Part shown: piece by piece, positions 1-64,000 of the stretch | Layout: every line of letters starts with the position of its first letter | Numbering within the stretch: position 1 is the first letter of the stretch | Origin: Sulfuricurvum sp. | Lineage (GTDB): Bacteria; Campylobacterota; Campylobacteria; Campylobacterales; Sulfurimonadaceae | DNA: 64,000 nt | Assembly (NCBI GenBank): GCA_028714915.1 | Contig: JAQTLL010000001.1 | Coordinates: 372,001 to 436,000 of the forward strand | Direction: 5' to 3' | Translations under genes and position numbers: made by a program | Notes under the pieces: generated by a model | What the model was told of the DNA's origin: nothing | The model's input: only the letters and a program-made list of their open reading frames with translations | The model's database searches: none

Positions 1-1158
1 CCCGACAAAAGCTATTTTTTCCCCATTAAAAATTGTGAGGGTAATATCATCTAAGATAGGTTTGGATGGGTCATATTCGAAATAAACATGATCCAGCTGA
101 ATTGAGTGGTTAAAGGCTATTGGGTTATCACCGAAATTTTCAGCATCGTACATAAGGTCGTTGTGGATAATATCGAGAGACCTTTTATTGAAAATAATTT
201 GATTGTATCCCGATAAAATACGATTAGCAGAGGGCATAAGACGATACAGTCCCAACACAAACATTGAGATAAGAGCCAAAGCACCGGAAATATCACTTTG
301 ATATTTATGAACGAGATAAATTACCATAAAAATAACAATCCCAAATCCCAATGCTTCTAAAAAAAGGCGCGGGAAATGGGTAAGGGTTTCATTGCGAATA
401 TTAGCTGACGCATAGCCTGCACTGGCTCGATTAAATTTTTCGAGAATCGGTGCTGTGTTTGAGTTGAGTTTCATGAGTTTGAAATTGCCAAGACTGCTTT
501 GAAGTATCTCAAAAAACTTTTTTTGATGTTCTTCACGAGATACTCCTGCTTTTTTGATCGCTCTGGAGATGGTCAACACCAAAAAGAGAGCATTGACAAT
601 CAGTATTACACTGATTAAAAGAGTAATTTTCCAGTTGATATAGAGCATGACAGAATAGATAAATATGACGACAAAAACTTCACTGAGCATTAATAAAAGA
701 CCAGAAATTAAAGTCGTCATATTTTGGGCTTCGTTAATAATGGCTTTGCTAAGTTCTGCGCTGTTTTTGTCAATGAACAATCGATAGCTCATTCCGAGAT
801 AGTTTTCAAATAAGCGGTAGGCGATGAGATGATAACGCCCTTTTGAAAATTTTGCGAGGAGATAAAAATATCCAAGATTAAGCAGGCTTCGAAGAAAATA
901 AAAAACCAATAGAACCCCTCCCATTGCAATTACAAAGTCAATATCACTGTGAAAATCAAAGAATTTATAGGTGAGCTCAAGATAATGATTGGTATGAATA
1001 GCCGAAAAATTATTGGCAATATTGATAAAAGGCAATACTGCAGTAACCCCAACCATTTCAATCAGTGAGATAGCTATTGAAATAAAAACCAAAACAAATA
1101 GAAATTTTTTATCATGTTGAGTAAGAATAGAAAAAAGTTTAGAAAAAAATAATTGCAT
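1..1158 (-). CDS. ABC exporter (permease-ATPase fusion), 3' end missing
   Basis: This leftward gene runs off the left edge of the window. The visible 386 residues start at an ATG and contain an N-terminal transmembrane region with about five to six hydrophobic segments, followed by the start of a nucleotide-binding domain: the last visible residues read ILDDITLTIFNGEKIAFVG, the lead-in to a Walker A motif. The architecture is that of half-size exporters such as MsbA or PglK-type lipid-oligosaccharide flippases. Its start lies six bases after the stop of the coiled-coil gene on the same strand, so the two are probably cotranscribed. Asparagine synthetase AsnB lies nearby, divergently oriented, which is common in surface polysaccharide loci. 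The substrate cannot be told from sequence. The Walker A, signature and Walker B motifs lie mostly outside the window. Confidence 0.85.
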   Translation of the reverse strand, partial: MQLFFSKLFSILTQHDKKFLFVLVFISIAISLIEMVGVTAVLPFINIANNFSAIHTNHYLELTYKFFDFHSDIDFVIAMGGVLLVFYFLRSLLNLGYFYLLAKFSKGRYHLIAYRLFENYLGMSYRLFIDKNSAELSKAIINEAQNMTTLISGLLLMLSEVFVVIFIYSVMLYINWKITLLISVILIVNALFLVLTISRAIKKAGVSREEHQKKFFEILQSSLGNFKLMKLNSNTAPILEKFNRASAGYASANIRNETLTHFPRLFLEALGFGIVIFMVIYLVHKYQSDISGALALISMFVLGLYRLMPSANRILSGYNQIIFNKRSLDIIHNDLMYDAENFGDNPIAFNHSIQLDHVYFEYDPSKPILDDITLTIFNGEKIAFVG

Positions 1159-1163
1159 ATTAC

Positions 1164-2030
1164 TTAGGGGCGCGTTTTGTTTTGTTCGCAATACCGCTTC
1201 GCATTTAAAAGCCGTTCTTTGTGACCTGCATCTGCCAATGCTTCGGGGACAACGTTACGCAGATAATATTCGACATATTTGCACAGATTGATGTCCCCTT
1301 GTATACCTGCATCGGTTTTAAATTTTTGAATAGCACGAGAGCGTTCAGAGTTGCGAAAGAGGGCTTCATTAAAATCAAATCCAAAATAGTTAAGGGATTC
1401 GGTGTATTGATGGGTTAATTTTTCTTTAATCTCATTAAAATATCGGAGAAACTCTTCTCGATGAAGATCCTCGAAGGCTTTAAGTGAAACTTGATGCTCT
1501 TCGAGCTCCTTGCGGTGCGTTCCGATGTAATGAATAGTATCCACCTGTTCTCGGCGAATTTTTTTGAGTTCATGTTCAAATTCATTACGAGCTTCTGGGA
1601 GAATTGTTCCTATTTGTTTTTCTAAAATATCTCGTTTGGCAGTTACGGCTTGCTCTTTGGAAATGAGCATTTGCAATTCAGATTTGAGAGTGTCAAACTC
1701 TTTTTTTTTATGTATATACGATTCTTGGGCACAGAGAAAACCTTCGGTATAAACTTTTTGAGCGTATTGAGTACGCTGTTCAAACTCACCGTAGCGCTCA
1801 TTTAAATAACGGATAGCGTTGAATTGGCTGACAAGTTCTTGATTATAAATGGTAGGATCAATATCTTTAAACATTCCGGCAGCGGAATAAATGAACTCTT
1901 TAAAAACATCAAAACGGAAACGCTCATCGAAATCAAAACCGATAGCATTGAAGTATTTTTTGACAACTTTAATATCATCCGCAAAGAAGTCGAGGAGAAT
2001 CTGTTTTTGAGAGATAGAGATGGGTATCAT
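1164..2030 (-). CDS. hypothetical coiled-coil protein, 288 aa
   Basis: I do not recognise a family. The protein has no signal peptide and no transmembrane segment. Residues about 105-215 are rich in E, K, L and Q with heptad-like spacing and should form a long coiled coil, including the run KKEFDTLKSELQMLISKEQA. Two similar short stretches, YFNAIGFDFDERFRFDVF near the N-terminus and YFGFDFNEALFRNSE after the coiled coil, suggest an internal duplication flanking the helix. The gene sits directly upstream of the ABC exporter with a five-base gap and is divergent from asnB, so a role linked to surface polysaccharide export is possible, but nothing in the sequence proves it. Confidence 0.6.
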   Translation of the reverse strand: MIPISISQKQILLDFFADDIKVVKKYFNAIGFDFDERFRFDVFKEFIYSAAGMFKDIDPTIYNQELVSQFNAIRYLNERYGEFEQRTQYAQKVYTEGFLCAQESYIHKKKEFDTLKSELQMLISKEQAVTAKRDILEKQIGTILPEARNEFEHELKKIRREQVDTIHYIGTHRKELEEHQVSLKAFEDLHREEFLRYFNEIKEKLTHQYTESLNYFGFDFNEALFRNSERSRAIQKFKTDAGIQGDINLCKYVEYYLRNVVPEALADAGHKERLLNAKRYCEQNKTRP

Positions 2031-2074
2031 CGGTTGCGTTCTTTGACTAAAAATGTGATTTTCTTATGATAGCG

Positions 2075-2080
2075 TATAAT
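2075..2080 (+). promoter_or_regulatory. -10 box for asnB
   Basis: A perfect TATAAT preceded by AGCG lies 31 bases before the GTG start of asnB, with AT-rich sequence upstream and no clear -35 box, as is normal for sigma70 promoters in Campylobacterota. Assigned by position and consensus only. Confidence 0.55.
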
Positions 2081-2111
2081 ACTGAAAACTTTAATATTAA
2101 GGAGTCGCAGA

Positions 2112-3896
2112 GTGTGTGGAATATTTGGAATTATCGGCGAATATTCTCCCGCGAAAGCACGTGCGGCTTTAGCAACACTGTCACATCGTGGACGTGACCA
2201 TTGTGGAATCATTGAGGAGAAAGGGCTCTTTTTAGCCCATCAGCGTCTTTCGATTACGGATACTCATACCCGTGCACATCAACCGCTTCGACATAAAAAA
2301 CTTTTACTTAGTTTCAATGGAGAGATCTACAATCATAAAGCATTGCGTTGTGAATTAGAAGGTTTCCGGTGGCAAACTTCCAGCGATGCTGAAGTAATTT
2401 TAGCGGCGTATCAACGGTGGGGAATTGAGTGCATTGAACGCTTTGAGGGGATGTTTGCATTTGCCCTTATTGATGAGGACAAACTCTATTTGGTGCGGGA
2501 TCGGTTTGGAAAAAAGCCTATGTTTTACCATTATGGAGCGGATGGATTTGTGTTTGCCTCAGAGATTAAAGCGATTAAACCTTTTTTATCCTCAGTCAAA
2601 ATGAATAAAGAAGCGATGCATTCCTATCTCTCATTTTTAGCCCCTACGCCACCCCATACATTTTATCAAGGGATTGAAAAACTTGAATCGGGGGAGTATC
2701 TTTGTCTTGAAAGGGGAGAAATAACCAAACACCGCTATTACACTCTTTTAGATACCCCGCAAAACTCCGTACACAATATCGAAGAATTATTTCACCAAAG
2801 TATCCAAAAAAGACTCGATAGTAATGTGCCGATTGCCGCATTGCTCTCAGGGGGAATTGACAGTGCAATGATTTGTGCGATTGCTAAATCTCAAGGTAAA
2901 ATATTGCCTACGTTTACTCTCGGATACGATGAATATACAGGGTATGATGAGCGTGCAAATGCTGTATCTTCTGCAAAAGAGTTGGGGCTAGAAAATACTG
3001 AAGTGGTGATTTCACTCCATGATTTTGATGGAAATTTGGATACGGTTTTGAATCAAATGGATGAACCCCTCAATGATCCTGCTGCATTGCCATTGTATCT
3101 ATTGATGAAGCACATTGCCCAAGAAGGTTACAAAGTGGTTCTCAGCGGTGAGGGGGCAGATGAGCTCTTCTTGGGGTATCGGCAGTATTTCGAGTATCTT
3201 GACATCGAAAAAGCCTCTACCCTTCACCACAAAAATTGGCTCAAAAAATATTTTCACAGCAATTTTTCAATGAACCGTGAATGGGAGTGGTACAAGCGGA
3301 TTTTTGATGAGTCATTGCTTTTCCGTACGTCAGGAGAAAAATTTACCGATTTACAGCAAAATTTATTGTTGCGCCATAATGTCCGTGATAATGAATCTCT
3401 CCGATTTTTAGAACCGTATCGACAACATTTTGATGAGAGTAAGTATACCCACCCCTCTCATTGGTACAGTGCCATCGATCTGAAACTGTTTGTGGGGGAG
3501 CATTTTTTGACCAAACTTGACCGAATGTCGATGGCTCATACCCTTGAAGCTAGAGCTCCTTTTTTGGATCATAACCTTGCTCAAAGTATTTTTGCCCTAC
3601 CCCCGGAAGAACGCTTAGGAGAAGGGGGAACAAAATACCTCCTTAAACAAATAGGAGGGAAATATTTGAGTAATGAGATTTTAAATCGGAAGAAAAAAGG
3701 ATTTGCCAACCCCTATATGGAGTGGCTCATTGCATCCAAGAGGATTGATTTGATACAGGAAATTAATGCTCAAACCGGGCTGTTTCACACGAAAGAATTA
3801 GAAAAATATATCGATATGGCACATCGTGGGAAGTTTAAACAGCACACATGGGGATTGTACTGCTTAAGTCATTGGATAAAAAAAGAGCTGTTATAA
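2112..3896 (+). CDS. asnB: asparagine synthase (glutamine-hydrolysing)
   Basis: This cytoplasmic enzyme converts aspartate to asparagine with ATP and glutamine nitrogen. The GTG start is fixed by the protein: MCGIFGIIG places the catalytic glutaminase cysteine at position 2, exposed after Met removal, and a GGAG box lies eight bases upstream. The N-terminal class II glutaminase domain (about 1-200) carries LSHRGRDH, SFNGEIYNH and SSDAEVI. The C-terminal synthetase domain has the PP-loop LLSGGIDSAM near residue 245 and SGEGADELFLGY for the second ATP/aspartate site. At 594 residues it is a typical bacterial AsnB. Paralogues of this type in polysaccharide clusters amidate sugars or peptides, so with the ABC exporter next door a role in surface-glycan modification is an alternative to free asparagine synthesis. 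Confidence 0.93.
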   Translation: MCGIFGIIGEYSPAKARAALATLSHRGRDHCGIIEEKGLFLAHQRLSITDTHTRAHQPLRHKKLLLSFNGEIYNHKALRCELEGFRWQTSSDAEVILAAYQRWGIECIERFEGMFAFALIDEDKLYLVRDRFGKKPMFYHYGADGFVFASEIKAIKPFLSSVKMNKEAMHSYLSFLAPTPPHTFYQGIEKLESGEYLCLERGEITKHRYYTLLDTPQNSVHNIEELFHQSIQKRLDSNVPIAALLSGGIDSAMICAIAKSQGKILPTFTLGYDEYTGYDERANAVSSAKELGLENTEVVISLHDFDGNLDTVLNQMDEPLNDPAALPLYLLMKHIAQEGYKVVLSGEGADELFLGYRQYFEYLDIEKASTLHHKNWLKKYFHSNFSMNREWEWYKRIFDESLLFRTSGEKFTDLQQNLLLRHNVRDNESLRFLEPYRQHFDESKYTHPSHWYSAIDLKLFVGEHFLTKLDRMSMAHTLEARAPFLDHNLAQSIFALPPEERLGEGGTKYLLKQIGGKYLSNEILNRKKKGFANPYMEWLIASKRIDLIQEINAQTGLFHTKELEKYIDMAHRGKFKQHTWGLYCLSHWIKKELL

Positions 3897-3899
3897 AAA

Positions 3900-4400
3900 T
3901 TACTTTTTATTTTCTTCCATCAAGAGCGCCAATTCCAATGTTCCACTGATATAATTGGAGAAAAAATTCATAATCCCTTCATCTTCATAGGTAAAGTCAC
4001 CATTGTATTTATTGAGCATTTGAATCACACCGATGACTTCTTGTTTTGAGTTCAAAATAGGAACAGCCAGAATATTGCGCGTTATAAATCCGCTTTTAGT
4101 GTCAATTTTAGAGGAGAAACGGCTGTCCTCATACGGATTATTCACTAAAATTGGAAGTTTGGTTTTAACGGTTTCTCCAACAATCCCAGTCTCCATCCCC
4201 AATACAATTTTACCCACCCCATCACTTAGTTTACTCCACAACATGTTTGTAGTGTGATCTACCATAAAGATAGAGCATCGCTCCGCATTGATGATAGCTT
4301 TTGCCTCTTCTGAAATTTCAGGGAGCGTATTTTCGATGCTTTCGTACTGTGCTAAACGTTTTCCAAAAATGGCAATACGCTGATAAATTTCAATCCCCAT
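3900..4400 (-). CDS. GAF domain protein (second of a tandem pair)
   Basis: A 166-residue soluble protein made almost entirely of one GAF domain: AERCSIFMVDH, GIVGETVKTKLPILVNNPYED and GVIQMLNKYNGDFTYEDE are the classic GAF signatures seen in phosphodiesterases and sensor kinases. No output domain is attached, so it is either a stand-alone small-molecule or redox sensor or a partner for another signalling protein. It overlaps the upstream GAF gene by 11 bases and has its own AAGGAAA box, so the two are translated from one mRNA. The proteins are close paralogues with the same order of motifs, clearly a tandem duplication. The ligand is unknown. Confidence 0.82.
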   Translation of the reverse strand: MGIEIYQRIAIFGKRLAQYESIENTLPEISEEAKAIINAERCSIFMVDHTTNMLWSKLSDGVGKIVLGMETGIVGETVKTKLPILVNNPYEDSRFSSKIDTKSGFITRNILAVPILNSKQEVIGVIQMLNKYNGDFTYEDEGIMNFFSNYISGTLELALLMEENKK

Positions 4401-4917
4401 AAGTTTCCTTTTTTAGTAATGAACCTTGATTGTCATACGAGAGAGAAAGTTCCAAATACGTACTAATATAATGAGCAAAGAAAATCATTGACTTCGCGTC
4501 CTCATTACTAAAGCCATCGGGCTTATTAAGCAGTTGAAAGACTCCAATAATCCGCCGATTAGAATCAAAAATAGGGATGGAAGCAATATTTTTGGTTATA
4601 AATCCTGTTTTATTATCAATAGAGGATAAAAAATGATCGTCATTGTAGGGGTCATTGATGAGGAGAGGTTTTCCCTCTTTGATGGTGTGCCCTGCTATAC
4701 CGTCATTTTCATGGAGGGTAATGGTCTCCGTTCCATCGGCAAGCGTTGTCCAGAGTGTTTTATTGGAAAAATCACGGATAAAAATTGAGCATCTCTCTGC
4801 CCCGCTGACATTCTTGGCATATTCGGAGATGAGAGGAAGACCATCCTGCAAAGAGGGACGATTTAAAAGAGCACGCCCAAAATCAGCCAATTTGGTAAAC
4901 GTAGGGTGCGGATCCAT
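4390..4917 (-). CDS. GAF domain protein (first of a tandem pair)
   Basis: A 175-residue single GAF-domain protein with GAERCSIFIRDF, GIAGHTIKEGKPLLINDPYND and GVFQLLNKPDGFSNEDAKS. I start it at the ATG giving MDPHPTFTKLADFG because AGGAG lies six to seven bases upstream; a longer reading frame from 4968 has no ribosome site and adds 17 residues outside the domain. It heads the two-gene GAF operon and shares motif order and length with its downstream neighbour. There is no signal peptide or membrane segment, so it acts in the cytoplasm. What it binds and what it signals to cannot be inferred. Confidence 0.82.
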   Translation of the reverse strand: MDPHPTFTKLADFGRALLNRPSLQDGLPLISEYAKNVSGAERCSIFIRDFSNKTLWTTLADGTETITLHENDGIAGHTIKEGKPLLINDPYNDDHFLSSIDNKTGFITKNIASIPIFDSNRRIIGVFQLLNKPDGFSNEDAKSMIFFAHYISTYLELSLSYDNQGSLLKKETYGD

Positions 4918-5033
4918 AAATTCTCCTAAATTATAATTTTTACTGCAATTAAGGGATAATGCTATCACTGTAAAGCTGAAAGTTGACTCAATTTGAAGAT
5001 GGAAGAAAAAGATAGAGGATAGTGATATTCATC

Positions 5034-5118
5034 TGCCTCGACAGAGGCAAGCTTTAGTGCCATAGCGGCGAGCGTAGTCAAAGGGATTCGGCGTACCCCT
5101 TCGGGTATTATTCCTTTG
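5034..5118. repeat. hairpin-rich intergenic element
   Basis: Three inverted repeats lie within 85 bases. TGCCTC at 5034-5039 pairs with GAGGCA at 5044-5049 across a GACA loop. CAAAGG at 5079-5084 pairs with CCTTTG at 5113-5118 and encloses TACCC at 5094-5098 with GGGTA at 5103-5107. Between them lies GAGCGTAGTC, part of a pattern often seen in dispersed intergenic repeats of bacteria. No reading frame of note covers it. It could be a dispersed repeat or part of the 3' end structure of the neighbouring leftward genes; genome-wide copies were not checked. Confidence 0.5.
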
Positions 5119-5133
5119 GCGTTCTTAATTTTA

Positions 5134-5370
5134 TTAAAGACTGTGCTCTTTTTTATAGTCGATAATCATTGCGTAGGCTTCGTCTTTAAGCAATAATTTC
5201 TCTTTTTTAAGTTTTTCAAGCTCCAAATCAGTTAAAGGAATGTTTCCTTTTTCAGCTTCGGTAATTTGATCGTCTAAACTGTTGTGACGATCGAAAATTT
5301 TCAAAAAATGGGCGTTTGCCGCATTATTTTCTTTCATATGAGTAATAACGTCACGGTATTCGTGTAGCAT
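5134..5370 (-). CDS. DUF465 (YdcH-like) small protein
   Basis: A 78-residue highly charged protein that fits the DUF465/YdcH family: two helices with a central turn, containing HNSLDDQITEAEKG and LEKLKKEKLLLKDEAYAMI near the C-terminus. Members are small cytoplasmic helical-hairpin proteins of unknown function found in most proteobacteria. A box GGAGC lies about seven bases before the ATG. It stands alone between two hairpin-rich intergenic elements, so it is likely a single-gene transcript. Confidence 0.8.
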   Translation of the reverse strand: MLHEYRDVITHMKENNAANAHFLKIFDRHNSLDDQITEAEKGNIPLTDLELEKLKKEKLLLKDEAYAMIIDYKKEHSL

Positions 5371-5429
5371 GGTGGCTCCTTAAAGGCTGTTTATTTGTCA
5401 AATTCTACCACTTTTTAGCTGATGTTATA

Positions 5430-5476
5430 CACTTTTTGGGCGAAGCCCACAAAGTGGCAGGGACAAATTTCCCTGC
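5430..5476. repeat. double hairpin between DUF465 gene and dcd
   Basis: Two adjacent stem-loops. The first pairs CACTTT at 5430-5435 with AAAGTG at 5451-5456 and TGGGC with GCCCA around a GAA loop, an 11-bp stem with one mismatch. The second pairs GCAGGGA at 5457-5463 with TCCCTGC at 5470-5476, a perfect 7-bp stem. There is no U-run after either stem on either strand, so this looks more like a dispersed palindromic repeat than a simple terminator, although it lies just downstream of the leftward dcd gene. Confidence 0.5.
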
Positions 5477-5516
5477 ACCCCCTAAAGCTACCCATATCTT
5501 TCGATTATGAGAGAAA

Positions 5517-6089
5517 TTACTTCAAAATTCGTGGAAGAGTGATTCCCTCTTGCCCTTGATACTTCCCTTTTTTATCTTTATAGCTGGTTTCACACATCTC
5601 GTCACCCTGTAAAAAGAGGACTTGCGCAATCCCTTCGTTCGCATAAATTTTAGCAGGCAAAGGAGTTGTGTTGGAGATTTCGATAGTAATATGCCCTTCA
5701 AATTCAGGTTCAAAGGGGGTAACATTCACAATAATACCGCAACGGGCATAGGTTGATTTCCCCAAACAAATAGCTAAAACATCACGCGGAATTTTAAAAT
5801 ATTCCACGGTACGCGCCAAAGCAAATGAGTTTGGCGGGACAATGCAAACATCTCCCGTAAAGTCAACAACATTGGCATCATCGAAGAGTTTTGGGTCAAC
5901 AACCGTTGAATTTAGGTTGGTAAAAATTTTAAATTCATCCGTTACACGAATATCGTATCCATACGAACTAAGTCCGTAACTAACAACTCCAACGCCTACT
6001 TGATCCTCGCAAAATGGGGATATCATCCCCTTTTCGAGTGCCATTTTTCGAATCCATCCATCACTTTTAAGACCCATACTATTATCCAT
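5517..6089 (-). CDS. dcd: dCTP deaminase
   Basis: Converts dCTP to dUTP, feeding dTMP synthesis. The 190-residue protein has the family hallmarks: [40 protein letters not shown] with the catalytic R/E region, [20 protein letters not shown], and a C-terminal [10 protein letters not shown] that closes over the nucleotide. Length and sequence match the trimeric dUTPase-fold Dcd of Campylobacterota. The start may be the ATG four codons further in ([13 protein letters not shown]), which matches homologue N-termini better; neither ATG has a strong ribosome site. It is divergent from accB across about 60 bases that must hold both promoters. Confidence 0.93.
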
Positions 6090-6151
6090 TGTTAATTTTA
6101 TTTGTGGTAGTATAACACATCTATTACCCTACTTTTAGGAGCGATTCACCC

Positions 6152-6595
6152 ATGGATATGAAACAAATTAAGACATTAGTACAAGAGTTTGACGCAAGCA
6201 CTCTTTCAAAATTAAAAATCACTTTAGATGCTTTTTCGATTGAATTAGAAAAAAATGTTGGTGTTATGTCAGCACCTGTTATGATGACAGCGCCGGTAGC
6301 GGCAGTAAGCACACCCGTTGCAGCAGCACCCGTTGCGGCAGAAGCGCCACTAAGCAGTGACGCAATTTTATCACCGATGGTAGGGACGTTTTACTCGTCC
6401 CCTTCACCAGAGTCAGCCCCGTTTGTTAAAGTAGGCGATCGCGTTAAAAAAGGGCAAGTTGTTGCAATTTTAGAAGCAATGAAAATTATGAATGAACTCG
6501 AAGCAGAGTTTGACTGCGAAATTCTTGAAGTACTAAAATCAGATGGGCAAGCGGTTGAATATGATATGCCGTTGTACGCTGTTAAGAAGCTTTAA
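6152..6595 (+). CDS. accB: acetyl-CoA carboxylase biotin carboxyl carrier protein
   Basis: BCCP carries the biotin that shuttles CO2 from biotin carboxylase to the carboxyltransferase in the first step of fatty acid synthesis. The C-terminal biotinyl domain (about 75-147) shows the modified lysine in LEAMKIMNEL, and SPMVGTFYSSPSPESAPFV is the usual BCCP lead-in. An Ala/Pro-rich flexible linker (APVAAVSTPVAAAPVAAEAP) separates it from the N-terminal helix-rich domain. AGGAG lies about ten bases before the ATG. accC follows two bases after the stop, so the pair forms the usual accBC operon. Confidence 0.95.
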   Translation: MDMKQIKTLVQEFDASTLSKLKITLDAFSIELEKNVGVMSAPVMMTAPVAAVSTPVAAAPVAAEAPLSSDAILSPMVGTFYSSPSPESAPFVKVGDRVKKGQVVAILEAMKIMNELEAEFDCEILEVLKSDGQAVEYDMPLYAVKKL

Positions 6596-6597
6596 TT

Positions 6598-7938
6598 ATG
6601 GCGGAAATTAAACGAATTTTAGTCGCAAATCGCGGTGAAATTGCTCTTCGTGCGATTCGTACGATTCAAGAGATGGGTAAAGAAGCGGTAGCTGTTTACT
6701 CGACTGCCGATAAAGATGCCTCCTATCTAAAACTTGCCGATGCGGCTATTTGTATCGGTGCGGCTCCAAGCTCGCAAAGCTATTTAAATATTCCGGCAAT
6801 CATTGCTGCGGCAGAAATTAGTAAATGTGATGCCATCTTTCCAGGATATGGATTTTTAAGTGAAAATCAGCATTTTGTTGAGATTTGTACTCATCACGGG
6901 ATTAAATTTATAGGTCCCACTCCTGAAGTGATGGTGATGATGTCGGATAAATCCAAAGCCAAAGACGTCATGATTGCTGCGGGTGTTCCGGTAGTACCAG
7001 GGTCTGATGGTGCAATTAAAGACATTGCTGAAGCTCGTGTACGTGCCAAAGAGGTTGGATTTCCTATTATCCTCAAAGCAGCTGCCGGCGGTGGCGGGCG
7101 CGGGATGCGTGTCGTTGAAGAAGAGGCCGGTATTGAAAACGCTTTTTTAGCTGCAGAAGCGGAAGCAATTACGGCATTTGGTGATGGAACCATCTATATG
7201 GAAAAATTTATTAAAAATCCGCGTCACATCGAAGTACAGATTATTGCCGATAGCCATGGCAATGTATTGCATATCGGTGAGCGGGATTGTTCTATGCAGC
7301 GTCGTCACCAAAAACTCATCGAAGAGTCTCCTGCTGTGGCATTGACCCCTGAAATCCGTGCGGAACTTCATGCATCAGCCGTTCGTGCAACAAAATATAT
7401 CAAATATGAAGGCGCAGGTACATTTGAATACCTTCTTGATGCTGATAAAAACTTCTATTTTATGGAAATGAACACCCGCCTTCAAGTAGAGCACACCGTA
7501 TCTGAAATGGTAAGCGGGTTGGATCTTATCGAGATGATGATTCGTGTAGCCGAGGGTGAAACATTGCCTTCCCAAGATACTGTTATTCTTAGCGGTCACT
7601 CGATTGAATGCCGTATTACGGCAGAAGATCCTATCAAATTTTTACCATGCCCAGGTAAAATCACCCAATGGATCGCACCAGGTGGACGAAATGTTCGTAT
7701 CGACACCCATGTACATACGGGATATATGGTTCCTCCGACGTACGATTCTATGATTGGAAAACTCATTGTCTATGGAAGAGATCGTAACGATGCTATTGCT
7801 CGTATGCACCGTGCATTGAGTGAATTTACGGTTACTGGGATTAAAACAACAATTCCATTTCATCAAAAAATGATGAAAAATCCTGATTTCATCAACAACA
7901 ACTTCGATACAAAATACCTAGAAAATTATAAAGGGTAA
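6598..7938 (+). CDS. accC: acetyl-CoA carboxylase biotin carboxylase subunit
   Basis: ATP-dependent carboxylation of BCCP-bound biotin. The 446-residue protein has all parts of the ATP-grasp biotin carboxylase: N-terminal ILVANRGEIALRAIRT, GFLSENQHF, the glycine-rich lid AAAGGGGRGMRVV, the HIEVQIIAD and GERDCSMQRRHQKLIEE blocks, and EMNTRLQVEHTVSEM with the metal-binding and catalytic residues. Length is normal. It directly follows accB and is probably translationally coupled to it. A convergent SurA-like gene ends ten bases downstream. Confidence 0.96.
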   Translation: MAEIKRILVANRGEIALRAIRTIQEMGKEAVAVYSTADKDASYLKLADAAICIGAAPSSQSYLNIPAIIAAAEISKCDAIFPGYGFLSENQHFVEICTHHGIKFIGPTPEVMVMMSDKSKAKDVMIAAGVPVVPGSDGAIKDIAEARVRAKEVGFPIILKAAAGGGGRGMRVVEEEAGIENAFLAAEAEAITAFGDGTIYMEKFIKNPRHIEVQIIADSHGNVLHIGERDCSMQRRHQKLIEESPAVALTPEIRAELHASAVRATKYIKYEGAGTFEYLLDADKNFYFMEMNTRLQVEHTVSEMVSGLDLIEMMIRVAEGETLPSQDTVILSGHSIECRITAEDPIKFLPCPGKITQWIAPGGRNVRIDTHVHTGYMVPPTYDSMIGKLIVYGRDRNDAIARMHRALSEFTVTGIKTTIPFHQKMMKNPDFINNNFDTKYLENYKG

Positions 7939-7947
7939 GGATTGCCT

Positions 7948-8781
7948 TTACGGCAATCGTATCACTTGAATATCTGCACTCAAACGTAACCGCGTAAAAT
8001 AATCATTCAACACTTGATTTCTTTTCTCTCCCATAATTGCATTGGCAATCTGAGGTCGTACAGAATCGAGATTTTCGGTGATAAGATTAGGCTTATCTTT
8101 CATGTAAAAACTCATAAATCCATTTTTGCCGTTAGGGAGAATAGGACCGAATTTGCCCACTTCAATTTTATTGAGAATTTGTGCGAGCTGAGGATTGATT
8201 GCTTTTGAGGGAATTTTTTCATCTTTAGAAGCTACATTTTCAATATTATGCATCGGATCATCAATTTTTGCTTGCAGTGCTTCGGCAGAAGCAGAGAAAT
8301 ACGTCGTGACATCATACCGTTCAGGTTGTGAAAATTCATCGAGATGAAGTTGATAATAGTCTGCCTCCTCACTGGACGTGGGTTGTCCCATTTTTGAAAA
8401 AGCGATAGTACTGTAGAGCTTTTGTCCCTTGATACTCTCTTCCACTTTCTCTTTAAGCTCATTTTGACTAAGTCCGCGTGCAGTTTGCATCGCATCAAGA
8501 AATTTTTCCAAAGTGAGATTGTTTTGTTTTGCCATTCTCTCAAGCTCTTCTTGAATCTCAGCGGGAGTGACGGTGATTTTTTTCTCTACTGCTTCAAGCT
8601 GTTCAAGCTTTTTACGGATGAGAGTATCGGCACTTTGCTGTGCTGACGTTTTGCTTTGTTTCATCTCTTGTTGTACTTCATAAAGAGTTATGGGGCTGTT
8701 TTTAACCATGATGGCAACTCCGCCGATGGGGGCACTCCAAAGCGTGGCAAGGAGTAAGGATGAGAGTAGCAGTGAACGCAA
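7948..8781 (-). CDS. SurA-like periplasmic chaperone / peptidyl-prolyl isomerase
   Basis: A 277-residue secreted protein with an N-terminal signal sequence (RSLLLSSLLLATLWSAP, cleavage near residue 17-20). The region after it, IMVKNSPITLYEVQQEMK and the following helices with LIRKKLEQLEAVEKKITV, is the SurA N-terminal chaperone pattern. The C-terminal half may be a degenerate parvulin domain: YFSASAEAL, KIEVGKFGPILPNGKNGFMSFYMKDK resembles the end of a rotamase domain, but the usual core residues are weak, so isomerase activity is uncertain. Family members help outer-membrane proteins fold. It is transcribed alone, divergent from gltX and convergent with accC. Confidence 0.75.
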   Translation of the reverse strand: MRSLLLSSLLLATLWSAPIGGVAIMVKNSPITLYEVQQEMKQSKTSAQQSADTLIRKKLEQLEAVEKKITVTPAEIQEELERMAKQNNLTLEKFLDAMQTARGLSQNELKEKVEESIKGQKLYSTIAFSKMGQPTSSEEADYYQLHLDEFSQPERYDVTTYFSASAEALQAKIDDPMHNIENVASKDEKIPSKAINPQLAQILNKIEVGKFGPILPNGKNGFMSFYMKDKPNLITENLDSVRPQIANAIMGEKRNQVLNDYFTRLRLSADIQVIRLP

Positions 8782-8863
8782 TTGTTGCTCCTGAGGTAAA
8801 GTTCTCTATTTTACCCGCTTTTAACATAGCCTTAACTAAAATTAGGCAACCAAAAAAGGATTA

Positions 8864-10249
8864 TTGATGATAGTAACACGTTTCGCTCCAAGCCCTACGG
8901 GATATTTGCATATTGGCGGTTTGCGTACTGCTTTATTGAGCTACCTTTGGGCACGTCGAAATGGCGGAAAGTTTTTGCTTCGTATTGAAGATACCGATTT
9001 TAGCCGTAACGATGAAGCTGCCGCACTCGCAATTGTCGAAGCATTTAAGTGGGTGGGATTAGAGCATGATGGTGTTATCGAATATCAATCGAGCCGTTTA
9101 GAGATCTATCAACAACATGTCCAAAAACTGCTGGATTCAGGGAAAGCGTATAAGTGTTATATGTCCAAAGAAGAGCTTGACGCATTACGCGAAGAGCAAA
9201 CTGCCCGCAAAGAACGCCCTCGATACGATAATCGTTACCGCGATTTTACCGGCACTCCACCTGAGGGGTGTGAAGCCGTTATCCGGATTAAAGCACCGCT
9301 GGAGGGGACAATTGTTGTTCACGATGGGGTCAAAGGGGATGTGGTTTTTAACGTCAGTGATATTCTCGATGATTTTATCATTGCACGTTCGGACGGAACT
9401 CCTACGTACAATTTCGTCGTAGCGGTCGATGATGCACTTATGGGGGTGACTGACGTTATCCGAGGAGATGACCATCTCAGCAATACCCCTAAGCAAATCG
9501 TAGTCTATCGAGCACTTGGATTTGAGCTTCCCCGCTTTTTTCACGTCCCGATGATTCACAATCATGACGGTAAAAAACTCTCCAAACGTGATGGCGCAAC
9601 TGATGTTATGATGTACAAAACGATGGGCTATACCCCTGAAGCATTACTTAACTTTTTGGTACGTTTGGGATGGAGTCATGGGGATCAGGAAATTTTTTCA
9701 ATGGAAGAGATGTTGGAATTGTTTGATCCAAGCGACATTAACCGCTCTGCTTCTGTTTATAATACCGAAAAGCTTGATTGGCTCAACAGTCATTATCTCA
9801 AAAATATGTCCAATGAGAAACTGTGTGAACTCCTTGAATTTCACGGAGTGATGCTCGTGAGTCACGATAAAAAAGAGATTCTTTTGGATGCGGTCAAAGA
9901 ACGTGCGAAAACATTGGTAGAGATGGCGACGCTCATTAATGAGGTTTTGGTTCGTCCATTGGACTTTGATGAAGCAGCACTGAAAAAAGGGTATAAAGAA
10001 GAGAGTAAGGGGATTTTGGAAGCGTTTGCAACGGCGTTAAAAAACAGCTCCGAACTTCATTTGCCCAGTGATTATCACCATGTAATGGAAACTGTCGTAG
10101 CGCAGCTTGAAATCGGCTTCGGTAAAATCGGTCAGCCATTGCGCGTTGCGTTGCTAGGCAAGCTCTCAGGTCCTGGACTAGACAGCGTTATGGCGATTAT
10201 CGGAGTTGAGGAGACATTGGCTCGAATTAACGCACTTTTAAAGCACTAA
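8864..10249 (+). CDS. gltX: glutamyl-tRNA synthetase
   Basis: Charges tRNA-Glu. The class I signatures are clear: SPTGYLHIGGLRTAL holds the HIGH-type motif at the N-terminus and KKLSKRDGATDVM the KMSKS-type motif. The sequence follows the GluRS1 type of Helicobacter, including MSKEELDALREEQTARKE and RYDNRYRDFTGTPPEG. Campylobacterota normally carry a second paralogue that charges tRNA-Gln for the amidotransferase route; none is in this window. Two ATG codons in a row begin the gene (8864 and 8867), with AAAAGGA upstream serving either. 461 residues, normal length. Confidence 0.95.
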   Translation: MMIVTRFAPSPTGYLHIGGLRTALLSYLWARRNGGKFLLRIEDTDFSRNDEAAALAIVEAFKWVGLEHDGVIEYQSSRLEIYQQHVQKLLDSGKAYKCYMSKEELDALREEQTARKERPRYDNRYRDFTGTPPEGCEAVIRIKAPLEGTIVVHDGVKGDVVFNVSDILDDFIIARSDGTPTYNFVVAVDDALMGVTDVIRGDDHLSNTPKQIVVYRALGFELPRFFHVPMIHNHDGKKLSKRDGATDVMMYKTMGYTPEALLNFLVRLGWSHGDQEIFSMEEMLELFDPSDINRSASVYNTEKLDWLNSHYLKNMSNEKLCELLEFHGVMLVSHDKKEILLDAVKERAKTLVEMATLINEVLVRPLDFDEAALKKGYKEESKGILEAFATALKNSSELHLPSDYHHVMETVVAQLEIGFGKIGQPLRVALLGKLSGPGLDSVMAIIGVEETLARINALLKH

Positions 10250-10258
10250 GCTTTTTTT
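10240..10258 (+). terminator. possible intrinsic terminator of gltX
   Basis: AAAGC at 10240-10244 pairs with GCTTT at 10250-10254 across the loop ACTAA, and the second arm runs into a T-tract ending at 10258. The stem overlaps the gltX stop codon and is short (5 bp), so efficiency would be modest. Confidence 0.4.
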
Positions 10259-10289
10259 GGTTAAAGACACCTTTTGATACTTTTTTTGC

Positions 10290-10295
10290 TACAAT
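10290..10295 (+). promoter_or_regulatory. -10 box for the KAS III-like gene
   Basis: TACAAT preceded by a T-run and TTGC matches the extended -10 style of this phylum and lies 52 bases before the ATG of the next gene. A small inverted repeat, CACAC at 10303-10307 and GTGTG at 10314-10318, follows at the expected transcription start and could act as an operator or a 5' hairpin. Confidence 0.45.
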
Positions 10296-10346
10296 CCCTT
10301 GGCACACAAAATAGTGTGTATTATATGAATTTATGTAGGAGAAAAT

Positions 10347-11405
10347 ATGAAAAAAGATGTTTTTATTGTCGGAGTGAAGACAGTATTTCCAAGACTTTAT
10401 AGCTCGGCTGATATTATTGGTAAATTATACAGCGAAAAATTATCTTCAGTAAGAATTAATAAATTTGCCAAAAGACTTGGCTCAAATACACAGATTAAGA
10501 ATCGTGCTATCAGCATTGATCTTGAACAATTCCCACACAAAATTGTCTCTGAAGAAAACTCTCCGGTTATGTGGGCAAAAAGCGTTATCCAAAACTTTTC
10601 AAATAAACTGCAAAATGATCAAATTGAATTTGTCTCTATTTCATATAATGCAAGTTCTCATAAAATTTCTATCCCAAATCTTTCCTGCCAAATTGCACAT
10701 GAATGCAAATTAAATCTACGGTTTCCGCCTCAAGAAATAGCTAATTATGGCTGTGCTTCCGGTATTTTTTCAATCCGATCGGCAGTTGATTTTTGCCAAA
10801 AGAGTGATTGTTTGGCAACAGTTTTTGCATTTGAACAACCGTCTTATACATTTAAGCCCATATATGATGACAATGATATTAATTTTAAAGCATCACTTAG
10901 AACAAATGCTATTTTTGGGGACGGCGGTGCTGGATTATTAATCGCAAGTGGTGAAAAAGCTGAAAAATTCGATAAAAAACTTAAAATAATTGACATACAT
11001 CTAGATTATCAGTTTGGAGATGTCATTAAGATGGAAGAAGGTGCTTTTTATACTCGTGAAGGGGTAAAAGAGGTGATGCCTGAGCTGGTAAGTACCAATA
11101 TCATAAAACCGCTATTGAAAAGAAATAATATAAAGATAGAAGATGTATTTGAATGGTCAATTCATCAAGGAGGTCTTCCTATTTTGGAAAGTTTTATGAA
11201 AGAAGATACTTTAGGGTTAAGTGAATCTCAAATTGAAATGTCAAAAAAGATGTTTATGGAATATGGAAATGTAAGCACTCCAAGTAATTTTATTGTTTTT
11301 GAACAACATTTTAATAATAAAGATGCACAAATCGGAGATTATGGAATGATAGTAGGTTTTGGTGCAGGCTATTATTTTGGAGCAGTGCTGTATCAACATT
11401 GCTGA
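10347..11405 (+). CDS. 3-oxoacyl-ACP synthase III-like (thiolase-fold) protein
   Basis: A 352-residue thiolase-fold condensing enzyme. The Cys-His-Asn triad typical of KAS III/chalcone-synthase-like enzymes is visible: C136 in NYGCASGIFS, H273 in WSIHQGG and N308 in YGNVSTPSN, with IFGDGGAGLLI as the glycine-rich core and GFGAGYYFGAVL at the C-terminus. KAS III enzymes condense acyl-CoA with malonyl-ACP, but the divergence from true FabH means the substrate is unknown; it may serve a secondary lipid or polyketide. It has its own promoter and RBS (TAGGAG), no neighbouring fatty acid gene, and clearly more AT-rich sequence than flanking genes, which suggests acquisition by transfer. Its end overlaps the convergent mqnA gene by 13 bases. 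Confidence 0.8.
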   Translation: MKKDVFIVGVKTVFPRLYSSADIIGKLYSEKLSSVRINKFAKRLGSNTQIKNRAISIDLEQFPHKIVSEENSPVMWAKSVIQNFSNKLQNDQIEFVSISYNASSHKISIPNLSCQIAHECKLNLRFPPQEIANYGCASGIFSIRSAVDFCQKSDCLATVFAFEQPSYTFKPIYDDNDINFKASLRTNAIFGDGGAGLLIASGEKAEKFDKKLKIIDIHLDYQFGDVIKMEEGAFYTREGVKEVMPELVSTNIIKPLLKRNNIKIEDVFEWSIHQGGLPILESFMKEDTLGLSESQIEMSKKMFMEYGNVSTPSNFIVFEQHFNNKDAQIGDYGMIVGFGAGYYFGAVLYQHC

Positions 11406-12088
11406 TACCGTATCTCTCTCATCGAGGGGGACAATCCCCTCTCTTTTGCCTCTTTTAAAAACTTTTTATATCCTCGTTTTTCTTTTTCACCAATTTTATA
11501 ACTTATGTACTGTAAATAATGGGTGATTTGTTTAGCGGTCAAATTGGATTTTTTGGCATTTTCCATCAGAATATAGTGGGGAATTTTGATAGGATTTTTA
11601 ATAAACGCATAACTTAGTTTTTTAAACTCATGGGTGTGATTGTGAGAGCATAGAAGAGCAAAAACAAAAGGAAGTCCCGTCTGCTCATTCCACACTTTTC
11701 CCAAATCAGTATATTCTCCGCCGCTGTTGTAATAATAACGCAATGCTTTATCGCCGATCAAAACCTCACCTTTTACCATTAATAGTTGAGCAAGGAGGTT
11801 TGAAGTTGCGGAATCAGCATCTTTTTTGTTTTTGTCACACGGGAGGGATAAGACACTCAAGACCTCACGTTTAGCAACTATTCCGACATTAAAACTTACG
11901 CAGTTCTTAGCGGTAATACTGGAGATAAAGGCAGCATCAATACGACGTGCAGCAAAGGAACGGTTGAGGATAGAGGGAACACCTTTATGATAATTGAGGC
12001 TTTGATGGGTACGAAGGGTGCGTGCATACCGTTTCATAAAAACATGAAACGGCAAGAGGTTTAAAAAATCTATTTTTCCAAAAATCAC
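11393..12088 (-). CDS. mqnA: chorismate dehydratase of the futalosine menaquinone pathway
   Basis: MqnA removes water from chorismate to give 3-[(1-carboxyvinyl)oxy]benzoate, the first committed step of futalosine-route menaquinone synthesis, the normal route in Campylobacterota. The match rests on GKIDFLNLLPFHVF at the N-terminus, GEVLIGDKALRYY and DLGKVWNEQTGLPFVFAL in the middle. I place the start at GTG 12088 because AAAAGG lies eight bases upstream and the protein then begins at the conserved GKIDFLN block; an upstream ATG at 12109 would add seven residues without a ribosome site. The fold is that of periplasmic binding proteins, but the enzyme is cytoplasmic. Tail-to-tail overlap with the KAS III-like gene. 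Confidence 0.88.
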   Translation of the reverse strand: MIFGKIDFLNLLPFHVFMKRYARTLRTHQSLNYHKGVPSILNRSFAARRIDAAFISSITAKNCVSFNVGIVAKREVLSVLSLPCDKNKKDADSATSNLLAQLLMVKGEVLIGDKALRYYYNSGGEYTDLGKVWNEQTGLPFVFALLCSHNHTHEFKKLSYAFIKNPIKIPHYILMENAKKSNLTAKQITHYLQYISYKIGEKEKRGYKKFLKEAKERGLSPSMREIRYQQC

Positions 12089-12155
12089 AATCAAGACCTT
12101 TTCATACAAGAGGTGCTATTATACTAAAATAATAAGTGGATTTAGAGGTATTTTT

Positions 12156-12377
12156 ATGATAAGCGTAGAGTTTTTAGGGCCGATTCAAAAGCCTGTTTTG
12201 AAAATGGAAGCTTCAAGTTTGCAAGATGTGGCCGATGTCTTGAGACAAGATGATGAGATGGCACAATGGATTGACAGTTGTGCGGTGGCGGTGAATGATA
12301 CCCTTGTGGCATCGTTGAATACCGTGCTCAAAGATGGAGACAAAGTATCACTTCTTCCCCCTGTGTGCGGAGGCTAA
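12156..12377 (+). CDS. moaD: molybdopterin synthase small subunit
   Basis: A 73-residue ubiquitin-fold sulfur carrier. The C-terminus ends in PPVCGG; the terminal Gly-Gly is adenylated and thiocarboxylated and delivers sulfur to make molybdopterin together with MoaE. DGDKVSLLPPV is the usual MoaD/ThiS tail motif. It begins a tight moaD-moaE-moeA operon; the GGAGG inside its last codons serves as the ribosome site of moaE. An AT-rich TATTATAC stretch about 45 bases upstream is a likely promoter. Confidence 0.92.
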   Translation: MISVEFLGPIQKPVLKMEASSLQDVADVLRQDDEMAQWIDSCAVAVNDTLVASLNTVLKDGDKVSLLPPVCGG

Positions 12378-12379
12378 AG

Positions 12380-12826
12380 ATGCTGGAGCTACATGATGGG
12401 GCATTGAATGTTCCTGAGATCTTGACCCGTTGGTATACCTGCGAAAGTACTAGTAATTATGGAGCATACATCCCCTTTGTAGGGACGGTACGTGATGAAG
12501 ATGGGATTGAGGGGCTGAGTTTCGATGTCTATGAACCGATTCTAAATTCGTGGTTTGATGCGTGGGTAGCCAAAGCTGAACCTTTGGGGGCGATTCTTAA
12601 GATGGCACACTCTCGCGGAGATGTACTGGTACATGAATCCTCCTACATTGCGGCAGTATTTTCTCCGAAACGCCGTGTAGCATTAGAGACGATTGAGCAG
12701 TTTGTCGAAGATTTTAAAGCCTCGGCACCCATTTGGAAATATGATCTTCGAGACGGTGAACGACTTTACGCACGGGAGCGTTCAACCGCTATTGAAGGTG
12801 CCGGATTATTAGGGAGAGCCCAATGA
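12380..12826 (+). CDS. moaE: molybdopterin synthase catalytic subunit
   Basis: MoaE uses the MoaD thiocarboxylate to insert two sulfurs into precursor Z (cPMP). The family block RRVALETIEQFVEDFKASAPIWKYD holds the catalytic lysines in K-ASAPIWK, and GAYIPFVGTVRDEDG and MAHSRGDV are the other conserved parts. The ATG at 12380 is preferred because GGAGG at 12369-12373 sits six bases upstream; a GTG at 12365 inside moaD would add five residues. The stop overlaps moeA by four bases (ATGA), indicating translational coupling. Confidence 0.93.
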   Translation: MLELHDGALNVPEILTRWYTCESTSNYGAYIPFVGTVRDEDGIEGLSFDVYEPILNSWFDAWVAKAEPLGAILKMAHSRGDVLVHESSYIAAVFSPKRRVALETIEQFVEDFKASAPIWKYDLRDGERLYARERSTAIEGAGLLGRAQ

Positions 12827-14022
12827 TTTCGTATGAGACCTCTCAAAATATGATTAGTTTATTGCCTATGGGAAGCGTTCGGAGTGAGCGACTTTTTATT
12901 GGTAACACATTAGGACGTATTTTAGCCGAAGATATTGTGGCACTCGAAGATTATCCCGCTCACCCCACGTCAGCCATGGATGGATATGCAGTAATTCATT
13001 CTGATTTTATGAAACATAAAGCATTGTCCATTTTGGGAGACAATCCTGCGGGTGCGGATGAAATCGGTACGGTAAAGAATGGAATTTGCATTAAAACCTT
13101 TACGGGATCGCTGATGCCAAAAGGCTCAGACACTCTTATTCCGATTGAAAACGTATCGGTTAAAGAAGGTCAGATTCTCATTGAAAAAACTGTTCCTCTT
13201 GGTTTTGCTGTTCGTCCTGTAGGGGAGAGTTACCGGCAGGGTGAAGTTTTAATTTCGCGTGGAACAGCTATCGGCTTTGCCGAGATTGGAGTCTTGGCTG
13301 GGATTAATCGGGTGATGATTTGGGTGGCGCAACGTCCTCGTGTGAGTATTATAGCAACGGGAAGCGAGATTTTGGATATTGGCGAAACACAACGCCATGC
13401 AGGGCAGATTCGCAGTTCCAACAGCTATACTCTCGAAGCATTGGTAAATCAGCTCGGCGGAGAGTCAATAGGGATGGGAATCATCGGAGATGATAAGAAT
13501 GCCATTATGGAGCGGTTTGAGGAAGCCCTTCGCTCCAGTGATATTGTGGTAAGTACCGGTGGTGTGAGTGTCGGAGATTATGATTTTGTCAAACACATCG
13601 TCCCAAAACTTGGGGCTGAGGTGATTTTCAAAGGGGTAAATATCAAACCAGGACAGCACGTGATGGTGGCACAGCGAGGCTCAAAATTTATTGTTTCGTT
13701 ACCAGGGTTTGCATACTCTTCGACTGTGACATTTATCCTTTATGTTGCACCTCTTATTGCTCGGATGATAGGAAGCACCAATCCATACGAGCCGATTGAA
13801 GCAACACTCAAAGTACCGTTTGCCAAACGCTCCAATAAAAGTGAATTCACTGCATGTAATCTCTCTTTTGAAGATGGGCACTATTGGGTTGATTTTGAAG
13901 ATAAAAAGACGGGAAGCTCTGCTATTTTGACAAATTTACTTGGAAATGCCGCATTAATGATTTGTGGCGAAGATGACGGGGATTTGGATGCGGGGACATT
14001 GGTTAGAGTTATAAAGCTGTAG
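12823..14022 (+). CDS. moeA: molybdopterin molybdenumtransferase
   Basis: MoeA inserts molybdate into adenylylated molybdopterin. 399 residues, normal length. Motifs: HPTSAMDGYAV, FTGSLMPKGSDTLIPIEN, VRPVGESYRQGE, IIATGSEIL, IRSSNSYTLEAL and STGGVSVGDYDFVK, with the C-terminal PGQHVMVAQRG and PGFAYSS regions. It overlaps moaE by the ATGA tetranucleotide. Together the three genes provide sulfur insertion and metal insertion for molybdoenzymes, which in this group include nitrate and sulfur-compound oxidoreductases encoded elsewhere. Confidence 0.95.
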   Translation: MISYETSQNMISLLPMGSVRSERLFIGNTLGRILAEDIVALEDYPAHPTSAMDGYAVIHSDFMKHKALSILGDNPAGADEIGTVKNGICIKTFTGSLMPKGSDTLIPIENVSVKEGQILIEKTVPLGFAVRPVGESYRQGEVLISRGTAIGFAEIGVLAGINRVMIWVAQRPRVSIIATGSEILDIGETQRHAGQIRSSNSYTLEALVNQLGGESIGMGIIGDDKNAIMERFEEALRSSDIVVSTGGVSVGDYDFVKHIVPKLGAEVIFKGVNIKPGQHVMVAQRGSKFIVSLPGFAYSSTVTFILYVAPLIARMIGSTNPYEPIEATLKVPFAKRSNKSEFTACNLSFEDGHYWVDFEDKKTGSSAILTNLLGNAALMICGEDDGDLDAGTLVRVIKL

Positions 14023-14034
14023 CTTTTACTCGTC

Positions 14035-14094
14035 ATTCCGGGCTACTACACAGAATCTATAATGAACAAATGGATACCGTATCAAGTACGGTAT
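14035..14094. repeat. intergenic repeat with perfect inverted repeat
   Basis: Between the convergent moeA and MFS genes. ATTCCG at 14035-14040 and CAGAAT at 14051-14056 are separated by ten bases; the same ATTCCG-N10-CAGAAT frame recurs at 48759-48780. Next, ATACCGTA at 14074-14081 pairs perfectly with TACGGTAT at 14087-14094 across TCAAG. The stem could act as a bidirectional terminator without a U-tract, but the resemblance to the other site suggests a dispersed intergenic repeat. Confidence 0.5.
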
Positions 14095-14101
14095 GACATA
14101 A

Positions 14102-15430
14102 TTATTTCACTATCTTCGCTCTAATAGCCTCTTCTTCAATCATATCTTTACGGTATTTAACTACGACCAAATTTTCGGTCTCATTGATAAACCACTCCGC
14201 AATATGCTCATGCTCCAGGCTGTTTAGTTTTTCCATATCCACATGATCCATAGGGATATAAAGATGTGAAAAACGCAGTGGATTAGTAAGTTTCATTGTC
14301 CATAAAAGCCACACCGTCGAAACGACAACCAAGGAAATAGCCAATGTCTCTTTGTTGGAATACTGCAACGCAAGACCTGCCACAATCCCGCCAATAAACG
14401 TCATGAAATACGCAAAGCCATTAGCGATACCCAGCGCAGCCCCTTTTTGGTGGACTTTAGCAAATTTGCTAGTCATCGATTGTACCAAAGGTTCCATCAT
14501 GTTAAATGCGATAAAGAAGCTGATAACGCCCAAAACAAATTCCCATGATTGATGTGCAAAGCCCATTAATGTAAAGGCTACAATAAAGAGAACGATAGAG
14601 AGTAGAAATATTTGTTTTGGTTTGTTGTATTTTTCACCAAATACGGCAGCAGGTCCCATGGCTACAAGTCCTGCCAATAATGCCGGGACGTACACTTTCC
14701 ACAAATCAGCGGCTACCCAATCAAATCCTTGTATTTTGTCCGTACCGATTAGCAATACAGGAATGAGGACGAACGCGACCGTCATAAGTCCCTTTTGCAT
14801 CCCATTGATGATAACCATATTGAGTAGATTTGAGTCTTTGAGAATATCACGAGTGTTGGTAGAAGAGTGATAGATATGGCGAATACGTGGAGGCGTTGGA
14901 ACTTTTGTAAAGAGAACAATCATTGAGAGAATCGACAAAACAGCTGTTATCCAAAAGAGAGAAGAGAGTCCGTAGTGTGCGGCAATTACAGGTCCAAGAC
15001 CCATTGCAGCTGCGAAACTAATTGCAATTGTTCCTCCCATGAGAGCCATTGCATGCCCACGTTTTTCTTCGCTTACAAGGTCGCTAATCATGGCAGGGAT
15101 AACGGCACCAATGGCACCGGCCCCTTGTAAAAATCGTCCAAACATGAGGGTGTAAATATCAACACTGAGTGCACAAATGATAGACCCTACGAGAAAAATA
15201 ACCAGTCCAATAAGAAGTGTAGGTTTACGACCGATTTTATCGCTCATAATCCCAAAAGGGAGTTGAAAAATCGCTTGTGTGAGAGCATATCCGCCGACAG
15301 TAATCCCAATAAGAAGAGGTGTGGCTCCGGAAAGAGTGAGTCCATACACCGAAAGAACCGGCAAAACTAGAAAAAGACCGAAAAAACGAAGCGATAAAAT
15401 CGCAGAAAGAGGCATGACTGTTTTAAACAC
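14102..15430 (-). CDS. MFS transporter with C-terminal cytoplasmic tail
   Basis: A 442-residue inner-membrane protein with twelve hydrophobic segments and the major facilitator loop 2-3 motif in QLPFGIMSDKIGRKPTLLIG. Conserved GGYALTQAIFQ and GRFLQGAGAIGAVIPAMISD in the first half are typical of drug/proton antiporters (DHA1 class). Beyond the last membrane segment there is an approximately 50-residue soluble tail (DHVDMEKLNSLEHEHIAEWF) seen in a subset of these exporters. The substrate cannot be read from sequence. It is divergent from rdgB with about 100 bases between that include AT-rich promoter-like sequence. Confidence 0.85.
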   Translation of the reverse strand: MFKTVMPLSAILSLRFFGLFLVLPVLSVYGLTLSGATPLLIGITVGGYALTQAIFQLPFGIMSDKIGRKPTLLIGLVIFLVGSIICALSVDIYTLMFGRFLQGAGAIGAVIPAMISDLVSEEKRGHAMALMGGTIAISFAAAMGLGPVIAAHYGLSSLFWITAVLSILSMIVLFTKVPTPPRIRHIYHSSTNTRDILKDSNLLNMVIINGMQKGLMTVAFVLIPVLLIGTDKIQGFDWVAADLWKVYVPALLAGLVAMGPAAVFGEKYNKPKQIFLLSIVLFIVAFTLMGFAHQSWEFVLGVISFFIAFNMMEPLVQSMTSKFAKVHQKGAALGIANGFAYFMTFIGGIVAGLALQYSNKETLAISLVVVSTVWLLWTMKLTNPLRFSHLYIPMDHVDMEKLNSLEHEHIAEWFINETENLVVVKYRKDMIEEEAIRAKIVK

Positions 15431-15533
15431 GCTGTGACCTTAGATGAGATAAAATATTTGTCATTATAGTATATTCATATAACACGATTATTTGAAGGAA
15501 GAATTACTAAGTCTAGTCTAAGGATATGCATCA

Positions 15534-16136
15534 ATGAGAATTGTTTTAGCTACGTCAAACAAAGGAAAAGTGCACGAGATTATCGAGCTGCTTCATGAGC
15601 TTGAGGTGTACCCGTATACCGATTTGATGGAGGGATTTGAGATTATTGAAGACGGAGAGACATTCAAAGAAAATGCCCTCATAAAAGCCCGCGCGGTTTA
15701 TCATGCTCTGGGAGATATTGATGCCATTGTCATCGCCGATGACAGCGGCATCAGCGTGGATGCACTGGGTGGAGAACCCGGAATTTACAGTGCCCGTTAT
15801 GGTGGAGAGAATGCGACCGATAAAGAGAATATGAATAAACTAATCGATGCTTTAAAGCAACAAGGCTTGGACTCTTCAAAAGCACATTACACAGCTGCTA
15901 TCGCCATTGTAACGCATAAGGGAGAGAGTTGTGTTCATGGATGGATGCATGGGAATGTTTCAATTTCTCCAAGAGGGGAAAATGGATTTGGGTATGACCC
16001 GATTTTTGTCCCAAGCGGCTATGATAAAACATTAGGAGAGTTGGAAAGTGAGGTGAAAGTGGGACTTTCACACCGTTCTAAAGGACTAAATTTGGCGAAA
16101 ATTTTGATTGATCAGATAAAACTACAGCGCGTTTAA
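15534..16136 (+). CDS. rdgB: non-canonical purine NTP pyrophosphatase (RdgB/HAM1)
   Basis: Cleaves dITP, ITP and XTP to the monophosphates and so keeps deaminated purines out of nucleic acids. All family motifs are present: VLATSNKGKVHEI at the N-terminus, FKENALIKARAV, ADDSGISVDALGGEPGIYSA, GENGFGYDPIFVPSG and SHRSKGLNL. At 200 residues the length is normal. AAGG lies ten bases before the ATG. The 3' end overlaps the convergent uppP stop by four bases. Confidence 0.94.
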   Translation: MRIVLATSNKGKVHEIIELLHELEVYPYTDLMEGFEIIEDGETFKENALIKARAVYHALGDIDAIVIADDSGISVDALGGEPGIYSARYGGENATDKENMNKLIDALKQQGLDSSKAHYTAAIAIVTHKGESCVHGWMHGNVSISPRGENGFGYDPIFVPSGYDKTLGELESEVKVGLSHRSKGLNLAKILIDQIKLQRV

Positions 16137-16936
16137 ACGGGTAGTGTAGCCACAAAATAAAAGAAGATGATTCCCACAAGGATACGATAAATCGCAAACG
16201 GGGTAAAGGTATGACGGCTGACAAATCCTACGAATGCTTTAACCGTCGCAAAAGCAAAAATAAAGGCAGTCACAAAGGCAACGGCGAGCATCGAGTAATC
16301 ATCAACAACCATTTCGTTGCGGTGCTTGATGAGATCATACGCGGTGGCGATAATCATCGTCGGGATCGCGAGTAAAAATGAAAACTCAGCAGCACTTTTT
16401 CGATTGAGTCCCAAAAAGAGCCCACCGATAATGGTTGCACCCGATCGGCTTGTCCCAGGAACCATAGAGAGGCTTTGAAACAGACCGATAATGAGGGCTT
16501 CTTTATAGGTAAGAGAACTCAAATCTTTCCCCTCTTCGATGGGCTTATCTCGCCGTATGTACTCTACGATCAAGAATACGATTCCCCCAGCAATAAGCAT
16601 AATACTGACCGTTTCGACTCCAAAAAGGGCTTTGATGTGTTTGTAAAATAAAAATCCGAGTGCTCCGGCGGGTAAGAATGCAATGGCTATTTTCAGCCAC
16701 AGCGTCTTATCGGCAAGGAGTCGCTGTGCGTAGAGAAACAATACGGCGAGGATGCTACCCAGTTGAATAGAGACTTCAAACGCTTTGTGTGCTGCGGTTT
16801 GTTGCAGTCCCAGCAGTTGAGAAGCAAGAATAAGGTGTCCCGTGGAGGAGACGGGGAGAAATTCGGTTACCCCCTCAAGGGCACCTAAAACGAGGGCATC
16901 AAATAGTGTCACGTAAGCTCTTTTTTTAAGTGGCAT
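16133..16936 (-). CDS. uppP: undecaprenyl-diphosphatase
   Basis: Integral membrane enzyme that recycles undecaprenyl diphosphate to the monophosphate carrier for peptidoglycan and O-antigen synthesis; overexpression gives bacitracin resistance. The two active-site motifs are clear: LEGVTEFLPVSSTGHLI and VPGTSRSGATIIGG, embedded in about eight membrane segments. The frame opens at 16936, but a GTG at 16912 following AAAAAGAGC gives MTLFDALVLGALEG, closer to homologues, and may be the true start. It lies back to back with the aminotransferase gene and tail to tail with rdgB. Confidence 0.94.
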   Translation of the reverse strand: MPLKKRAYVTLFDALVLGALEGVTEFLPVSSTGHLILASQLLGLQQTAAHKAFEVSIQLGSILAVLFLYAQRLLADKTLWLKIAIAFLPAGALGFLFYKHIKALFGVETVSIMLIAGGIVFLIVEYIRRDKPIEEGKDLSSLTYKEALIIGLFQSLSMVPGTSRSGATIIGGLFLGLNRKSAAEFSFLLAIPTMIIATAYDLIKHRNEMVVDDYSMLAVAFVTAFIFAFATVKAFVGFVSRHTFTPFAIYRILVGIIFFYFVATLPV

Positions 16937-16969
16937 TATAGCTTAAAGCTTCCCTAACTTCCTCTTGGC

Positions 16970-16975
16970 TATAAT
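16970..16975 (+). promoter_or_regulatory. -10 box for the aminotransferase-hisZ-purA operon
   Basis: TATAAT in the context TTGGCTATAATTC, 49 bases before the ATG at 17024. It is the best -10 match in the gap and would drive the rightward run of closely spaced genes up to at least the flagellar pair. Confidence 0.55.
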
Positions 16976-17023
16976 TCGCACATTTGGTATTAATTATGTA
17001 CTTTATACAATACAAGGAAAATC

Positions 17024-18130
17024 ATGCTCCTCTTTACTCCAGGACCTACCCCCGTACCCGAATCTGTCCGTGTCGCAATGGCAGGGGAAACCCTTCATCA
17101 CCGTACGCCCGAGTTTGAAGCGATTTTTGAGCGAACGCGTACATTGTTATTTGAGCTGCTTGGTATGGATGAAGTATTGATGCTTGCCTCATCCGGTACG
17201 GGAGCTATGGAAGGGGCGGTTATTAATCTTACCCACTCCAAACTCCTCTCGATTAACTCGGGAAAATTTGGTGAGCGTTTTGGAAAAATTGCCGTAGCTC
17301 ACGGAATTGCCAATGTGGAAATTAAGCACGAATGGGACACTCCTGCAACCGTAGAAGAGGTTCAAGCAGCATTAAATGCCAATCCTGATATTGATGCGAT
17401 TGCTATTCAGATTTGTGAATCAGCAGGAGGGCTTCGCCATAACGTTGAAGCCATTGCGGCGACTGTCAAAGCACACAACCCTGCTATTATGGTCATTGCA
17501 GATGGGATTACAGCAGTAGGTGTTGAAAAAATCGACATTACCAATATTGACTGTTTGATTTCAGGAAGCCAAAAAGCATTGATGCTCCCTCCAGGGCTTG
17601 CTATCATGGGACTTTCCAACACAGCGATTGAAAAAATCGGAAGTGGCAAAGGGTATTATTTTAACCTTGCCACCGAGATTAAAAATCAGCGTAAAAATAC
17701 CACCGCATGGACGGCTGCGACTACCTTGATTATCGGACTAGAGAGCATCCTTAACCGTATCAAAGCCCAAGGCGGTTTAGAAAAATTGTACGATGAAACG
17801 GCTCGTCGTGCGATGGCAACACGTGAAGCGATGGTTGCCATCGGTTTGCACATCTATCCGACTAGTCCTGCTGATTCGATGACAACAGTGGATGATATGC
17901 AGGCAAAAGAGATTCGCTCACTTTTGAAAAAAAAGTTTGACGTAAACGTTGCAGGCGGACAAGATCACATCAAAGATTCAATTTTTCGTATCAATCACAT
18001 GGGTCTTATTGCCCCTTATGAAGCGTCCTGGGCAGTTAATAGCGTTGAGTTGGCATTGGATGCAATGGGACGCAGAACCTTTGACGGGACAGCAAATCGT
18101 GTATTTAATACCGTCTATTTTGGGCTGTAA
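17024..18130 (+). CDS. class V aminotransferase (serine/alanine-glyoxylate family)
   Basis: A 368-residue PLP enzyme. LLFTPGPTPVPESV at the N-terminus, SSGTGAMEG for cofactor phosphate binding, VIADGITAVG with the PLP-ring aspartate, and SGSQKALMLPPGL with the Schiff-base lysine are the class V signatures of the alanine-glyoxylate / serine-pyruvate branch. In this phylum such proteins are annotated variously as serine-glyoxylate aminotransferase or as substitute phosphoserine aminotransferases; the sequence alone does not decide. AAGGA lies about seven bases before the ATG. The next gene starts two bases after its stop, so it belongs to the operon with hisZ-like and purA. Confidence 0.88.
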   Translation: MLLFTPGPTPVPESVRVAMAGETLHHRTPEFEAIFERTRTLLFELLGMDEVLMLASSGTGAMEGAVINLTHSKLLSINSGKFGERFGKIAVAHGIANVEIKHEWDTPATVEEVQAALNANPDIDAIAIQICESAGGLRHNVEAIAATVKAHNPAIMVIADGITAVGVEKIDITNIDCLISGSQKALMLPPGLAIMGLSNTAIEKIGSGKGYYFNLATEIKNQRKNTTAWTAATTLIIGLESILNRIKAQGGLEKLYDETARRAMATREAMVAIGLHIYPTSPADSMTTVDDMQAKEIRSLLKKKFDVNVAGGQDHIKDSIFRINHMGLIAPYEASWAVNSVELALDAMGRRTFDGTANRVFNTVYFGL

Positions 18131-18132
18131 TA

Positions 18133-20237
<2,105 letters not shown>

Positions 20238-20239
20238 TT

Positions 20240-20659
20240 GTGAAATCAAAATACACACCACTGGTCAAGCTCAAAAAAAGAGAGCTTGACCATGCCGAGA
20301 GTGATCTTATCGGGGCTAATAATGCTCTAACAATGGCATCCCGTGCACATGAAGATTCATACACTCTCCTTCAATCTCTTCATCTTCCAAGCAGCGGTAC
20401 GGTGAGTGAATTTACCCAATCGCAGACCATCATTCAAGCACAACATTATGAGATAGAACAGTGTGCCCACAATGTTGTCAAAGCCCAACAAAAACAGCAT
20501 CAAATGCAGGAACATTTTAAAGCCGCTATGATGGAGTACGAAAAGTTTAAGTATCTCCAATTGCAAGAGACACAAGCGCACAGTGCAAAAATTAAAAAAG
20601 AAGAGGCTAAAATGCTCGATGAAATCGGTGTAATGACCTACAAAAGAGAGCCTTTATGA
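20240..20659 (+). CDS. FliJ-like flagellar export chaperone
   Basis: A 139-residue, almost wholly helical protein with strong coiled-coil character and many Q, E and K residues, for example VVKAQQKQHQMQEHF. Size, composition and the opening KYTPLVKLKKRELDHAESDL fit the FliJ family, the export-apparatus stalk protein that links the FliI ATPase to FlhA. FliJ proteins are poorly conserved, so the name rests partly on the neighbour, a MotE-like protein. It starts at GTG two bases after purA and ends with a four-base overlap with the next gene. Confidence 0.65.
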   Translation: MKSKYTPLVKLKKRELDHAESDLIGANNALTMASRAHEDSYTLLQSLHLPSSGTVSEFTQSQTIIQAQHYEIEQCAHNVVKAQQKQHQMQEHFKAAMMEYEKFKYLQLQETQAHSAKIKKEEAKMLDEIGVMTYKREPL

Positions 20660-21180
20660 AAATAATACTTTTACTTTTTCTCTTACTGAGTGTTGCGTTT
20701 GGGGTACAAAACAAAGCCTATGAATGTACTAAAGTGTTTGAATCTCGAAAAAATGAACTTTTGCTTGAGCTTGAAAAGATTGATGAACAAAAGCAATCGC
20801 TTGATGCCCTTAAGCGTGCTACGGAAGATTTATTAAAGAAAAAAGAGTCATTGGTTCAGGGCAAGGGGACGGCAGTCGATCAAAAACTTGCCGAAATCAA
20901 AACGCGAGAAGCCTCGATGAAAAAAATGGTCGATGAGAATAAAAAGATTTTAGAGGAGATGAAACAGCTCAAAAGCGATAAAGTTTCCCAAACCTTTGCA
21001 AAAATGAAACCGGGGGCAGCATCAGGAATCCTCTCACAAATGGGGGTAGACGATGTTGCTGAAATTATGAGTACCTTGAACTCAAAAGTGGTTGGGCAAA
21101 TTTTAGGGAAAATGGATGCCAAAAAAGCGTCAGAAGTAACCGCTGCATTGCGCCGTATGCCCCCTGTTCCCTCAAAATAA
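20656..21180 (+). CDS. MotE-like periplasmic flagellar motor protein
   Basis: A 174-residue exported protein: IILLLFLLLSVAFGVQN is a signal peptide or membrane anchor, followed by a long coiled coil (about 35-115) and a C-terminal domain containing KMKPGAASGILSQMGVDDVAEIMSTL and KKASEVTAALRRMP. That last part is the MgtE-N-like domain found in MotE family proteins, chaperones for the periplasmic motor protein MotC and, in this phylum, linked to motor assembly. It overlaps the FliJ-like gene by four bases. Its exact role here is inferred from the family. Confidence 0.7.
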   Translation: MKIILLLFLLLSVAFGVQNKAYECTKVFESRKNELLLELEKIDEQKQSLDALKRATEDLLKKKESLVQGKGTAVDQKLAEIKTREASMKKMVDENKKILEEMKQLKSDKVSQTFAKMKPGAASGILSQMGVDDVAEIMSTLNSKVVGQILGKMDAKKASEVTAALRRMPPVPSK

Positions 21181-21195
21181 TGGTAAAGAAGCAGT

Positions 21196-21876
21196 GTGAA
21201 TATTTGCGGTAATATCGACCAGATAGAAGATGGTACTTCGTTCATTAAAAATTTAGCTCTGCGATTATGGGCGAATTGGTGCTTAAAAGCCGTAGGAACA
21301 ATGGGTTTTATCGCTCTTTTTTTTAGCCTCTATTTTTATCTTTTAACCCACCATTTTTTTCCTGTAACACAAATTCCTTTGACACCTGTTGATGGCTGGA
21401 TCTCTTTTAATGACTTTTTCCTCTATTTTTATCTCTCATTGTGGGTGTACGTATCCCTTCCCCCAGCACTTATGAAAAGTAAAAAAGAGCTCTTTTACTA
21501 TGGTGCATACGTGGGAATCGTATCGGTCATCGGAATACTCTTTTATCTTTTTTTTCCCACAGTTATCCCGCAAAACAGTCATGATTGGGCTGCGTCATCT
21601 AATATGAAGCTATTAAAATCGGTTGATTTAGGCGGGAATGCTTTCCCCTCTTTGCATGTGGCAACGGCATTTTTTTCCTTTTTTTGGCTTAACCTGCACT
21701 TAAAAGAGATGCAGGGAGCTAAAATCATTATATGGCTAAATGCTTTATGGTGTTTTGGGATTGTGTACTCGACAATAGCCATTAAGCAACATGTTTTTTT
21801 GGATGTACTTGGAGGATTAATTTTAGGGGGAGTGATGGCATTTTTTACCTTACGTCATCACAGAAAAGCTTTCTAA
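21196..21876 (+). CDS. PAP2-superfamily membrane phosphatase
   Basis: A 226-residue integral membrane protein with five to six hydrophobic segments. The acid-phosphatase PAP2 motifs are visible in part: GNAFPSLHVATAFFS (motif 2, PSxH) and TIAIKQHVFLDVLGGLILGG (motif 3, with His and Asp); motif 1 is not a clean KxxxxxxRP. Enzymes of this kind remove phosphate from lipid carriers or lipid A; the substrate is unknown. The GTG start comes 16 bases after the MotE-like gene with a weak AAAGAAG box. It may be the last gene of that operon. Confidence 0.75.
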   Translation: MNICGNIDQIEDGTSFIKNLALRLWANWCLKAVGTMGFIALFFSLYFYLLTHHFFPVTQIPLTPVDGWISFNDFFLYFYLSLWVYVSLPPALMKSKKELFYYGAYVGIVSVIGILFYLFFPTVIPQNSHDWAASSNMKLLKSVDLGGNAFPSLHVATAFFSFFWLNLHLKEMQGAKIIIWLNALWCFGIVYSTIAIKQHVFLDVLGGLILGGVMAFFTLRHHRKAF

Positions 21877-21899
21877 GCCATTTTAGAGGTCATCTAAAG

Positions 21900-21905
21900 T
21901 ACAAT
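21900..21905 (+). promoter_or_regulatory. -10 box for DUF507-carA
   Basis: TACAAT in AAAGTACAATAAC, 26 bases before the ATG of the DUF507 gene; AT-rich upstream, no -35 box. Position and consensus only. Confidence 0.45.
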
Positions 21906-21931
21906 AACAAAAAAGTACACTAGGGCTGCTC

Positions 21932-22483
21932 ATGAAAGTTTCACTCTCACATTTACCTCATATTTCGAGTCGCATTGCCGTAGATCTCAACCGCAGCGGG
22001 TTGGTTACGATGACTCATGGCCTGGAAGCAACGGCACATGAAGCTGAAAAAATATTGATTGAGAGCGTTAAGCGTGAAATGGCACTTGAAGAAAAAGTCA
22101 AAGAAATCGTCAATGCCAACGAAGAGCAAATTGATTATTATTTAGCCGATGAACGCCAGCTCTTTTTCATGATTAAGAAAAGATTAGCACCCGATTTTGG
22201 GGTAATACTGTCGTATGAAGACCGTTATTCGGATATTGCCCATAAAATTCTGGATGTCTTATATGAAGAAGATTTAATTCACTACGATGTCAGTGAAAAT
22301 CGTATCAAGAATATCATCTATGATGCAATAACTACTTTTATAGCCGATACCAGTGAACTAGAAAATGCAGTTTATGAAAAAATTAAAAGCTATAAGCGGC
22401 GTATGGTTCCGGGAACGGACGAATATGAAATCCTTTATGAAAAATTGTATAAAGATGAACTGGCAAAACGGGGGATGGCGTGA
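21932..22483 (+). CDS. DUF507 protein
   Basis: A 183-residue soluble protein of the DUF507 family, found in Campylobacterota and Aquificae, of unknown function. Two repeats of the domain appear: an N-terminal part with HISSRIAVDLNRSGLV and a second with YSDIAHKILDVLYEEDLI and KNIIYDAITTFI. It has no catalytic motif that I recognise. It is fixed in front of carA, whose ATG overlaps its stop codon, so it is probably translated together with carbamoyl phosphate synthetase; a link to that enzyme is suggested by position only. Confidence 0.8.
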   Translation: MKVSLSHLPHISSRIAVDLNRSGLVTMTHGLEATAHEAEKILIESVKREMALEEKVKEIVNANEEQIDYYLADERQLFFMIKKRLAPDFGVILSYEDRYSDIAHKILDVLYEEDLIHYDVSENRIKNIIYDAITTFIADTSELENAVYEKIKSYKRRMVPGTDEYEILYEKLYKDELAKRGMA

Positions 22484-23610
22484 TGCGTGACGTATGGATT
22501 TATCTCGAAAATGGTACTTACTTGCAAGCCAAAAGTTTTGGTGCTGATACTACAAGTGTCGGTGAAATTGTTTTTAATACATCATTGACAGGGTATCAAG
22601 AGATTATTTCTGACCCTTCGTATGCAGGACAATTTATCACATTTACTATGCCTGAAATCGGTAATGTGGGTGTCAATGATGAAGATATGGAAAGCTCTGC
22701 CGCTCATTGCAAAGGGGTGATTGTTCGTCAATATCAAAGCCAATACTCCTCTTTTCGCGCACAAGAAGCACTCCACACCTTTTTGGAAAAACACGGTGTT
22801 ATCGGTATTTGCGATATCGATACCCGTTTTTTGACCAAAATGCTTCGTACGCAAGGAGCTATGATGATGATTGCCTCAACGCAAGTGAGTAATAAAGAAG
22901 AACTTAAAGCTCTCCTAGAAGCCGCTCCGCGTATTGAAGAGGTGAACTACATCAAAGAAGTAAGTACGAAAATAGCTTATACACACCGTAATGGCGTGTA
23001 CGATCCGTTTAGTTTCCGTTACAACGAGGCACCTGAAGTAAAAGCACGGATTGCGGCAATCGACTTTGGGGTTAAACGCAATATTCTCAATGAGCTTACA
23101 CAAGCAGGATTGGAAGTCGAAGTCTTGCCAAATACTTTTAGCGGCGATAATTTGATTGAGCGTTATGACAATAAAGAAATTGACGGCGTCTTCCTTTCTA
23201 ATGGCCCGGGAGATCCATTGGTCTTGAAAAAAGAGCAAGAGGAGATCAAAAAACTTATTGCACGTCGTATCCCTTTATTTGGTATTTGTTTGGGACATCA
23301 GCTTCTCAGTATTGCACATGGCTACGATACCCATAAGCTGAAATTCGGTCACCATGGCGGTAATCATCCTGTTAAAAATGTTCAAACAGGTATGGTAGAG
23401 ATTACCGCACAAAATCATAACTATAATGTTCCCGAATCGGTACGTGAGATTGCGGACGTAACGCATATAAACCTTTTTGACAATACGATTGAAGGACTTC
23501 GTTATAAAAACAGCCCTGTATTTTCAGTACAGCATCATCCAGAAGCCAGTCCGGGACCAAAAGAGAGCCGCTATATTTTTTCAGAGTTTTTAAACCTAAT
23601 TGCACGCTAA
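22483..23610 (+). CDS. carA: carbamoyl-phosphate synthase small (glutaminase) subunit
   Basis: Releases ammonia from glutamine and channels it to CarB for carbamoyl phosphate, needed for arginine and pyrimidines. The class I glutaminase triad is present: C in PLFGICLGHQLLS and H and E in VQHHPEASPGP. The N-terminal domain shows YLENGTYLQAKSFG, VFNTSLTGYQEI and DPSYAGQ. ATG 22483 overlaps the DUF507 stop (TGATG) and has GGGGGA upstream; a GTG one codon earlier is possible. carB is not adjacent; a long structured intergenic region follows instead. Confidence 0.95.
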   Translation: MRDVWIYLENGTYLQAKSFGADTTSVGEIVFNTSLTGYQEIISDPSYAGQFITFTMPEIGNVGVNDEDMESSAAHCKGVIVRQYQSQYSSFRAQEALHTFLEKHGVIGICDIDTRFLTKMLRTQGAMMMIASTQVSNKEELKALLEAAPRIEEVNYIKEVSTKIAYTHRNGVYDPFSFRYNEAPEVKARIAAIDFGVKRNILNELTQAGLEVEVLPNTFSGDNLIERYDNKEIDGVFLSNGPGDPLVLKKEQEEIKKLIARRIPLFGICLGHQLLSIAHGYDTHKLKFGHHGGNHPVKNVQTGMVEITAQNHNYNVPESVREIADVTHINLFDNTIEGLRYKNSPVFSVQHHPEASPGPKESRYIFSEFLNLIAR

Positions 23611-23629
23611 AAAAAATCGTTTTAAAGGC

Positions 23630-23684
23630 TAAGGGGGATACGTCCTCTCTGGCTTTCGCTTAAGGTGTTACCTTTCTCCCCTTA
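23630..23684 (+). ncRNA. possible structured RNA element between carA and ccoN
   Basis: TAAGGGG at 23630-23636 pairs with CCCCTTA at 23678-23684, closing a 55-base domain. Inside are two smaller stems: GGA-tacg-TCC near 23636-23644 and AAGGT-GTT-ACCTT at about 23662-23674. The closed multi-branch layout is unusual for a simple terminator and there is no long U-run after it, although TTCTTTC follows. It could be the 3' structure of carA, a small RNA, or part of the long leader of the cbb3 operon. No known RNA family was recognised. Confidence 0.4.
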
Positions 23685-23774
23685 ATTCTTTCAAAAATCT
23701 TAAAAATATCATTAAGTTTCGTAAATAAGCGAAATATTTAATTTTTTAAGATTTATTAAATGCACTTGTGGCTA

Positions 23775-23793
23775 CTATTAGAAAGTCTAATAG
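23775..23793. promoter_or_regulatory. perfect inverted repeat upstream of the cbb3 operon
   Basis: CTATTAGA at 23775-23782 and TCTAATAG at 23786-23793 form perfect 8-bp arms around AAG, about 110 bases before ccoN. An imperfect partner, TTTCG at 23717-23721 and CGAAA at 23730-23734, lies upstream. The geometry suits a dimeric transcription factor or an RNA hairpin in the leader. Expression of cbb3 oxidase genes is commonly oxygen-regulated, so an operator is plausible, but no known consensus fits. Confidence 0.45.
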
Positions 23794-23901
23794 CCTATCT
23801 TTGTTACAAGAGTGTTAAGGACATCCCTAAAAGTTAAATGATTCTCTTTTTCGGGTGCCCTCGACGGGCTTTTATACTTTGAATCTTTAAGGAGGTCGTA
23901 A

Positions 23902-25383
23902 ATGGAGAATCGTCCATTGGAGTATGATTACACGGTTGCAAAGTGGTTTATGCTTACAACTGTTGTTCTCGGTATTGTCGGGATGCTTATCGGCGTAATT
24001 TTGGCGTGGGAAATGGCTTTTCCTGCTGTTAATACCATTGCCGGATCAGGATTGGCGGAGTACACAAACTTTAGCCGTCTTCGTCCGTTACATACCGATG
24101 CAGTCATTTTTGGATTTACCCTTAGTGGTATTTTTGCTACGTGGTACTATATAGGTCAACGTGTATTGAAAGTTTCTATGGCAGAGTCAAAGTTTTTAAT
24201 GTTCCTCGGAAAATTGCACTTTACTCTTTATCTATTAGTAGTTGTGGCGGTTGTCGGTTCACTTTTATTAGGAATCACTACGTCTAAAGAATATGCTGAA
24301 TTTGAATGGCCTATTGATATCGCGGTTGTTCTTGTATGGGTTATTTGGGGGATGGGTCTTTTTGGTTTGATCGGTATTCGCCGTGAAAAATCATTGTATA
24401 TCTCTATCTGGTATTACATTGCTACTTTCTTGGGTATTGCGATGTTATATCTTTTCAATAATATGGAAATTCCAACGTATTTTGCGTCAGGCGGAATTGG
24501 GGCATGGTACCATTCAGTTTCAATGTATTCAGGTACTAATGATGCGCTTGTACAATGGTGGTATGGACATAACGCGGTTGCGTTTGGTTTCACAGTACCT
24601 ATCGTAGCGATGATCTATTACTTCCTCCCAAAAGAATCAGGTCAAGCGGTTTATTCATATAAATTGTCTCTCCTTGCATTCTGGGGCTTGATGTTTGTAT
24701 ACCTTTGGGCTGGCGGACACCACTTGTTGTTCTCTACTGTGCCTGACTGGATGCAAACAATGGGTTCTGTATTCTCTGTTGTTTTGATTCTCCCATCATG
24801 GGGTTCTGCAATCAACATGCTTCTTACAATGAAGGGTGAATGGCAACAAGTTGCGGCGAGTCCATTGATTAAATTCATGATTCTTGCATCAACATTCTAT
24901 ATGTTCTCTACTCTTGAAGGTCCAATTCAAGCGATTAAATCGGTTAATGCATTGGCACACTTCACAGACTGGATCGTCGGTCACGTACATGATGGTACTC
25001 TTGGTTGGGTTGGATTCATGATTATGGCAGCATTGTTCCATATGGCTCCACGTGTATTCAAGCGTGAGATTTACTCTAAATCGTTGATGGGTACACAATT
25101 CTGGATTCAAACTCTTGGTGTTGTACTGTATTTCACTTCTATGTGGATTGCTGGTATTACACAGGGTATGATGTGGCGTGCACACGATGAGTTCGGCAAC
25201 CTTGCTTACTCATTTATTGATACGGTTGCGGTATTGCATCCATATTTCACAATCCGTGCGGTTGGTGGTACGTTGTATCTAGTGGGTATGTTGTTGTTTG
25301 CGTACAATATGTACAAAACAATGACAAGTTCTCGTCGTGTTGAAGAGAGTGAACTTCAAAACGCATCGCCAATGGGCGCATAA
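23902..25383 (+). CDS. ccoN: cbb3-type cytochrome c oxidase subunit I
   Basis: Catalytic heme-copper subunit of the high-affinity terminal oxidase, reducing O2 to water in the inner membrane. 493 residues with twelve or more membrane helices. Ligands can be placed: low-spin heme His in RPLHTDAVIFGF, CuB His in WWYGHNAVAFGF, the CuB pair in WAGGHHLLFSTV, and the heme histidines in DWIVGHVHDGTLGW. AGGAGG lies about six bases before the ATG. First gene of ccoNOQP and followed 14 bases later by ccoO. The 290-base upstream region contains structured elements described separately. Confidence 0.97.
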   Translation: MENRPLEYDYTVAKWFMLTTVVLGIVGMLIGVILAWEMAFPAVNTIAGSGLAEYTNFSRLRPLHTDAVIFGFTLSGIFATWYYIGQRVLKVSMAESKFLMFLGKLHFTLYLLVVVAVVGSLLLGITTSKEYAEFEWPIDIAVVLVWVIWGMGLFGLIGIRREKSLYISIWYYIATFLGIAMLYLFNNMEIPTYFASGGIGAWYHSVSMYSGTNDALVQWWYGHNAVAFGFTVPIVAMIYYFLPKESGQAVYSYKLSLLAFWGLMFVYLWAGGHHLLFSTVPDWMQTMGSVFSVVLILPSWGSAINMLLTMKGEWQQVAASPLIKFMILASTFYMFSTLEGPIQAIKSVNALAHFTDWIVGHVHDGTLGWVGFMIMAALFHMAPRVFKREIYSKSLMGTQFWIQTLGVVLYFTSMWIAGITQGMMWRAHDEFGNLAYSFIDTVAVLHPYFTIRAVGGTLYLVGMLLFAYNMYKTMTSSRRVEESELQNASPMGA

Positions 25384-25397
25384 TTAAGGAGGGGAAA

Positions 25398-26090
25398 ATG
25401 TTTCACTGGTTAGAAAAACGCCCGTTCTTTTTTGCGGTTGCTGTCTTTGTTGTTATTGCGTTTGCAGGTCTCATTGAGATTTTACCAAACTTTGCACAGG
25501 CATCTCGTCCGGTTATCGGTACGAAGCCTTATACGACGCTTGAACTTGCTGGTCGTCATGTTTACATCAAAAATAGTTGTAATGCATGTCACTCACAGTT
25601 AATTCGTCCATTTAAATCAGAAACTGATCGTTACGGTCATTATAGTTTAAGTGGAGAATATGCGTATGATCGTCCGTTCCTTTGGGGTTCAAAACGTACA
25701 GGTCCAGATTTAATGCGTGTAGGCAACTACCGTACAACGGATTGGCACGAGAACCATATGAAAGATCCTGCAGCAGTTGTTCCGGGTTCTATTATGCCAG
25801 CCTATACATGGTTGTTTAAAAATACAGCAGACATTGACACAGCCTATGCTGAGCAATTAACTGTAATGAAAGCGTTTGCTGTTCCTTACAATAAAGAACT
25901 TCCAATGGCAGATGGTTCGAAAGCAACGGTTGCGTTGGCGGATACAGTTGAAGCTGCTCGCGCATCAGCTCTTGAAGAAGCAAAAGTAATCGCAGCGGAT
26001 ATGAAAGATCAAGATGTTAAAGATGCAGTAGCAGCGGGTCAGGTTCCTGAAATTGTTGCCCTTGTTGCATACCTTAATAGCTTGAAATAA
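25398..26090 (+). CDS. ccoO: cbb3-type cytochrome c oxidase subunit II (mono-heme)
   Basis: Membrane-anchored c-type cytochrome that passes electrons from CcoP to CcoN. One N-terminal membrane segment (FFFAVAVFVVIAFAGLIEI) and one CxxCH heme site in NSCNACHSQLIRPF; the distal Met ligand may lie in GSIMPAYTWLF. 230 residues. TAAGGAGG sits just before the ATG. The C-terminal part carries an acidic, alanine-rich stretch (ADTVEAARASALEEAKV) also seen in relatives from this phylum. Confidence 0.96.
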   Translation: MFHWLEKRPFFFAVAVFVVIAFAGLIEILPNFAQASRPVIGTKPYTTLELAGRHVYIKNSCNACHSQLIRPFKSETDRYGHYSLSGEYAYDRPFLWGSKRTGPDLMRVGNYRTTDWHENHMKDPAAVVPGSIMPAYTWLFKNTADIDTAYAEQLTVMKAFAVPYNKELPMADGSKATVALADTVEAARASALEEAKVIAADMKDQDVKDAVAAGQVPEIVALVAYLNSLK

Positions 26091-26098
26091 GGAATAGC

Positions 26099-26305
26099 GT
26101 GGACATTGCTACATTTCAAGCGTATGGGTATTTTTTCTTTACCGCCTTTTTGGTGGTAGTGCTGTATGCATATATTTATCATCTGTACAGCTCACAGAAA
26201 AAAGGGACACGCGATTATGAGAAATATGGCAATATCGCGCTCCACGATGATATCACCGATCAACCGATCGAGGAGATCTCAAAAAACGATGAGATAAAAA
26301 AGTAG
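26099..26305 (+). CDS. ccoQ: cbb3 oxidase small subunit CcoQ
   Basis: A 68-residue protein with one membrane helix (YFFFTAFLVVVLYAYIYHLY) and a charged C-terminal tail, in the usual place between ccoO and ccoP. CcoQ stabilises the oxidase complex. It starts at GTG with AAGGA seven bases upstream and keeps the Campylobacterota form, longer in its tail (DYEKYGNIALHDD) than the proteobacterial CcoQ. Confidence 0.88.
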   Translation: MDIATFQAYGYFFFTAFLVVVLYAYIYHLYSSQKKGTRDYEKYGNIALHDDITDQPIEEISKNDEIKK

Positions 26306-26314
26306 GAGGCATAC

Positions 26315-27247
26315 ATGAATAAGACAGTTTTAGCTGCTATTATAGTTGTAATTGCGATGCTTGGTTTCACATACGTAGCTGTCGGTTCTGCCGGCGGTAT
26401 GGGTGGTGAGGGTGACTGGGTTAACAAACTTGCTGTATTGGGTGCGGTTGTTCTCGTCATCATAACGGCATTCGTAGTTACCAAATATGTGCGACAAATG
26501 CAAAACGATACAGCAGGCGGTAAGCTTGCGGATGAAAACTGGGATGGAATTGGAGAGTATAAAAACGAACTTCCTTTTGGATGGGCGGTTATCTTTCTTG
26601 GTGCAATCATTTGGGCGATTTGGTATTTTCTTGCAGGATACCCAGTCAATGCATATTCACAAATCGGTGAATACAATGAAGAAGTTGCGGCACACGATGC
26701 AAAATTTGAAGCGCAATTTGCCAATATGGATGATGCTACGCTTAACGCGATGGGCGAGTCTGTATTTATCGTTCAATGTGCACCATGTCATGGTTTGCAA
26801 GCAGACGGTATGGGTGGAAAAGCGGCTGATTTACATCAACGTCTTGCTGAGAAATCAGTTAAGCACGTTGTAATGAATGGCTCAAGTAACAATCTTTTGG
26901 GAACAAGCATGCCAATGCCTGATCGTAACGGATTGATGAATACTAATACCAATGCGTTGATTACAGATGCTGAGATTGATGCGGTAGCAAAATATGTTGC
27001 TGGCGGATTGAAGGGCACTGAAGGTGCAAGCGTATTTGCAGGTGCTTGTGCGGCGTGTCACGGTGCGGATGGCAAAGGTATGGAGATGGTTGCTCCAAAC
27101 ATTGCCCAAATGTCTCCGTCAATGGTAGATATGGTTCTTCATCACGGTAAAAAAGGTGCTATCGGTCAAATGCCGGCATTTACAAACCTGACTGCAGTTC
27201 AATACAAAGCACTTGACGCGTATGTTGCAAGCTTGAGTAAGAAATAA
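26315..27247 (+). CDS. ccoP: cbb3 oxidase di-heme cytochrome c subunit III
   Basis: Accepts electrons from the cytochrome bc1 complex through soluble cytochrome c. 310 residues: two N-terminal membrane helices (about 4-27 and 85-110 including WAVIFLGAIIWAIWYFLAGYP), then two c-type heme domains with VQCAPCHGLQADG and GACAACHGADGKG. Likely distal Met ligands are in GTSMPMPD and GQMPAFTNL. The first helix pair before the conserved NELPFGW region is the longer form typical of this phylum. GGAGG lies seven bases before the ATG. Confidence 0.96.
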   Translation: MNKTVLAAIIVVIAMLGFTYVAVGSAGGMGGEGDWVNKLAVLGAVVLVIITAFVVTKYVRQMQNDTAGGKLADENWDGIGEYKNELPFGWAVIFLGAIIWAIWYFLAGYPVNAYSQIGEYNEEVAAHDAKFEAQFANMDDATLNAMGESVFIVQCAPCHGLQADGMGGKAADLHQRLAEKSVKHVVMNGSSNNLLGTSMPMPDRNGLMNTNTNALITDAEIDAVAKYVAGGLKGTEGASVFAGACAACHGADGKGMEMVAPNIAQMSPSMVDMVLHHGKKGAIGQMPAFTNLTAVQYKALDAYVASLSKK

Positions 27248-27257
27248 GGAGCAAATT

Positions 27258-27464
27258 ATGGAAAATCGTAGTATATTTTCACTACACGGTATTACCGGTA
27301 TGTTGATTGCTACCGTATTGCTTCTCTCTATCCTCGTCGGTTTAACCGTATGGGGATTGGGTGTACAACAAGCAAGTGCGGCTAACTTTTATCAAATCGC
27401 AAACGAAAAAGAGATCAAAATGATCAGCACTGAAAATGCTGCTCATTTGGTCGACGTAAAGTAA
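27258..27464 (+). CDS. DUF4006 small membrane protein of the cbb3 operon
   Basis: A 68-residue protein with one membrane helix (GMLIATVLLLSILVGLTVWG) and a short C-terminal periplasmic part. It fits the DUF4006 family, which occurs next to ccoP in Campylobacterota. Function is unknown; position suggests an assembly factor or accessory subunit of the oxidase. AAGGAGC precedes the ATG. The 33-residue peptide gene follows ten bases after its stop. Confidence 0.8.
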   Translation: MENRSIFSLHGITGMLIATVLLLSILVGLTVWGLGVQQASAANFYQIANEKEIKMISTENAAHLVDVK

Positions 27465-27474
27465 GGAGTTTTAG

Positions 27475-27576
27475 ATGGCAAGTATCATGGATAAACTCAT
27501 CACTGTTGCTTTGATCATTTCTGCAGCAATCACGTTGTGGGCGGTAGTTACCCCTAACCACCTCTATATCGGTTGA
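27475..27576 (+). CDS. 33-residue predicted membrane peptide in the cbb3 operon
   Basis: A short frame with strong signs of being real: TAAGGAG nine bases before an ATG, a 33-residue product that is one hydrophobic helix (LITVALIISAAITLWAVVTP) with a short charged N-terminus (MASIMDK) and a short C-terminal tail NHLYIG, and tight packing between the DUF4006 gene and the next gene, whose TTG start overlaps its stop codon. Single-helix peptides are common extra subunits of respiratory oxidases (CcoH/CcoM/CydX-like in size), so an oxidase-associated subunit is a reasonable inference. No family was recognised. Confidence 0.7.
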   Translation: MASIMDKLITVALIISAAITLWAVVTPNHLYIG

Positions 27577-28283
27577 TTAAATTGAAATTTTCACGAGGGC
27601 TCGCGGCCCTCACCCTCACACTTTTTTCTACACTTTCCTTACATGCTGAATTCTTATATAAAGATGATATTGTCAAAAATCCAAAATTTACGCAACAAAT
27701 TGAGGCAATAGGGTCTGAGCTCAAAGCTAAAACGGGGATTTCACTCTATTTGGTTATGGTTCGCGATTTGGACAATAATGAATCAATTAGTGATTTTGAA
27801 AAGCGCATTAGCGTAGAGACGAATAACTCTGCCGTCATAATGACGTTTGTTGAACTCAAAAAAGAGGTCGATATTTTAGCCCGTCCAACATCTTTATATA
27901 ATAATTTTAATAAAGCACAAGTTTTGAGTCCCAATGCAACATTTATTGGTGCAGTAGTAAGTTCGATTATGTTTGCCCGCAGTTTTGATGAAGTCAAAGA
28001 GCTGATTGGTAATCGCGGCGGGACGATTTTGCCTATTTTGGCAGAACGCGCCAAAGGTGCTGAGATTGTTTCAAAATATTCTGTGGCAATGTACAATGGA
28101 TATGCAGATGTTGCAGAGCAAATTGCGGCTTCAAAAGGGCAAACTCTGGGATCTTCTGCCGGCAGCGGAAGCAAAGACTTTATCAATATTGTACGTTTAA
28201 TTTTCTACGGTATCATTTTATATGCACTTTTCGTCTATGTACGAGGGCGCTTCTTTAGAAAAAGAGAGACAAAAAGTGAATAA
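27573..28283 (+). CDS. exported TPM-like protein with C-terminal membrane anchor
   Basis: A 236-residue protein with a signal peptide (FSRGLAALTLTLFSTLSLHAEF), an approximately 150-residue periplasmic domain and a C-terminal membrane helix (IVRLIFYGIILYALFVYV) ending in basic residues. The periplasmic part, with KTGISLYLVMVRDLDNNES and NSAVIMTFVELKKEVDI, resembles the TPM (Psb32/YgcG-like) fold, but the match is weak. The start is TTG 27573, overlapping the upstream stop, or TTG 27582. Its position between ccoP and the FixH-like gene points to oxidase biogenesis. Function unknown. Confidence 0.7.
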   Translation: MIKLKFSRGLAALTLTLFSTLSLHAEFLYKDDIVKNPKFTQQIEAIGSELKAKTGISLYLVMVRDLDNNESISDFEKRISVETNNSAVIMTFVELKKEVDILARPTSLYNNFNKAQVLSPNATFIGAVVSSIMFARSFDEVKELIGNRGGTILPILAERAKGAEIVSKYSVAMYNGYADVAEQIAASKGQTLGSSAGSGSKDFINIVRLIFYGIILYALFVYVRGRFFRKRETKSE

Positions 28284-28782
28284 AAATGCAGGGAAAAAAT
28301 GGCCATGGATTATTGGCTTATCGATTGTTGGGGTCATTGGTTTTTCTGTAGCGACCGTTAAAGTTGCAATAAGCAATCCTGTTGAACTGTCTGATTACGG
28401 GATGCAAAGCTATCATGCCTATGATGATAACGTCAATAATATTATTAGCGCGAAAATCGCATTTGATCAAAACTACACAATCGCATTTTTGACACCGCAG
28501 ATTTCAGAAAAAAAATCCGTTATTGTCTATCAAGTACAGGACAAATCAGGAAAAGCAATTGATAATGCCAAAATTGAGGTGGTGTTAACACGCCCCGATA
28601 CGGCAAAATTTGACCTTAATCTCACCCAACCAAACGTAAGTAAGGGTACATATACCTTTAACGCAATTGATCTTCCAAAAATTGGACGATGGGATATTTT
28701 GGCAAAAGTCGCTATCGGTGACAAACAGCGCTATTATAATCTCAAAGCAGATACCCGCTACCCTACCACTTTCGAGTTTTAA
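28276..28782 (+). CDS. FixH/CcoH-like cbb3 assembly protein
   Basis: A 168-residue membrane protein: one N-terminal helix (WPWIIGLSIVGVIGFSVATV) and a periplasmic beta-rich domain with RWDILAKVAIGDKQRYYNLKADTRYP. The FixH family helps assemble the cbb3 oxidase and is thought to act with the copper transporter CcoI. The GTG at 28276 is preferred: GAGAGACAAAAA precedes it, it removes an 18-residue non-homologous lead, and it overlaps the upstream stop by eight bases. Last gene of the oxidase operon; a hairpin follows. Confidence 0.78.
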   Translation: MNKNAGKKWPWIIGLSIVGVIGFSVATVKVAISNPVELSDYGMQSYHAYDDNVNNIISAKIAFDQNYTIAFLTPQISEKKSVIVYQVQDKSGKAIDNAKIEVVLTRPDTAKFDLNLTQPNVSKGTYTFNAIDLPKIGRWDILAKVAIGDKQRYYNLKADTRYPTTFEF

Positions 28783-28802
28783 TTTTTCATTTCTTCCCCT
28801 TC

Positions 28803-28820
28803 TTCCCGCAAAAACGGGAA
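28803..28820. repeat. hairpin after the cbb3 operon
   Basis: TTCCCG at 28803-28808 pairs perfectly with CGGGAA at 28815-28820 across CAAAAA. It follows the last oxidase gene by about 20 bases but is not followed by a T-run, so it may be a Rho-type or weak terminator, or one of the short TTCCCG...CGGGAA intergenic repeats that are frequent in many bacteria. Confidence 0.45.
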
Positions 28821-28849
28821 TCTAGCCTTACAAATAGTGTTATTTCTTG

Positions 28850-28855
28850 TATAAT
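28850..28855 (+). promoter_or_regulatory. -10 box for the type IIL restriction-modification gene
   Basis: TATAAT in CTTGTATAATAGACG, 30 bases before the ATG of the large restriction-modification gene. AT-rich upstream sequence, no clear -35 element. Confidence 0.55.
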
Positions 28856-28884
28856 AGACGACAACTAATAATAAAAGAAGCCTA

Positions 28885-31599
28885 ATGATAAGCCTCAGTG
28901 AAATCCGAAACCGTGCCTTAAAATTCCAAAAAGAGTGGGAAGGGGAGAAATACGAGCGGGGTGAGGCTCAGAGCTTTTGGAATGACTTTTTTCAGATTTT
29001 CGATGTGTCGCGCCGTCGGGTAGCAACGTTTGAAGAGCCGATTAAAAAACTGGGCGGTTCTCAGGGGTTTATTGACCTGTTTTGGAAAGGTCAGCTTCTC
29101 ATCGAGCATAAATCATTTGGCAAAGACTTAGGACGTGCCAAAACTCAAGCACTCGATTATTTCCCCAACATCCCCGACCGCGACCTACCGAAATTTATTC
29201 TCGTTTGTGATTTCCAAAACTTCGAGTTGTATGATTTGGATGAAAATGCCGAATACCATTTTCCTCTTAGCGAATTGCACAAAAATATTGAGATTTTCGC
29301 CTTTATCGCAGGATACGTGAAAAAAGCCTATAAAGAAGAAGAACCGACCAACCGCGCCGCCGCCGAACTGATGGGACGGTTACATGACAAGCTCCTCGAA
29401 AACGGATATGAGGGTCATGAACTCGAACTCTATCTTACGAGGCTGCTCTTTTGTATGTTCGCCGAGGATACGGGTATATTCCCGAAAAACGGCTTTCGAG
29501 AGTTTATCGACATCTACACCGACGAAGACGGACGTAACTTAGGGTCTCAAATCGGTTATTTGTTTCAGATTTTCGATACCCCTAACGACAAACGTCCCAA
29601 AAGCCTCGATGAGAGCTTCGCGCAGTTTCCCTATATCAACGGTTCTGTTTTCAGTGAGCAAATCCGTATCGCCTCATTTGACCGCTCCATGCGCGAAATG
29701 CTCCTCGATGCGTGTGCCTTCGATTGGAGCCTTATCAGTCCCGCTATTTTCGGTTCGATGTTTCAAGCGTCGATGGACAGTACCAAGCGTGGAGAACTCG
29801 GGGCGCATTTCACCAGTGAGAAAAACATCCTAAAAGCGATCAAACCGCTTTTCCTTGATGAGCTATGGGAAGAGTTTGAAAAGGTCAAAAAAACGCCCAA
29901 ACAGCTCTACGCGTTCCACGATAAAATCTCCCGCCTCCATTTCCTCGACCCTGCGTGCGGAAGCGGAAATTTCCTCGTTATCGCCTACCGTGAGATAAAG
30001 CTTCTTGAATTTGAGATACTAAAAATCACCAAATCACTTTTACCGCTCATCCACATCGACCAGTTTTACGGATTTGAGATCGAGGAACTTCCCAGTCGTA
30101 TCACCCAAACGGCGATGCTCCTAATCGACCACCAAATGAACCTCCGATTTGCCCAAATGTTCGGCGAACCGCATTTTAATATCCCGATAAAAGACAGTGC
30201 AAATATTTTTAACGTCAATGCGTTGCGTGTGGATTGGAAAGAGTTGTTAAAAGATACGCACATCGACTACATCATCGGGAATCCGCCGTTTTTGGGTGCT
30301 TCATTACAATCAAAAGAGCAAAAAGAGGATATGACTCTCGTATTCGAGGGGGTAAAAAATGCGGGAGATTTGGATTTTGTCGCGGCGTGGTACATCAAAG
30401 CAGCACAACTGATACAGGGAACCAACGGTAAAGTCGCTCTCGTCTCAACTAACTCGATAACGCAAGGAGAGCAAGTAGGGATTTTATGGCAAGAACTGTT
30501 CAATCGTTATGGTGTGAAAATCCACTTTGCCCATCGCACTTTCAAATGGAATAATGAAGCCAAGCGTAATGCCGCTGTTTTTTGCGTTATTATTGGATTT
30601 GCAGCTTATGATACGAAAAATAAACGCCTTTTTGAATATGACACCCCTATCTCTGAACCGCATGAAATTATCGTTCAAAATATTAATCCGTATTTAGTCA
30701 ATGGCGATGATTTTGTAATTACTTCACGAAGAACTCATATACAAGCTTCAGTACCAAAAATTATTTATGGAAGCAAGCCTACAGATGGTGGCAACTTGCT
30801 TCTTTCGGATGAAGAAAAGAAAGATTTTTTGGTAAAAGAACCCAATGCCGAAAAATTTATTCGACCACTTATATCTGCACATGAATTTCTAAATGGAAAA
30901 TTTAGATGGTGCTTATGGTTGGTCGATGCAAATCCTACGGAATTAAGACAATTACCGATGGTCATGGAAAGAATAGAAGCTGTCAAGCAGTTTCGTTTAG
31001 CCAGTCCGAAAGTGCCGACACAAAAGCAAGCGGCTACTCCGATGCTATTCGCAGAAATACGTCAACCTACAGATAGTTTTATCGTTGTACCTCTTCATTC
31101 ATCAGAAATTCGTCAATACATTCCAATGGGTTTTTATAGTTCATCAAATATCGCAAGTAATTCAATTGCTGTAATTCCAAATGCCACTTTATATCATTTT
31201 GGAATTTTTACTTCTAAAATACACATGGATTGGGTGCGGTATGTATGTGGACGGCTTAAAAGCGATTATCGCTACTCAAACGAAATCGTCTATAATAATT
31301 TTCCATTCCCGCAAGAAATTACCGACAAACAGCGCGAACAAATCGAAACCTTAGCCCAAACAATTCTCGATGCCAGAGCGCAATTCCCCGACAGTTCCCT
31401 AGCCGACCTCTATAACCCGCTCACTATGCCGCCGAAACTCCTTAAAGCCCACGAAGCACTCGATAAAGCCGTCGATAAGCTGTATCGTAAAGAGGGGTTT
31501 AAAAGCGATACGGAGCGGGTGGCGCATTTGTTTGAGTTGAATCGAAGTTTGACTAGTTTGGTGGGGGAAGAGAAGAAGGCAAAAAGGAATAAAAAGTGA
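28885..31599 (+). CDS. MmeI-like type IIL restriction-modification enzyme (nuclease-methyltransferase fusion)
   Basis: A 904-residue single-chain enzyme that both cuts and methylates DNA. Order of parts: N-terminal PD-(D/E)XK nuclease with D64, E74 and K76 (FIDLFWKG...LLIEHKS), spacing like that of MmeI; helical spacer (about 120-290); methyltransferase motif X near 305 (GELGAHFTSEKNILK), motif I LDPACGSGNFLVIAY near 355, and motif IV DYIIGNPPFLGA near 465, the NPPF form that methylates adenine; then a target-recognition region (about 600-820) and a C-terminal helical tail. The later part (30.5-31.3 kb), which should set DNA specificity, is more AT-rich, consistent with exchange of recognition domains. 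The recognition site cannot be read from sequence. The DUF2513 gene overlaps its stop by four bases. Confidence 0.9.
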   Translation: MISLSEIRNRALKFQKEWEGEKYERGEAQSFWNDFFQIFDVSRRRVATFEEPIKKLGGSQGFIDLFWKGQLLIEHKSFGKDLGRAKTQALDYFPNIPDRDLPKFILVCDFQNFELYDLDENAEYHFPLSELHKNIEIFAFIAGYVKKAYKEEEPTNRAAAELMGRLHDKLLENGYEGHELELYLTRLLFCMFAEDTGIFPKNGFREFIDIYTDEDGRNLGSQIGYLFQIFDTPNDKRPKSLDESFAQFPYINGSVFSEQIRIASFDRSMREMLLDACAFDWSLISPAIFGSMFQASMDSTKRGELGAHFTSEKNILKAIKPLFLDELWEEFEKVKKTPKQLYAFHDKISRLHFLDPACGSGNFLVIAYREIKLLEFEILKITKSLLPLIHIDQFYGFEIEELPSRITQTAMLLIDHQMNLRFAQMFGEPHFNIPIKDSANIFNVNALRVDWKELLKDTHIDYIIGNPPFLGASLQSKEQKEDMTLVFEGVKNAGDLDFVAAWYIKAAQLIQGTNGKVALVSTNSITQGEQVGILWQELFNRYGVKIHFAHRTFKWNNEAKRNAAVFCVIIGFAAYDTKNKRLFEYDTPISEPHEIIVQNINPYLVNGDDFVITSRRTHIQASVPKIIYGSKPTDGGNLLLSDEEKKDFLVKEPNAEKFIRPLISAHEFLNGKFRWCLWLVDANPTELRQLPMVMERIEAVKQFRLASPKVPTQKQAATPMLFAEIRQPTDSFIVVPLHSSEIRQYIPMGFYSSSNIASNSIAVIPNATLYHFGIFTSKIHMDWVRYVCGRLKSDYRYSNEIVYNNFPFPQEITDKQREQIETLAQTILDARAQFPDSSLADLYNPLTMPPKLLKAHEALDKAVDKLYRKEGFKSDTERVAHLFELNRSLTSLVGEEKKAKRNKK

Positions 31600-31973
31600 A
31601 ACGGGATTTAGACTTAATTCGAGACATCATGCTGACGTTAGAAGAAAAAATGGATTACAAACATAATATGAAAGATAGTGTGCTGTTGGGTCTCTTAAGA
31701 ATTGAGGAATTAACATCAGAAAAATTGAATTATCATCTTGGATTATTGTGTGAAAGTAATTTTATAGAAGCAACTGAACTTCGTGTTTTTGGAGGAGATA
31801 GAGCGTATATCATCAGAAGTATCACACAAAGTGGGCATGATTTTATCGATACTTTCGGATCAAAAAATATATGGGAGTACGCTAAAGGAAATGCAATAAA
31901 AGTAGGTACACATACTCTCTCGTTTCTTGTTGAAATTGGCAAGGATTATTTGAAAAAGCAGATTGGATTGTAA
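31596..31973 (+). CDS. DUF2513 protein
   Basis: A 125-residue protein matching the DUF2513 pattern: MKRDLDLIRDIMLTLEE at the start and a winged-helix-like centre (LNYHLGLLCESNFIEATELR, ITQSGHDFIDTF). These proteins occur in phage and mobile or defence regions and are thought to be DNA-binding; function is not established. Its ATG overlaps the restriction enzyme stop, so it is cotranscribed with it and could act as a regulator or specificity partner, which is an inference from position. Confidence 0.78.
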   Translation: MKRDLDLIRDIMLTLEEKMDYKHNMKDSVLLGLLRIEELTSEKLNYHLGLLCESNFIEATELRVFGGDRAYIIRSITQSGHDFIDTFGSKNIWEYAKGNAIKVGTHTLSFLVEIGKDYLKKQIGL

Positions 31974-32001
31974 AATTTTTCACCCTGTCATATTTTTTCC
32001 C

Positions 32002-32068
32002 CATTTTCGAGTGATGGGATACAATGAATCAAAAGTTAATTGATCATTTTCGTGACGTCACGAAAATG
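32002..32068 (+). promoter_or_regulatory. promoter with 24-bp perfect palindrome before the ORF6N gene
   Basis: CATTTTCGTGAC at 32045-32056 is followed directly by its exact complement GTCACGAAAATG at 32057-32068, a 24-bp palindrome without spacer. A second copy of the half-site start, CATTTTCG, lies at 32002-32009. Between them, TACAAT at 32020-32025 in GGGATACAATG looks like a -10 box, so the palindrome would cover the region just after the transcription start. This is the layout of a repressor operator; the ORF6N protein encoded 18 bases downstream is the obvious candidate repressor. Confidence 0.6.
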
Positions 32069-32085
32069 GTATAAAGGGGATCTTA

Positions 32086-32970
32086 ATGAACGAACTCACC
32101 ACCTCCATCGACGAAACGATCAAAAACAAAATCTATACCATTCGCGGGATGCAGGTGATGTTGGATAGAGATTTGGCGGAGCTTTATGAGGTAGAAACAA
32201 GAGCATTAAAACAAGCTGTAAAAAGAAATATTGATAGATTCCCAAATGATTTTATGATTGAGCTAACTAATATTGAAATAGACTTTATGGTGTCACAATC
32301 TGTGATACCTTCGAAGCAACATTTAGGTGGATCAAAGCCTTTTGCATTTACGGAGCAGGGTGTATCTATGTTGTCATCAGTTTTGACAAGTAAAATCGCT
32401 TTAAGTATCCACATAGAAATCATGAGAGCTTTTGTACAAATGCGACAAGTAATCGCTTCAAATAGTGAATTATTTTCAAAGATCGAACAAATCGAAAAAA
32501 GACAAATCACTTATGAGTTAAAAAGCGATAAAAGATTTGAAAAAATATTTAGCGCCATCGAAGATAAATCGGCTAAACCAAAGCAAGGCATCTTTTACGA
32601 TGGGCAGGTATATGATGCGTATATATTTGTCTCGGATTTGATAAAAAGTGCCGATGAAAGTATTGTGTTGATCGACAACTATATTGATGATACAGTTTTG
32701 ACGTTGCTTTCTAAACGAGAGCAAAAAGTTAAAACCACTATTTACACAAAAAATATCACCAAACAGCTCGAACTCGATCTGCAAAAACACAATGCGCAAT
32801 ATCCAAATATAGAGCTAAAAAAGTTTGATTCATCCCACGATAGGTTTTTGATAATTGATGCTAAAGAAGTTTATCATATCGGCGCGAGTCTCAAAGATTT
32901 GGGTAAAAAGTGGTTTGCATTTTCAAAATTTGATGTGGGTGTGCTGGATATTTTAGGGAGATTGAAATGA
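32086..32970 (+). CDS. ORF6N domain protein with phospholipase-D-like C-terminal domain
   Basis: A 294-residue protein with two parts. The N-terminal ORF6N domain (about 10-115) is a phage-type DNA-binding module: IRGMQVMLDRDLAELYEVET, LKQAVKRNIDRFPNDFM and FAFTEQGVSMLSSVL. After a coiled-coil linker (125-165) comes a domain (170-292) that resembles one half of a phospholipase D fold, with IVLIDNYIDDTVLTLL and SSHDRFLIID; here the HKD-like motif reads H251-x-R253-x4-D258, so lysine is replaced by arginine and catalysis is doubtful. Such proteins occur in prophage and defence regions. GGGGA precedes the ATG; the gene overlaps addB by four bases. Function unknown, possibly autoregulated through the palindrome. 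Confidence 0.8.
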   Translation: MNELTTSIDETIKNKIYTIRGMQVMLDRDLAELYEVETRALKQAVKRNIDRFPNDFMIELTNIEIDFMVSQSVIPSKQHLGGSKPFAFTEQGVSMLSSVLTSKIALSIHIEIMRAFVQMRQVIASNSELFSKIEQIEKRQITYELKSDKRFEKIFSAIEDKSAKPKQGIFYDGQVYDAYIFVSDLIKSADESIVLIDNYIDDTVLTLLSKREQKVKTTIYTKNITKQLELDLQKHNAQYPNIELKKFDSSHDRFLIIDAKEVYHIGASLKDLGKKWFAFSKFDVGVLDILGRLK

Positions 32971-35303
32971 AAAAAGAACTTATAGTTTTCCCCACCTCTC
33001 GTGCCATACGTGACACACTTGAAAATTACAGTGAAGGATTTTTACCTACCCTTATGGGGATGGGTGATTTTTTGGATCGGGTGATTTTGAGTGAAAACGT
33101 CATCTCTCCTGATAATGATTTACGCCTTCTTGCCCTTCACGAAGCCTCTAACTTTTCTACTTTTGATAAACTCCTTATTGAGCGCAACTTTTTTACGTTT
33201 ATCCAAAATTCTTCCTATATTTTTCGTTTTTTTGAAGAGCTTAGCGGTGAAATGGTCTCCATTGATGCGTTGGAAGGGGCGGATGTTTACGGAGAATACG
33301 AAGAGCATATTGCGATATTAAAACAGTTGTGGCTGAGTTATGCAAAGATAGTGCAATCGCGTGGATGGAGTGATCCGATATTTTCTAAATCTGCAATAGT
33401 GATAAATGAAGGGTACGTAAAAGGCTTTGAAACCATTACGGTATATGTTGAGGGGTATTTAAGCCGTTATGAGCTCGAAGTTCTTCGTGCATGTGCGGCT
33501 ATAACACAGGTGGAATGCATCTATTATGCCACAACATTTAATGAAAAAATGTCGATGCGATTTCGAGAGTTATCGTTGGAAATTGAAGCAGGATACCAGT
33601 ATCGGCTTAATTTGAGTGATATGTCCATTGTGGAATCCTTTGCCATTGCACCGTTAAGCGATGTGACGTGCGAGGTATTTCATAACCGTTTGGTTCAGGT
33701 GGGATTTGTAAAAGCTCAGATAGCCATGATGGTGGAGAGCGGTATTAGTCCAGAGCGTATTGTGGTAGTGACTCCCGATGAGGCGTTTGCTCGCTATTTG
33801 CGAATGTTTGATGAAGAGCAAAATTTTAACTTTGCTATGGGAACATCGCTTGGTGATGAGAGAGTTGTGCGCGATATAGAAGCGATAGAGCTCTATATGG
33901 GTGAGCAAAGTGTGGAGAATAAGGCACGACTTGATCGGGTTTCATCAGCTCTTTGTGAGTGGATCAAAGCTCATTACTATGAACCGTTTTGTTATGATGA
34001 TCTGGTTTGCTTGTGCGCCATGATGGTAGAGAGTGCCCATCGTAGTGAGGTCAAAGAGATTTTACATGAAGAGTGTGAAAAGTTCAAACCCATTGTCGAT
34101 GCATTGGCAGGATATGAGTTCAAATCGGCATTGCGTATTTATCTCTCACGGGTGAAGAGTCGTTCCATCGATGATGTACGGGGTGGGAAAATTACGGTTA
34201 TGGGATTGCTGGAGACGCGGGGAGTAGTATTTGATGGGGTAATTGTGGTTGATTTTAATGAAGGGTACGTTCCTCATCGAAGTCAAAAAGATCTTTTTTT
34301 AAATACGAAAACGAGGCGGATCGCCGATTTGCCTACGACACTGGAGCGTGAATCACTCCAAAAACATTATTATTGGATGTTATTTCAACGTGCACAGAAT
34401 GTCGCGATTTCGTGTGTTCAAAACACCGAAACCATCCCGTCACGATTTTTATTGCAGTTGGGGATTGAGATGCATGAAGCACGTTTTGATTATGGGTCTT
34501 TTCTTTTCCCAACCGTAGCGTTTAAAGAGCGTCATGTTGAAGAGGCACGAAGCGACTATGATTTTTGCGCACACCCTCTCTCTGCAAGCGGATTAAAAAG
34601 TTTTTTGACGTGCAAGCGGCAATTTTATACAAAATACATTTTAAAAATAAAAGAGCATGAGCAGCCCCAAGATTTAAGTCGTGAACGGGACATTGGCAAT
34701 CGTCTTCATGCGGCTATGGAAAAAATATACAGGGGATGCGATCATTATGATTCACTGATGGAGATTAAAAAAGCAATGGCTAAAGCGCTAGGGGAACATG
34801 AGACCTCTGATGGGATGGAGCGTTATGTTGAGGCATTGTGGATTGAGAAGCTAAACCCTTTTTACCTCAATGAGATCGAGAGATTTTCACAAGGAGTGCG
34901 TATCGCCTATCATGAAAAAGAGAGTGAAAGAGTTGTTGAGGGGATAAGGCTGACTGGCAGGATAGATCGACTAGACAGAACACTGGATGGATTGGAAGTA
35001 TTGGATTATAAAACCGGTAATTTTGCGGATACAACCTCCAAGGTAAAAGAGGGAGATAATGATTACCAGCTCGCCATTTACGGAGTGCTTGCCCAAGAAT
35101 TTGGAAACGTCAGTCGTTGCGGATATTATGATCTCAAAACAGGAAAAATTGTTTATGAGCAGTTTTTAGAGGAAAAAATCGAAAAATTACAGGAAATCTT
35201 ACGGGGTTTGGCACTCCAAAAAACGTGGGTCTGGGAGTTGAGCGAGGATCTGAAACATTGCCGATACTGTCCCTATACACTTCTTTGTCAAAGGGAGCTT
35301 TAG
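32967..35303 (+). CDS. addB: AddB-like helicase/nuclease subunit (PD-(D/E)XK, iron-sulfur)
   Basis: Partner of AddA in double-strand break repair and Chi recognition, replacing RecBCD. 778 residues. The N-terminal part is an inactivated helicase-like region starting LIVFPTSRAIRDTL. The C-terminal nuclease has GRIDRLDRTLDGLEVLDYKTGNF with Asp and Lys of the PD-(D/E)XK site. One cysteine in SFLTCKRQFY plus three in CRYCPYTLLC form the expected 4Fe-4S cluster. It overlaps the ORF6N gene by four bases and abuts addA with no gap, so repair genes are transcribed with the defence-like gene ahead of them. Confidence 0.85.
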   Translation: MKKELIVFPTSRAIRDTLENYSEGFLPTLMGMGDFLDRVILSENVISPDNDLRLLALHEASNFSTFDKLLIERNFFTFIQNSSYIFRFFEELSGEMVSIDALEGADVYGEYEEHIAILKQLWLSYAKIVQSRGWSDPIFSKSAIVINEGYVKGFETITVYVEGYLSRYELEVLRACAAITQVECIYYATTFNEKMSMRFRELSLEIEAGYQYRLNLSDMSIVESFAIAPLSDVTCEVFHNRLVQVGFVKAQIAMMVESGISPERIVVVTPDEAFARYLRMFDEEQNFNFAMGTSLGDERVVRDIEAIELYMGEQSVENKARLDRVSSALCEWIKAHYYEPFCYDDLVCLCAMMVESAHRSEVKEILHEECEKFKPIVDALAGYEFKSALRIYLSRVKSRSIDDVRGGKITVMGLLETRGVVFDGVIVVDFNEGYVPHRSQKDLFLNTKTRRIADLPTTLERESLQKHYYWMLFQRAQNVAISCVQNTETIPSRFLLQLGIEMHEARFDYGSFLFPTVAFKERHVEEARSDYDFCAHPLSASGLKSFLTCKRQFYTKYILKIKEHEQPQDLSRERDIGNRLHAAMEKIYRGCDHYDSLMEIKKAMAKALGEHETSDGMERYVEALWIEKLNPFYLNEIERFSQGVRIAYHEKESERVVEGIRLTGRIDRLDRTLDGLEVLDYKTGNFADTTSKVKEGDNDYQLAIYGVLAQEFGNVSRCGYYDLKTGKIVYEQFLEEKIEKLQEILRGLALQKTWVWELSEDLKHCRYCPYTLLCQREL

Positions 35304-38006
35304 ATGAGTCATTTTGAACCTTTTTTAGCCTATGAGGCAAGTGCCGGAAGCGGAAAAACCTTTAATCTCGTCGTTCGTTATTTGAGTCTGCTTTTTATGG
35401 GAGAAGAGGTTGAAACCATCACGGCATTGACCTTTACCAACAAAGCTGCCAATGAGATGCGCACACGCGTAGTGGAAACATTGCACGCATTGGAAAAACG
35501 GGGTGAACTGGCTGAAATAGCCAAAGTAAGCGGTTTAAGTGAAGATGAAATCTTGGCCAGTCGAGATAAAGTGTTGTGGAAACTGCTTCGCTCGGATATG
35601 AAAATATCGACGATTGATACTTTTTTTGGAAGCATTTTGCGTAAATTTGCCCTTAATGCAGGGATTATGCCGACGTTTACTGCATCCAATGCACATCATG
35701 AAGTGAAGTTTTTGAAACGTTTTTTGCACGAAGTGGAGATAGCGGGGGAAATGGGAACGCTCACAAATCTCTCGCAATTAAGCTCTAAACGGCTTGAAGA
35801 TATTTTCACCCTGCTCTCAACCCTTTACGCCAAACACAAAGAGCTTGAGGGGTTAAGTATTCCTAAAATCTCCTTGTCTTTTGACCCTGTTGCCCACGCC
35901 ATGGCGTACTCAAGAGAACTTTCTGAATTGATACTTAGCAAACCGCTGAGTGATCGGGCGCGCAAGACGATGCGCATTGAAGATTATGAGGATCTATTAA
36001 AAAAATCATGGCTTTTTAAACAAAGTTTGGAATATTGGGACTTTAAAAAAATCTATGAGCCTAAAATGGATGCATTATTGCACAAAATTCAAGAGACCGT
36101 ACTGACTCAGATGCAATACCGTGAAGCGGAGCTTTTGAGCGCCTTGAACCGTATTTTGAAAATTTATATCAAGAGCCGTCACGCACTGATTATTCAAAAT
36201 AACGAGCTTACGTTTGATGATATTACGCTGATGGTACATGATTTATTACGGGGAAAACTGGAGAGTGAATTTCTCTATTTCCGGCTTGATGCGGCGATGA
36301 AACATCTTCTTCTCGATGAGTTTCAAGATACGAGTGTGATACAGTTTGACATCTTGCGACCGCTTATTGAAGAGATTGCCGCAGGTATTGGAGTCAATGA
36401 GGGGGGAAGCTTCTTTTTTGTCGGAGATGTCAAACAATCTATTTACCGTTTTCGCGGGGGGGTAAGCGCCCTATTCTATCAGGTTGCCCAACATTTTGAT
36501 GTTCAGGTACAACCTCTTGAGGTGAACTATCGATCACGGTCAGAGGTGGTAGCCTTTGTCAACCGTGTATTCGGGTCAACAATGGAGCGTTATATTTCCC
36601 AATCTTCACCTTCCCATAAAAGTGGCGGATGGGTTGAGGTTCGTATTGACGAAGAGCCCCTTAACGTATTGCTCAAACAGATAGACGAATTACGTCAACT
36701 GGGTATACATGAGGATGATATTGCTGTTTTGTGCGGTACGAATTCGGATGCCACACGGGCACAAGAGGCTCTTGAAGAGCAGGGAATACCGGTTGTAAGT
36801 GAAGCGACCTCACGTCTTATTCATCAGAGAAGCGTACGTGCAATCATTGAATATCTTCGCTATTGCTATTTCGGGAACGAAATTTATCGCCAAAACTGCG
36901 TAGCATTGCTTGGGGAAGAGAACATAGAACGGCAGGCAATCGTTGAGGTTCAAAGCCAGTGTGTTGAATTTATTCTCAAATATGGCATTGGGGACAAAAG
37001 CGCGATACTCTTTATTGAAAAATTAAGTCAATATGCAGATATTGAGGCGGTTATTTTTGAGATAGATCGGCTTGAAGCCTCTTCGCCTCAAAGTGATTTG
37101 CACGGGATACGGATTATGACGGTGCATAAATCCAAGGGGCTGGAGTTTGAACACGTTATCGTCTTGGACAGACTGGGGCAGATGAAAAGCCGTAATGATT
37201 TCATCATGTATGAATATGATGGTATTCATCTTGAGCACATGTTTATCCGAACCAAAGGTCGAGAAGAATTGGATAACGTGTACAAAAACGGCTTAGAAAA
37301 AGAGCAAAAGCTTGAACAAAGTGATCAGCTCAATGCTCTCTATGTTGCATTAACAAGGGCGATACAGTCGCTCACCATCATTGCAAAGCCTAAGAGTTCT
37401 TGGTTTGAACCTTTGGCTCTTAGTGCAGGAAGTTGGGGAGAGCATTTGTTTGAAACCACTCCAATTGCGTCAGTACAACCTCTAAAGTACATTGAGACGA
37501 AGAGTGTAAGCTATGGAAAACAAAGCAACACCACAAAAGTAGAGAAAAATACCATTATCGATTATGAGGCGATTAATTATGGTTTAGCGCTCCATTATGC
37601 ATTGGAGATGATGGGAAATTTTGAGAGTGAATCGCTCAAGAATGCCCTTGAATCGACTCGAAAACGGTATGGTATGAACATCGGTGAAGCAAAAATAGGA
37701 CAGTTGTATCAAACACTGCATACATTAATCACCGATGAGCAGTTTCGCTTTTTGACACGTGGTAAAAGCTATAAAGAGCAAGCGTTTTACTATCAAGGTC
37801 AAAAATGGATTATTGATTTGCTTATAGAGCACGATGAGGGATATTGGGTTGTTATTGACTATAAAAGCGGTGAAGAGAAGAGTGTAGAGCATACCCAACA
37901 AGTGAAAAACTATATGGATGCAGTGGGTTTGCTTTTAGGCGGAGAGGTGAGAGGCTACGTCTGTTATGCACGTAATGAAACGTGTGAATGGCAAAAAGTG
38001 GTGTAA
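35304..38006 (+). CDS. addA: AddA-like ATP-dependent helicase/nuclease
   Basis: UvrD/RecB-type superfamily 1 helicase with C-terminal nuclease, acting with AddB on DNA ends. 900 residues, short for the family, as in Campylobacter. Helicase motifs: Walker A ASAGSGKTFNL near the N-terminus, ALTFTNKAANEMR (Ia), LLLDEFQDTS (II), FFVGDVKQSIYRFRGG (III), VNYRSR (IV), IMTVHKSKGLEFEHVIV (V) and NALYVALTRAI (VI). The C-terminal nuclease shows WIIDLLIEHDEGYWVVIDYKSGEE. The ATG follows the addB stop directly. Confidence 0.9.
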   Translation: MSHFEPFLAYEASAGSGKTFNLVVRYLSLLFMGEEVETITALTFTNKAANEMRTRVVETLHALEKRGELAEIAKVSGLSEDEILASRDKVLWKLLRSDMKISTIDTFFGSILRKFALNAGIMPTFTASNAHHEVKFLKRFLHEVEIAGEMGTLTNLSQLSSKRLEDIFTLLSTLYAKHKELEGLSIPKISLSFDPVAHAMAYSRELSELILSKPLSDRARKTMRIEDYEDLLKKSWLFKQSLEYWDFKKIYEPKMDALLHKIQETVLTQMQYREAELLSALNRILKIYIKSRHALIIQNNELTFDDITLMVHDLLRGKLESEFLYFRLDAAMKHLLLDEFQDTSVIQFDILRPLIEEIAAGIGVNEGGSFFFVGDVKQSIYRFRGGVSALFYQVAQHFDVQVQPLEVNYRSRSEVVAFVNRVFGSTMERYISQSSPSHKSGGWVEVRIDEEPLNVLLKQIDELRQLGIHEDDIAVLCGTNSDATRAQEALEEQGIPVVSEATSRLIHQRSVRAIIEYLRYCYFGNEIYRQNCVALLGEENIERQAIVEVQSQCVEFILKYGIGDKSAILFIEKLSQYADIEAVIFEIDRLEASSPQSDLHGIRIMTVHKSKGLEFEHVIVLDRLGQMKSRNDFIMYEYDGIHLEHMFIRTKGREELDNVYKNGLEKEQKLEQSDQLNALYVALTRAIQSLTIIAKPKSSWFEPLALSAGSWGEHLFETTPIASVQPLKYIETKSVSYGKQSNTTKVEKNTIIDYEAINYGLALHYALEMMGNFESESLKNALESTRKRYGMNIGEAKIGQLYQTLHTLITDEQFRFLTRGKSYKEQAFYYQGQKWIIDLLIEHDEGYWVVIDYKSGEEKSVEHTQQVKNYMDAVGLLLGGEVRGYVCYARNETCEWQKVV

Positions 38007-38057
38007 TAATAGTGCTTATAGAAAACTTAATTTAAGTAGATTATAAGTTTAAAAGGG

Positions 38058-38063
38058 TACAAT
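38058..38063 (+). promoter_or_regulatory. -10 box for rplM-rpsI
   Basis: TACAAT in AAGGGTACAATTTCG, 41 bases before the ATG of rplM, with an AT-rich stretch upstream. Position and consensus only. Confidence 0.5.
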
Positions 38064-38103
38064 TTCGCCACTATTTATTAAAGACTTGAAAAGGAGGCTC
38101 ACG

Positions 38104-38526
38104 ATGAAATTTACTAAAATTGCAACACCTGAGCAAATCGACCGTAAATGGGTTTTGATCGACGCTGAGGGGAAAACATTTGGTCGTCTAATGACTGATG
38201 TTGCTGCTCGTCTTCGCGGAAAAGATAAACCTTATTTTACTCCAAACATTGACTGTGGTGACTTCGTTGTTATCGTTAACGCATCTAAAATCGTAATCAA
38301 CGGTGGCGGTAAATTGGCAAACAAAGAGTACCACACTCACAGCGGTTACTTCGGTAGCGTTAAAAGTGTAAAAATGACAGAGCTTTTGGCAACTAACCCA
38401 GAAAAACTCTTCAAACTCGCAGCTCGCGGAATGCTTCCTAAAACAAAATTAGGTCGTGCGATGTTGAAAAAACTAAAAGTCTATGCAGATGCTGAGCACC
38501 CTCACTCTGCACAGATCGCTAAGTAA
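38104..38526 (+). CDS. rplM: 50S ribosomal protein L13
   Basis: 140-residue L13, one of the early assembly proteins of the large subunit. KWVLIDAEGKTFGRLMTDVAARLRG-type N-terminus (seen as WVLIDAEGKTFGRL and AARLRGKDKPYFTPN), VVIVNASKIVINGGG, and RGMLPKTKLGRAMLKKLKVY are diagnostic. AAGGAGG eight bases before ATG 38104 sets the start; a TTG frame opening 18 bases earlier lies over that ribosome site. rpsI follows nine bases after the stop, the universal rplM-rpsI pair. Confidence 0.97.
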   Translation: MKFTKIATPEQIDRKWVLIDAEGKTFGRLMTDVAARLRGKDKPYFTPNIDCGDFVVIVNASKIVINGGGKLANKEYHTHSGYFGSVKSVKMTELLATNPEKLFKLAARGMLPKTKLGRAMLKKLKVYADAEHPHSAQIAK

Positions 38527-38535
38527 GGATAACCG

Positions 38536-38925
38536 ATGGTAAAAACATATGCAACTGGCAAAAGAAAAACATCGATCGCTAAAGTATGGTTGACTCCAGG
38601 TACCGGTAAAATTACCGTTAATGGTCTTTCACTTGACGCATGGCTTGGTGGTCTTGAAGCGAAAAAATTGCGCGTAACGCAACCCCTTTCACTCACAAAA
38701 CAAGATACATCAGTAGATATTAACGCAACAACAACCGGTGGCGGGTTTTCTGGTCAATCCGATGCACTTCGTCACGGTATTTCTAAAGCGCTTTGTACAT
38801 TTGATCCAGCATTCCGTGCTGTATTGAAGCCTTACGGTATGCTTACTCGTGACTCACGTATCGTTGAGCGTAAGAAACCAGGTCTTCGTAAAGCACGTCG
38901 TTCTCCTCAATTCTCAAAACGTTAA
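38536..38925 (+). CDS. rpsI: 30S ribosomal protein S9
   Basis: 129-residue S9. [15 protein letters not shown] at the start, [19 protein letters not shown] in the middle and the basic C-terminal tail [18 protein letters not shown] that reaches the P-site tRNA are all intact. TAAGGA lies about eight bases before the ATG. A hairpin resembling a terminator begins eight bases after the stop. Confidence 0.97.
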
Positions 38926-38932
38926 TCGTTTC

Positions 38933-38970
38933 TTCTTCCCTTTTTTGGGAAGAAACTTTCCTCTTTTTTT
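38933..38970 (+). terminator. terminator after rpsI
   Basis: TTCTTCCC at 38933-38940 pairs with GGGAAGAA at 38947-38954 across a six-T loop, followed by a pyrimidine-rich stretch with seven Ts at 38964-38970. The T-run is separated from the stem by about nine bases, so termination may be partial and allow read-through into the next genes. Confidence 0.6.
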
Positions 38971-39001
38971 CTTCAATTATTTTTTTATATCAGGATCAAC
39001 T

Positions 39002-39475
39002 ATTAAAATCATACTGTTCTTATTCTTGTTCTTATGGTCACTTGAAGCAGAATCGCCACCCAGACAAATGCTTTCCCCTCAAGATACACTGGAAGAACTT
39101 TCTCATCTCAAACGATATGCCATCGTTATAGGAACCGGGGCTAAAGAGGTACATACGTTTATTGATCCCTATTGCTCATTTTCCCAAAAATATTTAGAGT
39201 ATCTTTATGAACATGATGGTGCCATGCTCAAAAAATATACCGTGTATCTGTATCTGTATGAGCTAAAGCGAAAAAATTCAGCTGATGCTATCAATGCGAT
39301 TTTGAACAGCCAATATCGGGAATCCTTGTTAAAACAAGTCATGTTGAATCATGATGAAGTTCCTCCCCAAAGCGATGATGGAAATGAGAAGACAATCGAA
39401 GCAATCAAAGTGAGTGCTGAAAAAATCGGCGTTTTTAAACGTCCCTATATCATTATCAATGGAAAGGCTTTATGA
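39002..39475 (+). CDS. exported thioredoxin-fold protein, probable ATT start
   Basis: The reading frame is open back into rpsI, but there is no ATG, GTG or TTG at a sensible place after the rpsI terminator. ATT at 39002 has CAGGA six bases upstream and yields a clean signal peptide, KIILFLFLFLWSLEA, so I take it as the start (157 aa). The mature part looks like a DsbC/DsbG-type thioredoxin fold: FIDPYCSFSQKYLEYL places a CxxS in the active-site position and RPYIIINGKAL the cis-proline loop. The missing second cysteine suggests isomerase-like or non-redox function. It overlaps the RND exporter gene by four bases. Confidence 0.65.
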   Translation: MKIILFLFLFLWSLEAESPPRQMLSPQDTLEELSHLKRYAIVIGTGAKEVHTFIDPYCSFSQKYLEYLYEHDGAMLKKYTVYLYLYELKRKNSADAINAILNSQYRESLLKQVMLNHDEVPPQSDDGNEKTIEAIKVSAEKIGVFKRPYIIINGKAL

Positions 39476-41574
39476 TGCGATATGACAAATTACCCTATAG
39501 CGCTTATTTGAGATTTTTACTCCATTATAGAGTGATAATACTGGTATTGATAATGACCCTCGTAGCAGGGGCAACTTTTTGGGTCAAGCAAGAGGTCTCA
39601 AGTCAGGATCATCAGCTATGGATCGATGGTTCAAAAGCCAATAATGAGTTGCTTACTAAACACTACACTAGCCACACCATTAATAAAATTGATGTTGATA
39701 TATCTCATAAAACATGGAGTCCCGAAACCATCCATGAATTACGGGCATTTGAACACGCTCTACACTCCATTCCCAAGGTTAAAGAAGTTCGCTCCTTATT
39801 TTCGTATAAATATGTCCAAAACTCTAAACTCAATGACGAACAGCAAATGATTGAAGTGCTGTCACTTAAGGATGTTTCTGATGATGAGGCATACCGTTTC
39901 CTCAAAGACAATGAGAAAGAGTATCAAAAATATATTGATAAAAATCATATCAGCTTTTATATATTAAGCAATGGATCTAATCAGTTCAAAGCTATTAATA
40001 CCCCTTTAACGTACAGTATTCATAATAATTTTATCAACAAATATTTTAATCAATTCATCCTTTTTGGGATTGTGATGAGTGTACTGAGTCTCCTTTATTT
40101 TATCATCTTTAGATCACTGCTTCCGATCTTTTTGGGTGGGCTTTTCATCTATTCCGACGGAACATTAACCATTGCGGCCTATCAGCTTTTTTCTGCTGTT
40201 AGTATTATGCATGTCTCAATCGCACTGATCGCAATGACGATTTCGGTAATGAGTTTTACCTATATCTACTACAAATGGCATATTTTACAGCATAAATTTG
40301 ATGCGCAATTCATCCTCTATCGAGTGATTGCAAAAACCATCGTACCCATTTTTTGGACATCCGTGATCGCGGTAGTAGGGATCGGGACATTAATATTGGT
40401 TGATTCTCATATACTCTATTCCATCGGTATGAATGTACTGCTCTCTACTATCATCGGGTTTATTCTTAGTTTTACAATGTTGCCCATTCTATTGTCATTT
40501 TTTAGACTCAAAAAAACCCCTAAAATTTTTAGTCAAAGCTCATCACGCTCTTTTGCATCGATGGAATCACGCTATAATAAAAAGGGACTCTATCTTTTAT
40601 TACTTATCTCTTCGGGAGTACTGCTTTATTCCGTTTATGGCTATTTTATGAAGCCTCTAAATATGGCATCCAATACCAATACCTATCAAATTCAAGCCCT
40701 TCTAGCAGAAAAAGGGTCTGATTATGCGCAAATTATGCAGCTAAAGCAAATCGAACAGCAGCTGATGGAAAAATTTGATACGGTTAAGCAAGTGAGTTCC
40801 GCGTATTCAATGATCCGTTCTATTCATAAACAAGAAAATCCTGCTGAATCTTTTCGTCTCAAAAAAGAAGACCTCGATAGTTATTTTTTCCTGATTGACA
40901 TGTATGGCTTGGAAGAGACATTAATGGAAAAGGGGAGGCTGACACTTCTTATAGATTTGAAAGAAGGGAGTGATAAAACAGCTGTTTTGGCATTTTTACG
41001 AGATAAAGCTCTGATTTTTCAAGATAGCTCAAGCTTGCTTGATTTAGCAAAAATCGAGAGTATCACGTTATTGTGGAGTGTCGTTTTCTTTGTTTTGTTT
41101 TTAATTGTAGCCGTGACGTATTACATTACACGATTGGTACCGATTGCATTAATCGCTTTAAGTGTGAATGTTATCCCTTTGATCTGGTTTTATGCCGCAA
41201 TTCACTTTTTTAATATTCCGATCTCCAGTGAGGTGCTGGTTGCTATGATCGTTACTTTATCTCTCTCCAGCGATGCAACCCTCCACTTTATAAATTACTA
41301 TCATAAAAATCGAAAGAAACCTCGCAGCGCCAAAAAAGCGCTTGAAGCCTCTTTTATCTATATCGGAACCCCTATGGGAATGGGAAACTTCATACTGGCA
41401 GTCACGTTCGCATCTATGACTTTTGTCCCAATTCCCATGATTTCTAATATTGGTCTTTACAGTTCAATCTTGATTTTACTCTCGCTGATTACTGATATTT
41501 TTGTATTGCCGGTACTCTTTTTAAATACGATCAAAACCAATCAAAAATTACAAGAATATAAATATACCCATTAG
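39472..41574 (+). CDS. RND/MMPL-family membrane exporter
   Basis: A 700-residue inner-membrane protein in two repeats, each with one helix, a large periplasmic loop and five clustered helices (about 195-345 and 530-690), as in RND-superfamily MMPL/HpnN-like proteins. The first loop carries HQLWIDGSKANNELL; the second membrane block has LSLSSDATLHFINYYH with an acidic residue where RND pumps place their proton relay. No substrate is evident. ATGA overlap with the thioredoxin-fold gene implies a joint function, perhaps export or maturation of an envelope component. Confidence 0.8.
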   Translation: MMRYDKLPYSAYLRFLLHYRVIILVLIMTLVAGATFWVKQEVSSQDHQLWIDGSKANNELLTKHYTSHTINKIDVDISHKTWSPETIHELRAFEHALHSIPKVKEVRSLFSYKYVQNSKLNDEQQMIEVLSLKDVSDDEAYRFLKDNEKEYQKYIDKNHISFYILSNGSNQFKAINTPLTYSIHNNFINKYFNQFILFGIVMSVLSLLYFIIFRSLLPIFLGGLFIYSDGTLTIAAYQLFSAVSIMHVSIALIAMTISVMSFTYIYYKWHILQHKFDAQFILYRVIAKTIVPIFWTSVIAVVGIGTLILVDSHILYSIGMNVLLSTIIGFILSFTMLPILLSFFRLKKTPKIFSQSSSRSFASMESRYNKKGLYLLLLISSGVLLYSVYGYFMKPLNMASNTNTYQIQALLAEKGSDYAQIMQLKQIEQQLMEKFDTVKQVSSAYSMIRSIHKQENPAESFRLKKEDLDSYFFLIDMYGLEETLMEKGRLTLLIDLKEGSDKTAVLAFLRDKALIFQDSSSLLDLAKIESITLLWSVVFFVLFLIVAVTYYITRLVPIALIALSVNVIPLIWFYAAIHFFNIPISSEVLVAMIVTLSLSSDATLHFINYYHKNRKKPRSAKKALEASFIYIGTPMGMGNFILAVTFASMTFVPIPMISNIGLYSSILILLSLITDIFVLPVLFLNTIKTNQKLQEYKYTH

Positions 41575-41621
41575 AAAGAGAGACACCTTTGTCTATTGCG
41601 ACAGAGTGCATCACTATAGAT

Positions 41622-42509
41622 CTAAAGCAGTTTTTCCAGCAAATATGCAATCAGCGGCAAAGTTACCAAAGAGACGATAATTCCATATCCAACCAATGCG
41701 GCACTCAAAGCAGGAGCAAATCCGGAAGCAATTGCCAAGGCTCCTGCGGTAATCATCGAGGGCATCCCCGACTCTAAAACTGCTGTCTTAAAAGCAAGAG
41801 GTTCTACCCCCATTCCATACAGAAGACCAAAGGCAAAGAATGGCATTACAAAAAGTTTAAGCATCAACGCTTTTGTGAGCAACGGATAATCGACTTCACC
41901 CCCAAATCGCAGCGAATACCCCACCGATACCAAGGCCAGAGGAACCAGTGTGGACGAAAGAAGTTCGATATATGGAAGAACCGGTACCGGCATTTGACCA
42001 AAAATTGAAGCAAAAACCAAAAAAATAAACGGCGGAAAAAAAAGAAGCTTTTTAAGAATGAGCCGTTTATGAAACAATCCCGTCTCATATCGGGCGATAA
42101 CTGCCGCACCATACAGAGAAAGGATCAAAAATGTCCCAAACTGGTCATACATCAATACATACCCGATCGCATCTGATCCCAAAAGCGACTTGATAATCGG
42201 TATTCCCACAAACGACGTATTCCCCAGCGGAATAACGAGAAGCAGTGCCGCCCGTACATGCGTGGGATAATTTTTCGTCATAGCGATAACAAGCACTGCC
42301 ATTATCGGAAGCAATAGCCACGGTATCAGAATGACACCCAAAGCTGAAAGGTCCAAATGTATTTTCGGTATTTGGATCAAAACTGTAGCAGGGAGAGAAA
42401 CATAGATAACAAAAAAATTAAGACTTTTCGAAAAATTAACAGGGGCATCCATCTTTTGAAGTATGATACCGATTAACAACAGTGCGATAATAAAGACAAA
42501 TTGCTCCAA
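41622..42509 (-). CDS. AEC-family transporter (auxin efflux carrier fold)
   Basis: A 295-residue membrane protein with ten hydrophobic segments. The AEC signature is seen in IIPLGNTSFVGIPIIKSLLG (written here as IPLGNTSFVGIPII) and the second-half AVLESGMPSMITAGALA, the two broken-helix regions typical of bile-acid/auxin-carrier-like folds. Bacterial members move malate or other small organic acids. The gene stands alone, convergent with the RND exporter gene and divergent from the hydrolase gene. Confidence 0.85.
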   Translation of the reverse strand: MEQFVFIIALLLIGIILQKMDAPVNFSKSLNFFVIYVSLPATVLIQIPKIHLDLSALGVILIPWLLLPIMAVLVIAMTKNYPTHVRAALLLVIPLGNTSFVGIPIIKSLLGSDAIGYVLMYDQFGTFLILSLYGAAVIARYETGLFHKRLILKKLLFFPPFIFLVFASIFGQMPVPVLPYIELLSSTLVPLALVSVGYSLRFGGEVDYPLLTKALMLKLFVMPFFAFGLLYGMGVEPLAFKTAVLESGMPSMITAGALAIASGFAPALSAALVGYGIIVSLVTLPLIAYLLEKLL

Positions 42510-42571
42510 AGCCGTTCCTTAAAAATGATAACGCAAATACTAATCCTATAACCCTTTTACTTCTCTAAAGG

Positions 42572-42577
42572 TACAAT
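42572..42577 (+). promoter_or_regulatory. -10 box for the metallo-hydrolase gene
   Basis: TACAAT in AAGGTACAATTCT, 28 bases before the proposed ATG at 42605. Confidence 0.45.
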
Positions 42578-42604
42578 TCTTTATTGATACAAAAAGGTCT
42601 AAAG

Positions 42605-43519
42605 ATGGTTCATCGTTATACATCGCCTAAACTTTCACTCATGACGATATTCAAATGGCAGCTCTCCAAACGTTTCACCGTGAAAGACAAAACAACTACC
42701 TCAATGGTGACGCAGCACCACAAAAAGCTTCCTGATGGGGATTATGCGCTTTGGCTGGGGCATGCAAGTGTTTGGATACATCTTGCAGATACCGCCATTG
42801 CCATCGATCCTGTTTTAGGCTCCATCCCCATGTATAAACGCCATACTGTACTTCCGATACCTCAAGAGAACTTACATGCCGATATCATTCTCATTACCCA
42901 TGCCCATTATGACCATTTTGACAAGCCATCGGTTTTAAAACTGCTTTCAAATAATCCCAATACCATTATTGTAGCCCCTTCAGGATTTTGGCGCTATCTA
43001 AAAGGTGATATTACCAGAGAAAAATGTTTTGAACTGGAGTGGTGGGAGTCGGTCATGATAGGAGGGATTTTTATCACCCTCACCCCAAGCAAGCATTGGA
43101 GCAAGCGTACCCCTTTTGACACGAATAAAGCATTATGGGGAGGATACGTCATCCAAACTAAAGAGCAGTGCATCTATCACAGCGGAGATACGGCTAGCGG
43201 AGCGCATTTCAAAGAGATAGGGGAGAAATTTGAAATCAATGAAGCATTTTTACCCATCGGAGCCTATCGCCCTGAAAAGATTATGAAACACAATCACACC
43301 AATCCCCCCGAAGCATTGGAAGCATGTGAGTTGTTGGGAGCTAAAATACTCATCCCCATCCATTATGGGACCTTTAGACTCTCCGATGAACCGCTGGATG
43401 AACCGCTGGAGTGGTTTAACACTCTGAGAAGGACAAATACCTATCCCTTTGAGACTAAAGTTCTAGGTATTGGAGAGATTTATCGTTTGAGGGAAATATC
43501 CACCGTTAAATCCACTTGA
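42605..43519 (+). CDS. metallo-beta-lactamase-fold hydrolase (NAPE-PLD/UlaG-like)
   Basis: A 304-residue soluble enzyme of the NAPE-hydrolysing phospholipase D / UlaG branch. Zinc ligands: LITHAHYDHFDKPS (HxHxDH), a histidine in PSKHWSKRTPFD, SGDTASGAHF and IPIHYGTFRLS. GHASVWI near the N-terminus is the branch marker. Bacterial members may act on phospholipids or other phosphodiesters; the substrate is unknown. The ATG at 42605 has AAGG seven bases upstream; a TTG at 42584 would add seven residues. The 3' end overlaps the convergent YceI gene by 40 bases, an unusually long tail-to-tail overlap. Confidence 0.83.
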   Translation: MVHRYTSPKLSLMTIFKWQLSKRFTVKDKTTTSMVTQHHKKLPDGDYALWLGHASVWIHLADTAIAIDPVLGSIPMYKRHTVLPIPQENLHADIILITHAHYDHFDKPSVLKLLSNNPNTIIVAPSGFWRYLKGDITREKCFELEWWESVMIGGIFITLTPSKHWSKRTPFDTNKALWGGYVIQTKEQCIYHSGDTASGAHFKEIGEKFEINEAFLPIGAYRPEKIMKHNHTNPPEALEACELLGAKILIPIHYGTFRLSDEPLDEPLEWFNTLRRTNTYPFETKVLGIGEIYRLREISTVKST

Positions 43520-44007
43520 TCGCGTACCGTTAGAAACACCATCTTAATGGGTTTGATTCCGAAGTCGGTCATTTTCATGGTGCTTACCGTTTTAATGTGC
43601 ACTTTACCCCCCTCTTCGATAATTGTCCCATCAAAACTCAGTGGTTTTGTTACTCCATGCAAGTTCATTGTCCCCTTGAGCGTATAGTTATTTCCCCCTT
43701 TGGCAACGACCTCTTTGACATCAAAGACCGCTTTGGGAAAACTATCAGATTCGAGAGCTTCTTGCATATGCTCATCACGTTTTTTGTTATCACTGATAAG
43801 ATCGCTCATGGAGACTTCAATCGTCCCTTTTAAGGTTAACGGAGTAGCCTCCATGACTAAATGCGACGTTGCTCTCTTGGCGGTTGGATCAATCGTAGCA
43901 TCCCCAAACACTTCGGTATGGGCTTTAATAGCACCTGATTCAAAACTCAAATTACCGGCATACATCGATGCAACCAGAGCCAACACTGCAATACTTGCTT
44001 TTTTCAT
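43480..44007 (-). CDS. YceI-family periplasmic protein
   Basis: 175 residues with a signal peptide (KKASIAVLALVASMYAGN). The mature YceI fold is an elongated beta-barrel that binds polyisoprenoid chains such as quinones; ATSHLVMEATPLTLKGTIEVS, KAVFDVKEVV and LKGTMNLHGVTKPLSFDGTI are characteristic. AGGAGA precedes the ATG, which overlaps the stop of the upstream membrane protein (ATGA). As the last gene of the operon that includes a heme-copper-oxidase-like subunit, a quinone-linked role is attractive but unproven. Confidence 0.88.
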   Translation of the reverse strand: MKKASIAVLALVASMYAGNLSFESGAIKAHTEVFGDATIDPTAKRATSHLVMEATPLTLKGTIEVSMSDLISDNKKRDEHMQEALESDSFPKAVFDVKEVVAKGGNNYTLKGTMNLHGVTKPLSFDGTIIEEGGKVHIKTVSTMKMTDFGIKPIKMVFLTVRDQVDLTVDISLKR

Positions 44008-44957
44008 ACGGTTCTCCTAAAATAAAATGGATAGATAAAGGCAAAAGTTCCTAACACAGCGAGTGCAATCCAAAGCTGATGATAGAGAGCAACCAAGTTT
44101 GCTATCGACGATGCGCCCCAACCTACCCCTACCATAGCGATTCCAATACTGCGAACATCCCCCATTTGGGTTAACTCACGAAACAATAGAACATTATAAT
44201 ACGAAATAATAATCGGATAGACAATGGCAAGCAGTATCGGCTGATGAGCATAATAGACCCCATAGCTTAGAGTGAAAAGCCCTATAATCACTCCGCTGCT
44301 GCGCATCAATGTTTTGCCATAACGAAACGCCAAATACACTCCTAATAGATGGGATGCAATAATCACTGCCGTATAATGACTCCAAATATCCATCTCACTG
44401 GAGCGACTGAGTGTCTCAAATAAAGCAGAATCGGCAAAAATCCACACCACCATCACCCCTATCATTTTCCAATTTATAGAGATTCTTTTATTCTGTGACT
44501 TCATTGGAAGTGTTGAAAAATAAAGGGCGATCATTGAAACAGTGGGCAAAACAATCGCGATCCCCCCTCTCTCTTCAAACGGATATGTATAGAGCGCCGT
44601 CCCTACCGCATACGAGAGGGCAAGACCAAGCGCGAGGTTTTTTCGGCTTTGTTCCCGAAAACCATAGAGCAGTAGAGGGGTTGTGTATCCCACGATAAAT
44701 CCAAGTACCAATAAAAGTCCCAGTGAATAATCAGGATAAAACCACGAAATCATAATCTGCGTACCAAACATAAAAAAAAGCTCTTCCTTGATCTCTAGGT
44801 GTTTCCAGTATGCTGCGAACAAACTCCCTGTCACCCCACCAATGGGAAGGGTATAAAGATCATAAAGATGCGAGTCAAACGCCCCGACAACTCCCGTCTG
44901 CGCAATCAGGAGATAATAAAGCAACTGAGAACTAAGAACGACCACGAGCATATTCAT
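44004..44957 (-). CDS. polytopic membrane protein of the oxidase-like operon, unknown function
   Basis: A 317-residue protein with about ten predicted membrane helices and no soluble domain. I do not recognise a family; the repeated five-plus-five helix look (break around residues 160-165, at KSQNKRISINW) could reflect a half-transporter-like duplication, similar in size to part of an MFS protein. It is locked into the operon by ATGA overlaps at both ends, with the oxidase-like gene upstream and yceI downstream, so its product should work with them in the inner membrane, perhaps as assembly factor, subunit or transporter. Confidence 0.7.
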   Translation of the reverse strand: MNMLVVVLSSQLLYYLLIAQTGVVGAFDSHLYDLYTLPIGGVTGSLFAAYWKHLEIKEELFFMFGTQIMISWFYPDYSLGLLLVLGFIVGYTTPLLLYGFREQSRKNLALGLALSYAVGTALYTYPFEERGGIAIVLPTVSMIALYFSTLPMKSQNKRISINWKMIGVMVVWIFADSALFETLSRSSEMDIWSHYTAVIIASHLLGVYLAFRYGKTLMRSSGVIIGLFTLSYGVYYAHQPILLAIVYPIIISYYNVLLFRELTQMGDVRSIGIAMVGVGWGASSIANLVALYHQLWIALAVLGTFAFIYPFYFRRTV

Positions 44958-46498
44958 TTACGCAAGCCTAAAAAATAAATCATGGCATATACACCATCAT
45001 AAAAGGCAATCAACAGTGCCAATTCATCCAAAATTCCCGCCATATACAATGCGGCGAATGTCGAAGAGATGAGGAGACGGATGGTTGCGCTGAGGCTTGC
45101 AAGGCGATTTGCATCCCCGTGCAGACCAAACCAGTGAATCATCCCCGTCCCCATGACAAATGCGAACACAACATACTCATACGTTCCGCCAAATGCAAAT
45201 CCAAGCAATCCAAAAAGCCATCCTCCTGCAATCAGCAAAGCCAGCCCACCAAGCGCATCCCCTAAAAACCCTATCAAATGGTAAATTTTTAACGGTGAAT
45301 CGAGAGATAGTCGGAGTCGATCATAGACTATTTTTACCACCAAAGCAACTACTGTTACCCCAAATACGGCACGTACCATCAACAATGGTTCAAGTGTTCC
45401 CCCTATCAGCCCAGCTTCGATAAGCCCCGCGAGGGAAAGGGCTATCGCCATTAAACTCATCAACAATGCCCACGCGGTTGCGTAAACACGCTTGAAAAGA
45501 GAGGGTAACAGATGGTGTGTGATGGAAAGTGCCATAAACGCTACCCCCAATCCCATCGCGATATGGGCATGTCCCACTACCAAATCGTTGCGATGTATCA
45601 AGGCTCGAAGCTGCGGGATAAAGAGGATGTTTCCCTCCACATCGACAAAGATAAACGCCGCGATTGAGAGGATGAGATACGGATTTCTTTTAAAGCTCAC
45701 TCCTGCATCACGGAGCCAAATCCATAGCAATGGCAGATACAGCAATGTCAAATATTGAAAAAACCACTCTTCGTTGTAGCTCAGAGTGTGAAAAAAGTTC
45801 CGAATTATCAAAGAAACAACATATCCTCCCAGCGGAATACTCCACAGCCAATGAAAACGAGGTACAAATACTTTGGGAGAGGAAAGCTTGATGAGCAAAT
45901 AATAGATCGGGATAAGGGTAAAACTCATGCCCAGCGTATTATCCCCATGAGGGCCCACAAGGGTTTTTTCCACCTGACCGTATTGGGGATTCATCAAAAT
46001 CACCAATGCAATGGGGGCGGAGATAACTGCTAAGAGCGATACATTGACCCATAGCGGACGTTTTTTGTAACGTTTCAGTGCATCCAAAAGTGCCAAAAGA
46101 TAAAACACTCCGCTAAAAGCGAGGAGAAAATTCAGCTGATAGGGAAAATCGTAAAAAGGTAATCCCCGAATGTTTCCAAAAAGAAGCGACATACTCATAA
46201 AGAGCAAAAAAACATTCCAAACGACAAAGTAACGTCCCAAATGTTTCAAACCGTTTTGGCTCAGAACACCCTCTTTTTCAAACAGCGCAAAAGGCAACAA
46301 TGAGAGAATCAGAGGAAAGAAGCCGTACAGCATCTGTGAAATATGAAGTGACCGTGCACGTTCAGGCGAGAGAAGGGTCATAGAACCATCCAGTCCCAAC
46401 ATTTCTATGGCGTACACCAGTCCTGCAAAAAGCCCTAAAAAGAGCCAAAACAAGAGAAGCGGGAGATTATCGTTTAGAAATTTTGACAATTTTTCCAT
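44954..46498 (-). CDS. divergent heme-copper oxidase subunit I-like membrane protein
   Basis: A 514-residue protein with about fourteen membrane helices. It aligns by motif with CcoN of this window: low-spin heme His H52 in RSLHISQMLYGF (CcoN RPLHTDAVIFGF), CuB-type His H184 in GPHGDNTLGMSF, H237 in NFFHTLSYNEEW where CcoN has the HH pair, and H310/H312 in DLVVGHAHIAMG (CcoN DWIVGHVHDGTL). F236 replaces the first histidine of the HH pair, so the CuB site would be altered; atypical nitric oxide reductases are known to vary at this site. ATG 46498 touches a GGAGG; TTG 46489 (nine bases from it) is the better-spaced start. Overlaps the ABC ATPase gene by 23-32 bases. Could be an unusual oxidase, NO reductase or heme sensor. 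Confidence 0.7.
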   Translation of the reverse strand: MEKLSKFLNDNLPLLLFWLFLGLFAGLVYAIEMLGLDGSMTLLSPERARSLHISQMLYGFFPLILSLLPFALFEKEGVLSQNGLKHLGRYFVVWNVFLLFMSMSLLFGNIRGLPFYDFPYQLNFLLAFSGVFYLLALLDALKRYKKRPLWVNVSLLAVISAPIALVILMNPQYGQVEKTLVGPHGDNTLGMSFTLIPIYYLLIKLSSPKVFVPRFHWLWSIPLGGYVVSLIIRNFFHTLSYNEEWFFQYLTLLYLPLLWIWLRDAGVSFKRNPYLILSIAAFIFVDVEGNILFIPQLRALIHRNDLVVGHAHIAMGLGVAFMALSITHHLLPSLFKRVYATAWALLMSLMAIALSLAGLIEAGLIGGTLEPLLMVRAVFGVTVVALVVKIVYDRLRLSLDSPLKIYHLIGFLGDALGGLALLIAGGWLFGLLGFAFGGTYEYVVFAFVMGTGMIHWFGLHGDANRLASLSATIRLLISSTFAALYMAGILDELALLIAFYDGVYAMIYFLGLRK

Positions 46499-47102
46499 CC
46501 TCCATTTCTATGATTGTATCGGCATACTCGGCTATTTTTTTATCATGGGACGCGACCACAAATCCTGTCCCACCTTGCGAAAAACGTTTGAACAATTCAT
46601 AAACACCCAACGCATTTTTCGTGTCCAGATTGCCCGTGGGCTCATCGGCGAACACTACGGCGGGGCGATTTACCAGTGCTCGTGCGATAGCGGCGCGCTG
46701 ACGTTCACCCCCTGAAACCTCATCACTGTAACGAGCGGCTAATCGCCCAATTCCCAGACTCTCCATCAGTGGCTCAACGCTCTCATCATCCAAAGCAGAG
46801 AGGGCAATATTTTCACGCAACGTCAAATAGGAGATAAGATAGTGAAACTGAAATACAAATCCGATATTGTGCCGTCTAAACACATCGATATTTCCGAGTT
46901 CACCGACACTCTTTCCATCAAATGTCACTTCTCCGCTTGTAGGATTGAGCAATGTTGAGAGAATTGACAAGAGCGTTGTTTTTCCGCTCCCGCTCTCTCC
47001 GATAATCGCCGTAAAACTTCCTGCTTCGATTTCAACATTGACCTCTCGCAAAACATATTCTATCCCATAATACTGCTCTATATTTTTGGCTTGGATTCTC
47101 AT
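46467..47102 (-). CDS. ABC transporter ATPase (LolD/MacB type)
   Basis: A 211-residue nucleotide-binding protein: Walker A IIGESGSGKTTLLSIL, signature SDEVSGGERQRAAIARALV, Walker B VVFADEPTGNLD, and the D-loop and H-loop (ASHDKKIAEYAD). The FQFHYLISYLTLRENI region is typical for the LolD/FtsE/MacB branch, which powers mechanotransmission through FtsX-like permeases rather than simple transport. It overlaps the permease gene by four bases and the oxidase-like gene by about 30, so the three are made together. Confidence 0.92.
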   Translation of the reverse strand: MRIQAKNIEQYYGIEYVLREVNVEIEAGSFTAIIGESGSGKTTLLSILSTLLNPTSGEVTFDGKSVGELGNIDVFRRHNIGFVFQFHYLISYLTLRENIALSALDDESVEPLMESLGIGRLAARYSDEVSGGERQRAAIARALVNRPAVVFADEPTGNLDTKNALGVYELFKRFSQGGTGFVVASHDKKIAEYADTIIEMEDGKIVKISKR

Positions 47103-48178
47103 GAACCGCCTCGCTGTATCAGCGTCATCGGGTCAATGCGTGCTGCATAAATCGCAGGAAGAAGCGTCCCCAACATCGCCATCACCACCGAGACAATAAA
47201 AACATTGAGCGCCAAGGAAACAGTAATCTCCCCGTTAATGTACCCTTGAAACTTATCCGCATGTTCAATCAGCTCCAGCACACCAAGCGATACCCCCAAA
47301 GCGACACAAAATGCCACCAGTGCAATAATCAATGTTTCCGCCAAAAGCTTTTTGATAATTACCCACGAGGAGAGTCCGATGGAGCGCATAATCCCAAACT
47401 CTGTTTTACGATCATTGACTACCATACTCATCATGCTCACAATCCCTAAAATTCCCATCAGGAATGCCATCGCTCCAATCACGTCGGAGCTGGTTTTAAT
47501 AATCTTAAACTGATTGTACGAGTCGATAAAACTGTCGGTTGTTTTAGCTTCAATATCAGGAGTAAGGAGATTAATTTTTTCAATGACAGTATCACTTTTA
47601 GTTAGATCATCCAAACTTACCAAAAATATTGAGGCACTTTTGTGAAACAACGCACCTGCATCCTCCAAGCTCATCACCACACCGCCGTCTTCAAACCCGA
47701 TACGGCTTTTAAACACACCTCTTACGGTAAATTTTTGCTTGGAGAGGATGATTGTTTTGGGATGCTTGAGCGTTTCATAAAGTTTAGAACCCACTATCAC
47801 TTCCCCGTTTTTTGGAGTGGAGCCTTGGATTAGCGTATAACTCTTAAAACGGTTCTCACTCACCCCATAGATCCCCACAATAGGCAGTGGTTCGACGGGT
47901 GCAGCTCCCAAAATCAAAGCACCTGCTTCACGTACCCCCTCCATCTTGGCAATCTCATCACACATCGAGCGGTTAATGTCACTGAAAAAAGTATCGGCAA
48001 TCCCTTTTTGTGTGACGATAATGTCCCCATCGGTTTTAAGCATTGCAGAGTACATACTTACCACCCCCCCCGATATGGCGCTGATAAGGAAAATCGCTGA
48101 AATAGAGACACTCATACTGATAAAGATGAGTGCCGTTTTAAAGCGATTCTTTCGAAGCGCTTTGATCGGGGTTATCAC
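47099..48178 (-). CDS. FtsX/MacB-type ABC permease
   Basis: A 359-residue permease with one N-terminal helix, a large periplasmic domain (about 40-230) and three C-terminal helices, the MacB/LolC layout. KALRKNRFKTALIFISMSVS at the start and FGIMRSIGLSSWVIIKKLLAE in the first cytoplasmic coupling loop are characteristic; the C-terminus has MLGTLLPAIYAARIDPMTLIQRG. GTG start, overlapping by one base the stop of the periplasmic protein gene. In other systems such permeases extract lipoproteins or export peptides; within this operon a role in cofactor, metal or subunit delivery to the oxidase-like protein is possible. Confidence 0.88.
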   Translation of the reverse strand: MITPIKALRKNRFKTALIFISMSVSISAIFLISAISGGVVSMYSAMLKTDGDIIVTQKGIADTFFSDINRSMCDEIAKMEGVREAGALILGAAPVEPLPIVGIYGVSENRFKSYTLIQGSTPKNGEVIVGSKLYETLKHPKTIILSKQKFTVRGVFKSRIGFEDGGVVMSLEDAGALFHKSASIFLVSLDDLTKSDTVIEKINLLTPDIEAKTTDSFIDSYNQFKIIKTSSDVIGAMAFLMGILGIVSMMSMVVNDRKTEFGIMRSIGLSSWVIIKKLLAETLIIALVAFCVALGVSLGVLELIEHADKFQGYINGEITVSLALNVFIVSVVMAMLGTLLPAIYAARIDPMTLIQRGGS

Positions 48179-48633
48179 TACTCAATCGCCTGTTTCAGTT
48201 CTGCTGCCGTGGAGACAAATTCGATTTGTGTCAGGAAGTTGCCCCGAAATTTCATCACCGTGATCTTCTCTTCTTGGGCAGGAAATTTTAATCCCTGCTC
48301 TTCATCACGAATCAACAAAACCGTATGGGCATATTTGCGCATTTTAGGCAGAGCAAACGCTTCGGTGATAAAGTTGGGCATTTGACTAATGTCCGCAACA
48401 AACGCTGCATTATTCTTTTTTAAATATCCCTTGTCTTGCGTTGCCAAATACTCATTGACCGTCGCACCCGTCCCTTTTTCAAACGCCATAATCAACGTTT
48501 TTGGCATCGCTTTAAGCGTGGTACGTTTGCCAAACTGATCTTGCAAATCTAACGGCATAACCGATTGCCCCATTTTATAGGGGGCTCCAAAAAGGCTTAG
48601 TGCCAAGAGGGCGAAGAGTATAACTTTTTGCAT
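48178..48633 (-). CDS. YtfJ-like periplasmic thioredoxin-fold protein
   Basis: 151 residues with a signal peptide (KVILFALLALSLFGAP). The mature part follows the peroxiredoxin/TlpA-like fold: LDLQDQFGKRTTLKAMPKTLIM at the front and VADISQMPNFITEAFALPKMR followed by HTVLLIRDEEQGLKFPAQ, close to the pattern of YtfJ-type proteins. There is no cysteine at the usual active-site position, so thiol chemistry is unlikely. First gene of the five-gene operon ahead of yceI; the permease start overlaps its stop. Confidence 0.72.
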   Translation of the reverse strand: MQKVILFALLALSLFGAPYKMGQSVMPLDLQDQFGKRTTLKAMPKTLIMAFEKGTGATVNEYLATQDKGYLKKNNAAFVADISQMPNFITEAFALPKMRKYAHTVLLIRDEEQGLKFPAQEEKITVMKFRGNFLTQIEFVSTAAELKQAIE

Positions 48634-48758
48634 AATAACCCTTTAGTTAATTTTTCAAAAGTGTAACCTATCAAGGGTTAATGAGGTACTTTTTTGTAAA
48701 GAATACAAAGGATCTATGAATTTTTGATGAAACGCATCTATCTGTTTAATGCTTATAG

Positions 48759-48780
48759 ATTCCGTGTCGTAGCACAGAAT
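48759..48780. repeat. second copy of the ATTCCG-N10-CAGAAT intergenic repeat
   Basis: ATTCCG at 48759-48764 and CAGAAT at 48775-48780 enclose ten bases, the same frame as at 14035-14056. ATTC/GAAT and GTG/CAC pair to form a short imperfect hairpin. It lies in the 167-base gap between the YtfJ-like gene and the next leftward gene; the rest of this gap shows no gene, with a probable leftward promoter for the YtfJ-like operon. Confidence 0.45.
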
Positions 48781-48800
48781 GATGATAGGGCGAACGGTGC

Positions 48801-49964
48801 TTACTTATGGGTAATCGTTTTAAGGGTTTTCTCAATCTCACGGTGCTGATCCAGCGTTAAGGCAAAACTCTCATCCATCATCTTGTCCAAATGATTCATC
48901 TCGGTGAGGGTAATCCCTAATGGATCTTTTTTGGCTACTTTGGCAATACCTGCGGTAACCGTTACGTTATCGAGTTTTTTACCCGAATGTCGGAGAAAAT
49001 AGGTGAGAAAATAGCCACCGGTGTGATCTTTTTCAATAGCAACAACAGCGCGGGTTGCTGCAGAATTTTCAAACTGCACAGTGGGAACAATGATTTTAAA
49101 ATCCTCTATGCTCATATACCCGATATAGACTTTGGTGTAAATATCGTGATAACGCTGTGTAGCACTTTTACGGAAAAAATCCCAATCAATCGGTTTGCCT
49201 CCGCGAAGAGAACGCAGCATCCATGACAACGTTGCGTAGTATTTAAAAGATGCGATTTTTATATCTTCAGCATGGGTAATTTTATCGCTCTCAATCCGAA
49301 CCATCGGTTGTTTGGGTCTGTTTGAACTGAGACTCTCCAACAGATGTTGTGCGCTGTAAGGTTGGGTAAACCATACGCTGGCATACGATGGCAAATCCGT
49401 TGTCCCCGTCGCCCCCTCATTGAGTACCAAAATTGATTTAACATTATAGCGGGGGAATAAAACTTCCAAAAGTGCCCGTTTTTTCCGAAGCCGTTTTTTA
49501 AGACTACTTGCCGATTTAACTAATGTCATCTCCATAAAATAAAGCTCTTTATCGGTAAACAAAAGCCCGTCAAATTCACCGATTTCTTTATGCCGTGCAC
49601 GATAAATGATTTGCCCTTTCCAGCTCACCGACAATGCATCGCTTTGCGCATGGGTACGATGCTTATGCGGACCTTTGATAATAAAACTTTTGATTTCAGG
49701 CTCATTGGCAGCGTAACGGAGAAGCTTTTCATAGATATAATTCTCATACACTTCCCCCTCAAAAGAACGAAAAGCACTGACATACGACTCATCTTCCATC
49801 GTTTGCCCTTTAACTTGGAGAGAGAGCAAATGCCCGATATTGTAATCGTAATAGAGGAGGTTATCCCCAAGATCAGAGTCTCCGTGGGGAATTACAGTAG
49901 AATTGATGGTTAACAAATGGAGCCTCTTTATGAGCGTTTCTAGGCACATTCTTCTAATGCCCAC
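48801..49964 (-). CDS. hypothetical protein with possible PD-(D/E)XK nuclease core
   Basis: A soluble protein of up to 387 residues with no family I can name. The segment EIGEFDGLLFTDKELYFMEMTLVKS has the hydrophobic-strand, Asp, strand, Glu layout of restriction-endonuclease-like folds (as in NERD or Card1-type proteins), although threonine stands where the usual lysine would be and K follows later. The frame opens at GTG 49964; a TTG at 49916 preceded by AAAGAGG with ideal spacing is the more likely start (371 aa). It lies between the oxidase-like operon and cheB, same strand as both, with about 30 bases to cheB upstream. Function unknown. Confidence 0.6.
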   Translation of the reverse strand: MGIRRMCLETLIKRLHLLTINSTVIPHGDSDLGDNLLYYDYNIGHLLSLQVKGQTMEDESYVSAFRSFEGEVYENYIYEKLLRYAANEPEIKSFIIKGPHKHRTHAQSDALSVSWKGQIIYRARHKEIGEFDGLLFTDKELYFMEMTLVKSASSLKKRLRKKRALLEVLFPRYNVKSILVLNEGATGTTDLPSYASVWFTQPYSAQHLLESLSSNRPKQPMVRIESDKITHAEDIKIASFKYYATLSWMLRSLRGGKPIDWDFFRKSATQRYHDIYTKVYIGYMSIEDFKIIVPTVQFENSAATRAVVAIEKDHTGGYFLTYFLRHSGKKLDNVTVTAGIAKVAKKDPLGITLTEMNHLDKMMDESFALTLDQHREIEKTLKTITHK

Positions 49965-49992
49965 AGTATTTTACTTTATTTTTTATAAGAGT

Positions 49993-51015
49993 TTAGAGTG
50001 ATTCAAGAATTCCATTGGCAATTTTATGCAGAGATAATTGTTTTTCAACTGCCCCCAGTTCGTAGGCAACTTTCGGCATCCCGTACACCACACAGCTTGC
50101 CTCATCCTGCCCGATCGTTCGTGCCCCTGCCTTACGCATTGCCAAAAGCCCTCGGGCACCGTCTCCCCCCATCCCCGTCAATAAAACGCCAATAGCATTA
50201 GAACCGGCGATTTTGGCAACCGAGTTGAGCAGAACATCCGCAGAGGGTCTGTGTCCTGAGATTTTATCTCCGCTTCCGATCTCCACGTAATAGCGGGCAC
50301 CCGAGCGACGCACAACCATATGATAATCTCCCGGAGCGATCAATGCTACACCCGGAACAATCGAATCACCGTTGCGTGCCTCACGCACCTCCATCGAACA
50401 CAGAGAATTAAGTCTCTCCGCAAACGGACCCGTAAAATTGGCCGGCATATGCTGGACGATGACTGTTCCCGGAGCATTTCTCGGCAGTCCCATCAAAACA
50501 TCTTTGAGGGCTTCCGTCCCCCCAGTCGATGCCCCGATCGCCAAAATTTTATGAGTTGTTTCAGAGAGTGCAGTAGTATTGGCGTGTGCTACATCGCCTA
50601 ATATACGCTGCCGGACATTAACCTTGGAAGCAATTTTTATCTTGGCAATCAGCTCCTCGCGCATCTCCTCTTTGCCGTCATAAATGTGCGAATGAGGTTT
50701 GGGGACAAAATCAATGGCTCCCGCTTCAAGTGCGGCCAGTGTCGTTTTAGCTCCGGATTGAGTCAAAGATGAGACCATAATGACGGGAAGCGGCATATAA
50801 TGCATCAGCCGTTTCAAAAAAGTAATTCCATCCATTCGCGGCATTTCAACATCCAGACAAATGACATCCGGATGCAGTTCCACAATTTTATCACGCGCAA
50901 TATACGCATCTGATGCCGTTCCTACGACCTCAATCATAGGGTCAGATCCGAGTATTTCCGTTAAAACTGCTCGTGCGGTCGCACTGTCATCGACGATTAA
51001 TACCCGTATTGCCAT
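49993..51015 (-). CDS. cheB: chemotaxis protein-glutamate methylesterase CheB
   Basis: Demethylates and deamidates chemoreceptors and so resets adaptation. 340 residues: an N-terminal receiver domain with acceptor Asp in VICLDVEMPRMDG, a linker, and the methylesterase domain with Ser in IGASTGGTEAL, His in VIVQHMPANFTGPF and Asp in GMGGDGARGLLAM. The receiver domain is worth noting since some Campylobacterota CheB proteins lack it. AGGAG precedes the ATG; three bases separate it from cheD. Last gene of the chemotaxis operon. Confidence 0.95.
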   Translation of the reverse strand: MAIRVLIVDDSATARAVLTEILGSDPMIEVVGTASDAYIARDKIVELHPDVICLDVEMPRMDGITFLKRLMHYMPLPVIMVSSLTQSGAKTTLAALEAGAIDFVPKPHSHIYDGKEEMREELIAKIKIASKVNVRQRILGDVAHANTTALSETTHKILAIGASTGGTEALKDVLMGLPRNAPGTVIVQHMPANFTGPFAERLNSLCSMEVREARNGDSIVPGVALIAPGDYHMVVRRSGARYYVEIGSGDKISGHRPSADVLLNSVAKIAGSNAIGVLLTGMGGDGARGLLAMRKAGARTIGQDEASCVVYGMPKVAYELGAVEKQLSLHKIANGILESL

Positions 51016-51018
51016 CTT

Positions 51019-51501
51019 TTATCTCCTCTCTTCACTGTCACTGCGGGAAGCATACTTCAACAGTACTTTTCCCCGTCCCAAATCAAATTGAATCTTGCGA
51101 CCGCTTTGTCCTCCGACATCTTCGGCGACAATCGTGATTTTGTACTCTTTTAAAATTTCTTTGGCGACTAAAATATTTTTTTGTCCGATCATCATTGAAT
51201 CGGCAGTGCTGATATTCATTGATGCACCGCCAAATATTTTTGCTTCCATTGTCTGGAGCATCGATCCTCTCATCATCATGGCCTCAATCAATTTCGGAAT
51301 GGCAATATTGCCGAATTTCGGAGATTGCAAACCATTGCCATTCCAAAACGGCAGTAAATAATGGTTCATCCCTCCGATACCGAGCCTCACATCATACAAG
51401 CATACGGCGATGCACGAACCCAGCACTGTAGAGATTGCAGCGGGCGCACTATCGATATGAATCTGACCGACATGGATAAACGTGGAGCATCCGTGAATCA
51501 T
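51019..51501 (-). CDS. cheD: chemoreceptor glutamine deamidase CheD
   Basis: 160 residues. CheD deamidates receptor glutamines and, in some bacteria, links CheC to adaptation. Catalytic Cys and His lie in TVLGSCIAVCLYDVRLGIGGMNHYLLP (seen as GSCIAVCLYD and GGMNHYLLP), and GGASMNIS and AEDVGGQSGRKIQFD are typical. Its ATG overlaps the stop of the kinase-like gene by one base. CheD is not part of the core Campylobacter chemotaxis set, which supports the view that this is an additional array. Confidence 0.92.
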   Translation of the reverse strand: MIHGCSTFIHVGQIHIDSAPAAISTVLGSCIAVCLYDVRLGIGGMNHYLLPFWNGNGLQSPKFGNIAIPKLIEAMMMRGSMLQTMEAKIFGGASMNISTADSMMIGQKNILVAKEILKEYKITIVAEDVGGQSGRKIQFDLGRGKVLLKYASRSDSEERR

Positions 51502-52346
51502 TAGAGCTCTATCGCATCGTCAAATGACTCAAATAAGAATTCATTCGATCCGCATGCCTCTGAATCCGGAAGTACTGTTTTGAGAGGAAAAGCAACCGTA
51601 AACGTCACAGAAGTCTCATCCGTACGATAGTCAACACTTCCGTCGAACCGCTCACACACATCACGAACAATGCTCAACCCCAGCCCCAGTCCATGCCCCC
51701 CCTCGGGTCCATGAGCAAAACGGGTAAAGACTTGCGGTTTAAACTCCACTTCCGGTCCACTTCCTTGGTTTTTGACCGCAAAAGTTACCATTGAATCCTT
51801 CTCCCAAATCTCCATCTCGACTCTTCCCCCCTCCGGCCCGTAGGTACATCCGTTGGCTAAAAGGTTTTTGAGGATTAGATAGAGTTTTTGGGGATCGGAA
51901 ACAATCTTTTGTTTCAAAGTACTTTCAACCGTGACAGTACACTTTTTCGCTTTGATCGTATATCGCAACGCCTCTATTGCTTCATTGACCAACACCAGCG
52001 GATCGACCAATGCTGTCGTCATCGCCACCTCTCCGCTCTCAATCTCCGCAGCGGCAACAAGATTCTGGATACGAAAATCCAGAACAAGCGCCTCTTCGTG
52101 TACCAGTGCAAAAATAGCTTCGCGCGGATCACCGACAGAAGGAACAAGATGGGGAATCATCCCCAAAAGTGCCGTCATCGGATTGTTCAGTTCATTGGCA
52201 ATGAGGGCTAAGAACCGTGTCTTCGCTTTTTCGCTTTCAATAAGCTGTTTGTTAAGATCCAAAATCTTACGGCTTAAAAAGGTAACCTCTTCACGAGCAC
52301 TTTTACATTGCTGGTCTTCAAAAATTCTACAATCAGTTTTTTCCAC
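51501..52346 (-). CDS. histidine-kinase-like protein without phospho-acceptor histidine
   Basis: A 281-residue soluble protein with the layout of a sensor kinase core. The H-box reads FLALIANELNNPMTALLG, so the phospho-accepting histidine is replaced by N51 (codon AAT). The ATPase domain keeps an N-box (KNLLANGCTYG) and G2 box (GGHGLGLGLSIV), but the G1 box is VKNQGSG, with N193 in place of the nucleotide-binding aspartate. It is probably a pseudokinase or a binding/allosteric protein rather than an active kinase. A coiled coil (about 20-45) leads into the H-box. It sits between cheR and cheD in the operon. A membrane segment or sensor domain is absent. Confidence 0.82.
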   Translation of the reverse strand: MEKTDCRIFEDQQCKSAREEVTFLSRKILDLNKQLIESEKAKTRFLALIANELNNPMTALLGMIPHLVPSVGDPREAIFALVHEEALVLDFRIQNLVAAAEIESGEVAMTTALVDPLVLVNEAIEALRYTIKAKKCTVTVESTLKQKIVSDPQKLYLILKNLLANGCTYGPEGGRVEMEIWEKDSMVTFAVKNQGSGPEVEFKPQVFTRFAHGPEGGHGLGLGLSIVRDVCERFDGSVDYRTDETSVTFTVAFPLKTVLPDSEACGSNEFLFESFDDAIEL

Positions 52347-52355
52347 CGGAGATCC

Positions 52356-53180
52356 TTATAGTCGTTGGTAAATAGAAGAGCCCAAAAGCTTAAACGTCTC
52401 ACGATGTGCCGTCAGCGATTCTGAGCTCCCCAGAAAAAGAGGTGCCCCCCTGGGAAGCACCCTTCCAAAACGCCCTATCAGATCATGACGGGTCGGCTCA
52501 TCAAAATAGATCATTACATTTCGACAAAAAACCATATCAAAACGGTTTTTGAAAAAAAATGGATCGGTCACCAAATTATAGAGACGAAACATCACTTTTT
52601 CTCGAAGATATGGGAGCACCTGATAGTAGATACCGCTTTTGCTGTGTACTTTTTCAAACGAGCGGATCACCATCTCTTTGGATAATGATTCCAACTGCTT
52701 GGATTCATAGCTCCCCGTGATCGCTTTTGAAAGGATTTTAGGAGAGATGTCGGTCGCCAGAATTTTAATATCCCATTGGTCAAAATCACTCAAGTGATGT
52801 TGCAAAAACATCAAAATCGTATACGGTTCTTCTCCGCTTGAACATCCCGCCGACCAGATACGGATCTTTTTCTCCCGCTTGGAGGCGATCAATTGCGGCA
52901 GATATTTTTCCAGCCATACCCATTGTGACGATTCCCTGAAAAAAGAGGTGACATTCGTCGATATTGCACTGACAAAAAAAGCGAGCTCCTCCCCCGATGC
53001 ATCACGGATTAAATACTCATAATACCCTCTAAAGGAGCTCAATCCCAATTGATTGACCCGCTTGTTCAGCCGCCCTTTGATCAGGGTGCTTTTTTGATCC
53101 GAGAGAGAAATACCGACTTTTTCGTAGATATAACGGCGAAAAAGTTCAAATTCGTCCGTTTTTAGTTCAATTTCCACCAT
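52356..53180 (-). CDS. cheR: chemotaxis protein methyltransferase CheR
   Basis: Methylates receptor glutamates with S-adenosylmethionine. 274 residues: N-terminal helical domain (FELFRRYIYEKVGISLSD), SAM site IRIWSAGCSSGEEPYTILM, IKILATDISPKILSKA, and VFCRNVMIYFDEPTR. It overlaps cheA by 14 bases at the 5' end. Paired with cheB and cheD it gives the array a full methylation-based adaptation system. Confidence 0.95.
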   Translation of the reverse strand: MVEIELKTDEFELFRRYIYEKVGISLSDQKSTLIKGRLNKRVNQLGLSSFRGYYEYLIRDASGEELAFFVSAISTNVTSFFRESSQWVWLEKYLPQLIASKREKKIRIWSAGCSSGEEPYTILMFLQHHLSDFDQWDIKILATDISPKILSKAITGSYESKQLESLSKEMVIRSFEKVHSKSGIYYQVLPYLREKVMFRLYNLVTDPFFFKNRFDMVFCRNVMIYFDEPTRHDLIGRFGRVLPRGAPLFLGSSESLTAHRETFKLLGSSIYQRL

Positions 53181-55254
53181 GGGCGACCTCGATTAGCGGT
53201 CGCAATTCATCGACATTGAGTATCAGTGCAATATCACCGTTGCCCAATATTGCCCCTCCGGTAATCTCTTTGAGCCGTGACAGTGATTTGCCCAGTGTTT
53301 TAATCACCACCTGCTGACGCCCTATCAGCTCATCGACCATGATTGCGATTCGTCCCGCATCCGTTTCGACACAGACTAAAATTCCCTCCCACGGTTCGAT
53401 ACGCTCCGTAGAGAGATCAAATACATCGCTCAGACGGATCACCGGTATATGCTGTCCCCGCAGGCTGACAAATTCCCCCTGCCCTTTGAGCACATGGACA
53501 ATCTCTTTCTCGGGGCGGAACGATTCGACGACACTGAGGGTGGGAATGATATAAATCTCACCGGCGGCTTGAACAAGCATCCCGTCGATAATCGCCAAAG
53601 TCAGAGGAAGAACCATCGAAAATGTCGTCCCCTCCCCCTCCTTGGAATCGATCTCGATCTTTCCGCGCAGTTTTTCAATCGATGTTTTGACCACATCCAG
53701 ACCTACCCCGCGTCCTGAAAGGTCACTGACCGTGTCAGCCGTCGAAAATCCAGGCTGCATAATTAGTCCAAAAATTTGTGTATCAGTGAGGCTTTCATCG
53801 CCGCTGACAACACCCCGTTCAATCGCTTTTTTAAGAACTTTCTCTTTATTGATTCCCCGTCCGTCATCACTGACACTGATAACGATACTGCCGCTCTTAT
53901 GAAAAGCCCGTAGAGTAATGGTCCCCTCAACTTTTTTACCGACACTAAGCCGTTCGGTACCGTCAGATTCGAGACCGTGATCGATTGCATTTCGGATAAT
54001 ATGAATCAGCGGGTCAGAGAGGCTGTCAACCATCGTTTTATCGATCTCCGTCTCTTCCCCCTGGACAATCAGATGAAGCTCTTTGCCCGTTTTTTTGGAG
54101 GTATCACGAACAACTCTCTTCATCTTGTCAAACGTATCGCGGATAGCAACCATCCGCAGACTCATCACCCGATCTTGAATCCGCTTGGTGATCTTGGAAA
54201 GCGTTTCGATGGCTCGGCTGATCGACTCGTCTTCAATGGAGCGGATTTTGCCGTTTTGGGCGATAAAATTTTGGGCAATGACCAGCTCACCGACAGAATC
54301 AAACAGCTCATCGAGTTTAAACGTATCGATGCGAATCGTCGATTTGGGTACGGTTGCACTTGCCGTTACGGTATCGGAGGGGACTTTGCCCATTACTTTT
54401 TCAGCAACAACGGGGAGTTTTTCTTCCACACTCGGTACTCTGTCGGGGTCAATAAGGGCAGTCGCAACCTCATGATCGAATAAAAATTCAAAATTTTCAG
54501 CAACTTCGTCTGGAGTTTGTTCGGTCAATACGATAACAATGACACGTTTAATCGTATTTTCATCGCCGGCAAACCGATCGAGAGCCTCAACCTCTTCCAT
54601 ATCAAAAAAACTCTCTATAGCTTTTGCTTTTTCAGCCAACAGTTTCAGAAAAATAAGGTGATCAAATCCCCGTTTGTAGCAATCGTCATCCAGTGTCATA
54701 TCAATGCGAAAGAGGTTTAGCCCCTCCTCTTGCATGGCTTGATGAGAACGTATGCTGTTTGCCACCCCCGCATCGATTTGCTCACAGCAGCTGAAACCAA
54801 ACTCGGATGCCAAGTCAAACAAGGGTTCCGAATCTCTCTCCGAAACAACCGAAAGGGGGGCGTTTTTTTTCGAGGCGATCAGGTGTTTAATTTTTCCCAA
54901 ACACTCCGGATACCTCTCCGGAAGATTAGGAAGCGCCTCCAATTCACAGGTCATCACCTCTTTGATAATATCCACACTGTCGACAAAAAGCTCCAGCTGA
55001 TACGGCTCAATCTCCTCTTTGGTACTGCGGTAGTGGTCGAGTACGTCTTCAAAATGGTGTACAAATTCACCCAAACGGATAAACCCGAAGGCATTAGCAT
55101 TCCCCTTGAGGGTATGAACTCCCCGAAAAATCTCGTTTAGCAGATCGAAATCATTAGAATTTTCTTCGAAGCGTACGATGTCAACGTCGAGTTTCTCGAT
55201 AATCTCCCCTGCCTCTTCAATAAAAATCGCTTTAACCTGTTCTTGTTTAGTCAT
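53167..55254 (-). CDS. cheA: chemotaxis histidine kinase CheA (no receiver domain)
   Basis: The central kinase, about 695 residues. P1 has the phosphorylated His in GVHTLKGNANAFGF; an approximately 200-residue middle region with two acidic, P2-like parts follows; then the dimerisation domain (LFDSVGELVIAQNFIAQ), the ATPase domain (HIIRNAIDHGLE, SDDGRGINKEKV, LSGRGVGLDVV) and a C-terminal CheW-like domain. There is no receiver domain at the end, unlike the CheA-receiver fusion usual in this phylum. I start at ATG 55254 (MTKQEQVKAIF), which overlaps the STAS-like stop by eight bases, instead of 55278. Confidence 0.94.
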   Translation of the reverse strand: MTKQEQVKAIFIEEAGEIIEKLDVDIVRFEENSNDFDLLNEIFRGVHTLKGNANAFGFIRLGEFVHHFEDVLDHYRSTKEEIEPYQLELFVDSVDIIKEVMTCELEALPNLPERYPECLGKIKHLIASKKNAPLSVVSERDSEPLFDLASEFGFSCCEQIDAGVANSIRSHQAMQEEGLNLFRIDMTLDDDCYKRGFDHLIFLKLLAEKAKAIESFFDMEEVEALDRFAGDENTIKRVIVIVLTEQTPDEVAENFEFLFDHEVATALIDPDRVPSVEEKLPVVAEKVMGKVPSDTVTASATVPKSTIRIDTFKLDELFDSVGELVIAQNFIAQNGKIRSIEDESISRAIETLSKITKRIQDRVMSLRMVAIRDTFDKMKRVVRDTSKKTGKELHLIVQGEETEIDKTMVDSLSDPLIHIIRNAIDHGLESDGTERLSVGKKVEGTITLRAFHKSGSIVISVSDDGRGINKEKVLKKAIERGVVSGDESLTDTQIFGLIMQPGFSTADTVSDLSGRGVGLDVVKTSIEKLRGKIEIDSKEGEGTTFSMVLPLTLAIIDGMLVQAAGEIYIIPTLSVVESFRPEKEIVHVLKGQGEFVSLRGQHIPVIRLSDVFDLSTERIEPWEGILVCVETDAGRIAIMVDELIGRQQVVIKTLGKSLSRLKEITGGAILGNGDIALILNVDELRPLIEVAHGGN

Positions 55255-55510
55255 GACACATCCAATGCAGCGTTCCATACACGGACGAAGCGGTCACTCC
55301 CTGCTCTAAAAAAGGAATCTTTAACTCCGGCCGGCTCCGTTTTAGACTCACCAACAAAGATAAAAGAGAACTGCTTCGCAACACCGTCCCCTCTTCCGTC
55401 TCTATCATTTCAATATACTCCAGACGAGGTCGGACAAACTGCTCAAATTCCCGAATCTCTTCCATCGACATATCCAATCCGATCGTGAGAACATCCCCGT
55501 CAAATTGCAT
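55247..55510 (-). CDS. small STAS-like protein in the chemotaxis operon
   Basis: An 87-residue protein between the MCP and cheA. Alternation of strands and helices, VLTIGLDMSMEEIREF and LRSSSLLSLLVSLKRSRPEL, followed by a hydrophobic PFLEQGVTASSVYGTL, resembles the STAS domain of anti-sigma-factor antagonists; the usual phospho-serine could lie in the SSSLLS stretch. It directly abuts the MCP stop and overlaps cheA by eight bases. STAS proteins inside chemosensory operons are known from arrays that control outputs other than motility. The assignment is tentative. Confidence 0.6.
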   Translation of the reverse strand: MQFDGDVLTIGLDMSMEEIREFEQFVRPRLEYIEMIETEEGTVLRSSSLLSLLVSLKRSRPELKIPFLEQGVTASSVYGTLHWMCHD

Positions 55511-57154
55511 TTAAAACTCTTTCAAATCGTCCTCATTCAGAGGAAAAATATCTTCGGCTTTTGCCAAAACTCCTCTGCGCTGAGGAAGCGGACCACTTTT
55601 TCGAGGAGCAGACACCATGTTAATCTCTAAAGGATGGAGCTGTTTTCTTTTGGGTGACGATAGAGGAGCATCACTCTCCATTCCGACCATTTGCGCCAAA
55701 ATACGTACGGTTTCCATCATCGAGGTGGCCTGAGCATTGAGCTCTTCGGCAGCGGCTGCAGCCTCTTCGGAATTGGCGGCAACCTGCTGTGTCACCTGAT
55801 CGACTTGACCCATCGCCTGATTGATCTGTGCCATCCCCTCGCTTTGCTCTTTGCCGGCAATCGAGATTTCGCCGATCAAATCAGAAACTTTTTTCGATTG
55901 TTCGACAATCTCTTGGAATGAGGTGTGGGTAGCAAGGGCAATTTGATTCCCCTCTTTGATCTGACCAACGACTTCATCGATAATAACGGAGGTCTCTTTG
56001 GCTGCGGATGCGGCACGCTGTGCCAGATTGCGTACCTCATCGGCAACGACCGCAAAGCCCAAACCGTGTTCACCGGCCCGTGCCGCTTCCACCGCCGCAT
56101 TGAGCGCTAAAAGATTTGTTTGAAAGGCGATTTGATCGATAGCTTTGATAATTCCGGATATTTTAGCTGCCGATACAGTAATGGCGTGCATAGAGAGAGA
56201 AAGCTGCTCCCCTTTCTCAAATCCTGCCCGTGCCGAATCATTGGCATTTTTTGCCAAAATATTGGCTTGACGCGCATTATCAGTATTTTGGGTATTGATT
56301 GCCGTACTCTCTTCAAGTGTCGCACTTACCTCTTCAACACTCGATGCTTGTACGCTTGCCCCTTGCGCCAAAGATGACGACGATGAGGCTACCTCATCAC
56401 TGGCGGAAGTGATTTGCATTGCACCGTCTCGAATCGAGGTCACACTCATCGTAATAGCGCGTGTGATGGAACGAATAATCAGCATCGATAACAAAATAGC
56501 TCCAACAAAGGAACCAAGAACAATGAGAATAGTCATCTGTACAGCTGTCGCCGCTTCTTGCTCTGATAATTGTACCGCTTGATCTGCCACATCGATATTG
56601 ATTTGCGCTAATTTTTTCATGCTCGCGAATGTTGCTTCTCTGGAAACTTTAATTTTTACCACAAAGGCAGATACCCGATCATAATAGCCCTCTATCATAG
56701 CCGGATCGGTATTATTCAGAAGAGGAGTCAGCGTATTTGCTAAATACTCCAGATTCATCTCTTTCCATGTCGTGTAGTGTTCCTCAAAATTTTTCCACTC
56801 TACCGCCTCTTCAGGAGTATGAGGGAGCTGGGAATAGATTTTATACCCTTTGTCAAAGCGTTCGTATCCGGCAGTGATCTTTTTGATAGCGTCTTGAAGC
56901 TTCGTATGTATTTCCGGATCGTCTTTAAGTCCCAGAATACGGTTTTGCTGAATTGCTACCTCGTTAATACCCGTACGCATCTCCATAATACCGACTATCG
57001 AGGGGAGCCTGACTTTGCCGATCGTATTGATCCCACTTTCCCATTTTTGTGTTGTACCGTACCCCAAAAAACCAAGGGTAGAAAGAGCGCCCATCATAAG
57101 CACCGTCAATAATATTAACTTACTTTTCAATACCATGTTGTCTAACCACTTCAT
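55511..57154 (-). CDS. methyl-accepting chemotaxis protein
   Basis: About 547 residues. First helix SKLILLTVLMMGALSTLGFLG, a four-helix-bundle periplasmic sensor (about 35-205, with RLPSIVGIMEMRTGINEVA), second helix MTILIVLGSFVGAILLSMLII, a HAMP-like stretch, and a signalling domain whose hairpin tip AFQTNLLALNAAVEAARAGEHG and GFAVVADEVRNLAQRAA are intact. The second ATG (57154, MKWLDNM) is chosen because GGGAG is seven bases away; the ATG at 57160 overlaps the cheW stop. The C-terminal tail ends in NEDDLKEF. This is the dedicated receptor of the array; the ligand is unknown. Confidence 0.93.
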   Translation of the reverse strand: MKWLDNMVLKSKLILLTVLMMGALSTLGFLGYGTTQKWESGINTIGKVRLPSIVGIMEMRTGINEVAIQQNRILGLKDDPEIHTKLQDAIKKITAGYERFDKGYKIYSQLPHTPEEAVEWKNFEEHYTTWKEMNLEYLANTLTPLLNNTDPAMIEGYYDRVSAFVVKIKVSREATFASMKKLAQINIDVADQAVQLSEQEAATAVQMTILIVLGSFVGAILLSMLIIRSITRAITMSVTSIRDGAMQITSASDEVASSSSSLAQGASVQASSVEEVSATLEESTAINTQNTDNARQANILAKNANDSARAGFEKGEQLSLSMHAITVSAAKISGIIKAIDQIAFQTNLLALNAAVEAARAGEHGLGFAVVADEVRNLAQRAASAAKETSVIIDEVVGQIKEGNQIALATHTSFQEIVEQSKKVSDLIGEISIAGKEQSEGMAQINQAMGQVDQVTQQVAANSEEAAAAAEELNAQATSMMETVRILAQMVGMESDAPLSSPKRKQLHPLEINMVSAPRKSGPLPQRRGVLAKAEDIFPLNEDDLKEF

Positions 57155-57156
57155 TG

Positions 57157-57654
57157 TCATTCTCCCTCATCTATTTGCGTTTGCCGGATCTGCTCCAAGC
57201 TCACCAGTTCATCAGCTTCAAAAAGCTTAAGCACATCCAAAATCATTACAACATTCTCATCGATCTGTGCCATTGCGCGGATAAAATCGGTGTCGATATG
57301 GCTTCCAAACTTCGGAGGCTCACTCAAATGGCTCGCGTCAATCGAAACAACCTCTTCAACCCGATCAACGATAAACCCGATCATCACTTTTTCGATTTCA
57401 ACGATGATAATCGCCGTATGCATGGTGGGCTCCACCAGCTCCATTCCAAAACGAAGACGCGTATCGACAACCGGAATAATTGCTCCACGCAAATTGATGA
57501 CGCCTCGCATAAACGGAGGTGTTTTCGGGACATACGTCACCTTCATCATCGCAATGATCTCTTTGATCTGGTCAATGGCAATCCCGTATTGTTCCTCTCC
57601 TAGAAAAAAGGTAAGGTACCGTTCCCTCTTTGATCGGACAGCAGTGAGTGTCAT
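57157..57654 (-). CDS. cheW: chemotaxis coupling protein CheW
   Basis: 165 residues of SH3-like CheW fold that ties receptors to CheA: YLTFFLGEEQYGIAIDQIKEI, PPFMRGVINLRGAIIPVVDTRLRFGM and IGFIVDRVEEVV are hallmark segments. It lies three bases after cheY and overlaps the MCP frame by up to four bases. A short C-terminal extension (ADELVSLEQIRQTQIDEGE) goes beyond the domain. Confidence 0.95.
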   Translation of the reverse strand: MTLTAVRSKRERYLTFFLGEEQYGIAIDQIKEIIAMMKVTYVPKTPPFMRGVINLRGAIIPVVDTRLRFGMELVEPTMHTAIIIVEIEKVMIGFIVDRVEEVVSIDASHLSEPPKFGSHIDTDFIRAMAQIDENVVMILDVLKLFEADELVSLEQIRQTQIDEGE

Positions 57655-57656
57655 AG

Positions 57657-58043
57657 CTATACCCCCAATACCATTTTAAGCGATTTGACCAGTTTCTCGT
57701 CGCTGAAAGGCTTCACCATCCAGCCGGTCACTCCAATCTCTTTACCTGCCATTTTCATCTCATTGGAACTCTCTGTCGTCAGGATGATAATCGGCTTGGT
57801 TTTGTACCGCTCATCGGATTTGATTGCTTTGGCCAATTCCAGTCCGTTGAGCTGAGGCATATTGACATCACTGATCAGCAGATCAAAATTTTCAGCACCT
57901 GCTTGCAGTGCTCCCAAAAGATCCAATGGGTTTAAATACGATTTGAACTCGATTACTCCGGTATCAATCATCTCTTCCAATGCCAACTCTGCTGTAGCAA
58001 TGACTGCTCTCGAATCGTCTACGATAATTACTCTTTTTGCCAT
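57657..58043 (-). CDS. CheY-like single-domain response regulator
   Basis: 128-residue receiver domain: RVIIVDDSRAVIATAELAL, acceptor Asp in LLISDVNMPQLNGLEL, T in IIILTTESSNEMK and the conserved Lys in WMVKPFSDEKL. AGGAGG precedes the ATG. As the only free receiver in the operon it is the likely output or phosphate sink of the CheA here. Whether it binds the flagellar switch cannot be judged from sequence. Confidence 0.92.
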   Translation of the reverse strand: MAKRVIIVDDSRAVIATAELALEEMIDTGVIEFKSYLNPLDLLGALQAGAENFDLLISDVNMPQLNGLELAKAIKSDERYKTKPIIILTTESSNEMKMAGKEIGVTGWMVKPFSDEKLVKSLKMVLGV

Positions 58044-58066
58044 TTATGTCCTCCTTGGATTGTGTC

Positions 58067-59506
58067 TTAAAAAAATTCCATCTCATTATCATCGTCTGTC
58101 TCAATCTCTTTATTGCTGATCATCCCTTCGATTTGCATACAGGAACTAAAAAATGAACTGTCCAGATAATGAATATCCCCGGCATCTTGCAAGCTGAAAA
58201 TATGATCCCGCCAAGATACGAGGTCTGAGCCCAAATGCTCCATAAACATCACCACATTTTTACGCTTTGTCGCATCGGCGATAACCGCATCGGCATGCTC
58301 TTTTAAACAACTTCCCAAAGAGGTAAGCGCGTAAGCAAGTGCCGTAAATTCAAAAAGATTATTAATCGCCCCCACATATACAGATAGCACTCCATCGACA
58401 AAATTCCAAATATTTTGGGCACTAGGTTCCTCTTCGAGGATACTAAGTTTGTCTCTCCACTCCTCATCCACACTGACCAAATCACGGATTTCATCCAGAA
58501 CATCCCCTCCGATCTCACTCACATACTTTACGGCGGTCGTTTTATAGATAAAACTTTGATGCAGCATCTCTTTTTCATCGGAGTGAAGAGCTCTCGTCTC
58601 TTTGGGGAGGGGTATTTCTTTTAGAACCATGGGCTCACTTACTCTCTGGCTCTGCGGTTCGACTTTTATTTCGATGACCGGTACGGCTGTTGTCAATAGC
58701 GGCAGAGCTTCTTTTACCTCGAAGCTCTTTTGTTCTTGCTGCATTTGAAGACGTATACACACGATAGTGTCACGCACGATACACGCATTCCCAAGTTCTC
58801 GCAGAAGTACCATTGTTTTTGGCTTTAGATTAATAGTCTCATCGTATTTCATCGTGATGTATATCTCTTCAAAGCTCTCTTCGATAATAATAGCGAGAGA
58901 TCCCCCCTGACGTATTTCATAGCGCATAATTTCGTAGAAAAGCTCAATAACCGTATCTACTTTTGTACACAATGCTGCCACACGCTCTTCACATCGTCCC
59001 AAAATCCACATACCAAAATCCATCATCGCATCCGTATCGCTAATGTCAAAAATAGTTTTAAAATGGCGGATGTCGGAGCAAAAGGGGTTAAGGGCTTCTT
59101 TTGCCGACAGCTTTTTATGCTTCCCCTCTTTGGAACGAAGCAGTGTGGAAAAATTTTGAAGCTTGAATCGAATAAGATCTTTATCAATCGGTTTGCGAAT
59201 ATACGCGGCCACCCCGATGGACGCCATATTCTCTTCCATCTTCGGATCGATAACCGCTGTTACGGCCATAATGATAATGTGAGGATAACGCTCTTTGATA
59301 ATTTTTGATGCTTCAAAGCCATCCAGCCGAGGCATCATAATGTCCATCAAAATAATATGCGGAGACCAAGAATCTGCCTTTTCAACCGCTTCAATTCCGT
59401 CTTGGGCTTCTTGGATCTCAAACCCTTCCAGCTTTCGGCAAATCGCCCTCAATACCAACCGATTGTCTTCGACGTCATCAACAATCAATAATCGTATATT
59501 ATCCAT
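58067..59506 (-). CDS. response regulator with long uncharacterised C-terminal region
   Basis: 479 residues. Receiver domain 1-125 (LLIVDDVEDNRLVLRAI, acceptor Asp in IILMDIMMPRLDGFEA, Lys in AAYIRKPIDKDL). The remaining 350 residues lack any output domain I recognise: a helical part (about 150-290) including SLAIIIEESFEEIYITMKYD and a second helical part (about 350-470) ending in the acidic tail TDDDNEMEFF. Start at 59506 (MDNIRLLIVDD) follows AAGGAGAG and overlaps the stop of the sensor kinase by eight bases; the longer frame to 59590 is an artefact. Presumably the partner of that kinase. Confidence 0.82.
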   Translation of the reverse strand: MDNIRLLIVDDVEDNRLVLRAICRKLEGFEIQEAQDGIEAVEKADSWSPHIILMDIMMPRLDGFEASKIIKERYPHIIIMAVTAVIDPKMEENMASIGVAAYIRKPIDKDLIRFKLQNFSTLLRSKEGKHKKLSAKEALNPFCSDIRHFKTIFDISDTDAMMDFGMWILGRCEERVAALCTKVDTVIELFYEIMRYEIRQGGSLAIIIEESFEEIYITMKYDETINLKPKTMVLLRELGNACIVRDTIVCIRLQMQQEQKSFEVKEALPLLTTAVPVIEIKVEPQSQRVSEPMVLKEIPLPKETRALHSDEKEMLHQSFIYKTTAVKYVSEIGGDVLDEIRDLVSVDEEWRDKLSILEEEPSAQNIWNFVDGVLSVYVGAINNLFEFTALAYALTSLGSCLKEHADAVIADATKRKNVVMFMEHLGSDLVSWRDHIFSLQDAGDIHYLDSSFFSSCMQIEGMISNKEIETDDDNEMEFF

Positions 59507-61082
59507 TCCGACTCTCCTTTGGCTCCACTTTTTTCGCTTTAAGGGTAAAACACGCCCCCTCCCCCTCGACTGAGCGGACATCCAAGGCAAATCCCATCGC
59601 TTGGGAATAGTCTCTCACGATGCTAAGACCCAGACCGGTCCCCTGATCGTGGACTCTCGCCTGCTCAAACGGTTCGAATATCGTCGAGAGTTTTTGGGAA
59701 GGAATCCCCCTCCCGCTGTCTTCGACCTCGATCCAACACTCCTCGCCCGCCTCGGTTAAACGCACTTCGATAAATCCCGTTTGCGTAAATTTAAACGCAT
59801 TCGAAATAAGGTTGACTAAAATTTGTCTAAACTTCAAGGAATCACAATCTATCCACATATCAATTATAGTTATCTTAATCCGGTACTCTACACTTCTGTT
59901 TGTGTTCAGGCTTGAGCAATTATCGAACGTTTCCTGCACCAATCGAACCGCATTATAGGGCTCCATGGCAAACGTCTCTTTACCGGAGTTTAGTTTGGCC
60001 ATATCCAGCAGCGAATTAATGAGAGATAACAGACTTTGAGAGTTTTTATAGGCGCGTTCCAAATACATTTGAACAAGATCGCGGGTATCTTCCTCCTCAA
60101 ACATCTCCTCGAAATTTTCCAGCGCCTGATCGGTAAAGTTGATAATAGCATTGAGAGGGGTGCGAAGTTCATGCGATATCTGATCAAAAAATTTAGTTTT
60201 GGATTCGAGGGTGTGTATCGCCTCCTCCTTGGCTTTGACCATCTCGGTAATATCATGGCGGATGGAGAGGATTTCAATCACTTTCCCCTGTTTATTTTTC
60301 AAGGGGAAAAGAGTCGTATCAAAATAGTGAGCTTCTCCGTTTTTCCCTTTATTTTTTAAAATATCTTTCTTTATCTCCCCGTTTTCAAGCCCCGTCCATG
60401 TCTCTTTTTTGCACATGATTTCAGAATCTGAAAAAAACAGAACCGATACGTGCTGATTTATCAGCTCTTCGGGCATATAGTTTAACGCCTGACACAGAGA
60501 ATCGTTCACATAGAGGATGTTTCCGTTTAGATCGCATCGGGCGACCATATTGGAAACGTCGATTGCCTGATTGTGCTGGGCTAGGAGAGAGTGCGCCTCT
60601 TCTTTATCCAAAATACTGGTGCGAACCCCCTCTTCAAGCACCGTTTTGTACCCCATCATCTCCGTTACGTCAGTTAATGTAGCGATATAAATATTATCCG
60701 ACGCATCCAAAAGATTTAATATGATATTAAACGTATACAAAGTGCCCTCCTTGGTCACGCCGATACGATACTGCTCTTTTTCACCTTCTAAAACCGTCTC
60801 AAACCACCGCTTATTTTGATACCCGTCATAAACATAGCCAAACTTTTCAACCCGTTCCAGCAGCGAAGGAAAACAGCACTTCTCTAAAGATGCCCCTAGA
60901 TACGGTTCAAAGAAGTTCAAAAATGAGGTATTGGCATCAAAAATACTGTCTCCGTCCGTAACGGCGATCATACCGCCCGTGAGATTGAAAATCGATTTGT
61001 AATAGCGGTACGCCGGATCGTTCTCCCTAAGGCGTTGTTTAAGAAGCTCTTTTGGCGTTTGTGCGGATACATCGTCATGCAT
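59499..61082 (-). CDS. PAS-domain sensor histidine kinase
   Basis: 527 residues, no clear membrane segment, so cytoplasmic. Three PAS-like regions: one near 30-130, a second at about 175-290 with ARCDLNGNILYVNDSLCQAL and the PAC piece YFDTTLFPLKNKQGKVIEIL. Kinase core: H-box FFDQISHELRTPLNAIINF with a normal histidine, N-box LVNLISNAFKFTQTG, G1 VEDSGRGIPSQKL, F-box FEPFEQ and G2 GTGLGLSIV. AGGAGG lies before the ATG. First gene of the long leftward signalling operon and translationally coupled to the response regulator that follows. Confidence 0.9.
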   Translation of the reverse strand: MHDDVSAQTPKELLKQRLRENDPAYRYYKSIFNLTGGMIAVTDGDSIFDANTSFLNFFEPYLGASLEKCCFPSLLERVEKFGYVYDGYQNKRWFETVLEGEKEQYRIGVTKEGTLYTFNIILNLLDASDNIYIATLTDVTEMMGYKTVLEEGVRTSILDKEEAHSLLAQHNQAIDVSNMVARCDLNGNILYVNDSLCQALNYMPEELINQHVSVLFFSDSEIMCKKETWTGLENGEIKKDILKNKGKNGEAHYFDTTLFPLKNKQGKVIEILSIRHDITEMVKAKEEAIHTLESKTKFFDQISHELRTPLNAIINFTDQALENFEEMFEEEDTRDLVQMYLERAYKNSQSLLSLINSLLDMAKLNSGKETFAMEPYNAVRLVQETFDNCSSLNTNRSVEYRIKITIIDMWIDCDSLKFRQILVNLISNAFKFTQTGFIEVRLTEAGEECWIEVEDSGRGIPSQKLSTIFEPFEQARVHDQGTGLGLSIVRDYSQAMGFALDVRSVEGEGACFTLKAKKVEPKESRNG

Positions 61083-61114
61083 AGAATTCCTCCTGCTTGC
61101 CTTTTCATTATCCT

Positions 61115-61129
61115 ATGATAGCATATCAT
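61115..61129. promoter_or_regulatory. inverted repeat between the kinase operon and the divergent gene
   Basis: ATGATA at 61115-61120 and TATCAT at 61124-61129 flank GCA, in the 110-base gap between two divergent genes. Read leftward it overlaps TATCAT/GATAAT sequences that could be the -10 of the signalling operon, so it may be an operator or simply a chance AT-rich palindrome. Confidence 0.3.
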
Positions 61130-61192
61130 CGTCACAGAAGCGTTACAAATTTAATCACTTTTTATTGCCACTTTTACAGAAAATGCTATACT

Positions 61193-61798
61193 ATGTTTAT
61201 GCAACCATTCACCCCAACCGATGATCAGATCCGCACCCAGTTTGTCACCTCGCTGATGAACTATTTTAAAATCGAAGAGGACGTGTTCTTGCGCTCCCAT
61301 ATCGATGAACTTATCCGTCCCATCAGCACGGCTCGTTACAGTGAGTTTCTCCGCCGTCTTTCAAGTCGTGACTTTGCCTACAAAACAGGGATTGAGAAAA
61401 TTTCTCTCATTGCTCACGAATTGGTCGAAGAGCAGCTCTCTCCTCTGGAGACGCAAGCGCATGAGAGAACACAAAAACTGTATGCACTGATGTACGATTT
61501 GCGCCGAAATATCACCGAGATAAAAAACAGCGAAAGCAGTGCCGCAGAGCGATTTGAAAACGTCCGCTTTACTTCCATCAAACACGCTGACTCTTCCGAA
61601 CCGCTCCTTGATACTCTCGACATCGATGTTATCCGACTTCTCACAAAACGGTGGATTTACGATTACGTCTCCAACGATCGCGGATTGTTTGAGGCAAGAG
61701 TGGAGCATGAATACCTCACCTTGTTAATCGAGCAGGAGCGTCTATCGCGTCAGCCCTTTATCGCCAAAACGACCAAAAAAGCTTTAAAACGCTCATGA
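61193..61798 (+). CDS. hypothetical helical protein, 201 aa
   Basis: I do not recognise a family. The product is soluble, rich in helices, Glu and Arg, and has no signal peptide; ARYSEFLRRLSSRDFAYKTG and DIDVIRLLTKRWIYDYVSND are its most structured parts. The open frame extends upstream to 61097, but that part is low-complexity and crosses the divergent promoter region, so ATG 61193 or 61199 is preferred. Neither has a good ribosome site, and a TATACT just ahead suggests a near-leaderless transcript. It overlaps the next gene by four bases, so the two proteins probably work together. Confidence 0.6.
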   Translation: MFMQPFTPTDDQIRTQFVTSLMNYFKIEEDVFLRSHIDELIRPISTARYSEFLRRLSSRDFAYKTGIEKISLIAHELVEEQLSPLETQAHERTQKLYALMYDLRRNITEIKNSESSAAERFENVRFTSIKHADSSEPLLDTLDIDVIRLLTKRWIYDYVSNDRGLFEARVEHEYLTLLIEQERLSRQPFIAKTTKKALKRS

Positions 61799-62673
61799 TA
61801 GCCATCCCTTCTGCTCTCATCGATCGTGATGATTTGAATCTCTTGGAGCGTGCGCTTCTCCCGCTGATTATCCGTCACGGTATCATTTGGGGAGATAAGC
61901 CCAAAGCATTGAGCGCCTCGTTTTTAGCCGAGCTTTTGCACCACAGTCCTCGTGAAGTCGTAGAAGCTCTGGATGCCCTGGTTCTCAAAAAAATAGTCAA
62001 AACAACCCGTGAAAAAACCGCCCATGGGGTGATGATTCTCTACGTCCTTGAGCCCATGAGCGCGATTCCGCTCCCCACTGCTCTTCTCCCATCGCAATAC
62101 ACTGACAGCAACTATTATCTTAACCTCTCTAACGATTTTTTCGAGGAACTTCACGCCTACGCGTTGGAAGTGTGTGACCGCGAAGGGTTGCGACGGGAAC
62201 TGTTTGACGATTTCAATCTCTATCAGCGCTCCCAAAATCGCCGCTCATTTGACTGGTTTGCCGAATTTGAACGGTGGATACGACGAGAAGTGAGTTCCAA
62301 TGCGCCCGCCATCGCCAATCCAACACAAATAGAAGAGGCAAAACCTTCAACCCAAGAATTTGAGATGGCACAGTATTTTATCCGCCGTCTCTCCTCCATC
62401 GACCCGCAGTTCCAAGAGCCGTTTGATGTGATGAGCTGGGCGGCACAGATTAAACTTTTGAGCGATACGGGGGGATATTCTCTGTTGGAAATTAAATCAG
62501 GAATTGATTGGCTCTTTAGTGCCAAAGGGGATTGGTTCCGCCCCAATGTCCCTGATGCGTACCATCTGCGTAAACACTTCAAGCGGCTTATCTCCAACAC
62601 CCGAAGTTTTCGAGACGGAGAGACTAAACTTCCCGACGGAATCAATATTTTTGATATTATCGGGCGGGAATAA
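61795..62673 (+). CDS. hypothetical protein with winged-helix-like N-terminus and replication-protein-like C-terminus
   Basis: 292 residues, soluble. Residues about 15-100 look like a winged helix (ALSASFLAELLHHSPREVVEALDALVLKKIVKTTRE layout, seen as SFLAELLHHSPREVVEALD). The middle NRRSFDWFAEFERWIRRE resembles the tail of DnaT/DnaD-like and phage replication proteins, and PDAYHLRKHFKRLISNT near the end fits the same type. No catalytic motif is visible. ATGA overlap with the upstream unknown gene indicates coupling. A link to DNA replication or a plasmid-like element is only a suggestion. Confidence 0.6.
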   Translation: MIAIPSALIDRDDLNLLERALLPLIIRHGIIWGDKPKALSASFLAELLHHSPREVVEALDALVLKKIVKTTREKTAHGVMILYVLEPMSAIPLPTALLPSQYTDSNYYLNLSNDFFEELHAYALEVCDREGLRRELFDDFNLYQRSQNRRSFDWFAEFERWIRREVSSNAPAIANPTQIEEAKPSTQEFEMAQYFIRRLSSIDPQFQEPFDVMSWAAQIKLLSDTGGYSLLEIKSGIDWLFSAKGDWFRPNVPDAYHLRKHFKRLISNTRSFRDGETKLPDGINIFDIIGRE

Positions 62674-62702
62674 TTTCTGCCTCAATACTGTTCACACAGT
62701 AG

Positions 62703-62708
62703 TATAAT
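62703..62708 (+). promoter_or_regulatory. -10 box for the RMD1-like gene
   Basis: TATAAT in TAGTATAATAAAA lies 26 bases before the GTG at 62735. The short distance makes the ATG at 62720 nearly leaderless and supports the GTG start. Confidence 0.5.
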
Positions 62709-62734
62709 AAAAAAAACGGATGAAAGGCTCTGTT

Positions 62735-63508
62735 GTGAATCTCTTATCTCTTGATCTCTCCAAACCCATTAACCGCTTGGCTCTCGAATATGCCCTCGAC
62801 ATCACCTTGGAAAAAGGGATTGAAAACAGTTATTACGGACAAAACGAAATACTCCATGTTGTCCTCTCCCCTTTTGATGTCCTTACCCTCATTTCTAATG
62901 AAAAAACAATTATTCTCAAAGCCCTCTCCAAGCTGGGATTAACCCTTAAAAATGATGATGAAGGCTTTGTCTACCAAGACTATCCCATTGAGATCAGAGA
63001 GGATCAGATAGAATCTTTTATCGTTGCCAATGAAGCAATATACCTCAAAAATCCGACTCCCCTCAATCTCAAAATAATTGCCCTTGCCATCAGCCAAAGT
63101 GTCGGATTGGAACGCTATGAAAAACAGCTTCATACCCTTTTTGCCCAAAATCGAAAAATAGTCGAGTCAATCCATAACTTTTCAATCGGACGGCGCACCC
63201 CTCTTATGAAATTTATCCAAAAACTCGCATTGATCCGTCACGACATGGTCGGAAATCTATTGCTGCTGGATAAGCCCAATATCCTCTGGGATGATGAAGA
63301 AGCCGAAGCCCTCTATAATCGTATGGCACGTATTTTAGAACTCGATGACCGGCATGAAACAGCCCTTTCAAAACTCTCTCAGATCAAAGAAGACGTTATG
63401 CTCGTGATGGATTTGCTCAACCATAAACAAAGCGAATTTTTAGAGTGGATCATCATCATTCTCATCGGAGTGGAAATTATCATGGGATTAATCGAATTTT
63501 TTCGGTAG
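62735..63508 (+). CDS. RMD1/DUF155-family protein
   Basis: 257 residues from GTG 62735 (AAAGG seven bases upstream); an ATG at 62720 would add five. The family is known from mitochondrial RMD1/RMND1 proteins, which support mitochondrial translation, and from scattered bacteria. Features: FVVxNEAIYLKNPTPLNLKI-like centre (seen as ANEAIYLKNPTPLNLKI), LALIRHDMVGNLLLLDKPNILWDDEEAEALY, a helical region with LNHKQSEFLEWIIIILIGVEI and a C-terminal membrane helix ending in FFR. Probably membrane-anchored by the C-terminus. Bacterial role unknown. Confidence 0.8.
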   Translation: MNLLSLDLSKPINRLALEYALDITLEKGIENSYYGQNEILHVVLSPFDVLTLISNEKTIILKALSKLGLTLKNDDEGFVYQDYPIEIREDQIESFIVANEAIYLKNPTPLNLKIIALAISQSVGLERYEKQLHTLFAQNRKIVESIHNFSIGRRTPLMKFIQKLALIRHDMVGNLLLLDKPNILWDDEEAEALYNRMARILELDDRHETALSKLSQIKEDVMLVMDLLNHKQSEFLEWIIIILIGVEIIMGLIEFFR

Positions 63509-63515
63509 GGCATGT

Positions 63516-63521
63516 TACAAT
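63516..63521 (+). promoter_or_regulatory. -10 box for the last gene
   Basis: TACAAT in CATGTTACAATCATAG, 29 bases before the ATG at 63550. Confidence 0.45.
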
Positions 63522-63549
63522 CATAGTATCCTAATATCAGGGTCTCTAA

Positions 63550-64000
63550 ATGTTTAAAACCGAAGCGTATCTTTCCACTATTGAGTCAAGTATCCATGAT
63601 TTTTACAGCGATCTTGAACGTGAGGGGTATATTGGCAATAGCAATTTCGAGTATGCTCGAGCCATCAACCAACACAAAGAGCTCTTTATCTCACTGTTAG
63701 CATCGACTGATGCTAATGATGCAACCGAAAAAACCAAAGAGTTTGTCCAATTTTGTGTCATCCATGAAATCCCGTATATGTTTGTCTATGGCGAACTGCT
63801 TACCATTGCGCGAAACCTGATGGGACTCCTCGCAAAAGAAGGAGACCTTGAAAATCTGCAAGCCCTTAACAGCTACTTCGATAGCCTTGAGAGCAAAATT
63901 ACTATTGCCTATTTTCATAAATTCCTACGACGGCTTGCTGCCAAAAACCACCTGCGCCTCTCCCATATCGCCAATCTGGTCGAAAAGAATCTTATGGTTC
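63550..64000 (+). CDS. hypothetical protein, 3' end cut by the window
   Basis: The frame is open from ATG 63550 to the window end (150 codons seen). The visible part is all-helical and soluble: STIESSIHDFYSDLEREG, HKELFISLLASTDANDA and IPYMFVYGELLTIARNLMGLL. It resembles the N-terminal helical sensor region placed before GGDEF or kinase domains in related bacteria, but no output domain lies within the window and I give no function. It has its own likely promoter. Upstream ribosome site is weak (AGGGTCT about ten bases away). Confidence 0.6.
   Translation, partial: MFKTEAYLSTIESSIHDFYSDLEREGYIGNSNFEYARAINQHKELFISLLASTDANDATEKTKEFVQFCVIHEIPYMFVYGELLTIARNLMGLLAKEGDLENLQALNSYFDSLESKITIAYFHKFLRRLAAKNHLRLSHIANLVEKNLMV

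Follow-up and report, generated by a model that had tools for sequence, protein, structure and literature searches.

The window analysed here, a 64-kb stretch of Sulfuricurvum DNA whose numbering is used throughout, carries six leftward open reading frames at 43480-48633, designated A, B, C, D, E and F. ORF calls verified the coordinates given for this block in a preliminary description, together with its overlaps of 1 to 32 bases: 1 bp at the A/B junction, 4 bp at B/C, 32 bp at C/D and 4 bp at both D/E and E/F. On this minus strand, A (48178-48633) encodes a secreted protein of 151 residues and of no known family, its signal peptide judged by eye; B (47099-48178) a 359-residue ABC permease of the FtsX/MacB/LolC type (PF02687, 1.7e-18; PF12704, 2.6e-12; matches to MacB and LolF structures); and C (46467-47102) a 211-residue LolD/FtsE-type ABC ATPase (PF00005, 3.3e-34). 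D (44954-46498) is a CcoN-related protein of the heme-copper oxidase (HCO) superfamily, 514 residues long with about 16 predicted helices, E (44004-44957) a short membrane transporter of 317 residues with an MFS fold, and F (43480-44007) a periplasmic lipocalin of the YceI family, of a branch tied to D. As described before, no CuA or cytochrome c subunit through which electrons could enter an HCO is found among the six genes. On the plus strand, 42584-43519 encodes a NAPE-PLD-like phosphodiesterase of the metallo-beta-lactamase fold, tail to tail with F and overlapping it by 40 bp. This gene is probably a seventh part of the module; lying outside 43480-48633, it had been missed when the boundary was drawn around the six genes, which themselves stand.

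The labels first given to these genes fared unevenly. Assignment of B and C to a LolDE/MacB-type transporter is borne out by their FtsX and LolD Pfam matches; both remain below the LolCDE equivalog thresholds, with 189 bits for C against the LolD model TIGR02211 (cut-off 308) and 56 bits for the LolC/E equivalog (cut-off 362). F is a YceI protein by its score against PF04264 (73.5 bits, gathering cut-off 23.7; 3.1e-20) and by YceI structures, and it belongs to a branch that sits at the module, distinct from the other YceI genes of the genome. E, known until now only as a polytopic membrane protein, is indeed one and can be specified further: although no sequence family matched it, its AlphaFold2 model (pLDDT 92) has an MFS fold, the top PDB matches listed being MFS transporters (best E 1.2e-5, probability 1.0), and R130, D176, E181, R185 and H203 are invariant. 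The YtfJ label for A had to be dropped. PF09695 (YtfJ) matched none of 24 members, the alignment with E. coli YtfJ reached 18.6% probability and covered the leader only, and nearly all members are without cysteine, which led us to reject a YtfJ or thioredoxin role. The protein is exported by its leader, and Pfam, NCBIfam and PDB returned no match for it.

The operon is a conserved unit beyond chance, given its recurrence in 18 genera, the strict co-occurrence of D and E and the reappearance of the same junction overlaps across module loci. Of 397 Campylobacterota genomes drawn evenly, 60 have D; they come from 18 of the 68 genera, and the set spans at least five families. A search with E's own profile returned exactly the same 60 genomes, none having only one of the two; the D profile search of this draw gave only two further matches, both marginal. 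Strong D matches were also obtained in most of 60 close relatives, and tblastn on 32 loci recovered the gene set in nearly all, contig ends allowing. Sulfuricurvum, Sulfurospirillum, Sulfurimonas, Sulfurovum, several Arcobacter-type genera and a Nitratifractor MAG are among the matches listed. The six-gene set is thus conserved in relatives, a check that the earlier proposal withstands, with the order B-C-D-E-F mostly kept; Sulfurovum types place E-F ahead of B, and A is mobile, standing first, after F or after D. Presence beyond Campylobacterota was sought by a peptide-pattern scan of GTDB genomes with D, and the best 80 matches listed, besides which there are 25 weaker ones, are all Campylobacterota-looking or ambiguously titled MAGs. 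Pairwise distances of the module genes correlate at 0.81-0.95, which says little without a background control.

Individual loci depart from this pattern in several ways. In a Sulfurovaceae MAG (L108), each of the five genes compared has higher identity to Sulfuricurvum (0.53-0.70) than to modules of the Sulfurovum type (0.32-0.51), a pattern suggestive of transfer of the whole block. Two Sulfurospirillum copies are decayed, one with eight stops in D (G420:C1:1208652-1210187) and one with E broken into two parts separated by about 0.9 kb (G055:C1:1010059-1011931). In some Campylobacterota (L132, L143, L151 and L157), genes for an outer-membrane-barrel-like protein and a small periplasmic phosphate-binding-like protein (families f46/f47) lie beside or inside the module, at L151 between D and E. 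A Nitratifractor-type genome carries B-C-D-E without F (L163, G041:C27/C30), and its F-type YceI gene remains linked to a YaeI-like phosphoesterase gene on another contig. A fusion of the ATPase with D was considered and rejected; most of the long frames are open frames that overlap, and the single in-frame case (L106/L062) comes from a MAG, has parts of both proteins missing and is not trusted.

HCO subunit I proteins are textbook O2 or NO reductases. The likeness of D to them, claimed in the preliminary description, is sub-threshold in sequence, with 30 bits against COX1 (cut-off 34.8) and a weak 28 bits against the CcoN model (cut-off 583), and PDB sequence searches with D, as with A, gave nothing useful. 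The predicted structure is what upholds it. A template-free AlphaFold2 model (pLDDT 85, pTM 0.85, with low confidence in the loop around H184) contains the 12-helix fold of HCO subunit I, and Foldseek returned cbb3 CcoN as its best PDB match (E 5.6e-06, probability 1.0), with cNOR next; the matches to 9g83, 8smr and 3mk7 all have probability 1.0 and TM values of 0.56-0.66. By this model, D is a member of the HCO superfamily nearest to cbb3 subunit I. Its helices number roughly four more than those of CcoN, and the additional ones form a C-terminal extension with invariant D414, H455, R474 and D501.

Ligands were assigned by aligning D with the CcoN and NorB proteins of the same genomes. D retains H52 and H312, the positions that ligate the low-spin heme, H310, which corresponds to the ligand of the high-spin heme, and H302, a residue shared in the alignment; the helix II and helix X heme histidines H52, H310 and H312 are conserved in 79/79, 81/81 and 81/81 sequences, respectively. 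The copper site is lost. On helix VI, the position of the CuB/FeB ligand is taken by Asp186 instead of His in 81/81 sequences; helix VII has lost its His-His pair, residues 231/232 being mostly L/I/A/V and I/Y/T/H. The His-His dipeptide is absent from the helix VII region in 80 of the 81 sequences and present in one, and positions 205-262 contain no conserved His, whatever the details of the alignment. H184, D186, R233, E244 and W245 are invariant in all 81. With the three CuB/FeB ligand positions lost throughout the family, D is unlikely to reduce O2 or NO in the manner usual for HCOs, and the alignment argues strongly that it would be unable to act as a standard O2 or NO reductase. Its retained ligands suggest that it binds two hemes b, and one may speculate that H184 caps the second of them. 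An HCO subunit I branch with its heme ligands kept and its whole CuB site gone would, if this is true, represent a reuse of the superfamily for electron transfer. There is also a practical consequence, as the D gene can be annotated 'cytochrome c oxidase subunit I' and so be wrongly counted among the oxidases or NO reductases.

The distribution of other HCO genes bears on the same question. The window genome has a cbb3 operon from 23902 onward (cbb3 gene at 23902-25383), a cNorCB pair and a gNOR-like gene accompanied by one for a small cupredoxin-like subunit. The gNOR-like HCO (L167, G000:C1:8764-10209) has 553 residues, an Asp in helix VI and His-His in helix VII; its neighbour encodes a 196-residue cupredoxin-like subunit, and the cNOR and cbb3 genes lie elsewhere in the genome. 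Classification of D itself as a gNOR was rejected, both because a profile comparison gave E 0.84 over 6 columns and because of this separate gene. In five nearly complete module-positive genomes (G387, G410, G252, G293 and G404), the HCO search found only cbb3 and D; the HCO match lists of G410 and G414 were read in the same manner. The module has no tie to denitrification, as several nearly complete genomes that carry it showed no HCO-type NO reductase in this search; NOR-type genes are frequent in module-negative Sulfurimonas genomes. Separately, the four module-negative Sulfuricurvum genomes tested (G020, G028, G030 and G031) contain a COX1-family gene of about 570 residues, scoring about 500 bits, which is absent from tested module-positive Sulfuricurvum. 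A link between the module and loss of an aa3-like oxidase in Sulfuricurvum was nevertheless rejected as not strict, because G335 and G278 carry both.

The phosphodiesterase encoded at 42584-43519 aligns with human NAPE-PLD (4qn9; E 3.2e-34 over 231 residues), including the HxHxDH metal motif (THAHYDH), and belongs to that family. Its gene is usually tail to tail with the YceI gene in Sulfuricurvum and codirectional with the module in Sulfurovum types, and the family is found within 300 bp of the module in 25 loci. The tie is loose in Sulfuricurvum, since module-negative members also have the gene. A YaeI/LpxG-like phosphoesterase takes its place in the loci of Arcobacter types, Sulfurospirillum and Sulfurimonas; the short form of this enzyme lies at the module in most module-positive genomes of its families and is absent from module-negative Sulfurimonas. 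The two families are unrelated and occur in 29 (NAPE-PLD-like) and 38 (YaeI/LpxG-like) loci, with both in 0 of 67; the split follows clades rather than many independent events. Both NAPE-PLD and LpxG have lipid substrates. The module of Arcobacter-type loci is followed by a two-component pair, whose best matches are heavy-metal-type and HprR regulators, below the curated cut-offs (TIGR01387, 247 bits for the regulator; TIGR01386, 239 bits for the kinase).

How these parts might work together is suggested by the YceI protein. YceI lipocalins bind isoprenoid lipids and quinones and are elsewhere paired with cytochrome b561; BcnA (YceI), LcoA (a di-heme b cytochrome b561) and PsrA shield membranes from lipid peroxyl radicals (PMC9113575). 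A conventional YceI-cytochrome b561 pair elsewhere in the genomes studied here was looked for by coordinates, and no YceI gene directly beside a b561 gene was seen in 36 genomes, so D could fill the place of b561. From this pairing, and from the coupling of D to F, comes our proposal of electron transfer between D and the YceI-bound ligand. The operon would be a dedicated inner-membrane/periplasm system in which D, with ligands for both heme sites and no copper site, would probably exchange electrons with the menaquinone pool on the one hand and the periplasmic side on the other, rather than reduce a gas. F may carry an isoprenoid lipid, quinone or oxidised lipid in the periplasm and would be the likely redox partner of D; electron transfer by D would then link menaquinone to the lipid or quinone that YceI binds. 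Extraction or movement of the lipid, or of its product, could fall to the ABC transporter (B2C2, LolDE/MacB-type) and the MFS protein E, and its processing to the lipid phosphodiesterase, which is apparently cytosolic and is NAPE-PLD-like in the window and YaeI/LpxG-like in other families. What the sequences and models show is a conserved unit, the folds of its parts, the kept heme ligands, the missing CuB site and the linked phosphodiesterases. We infer the heme content of D, from its ligands, and its electron donor; the lipid substrate and the direction of transport are guesses.

Together, these parts would serve to repair, recycle or protect the lipids or quinones of the envelope, and this is the reading we tentatively prefer, with confidence well short of even. 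It is equally tentative that a CuB-less HCO branch has here become the heme-b electron carrier of an envelope lipid/quinone repair-recycling system of free-living Campylobacterota. Of the earlier proposal, a membrane redox system with a lipid- or quinone-binding partner, distinct from cbb3, is still reasonable; the NO/O2 handling assigned to it is not, since the CuB/FeB histidines are not conserved across the family and several positive genomes lack an HCO-type NO reductase. An O2/NO-reducing HCO complex with its own assembly machinery is accordingly a very improbable account: the fold and the heme ligands are those of an HCO, yet the metal ligands are missing and D shows no tie to NOR genes, so D was rejected as an NO/O2 reductase, and a window genome with cbb3, cNOR and a gNOR-like enzyme, like the positives with only cbb3 and D, speaks against it too. 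A variant active site is easier to accommodate and still unlikely. Here H184 and D186, with invariant R233/E244, would hold another metal or none, and D would reduce some other small substrate at the high-spin heme. The invariance of these residues and of W245, the kept ligand H310 and the active-site Asp listed for gNOR (PMC8756737) are in keeping with this; the missing helix VII His pair, and an operon without CuA or cytochrome c subunit, are not.

The main rival of the lipid/quinone reading is metal or heme handling, which we consider rather unlikely. In this case D would act as a heme-b reductase to alter a metal's redox state, or would handle heme, and the FtsX/LolD pump and MFS protein would move the cargo. 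FtsX/LolD pairs accompany metal systems elsewhere, which counts for this rival, and P19/Fet iron-uptake clusters also carry FtsX/LolD genes, which we treat only as a lead. The heavy-metal-type matches of the Arcobacter regulator and kinase and the MFS fold of E fit as well. Against it, no known metal-binding protein is among the module genes, no Fur-like box was noticed by eye upstream, and the YceI and NAPE-PLD-like parts point to lipids. Against the lipid/quinone reading, metals, heme or drugs could also be the cargo of E and the ABC pair, the regulator match points to metal/peroxide stress as much as to lipids, and the phosphodiesterase argument is weakened by the loose link in Sulfuricurvum and the clade-wise split. 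An ABC-driven envelope machine related to lipoprotein or LPS, with D as only a structural or sensory heme protein, is quite unlikely. B and C resemble LolCDE/MacB, and the YaeI-like neighbours also resemble LpxG; however, B and C are far below the LolC/E and LolD equivalog cut-offs, and invariant heme ligands suggest that a redox function was retained.

The literature searched contains no description of the module, of a CuB-less HCO branch or of their combination. HCO folds, YceI proteins, LolDE-type ABC transporters and MFS proteins are known kinds; the CuB-less branch and the combination are undescribed there, and if the lipid/quinone reading is true, free-living Campylobacterota gain an envelope system without a described counterpart in that literature. 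The closest relative of D, cbb3 subunit I (CcoN, a C-type HCO), shares its fold, helix order and H52, H310, H312 and H302; D differs in having no CuB histidines and no CcoO or CcoP partners, in its extra C-terminal helices with invariant H455, and in its setting among an ABC pump, an MFS protein and YceI. The NO reductases (cNOR NorB and gNOR) belong to the same superfamily, and gNOR also has an active-site Asp (PMC8756737), whereas D has neither the FeB ligands nor a NorC or cupredoxin subunit, its profile match to gNOR is nil, and real cNOR and gNOR-like genes are found elsewhere in the window genome. To LolCDE, MacB and FtsEX (type VII ABC systems) the module is similar in its FtsX-type permease B and LolD-type ATPase C, and dissimilar in their scores far below the equivalog cut-offs, its single permease gene and its redox partners. 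The 42584-43519 product resembles human NAPE-PLD in its aligned residues and metal motif but is bacterial, its gene only loosely tied to the module in Sulfuricurvum. The BcnA-LcoA-PsrA system (PMC9113575) links a YceI lipocalin, a heme-b membrane protein and a cytoplasmic enzyme, and the module would resemble it, with D a putative heme-b protein by its ligands; in the module, however, this protein is HCO-related rather than a cytochrome b561, the apparently cytosolic enzyme is a phosphodiesterase rather than an aldehyde reductase, and ABC and MFS transporters are added.
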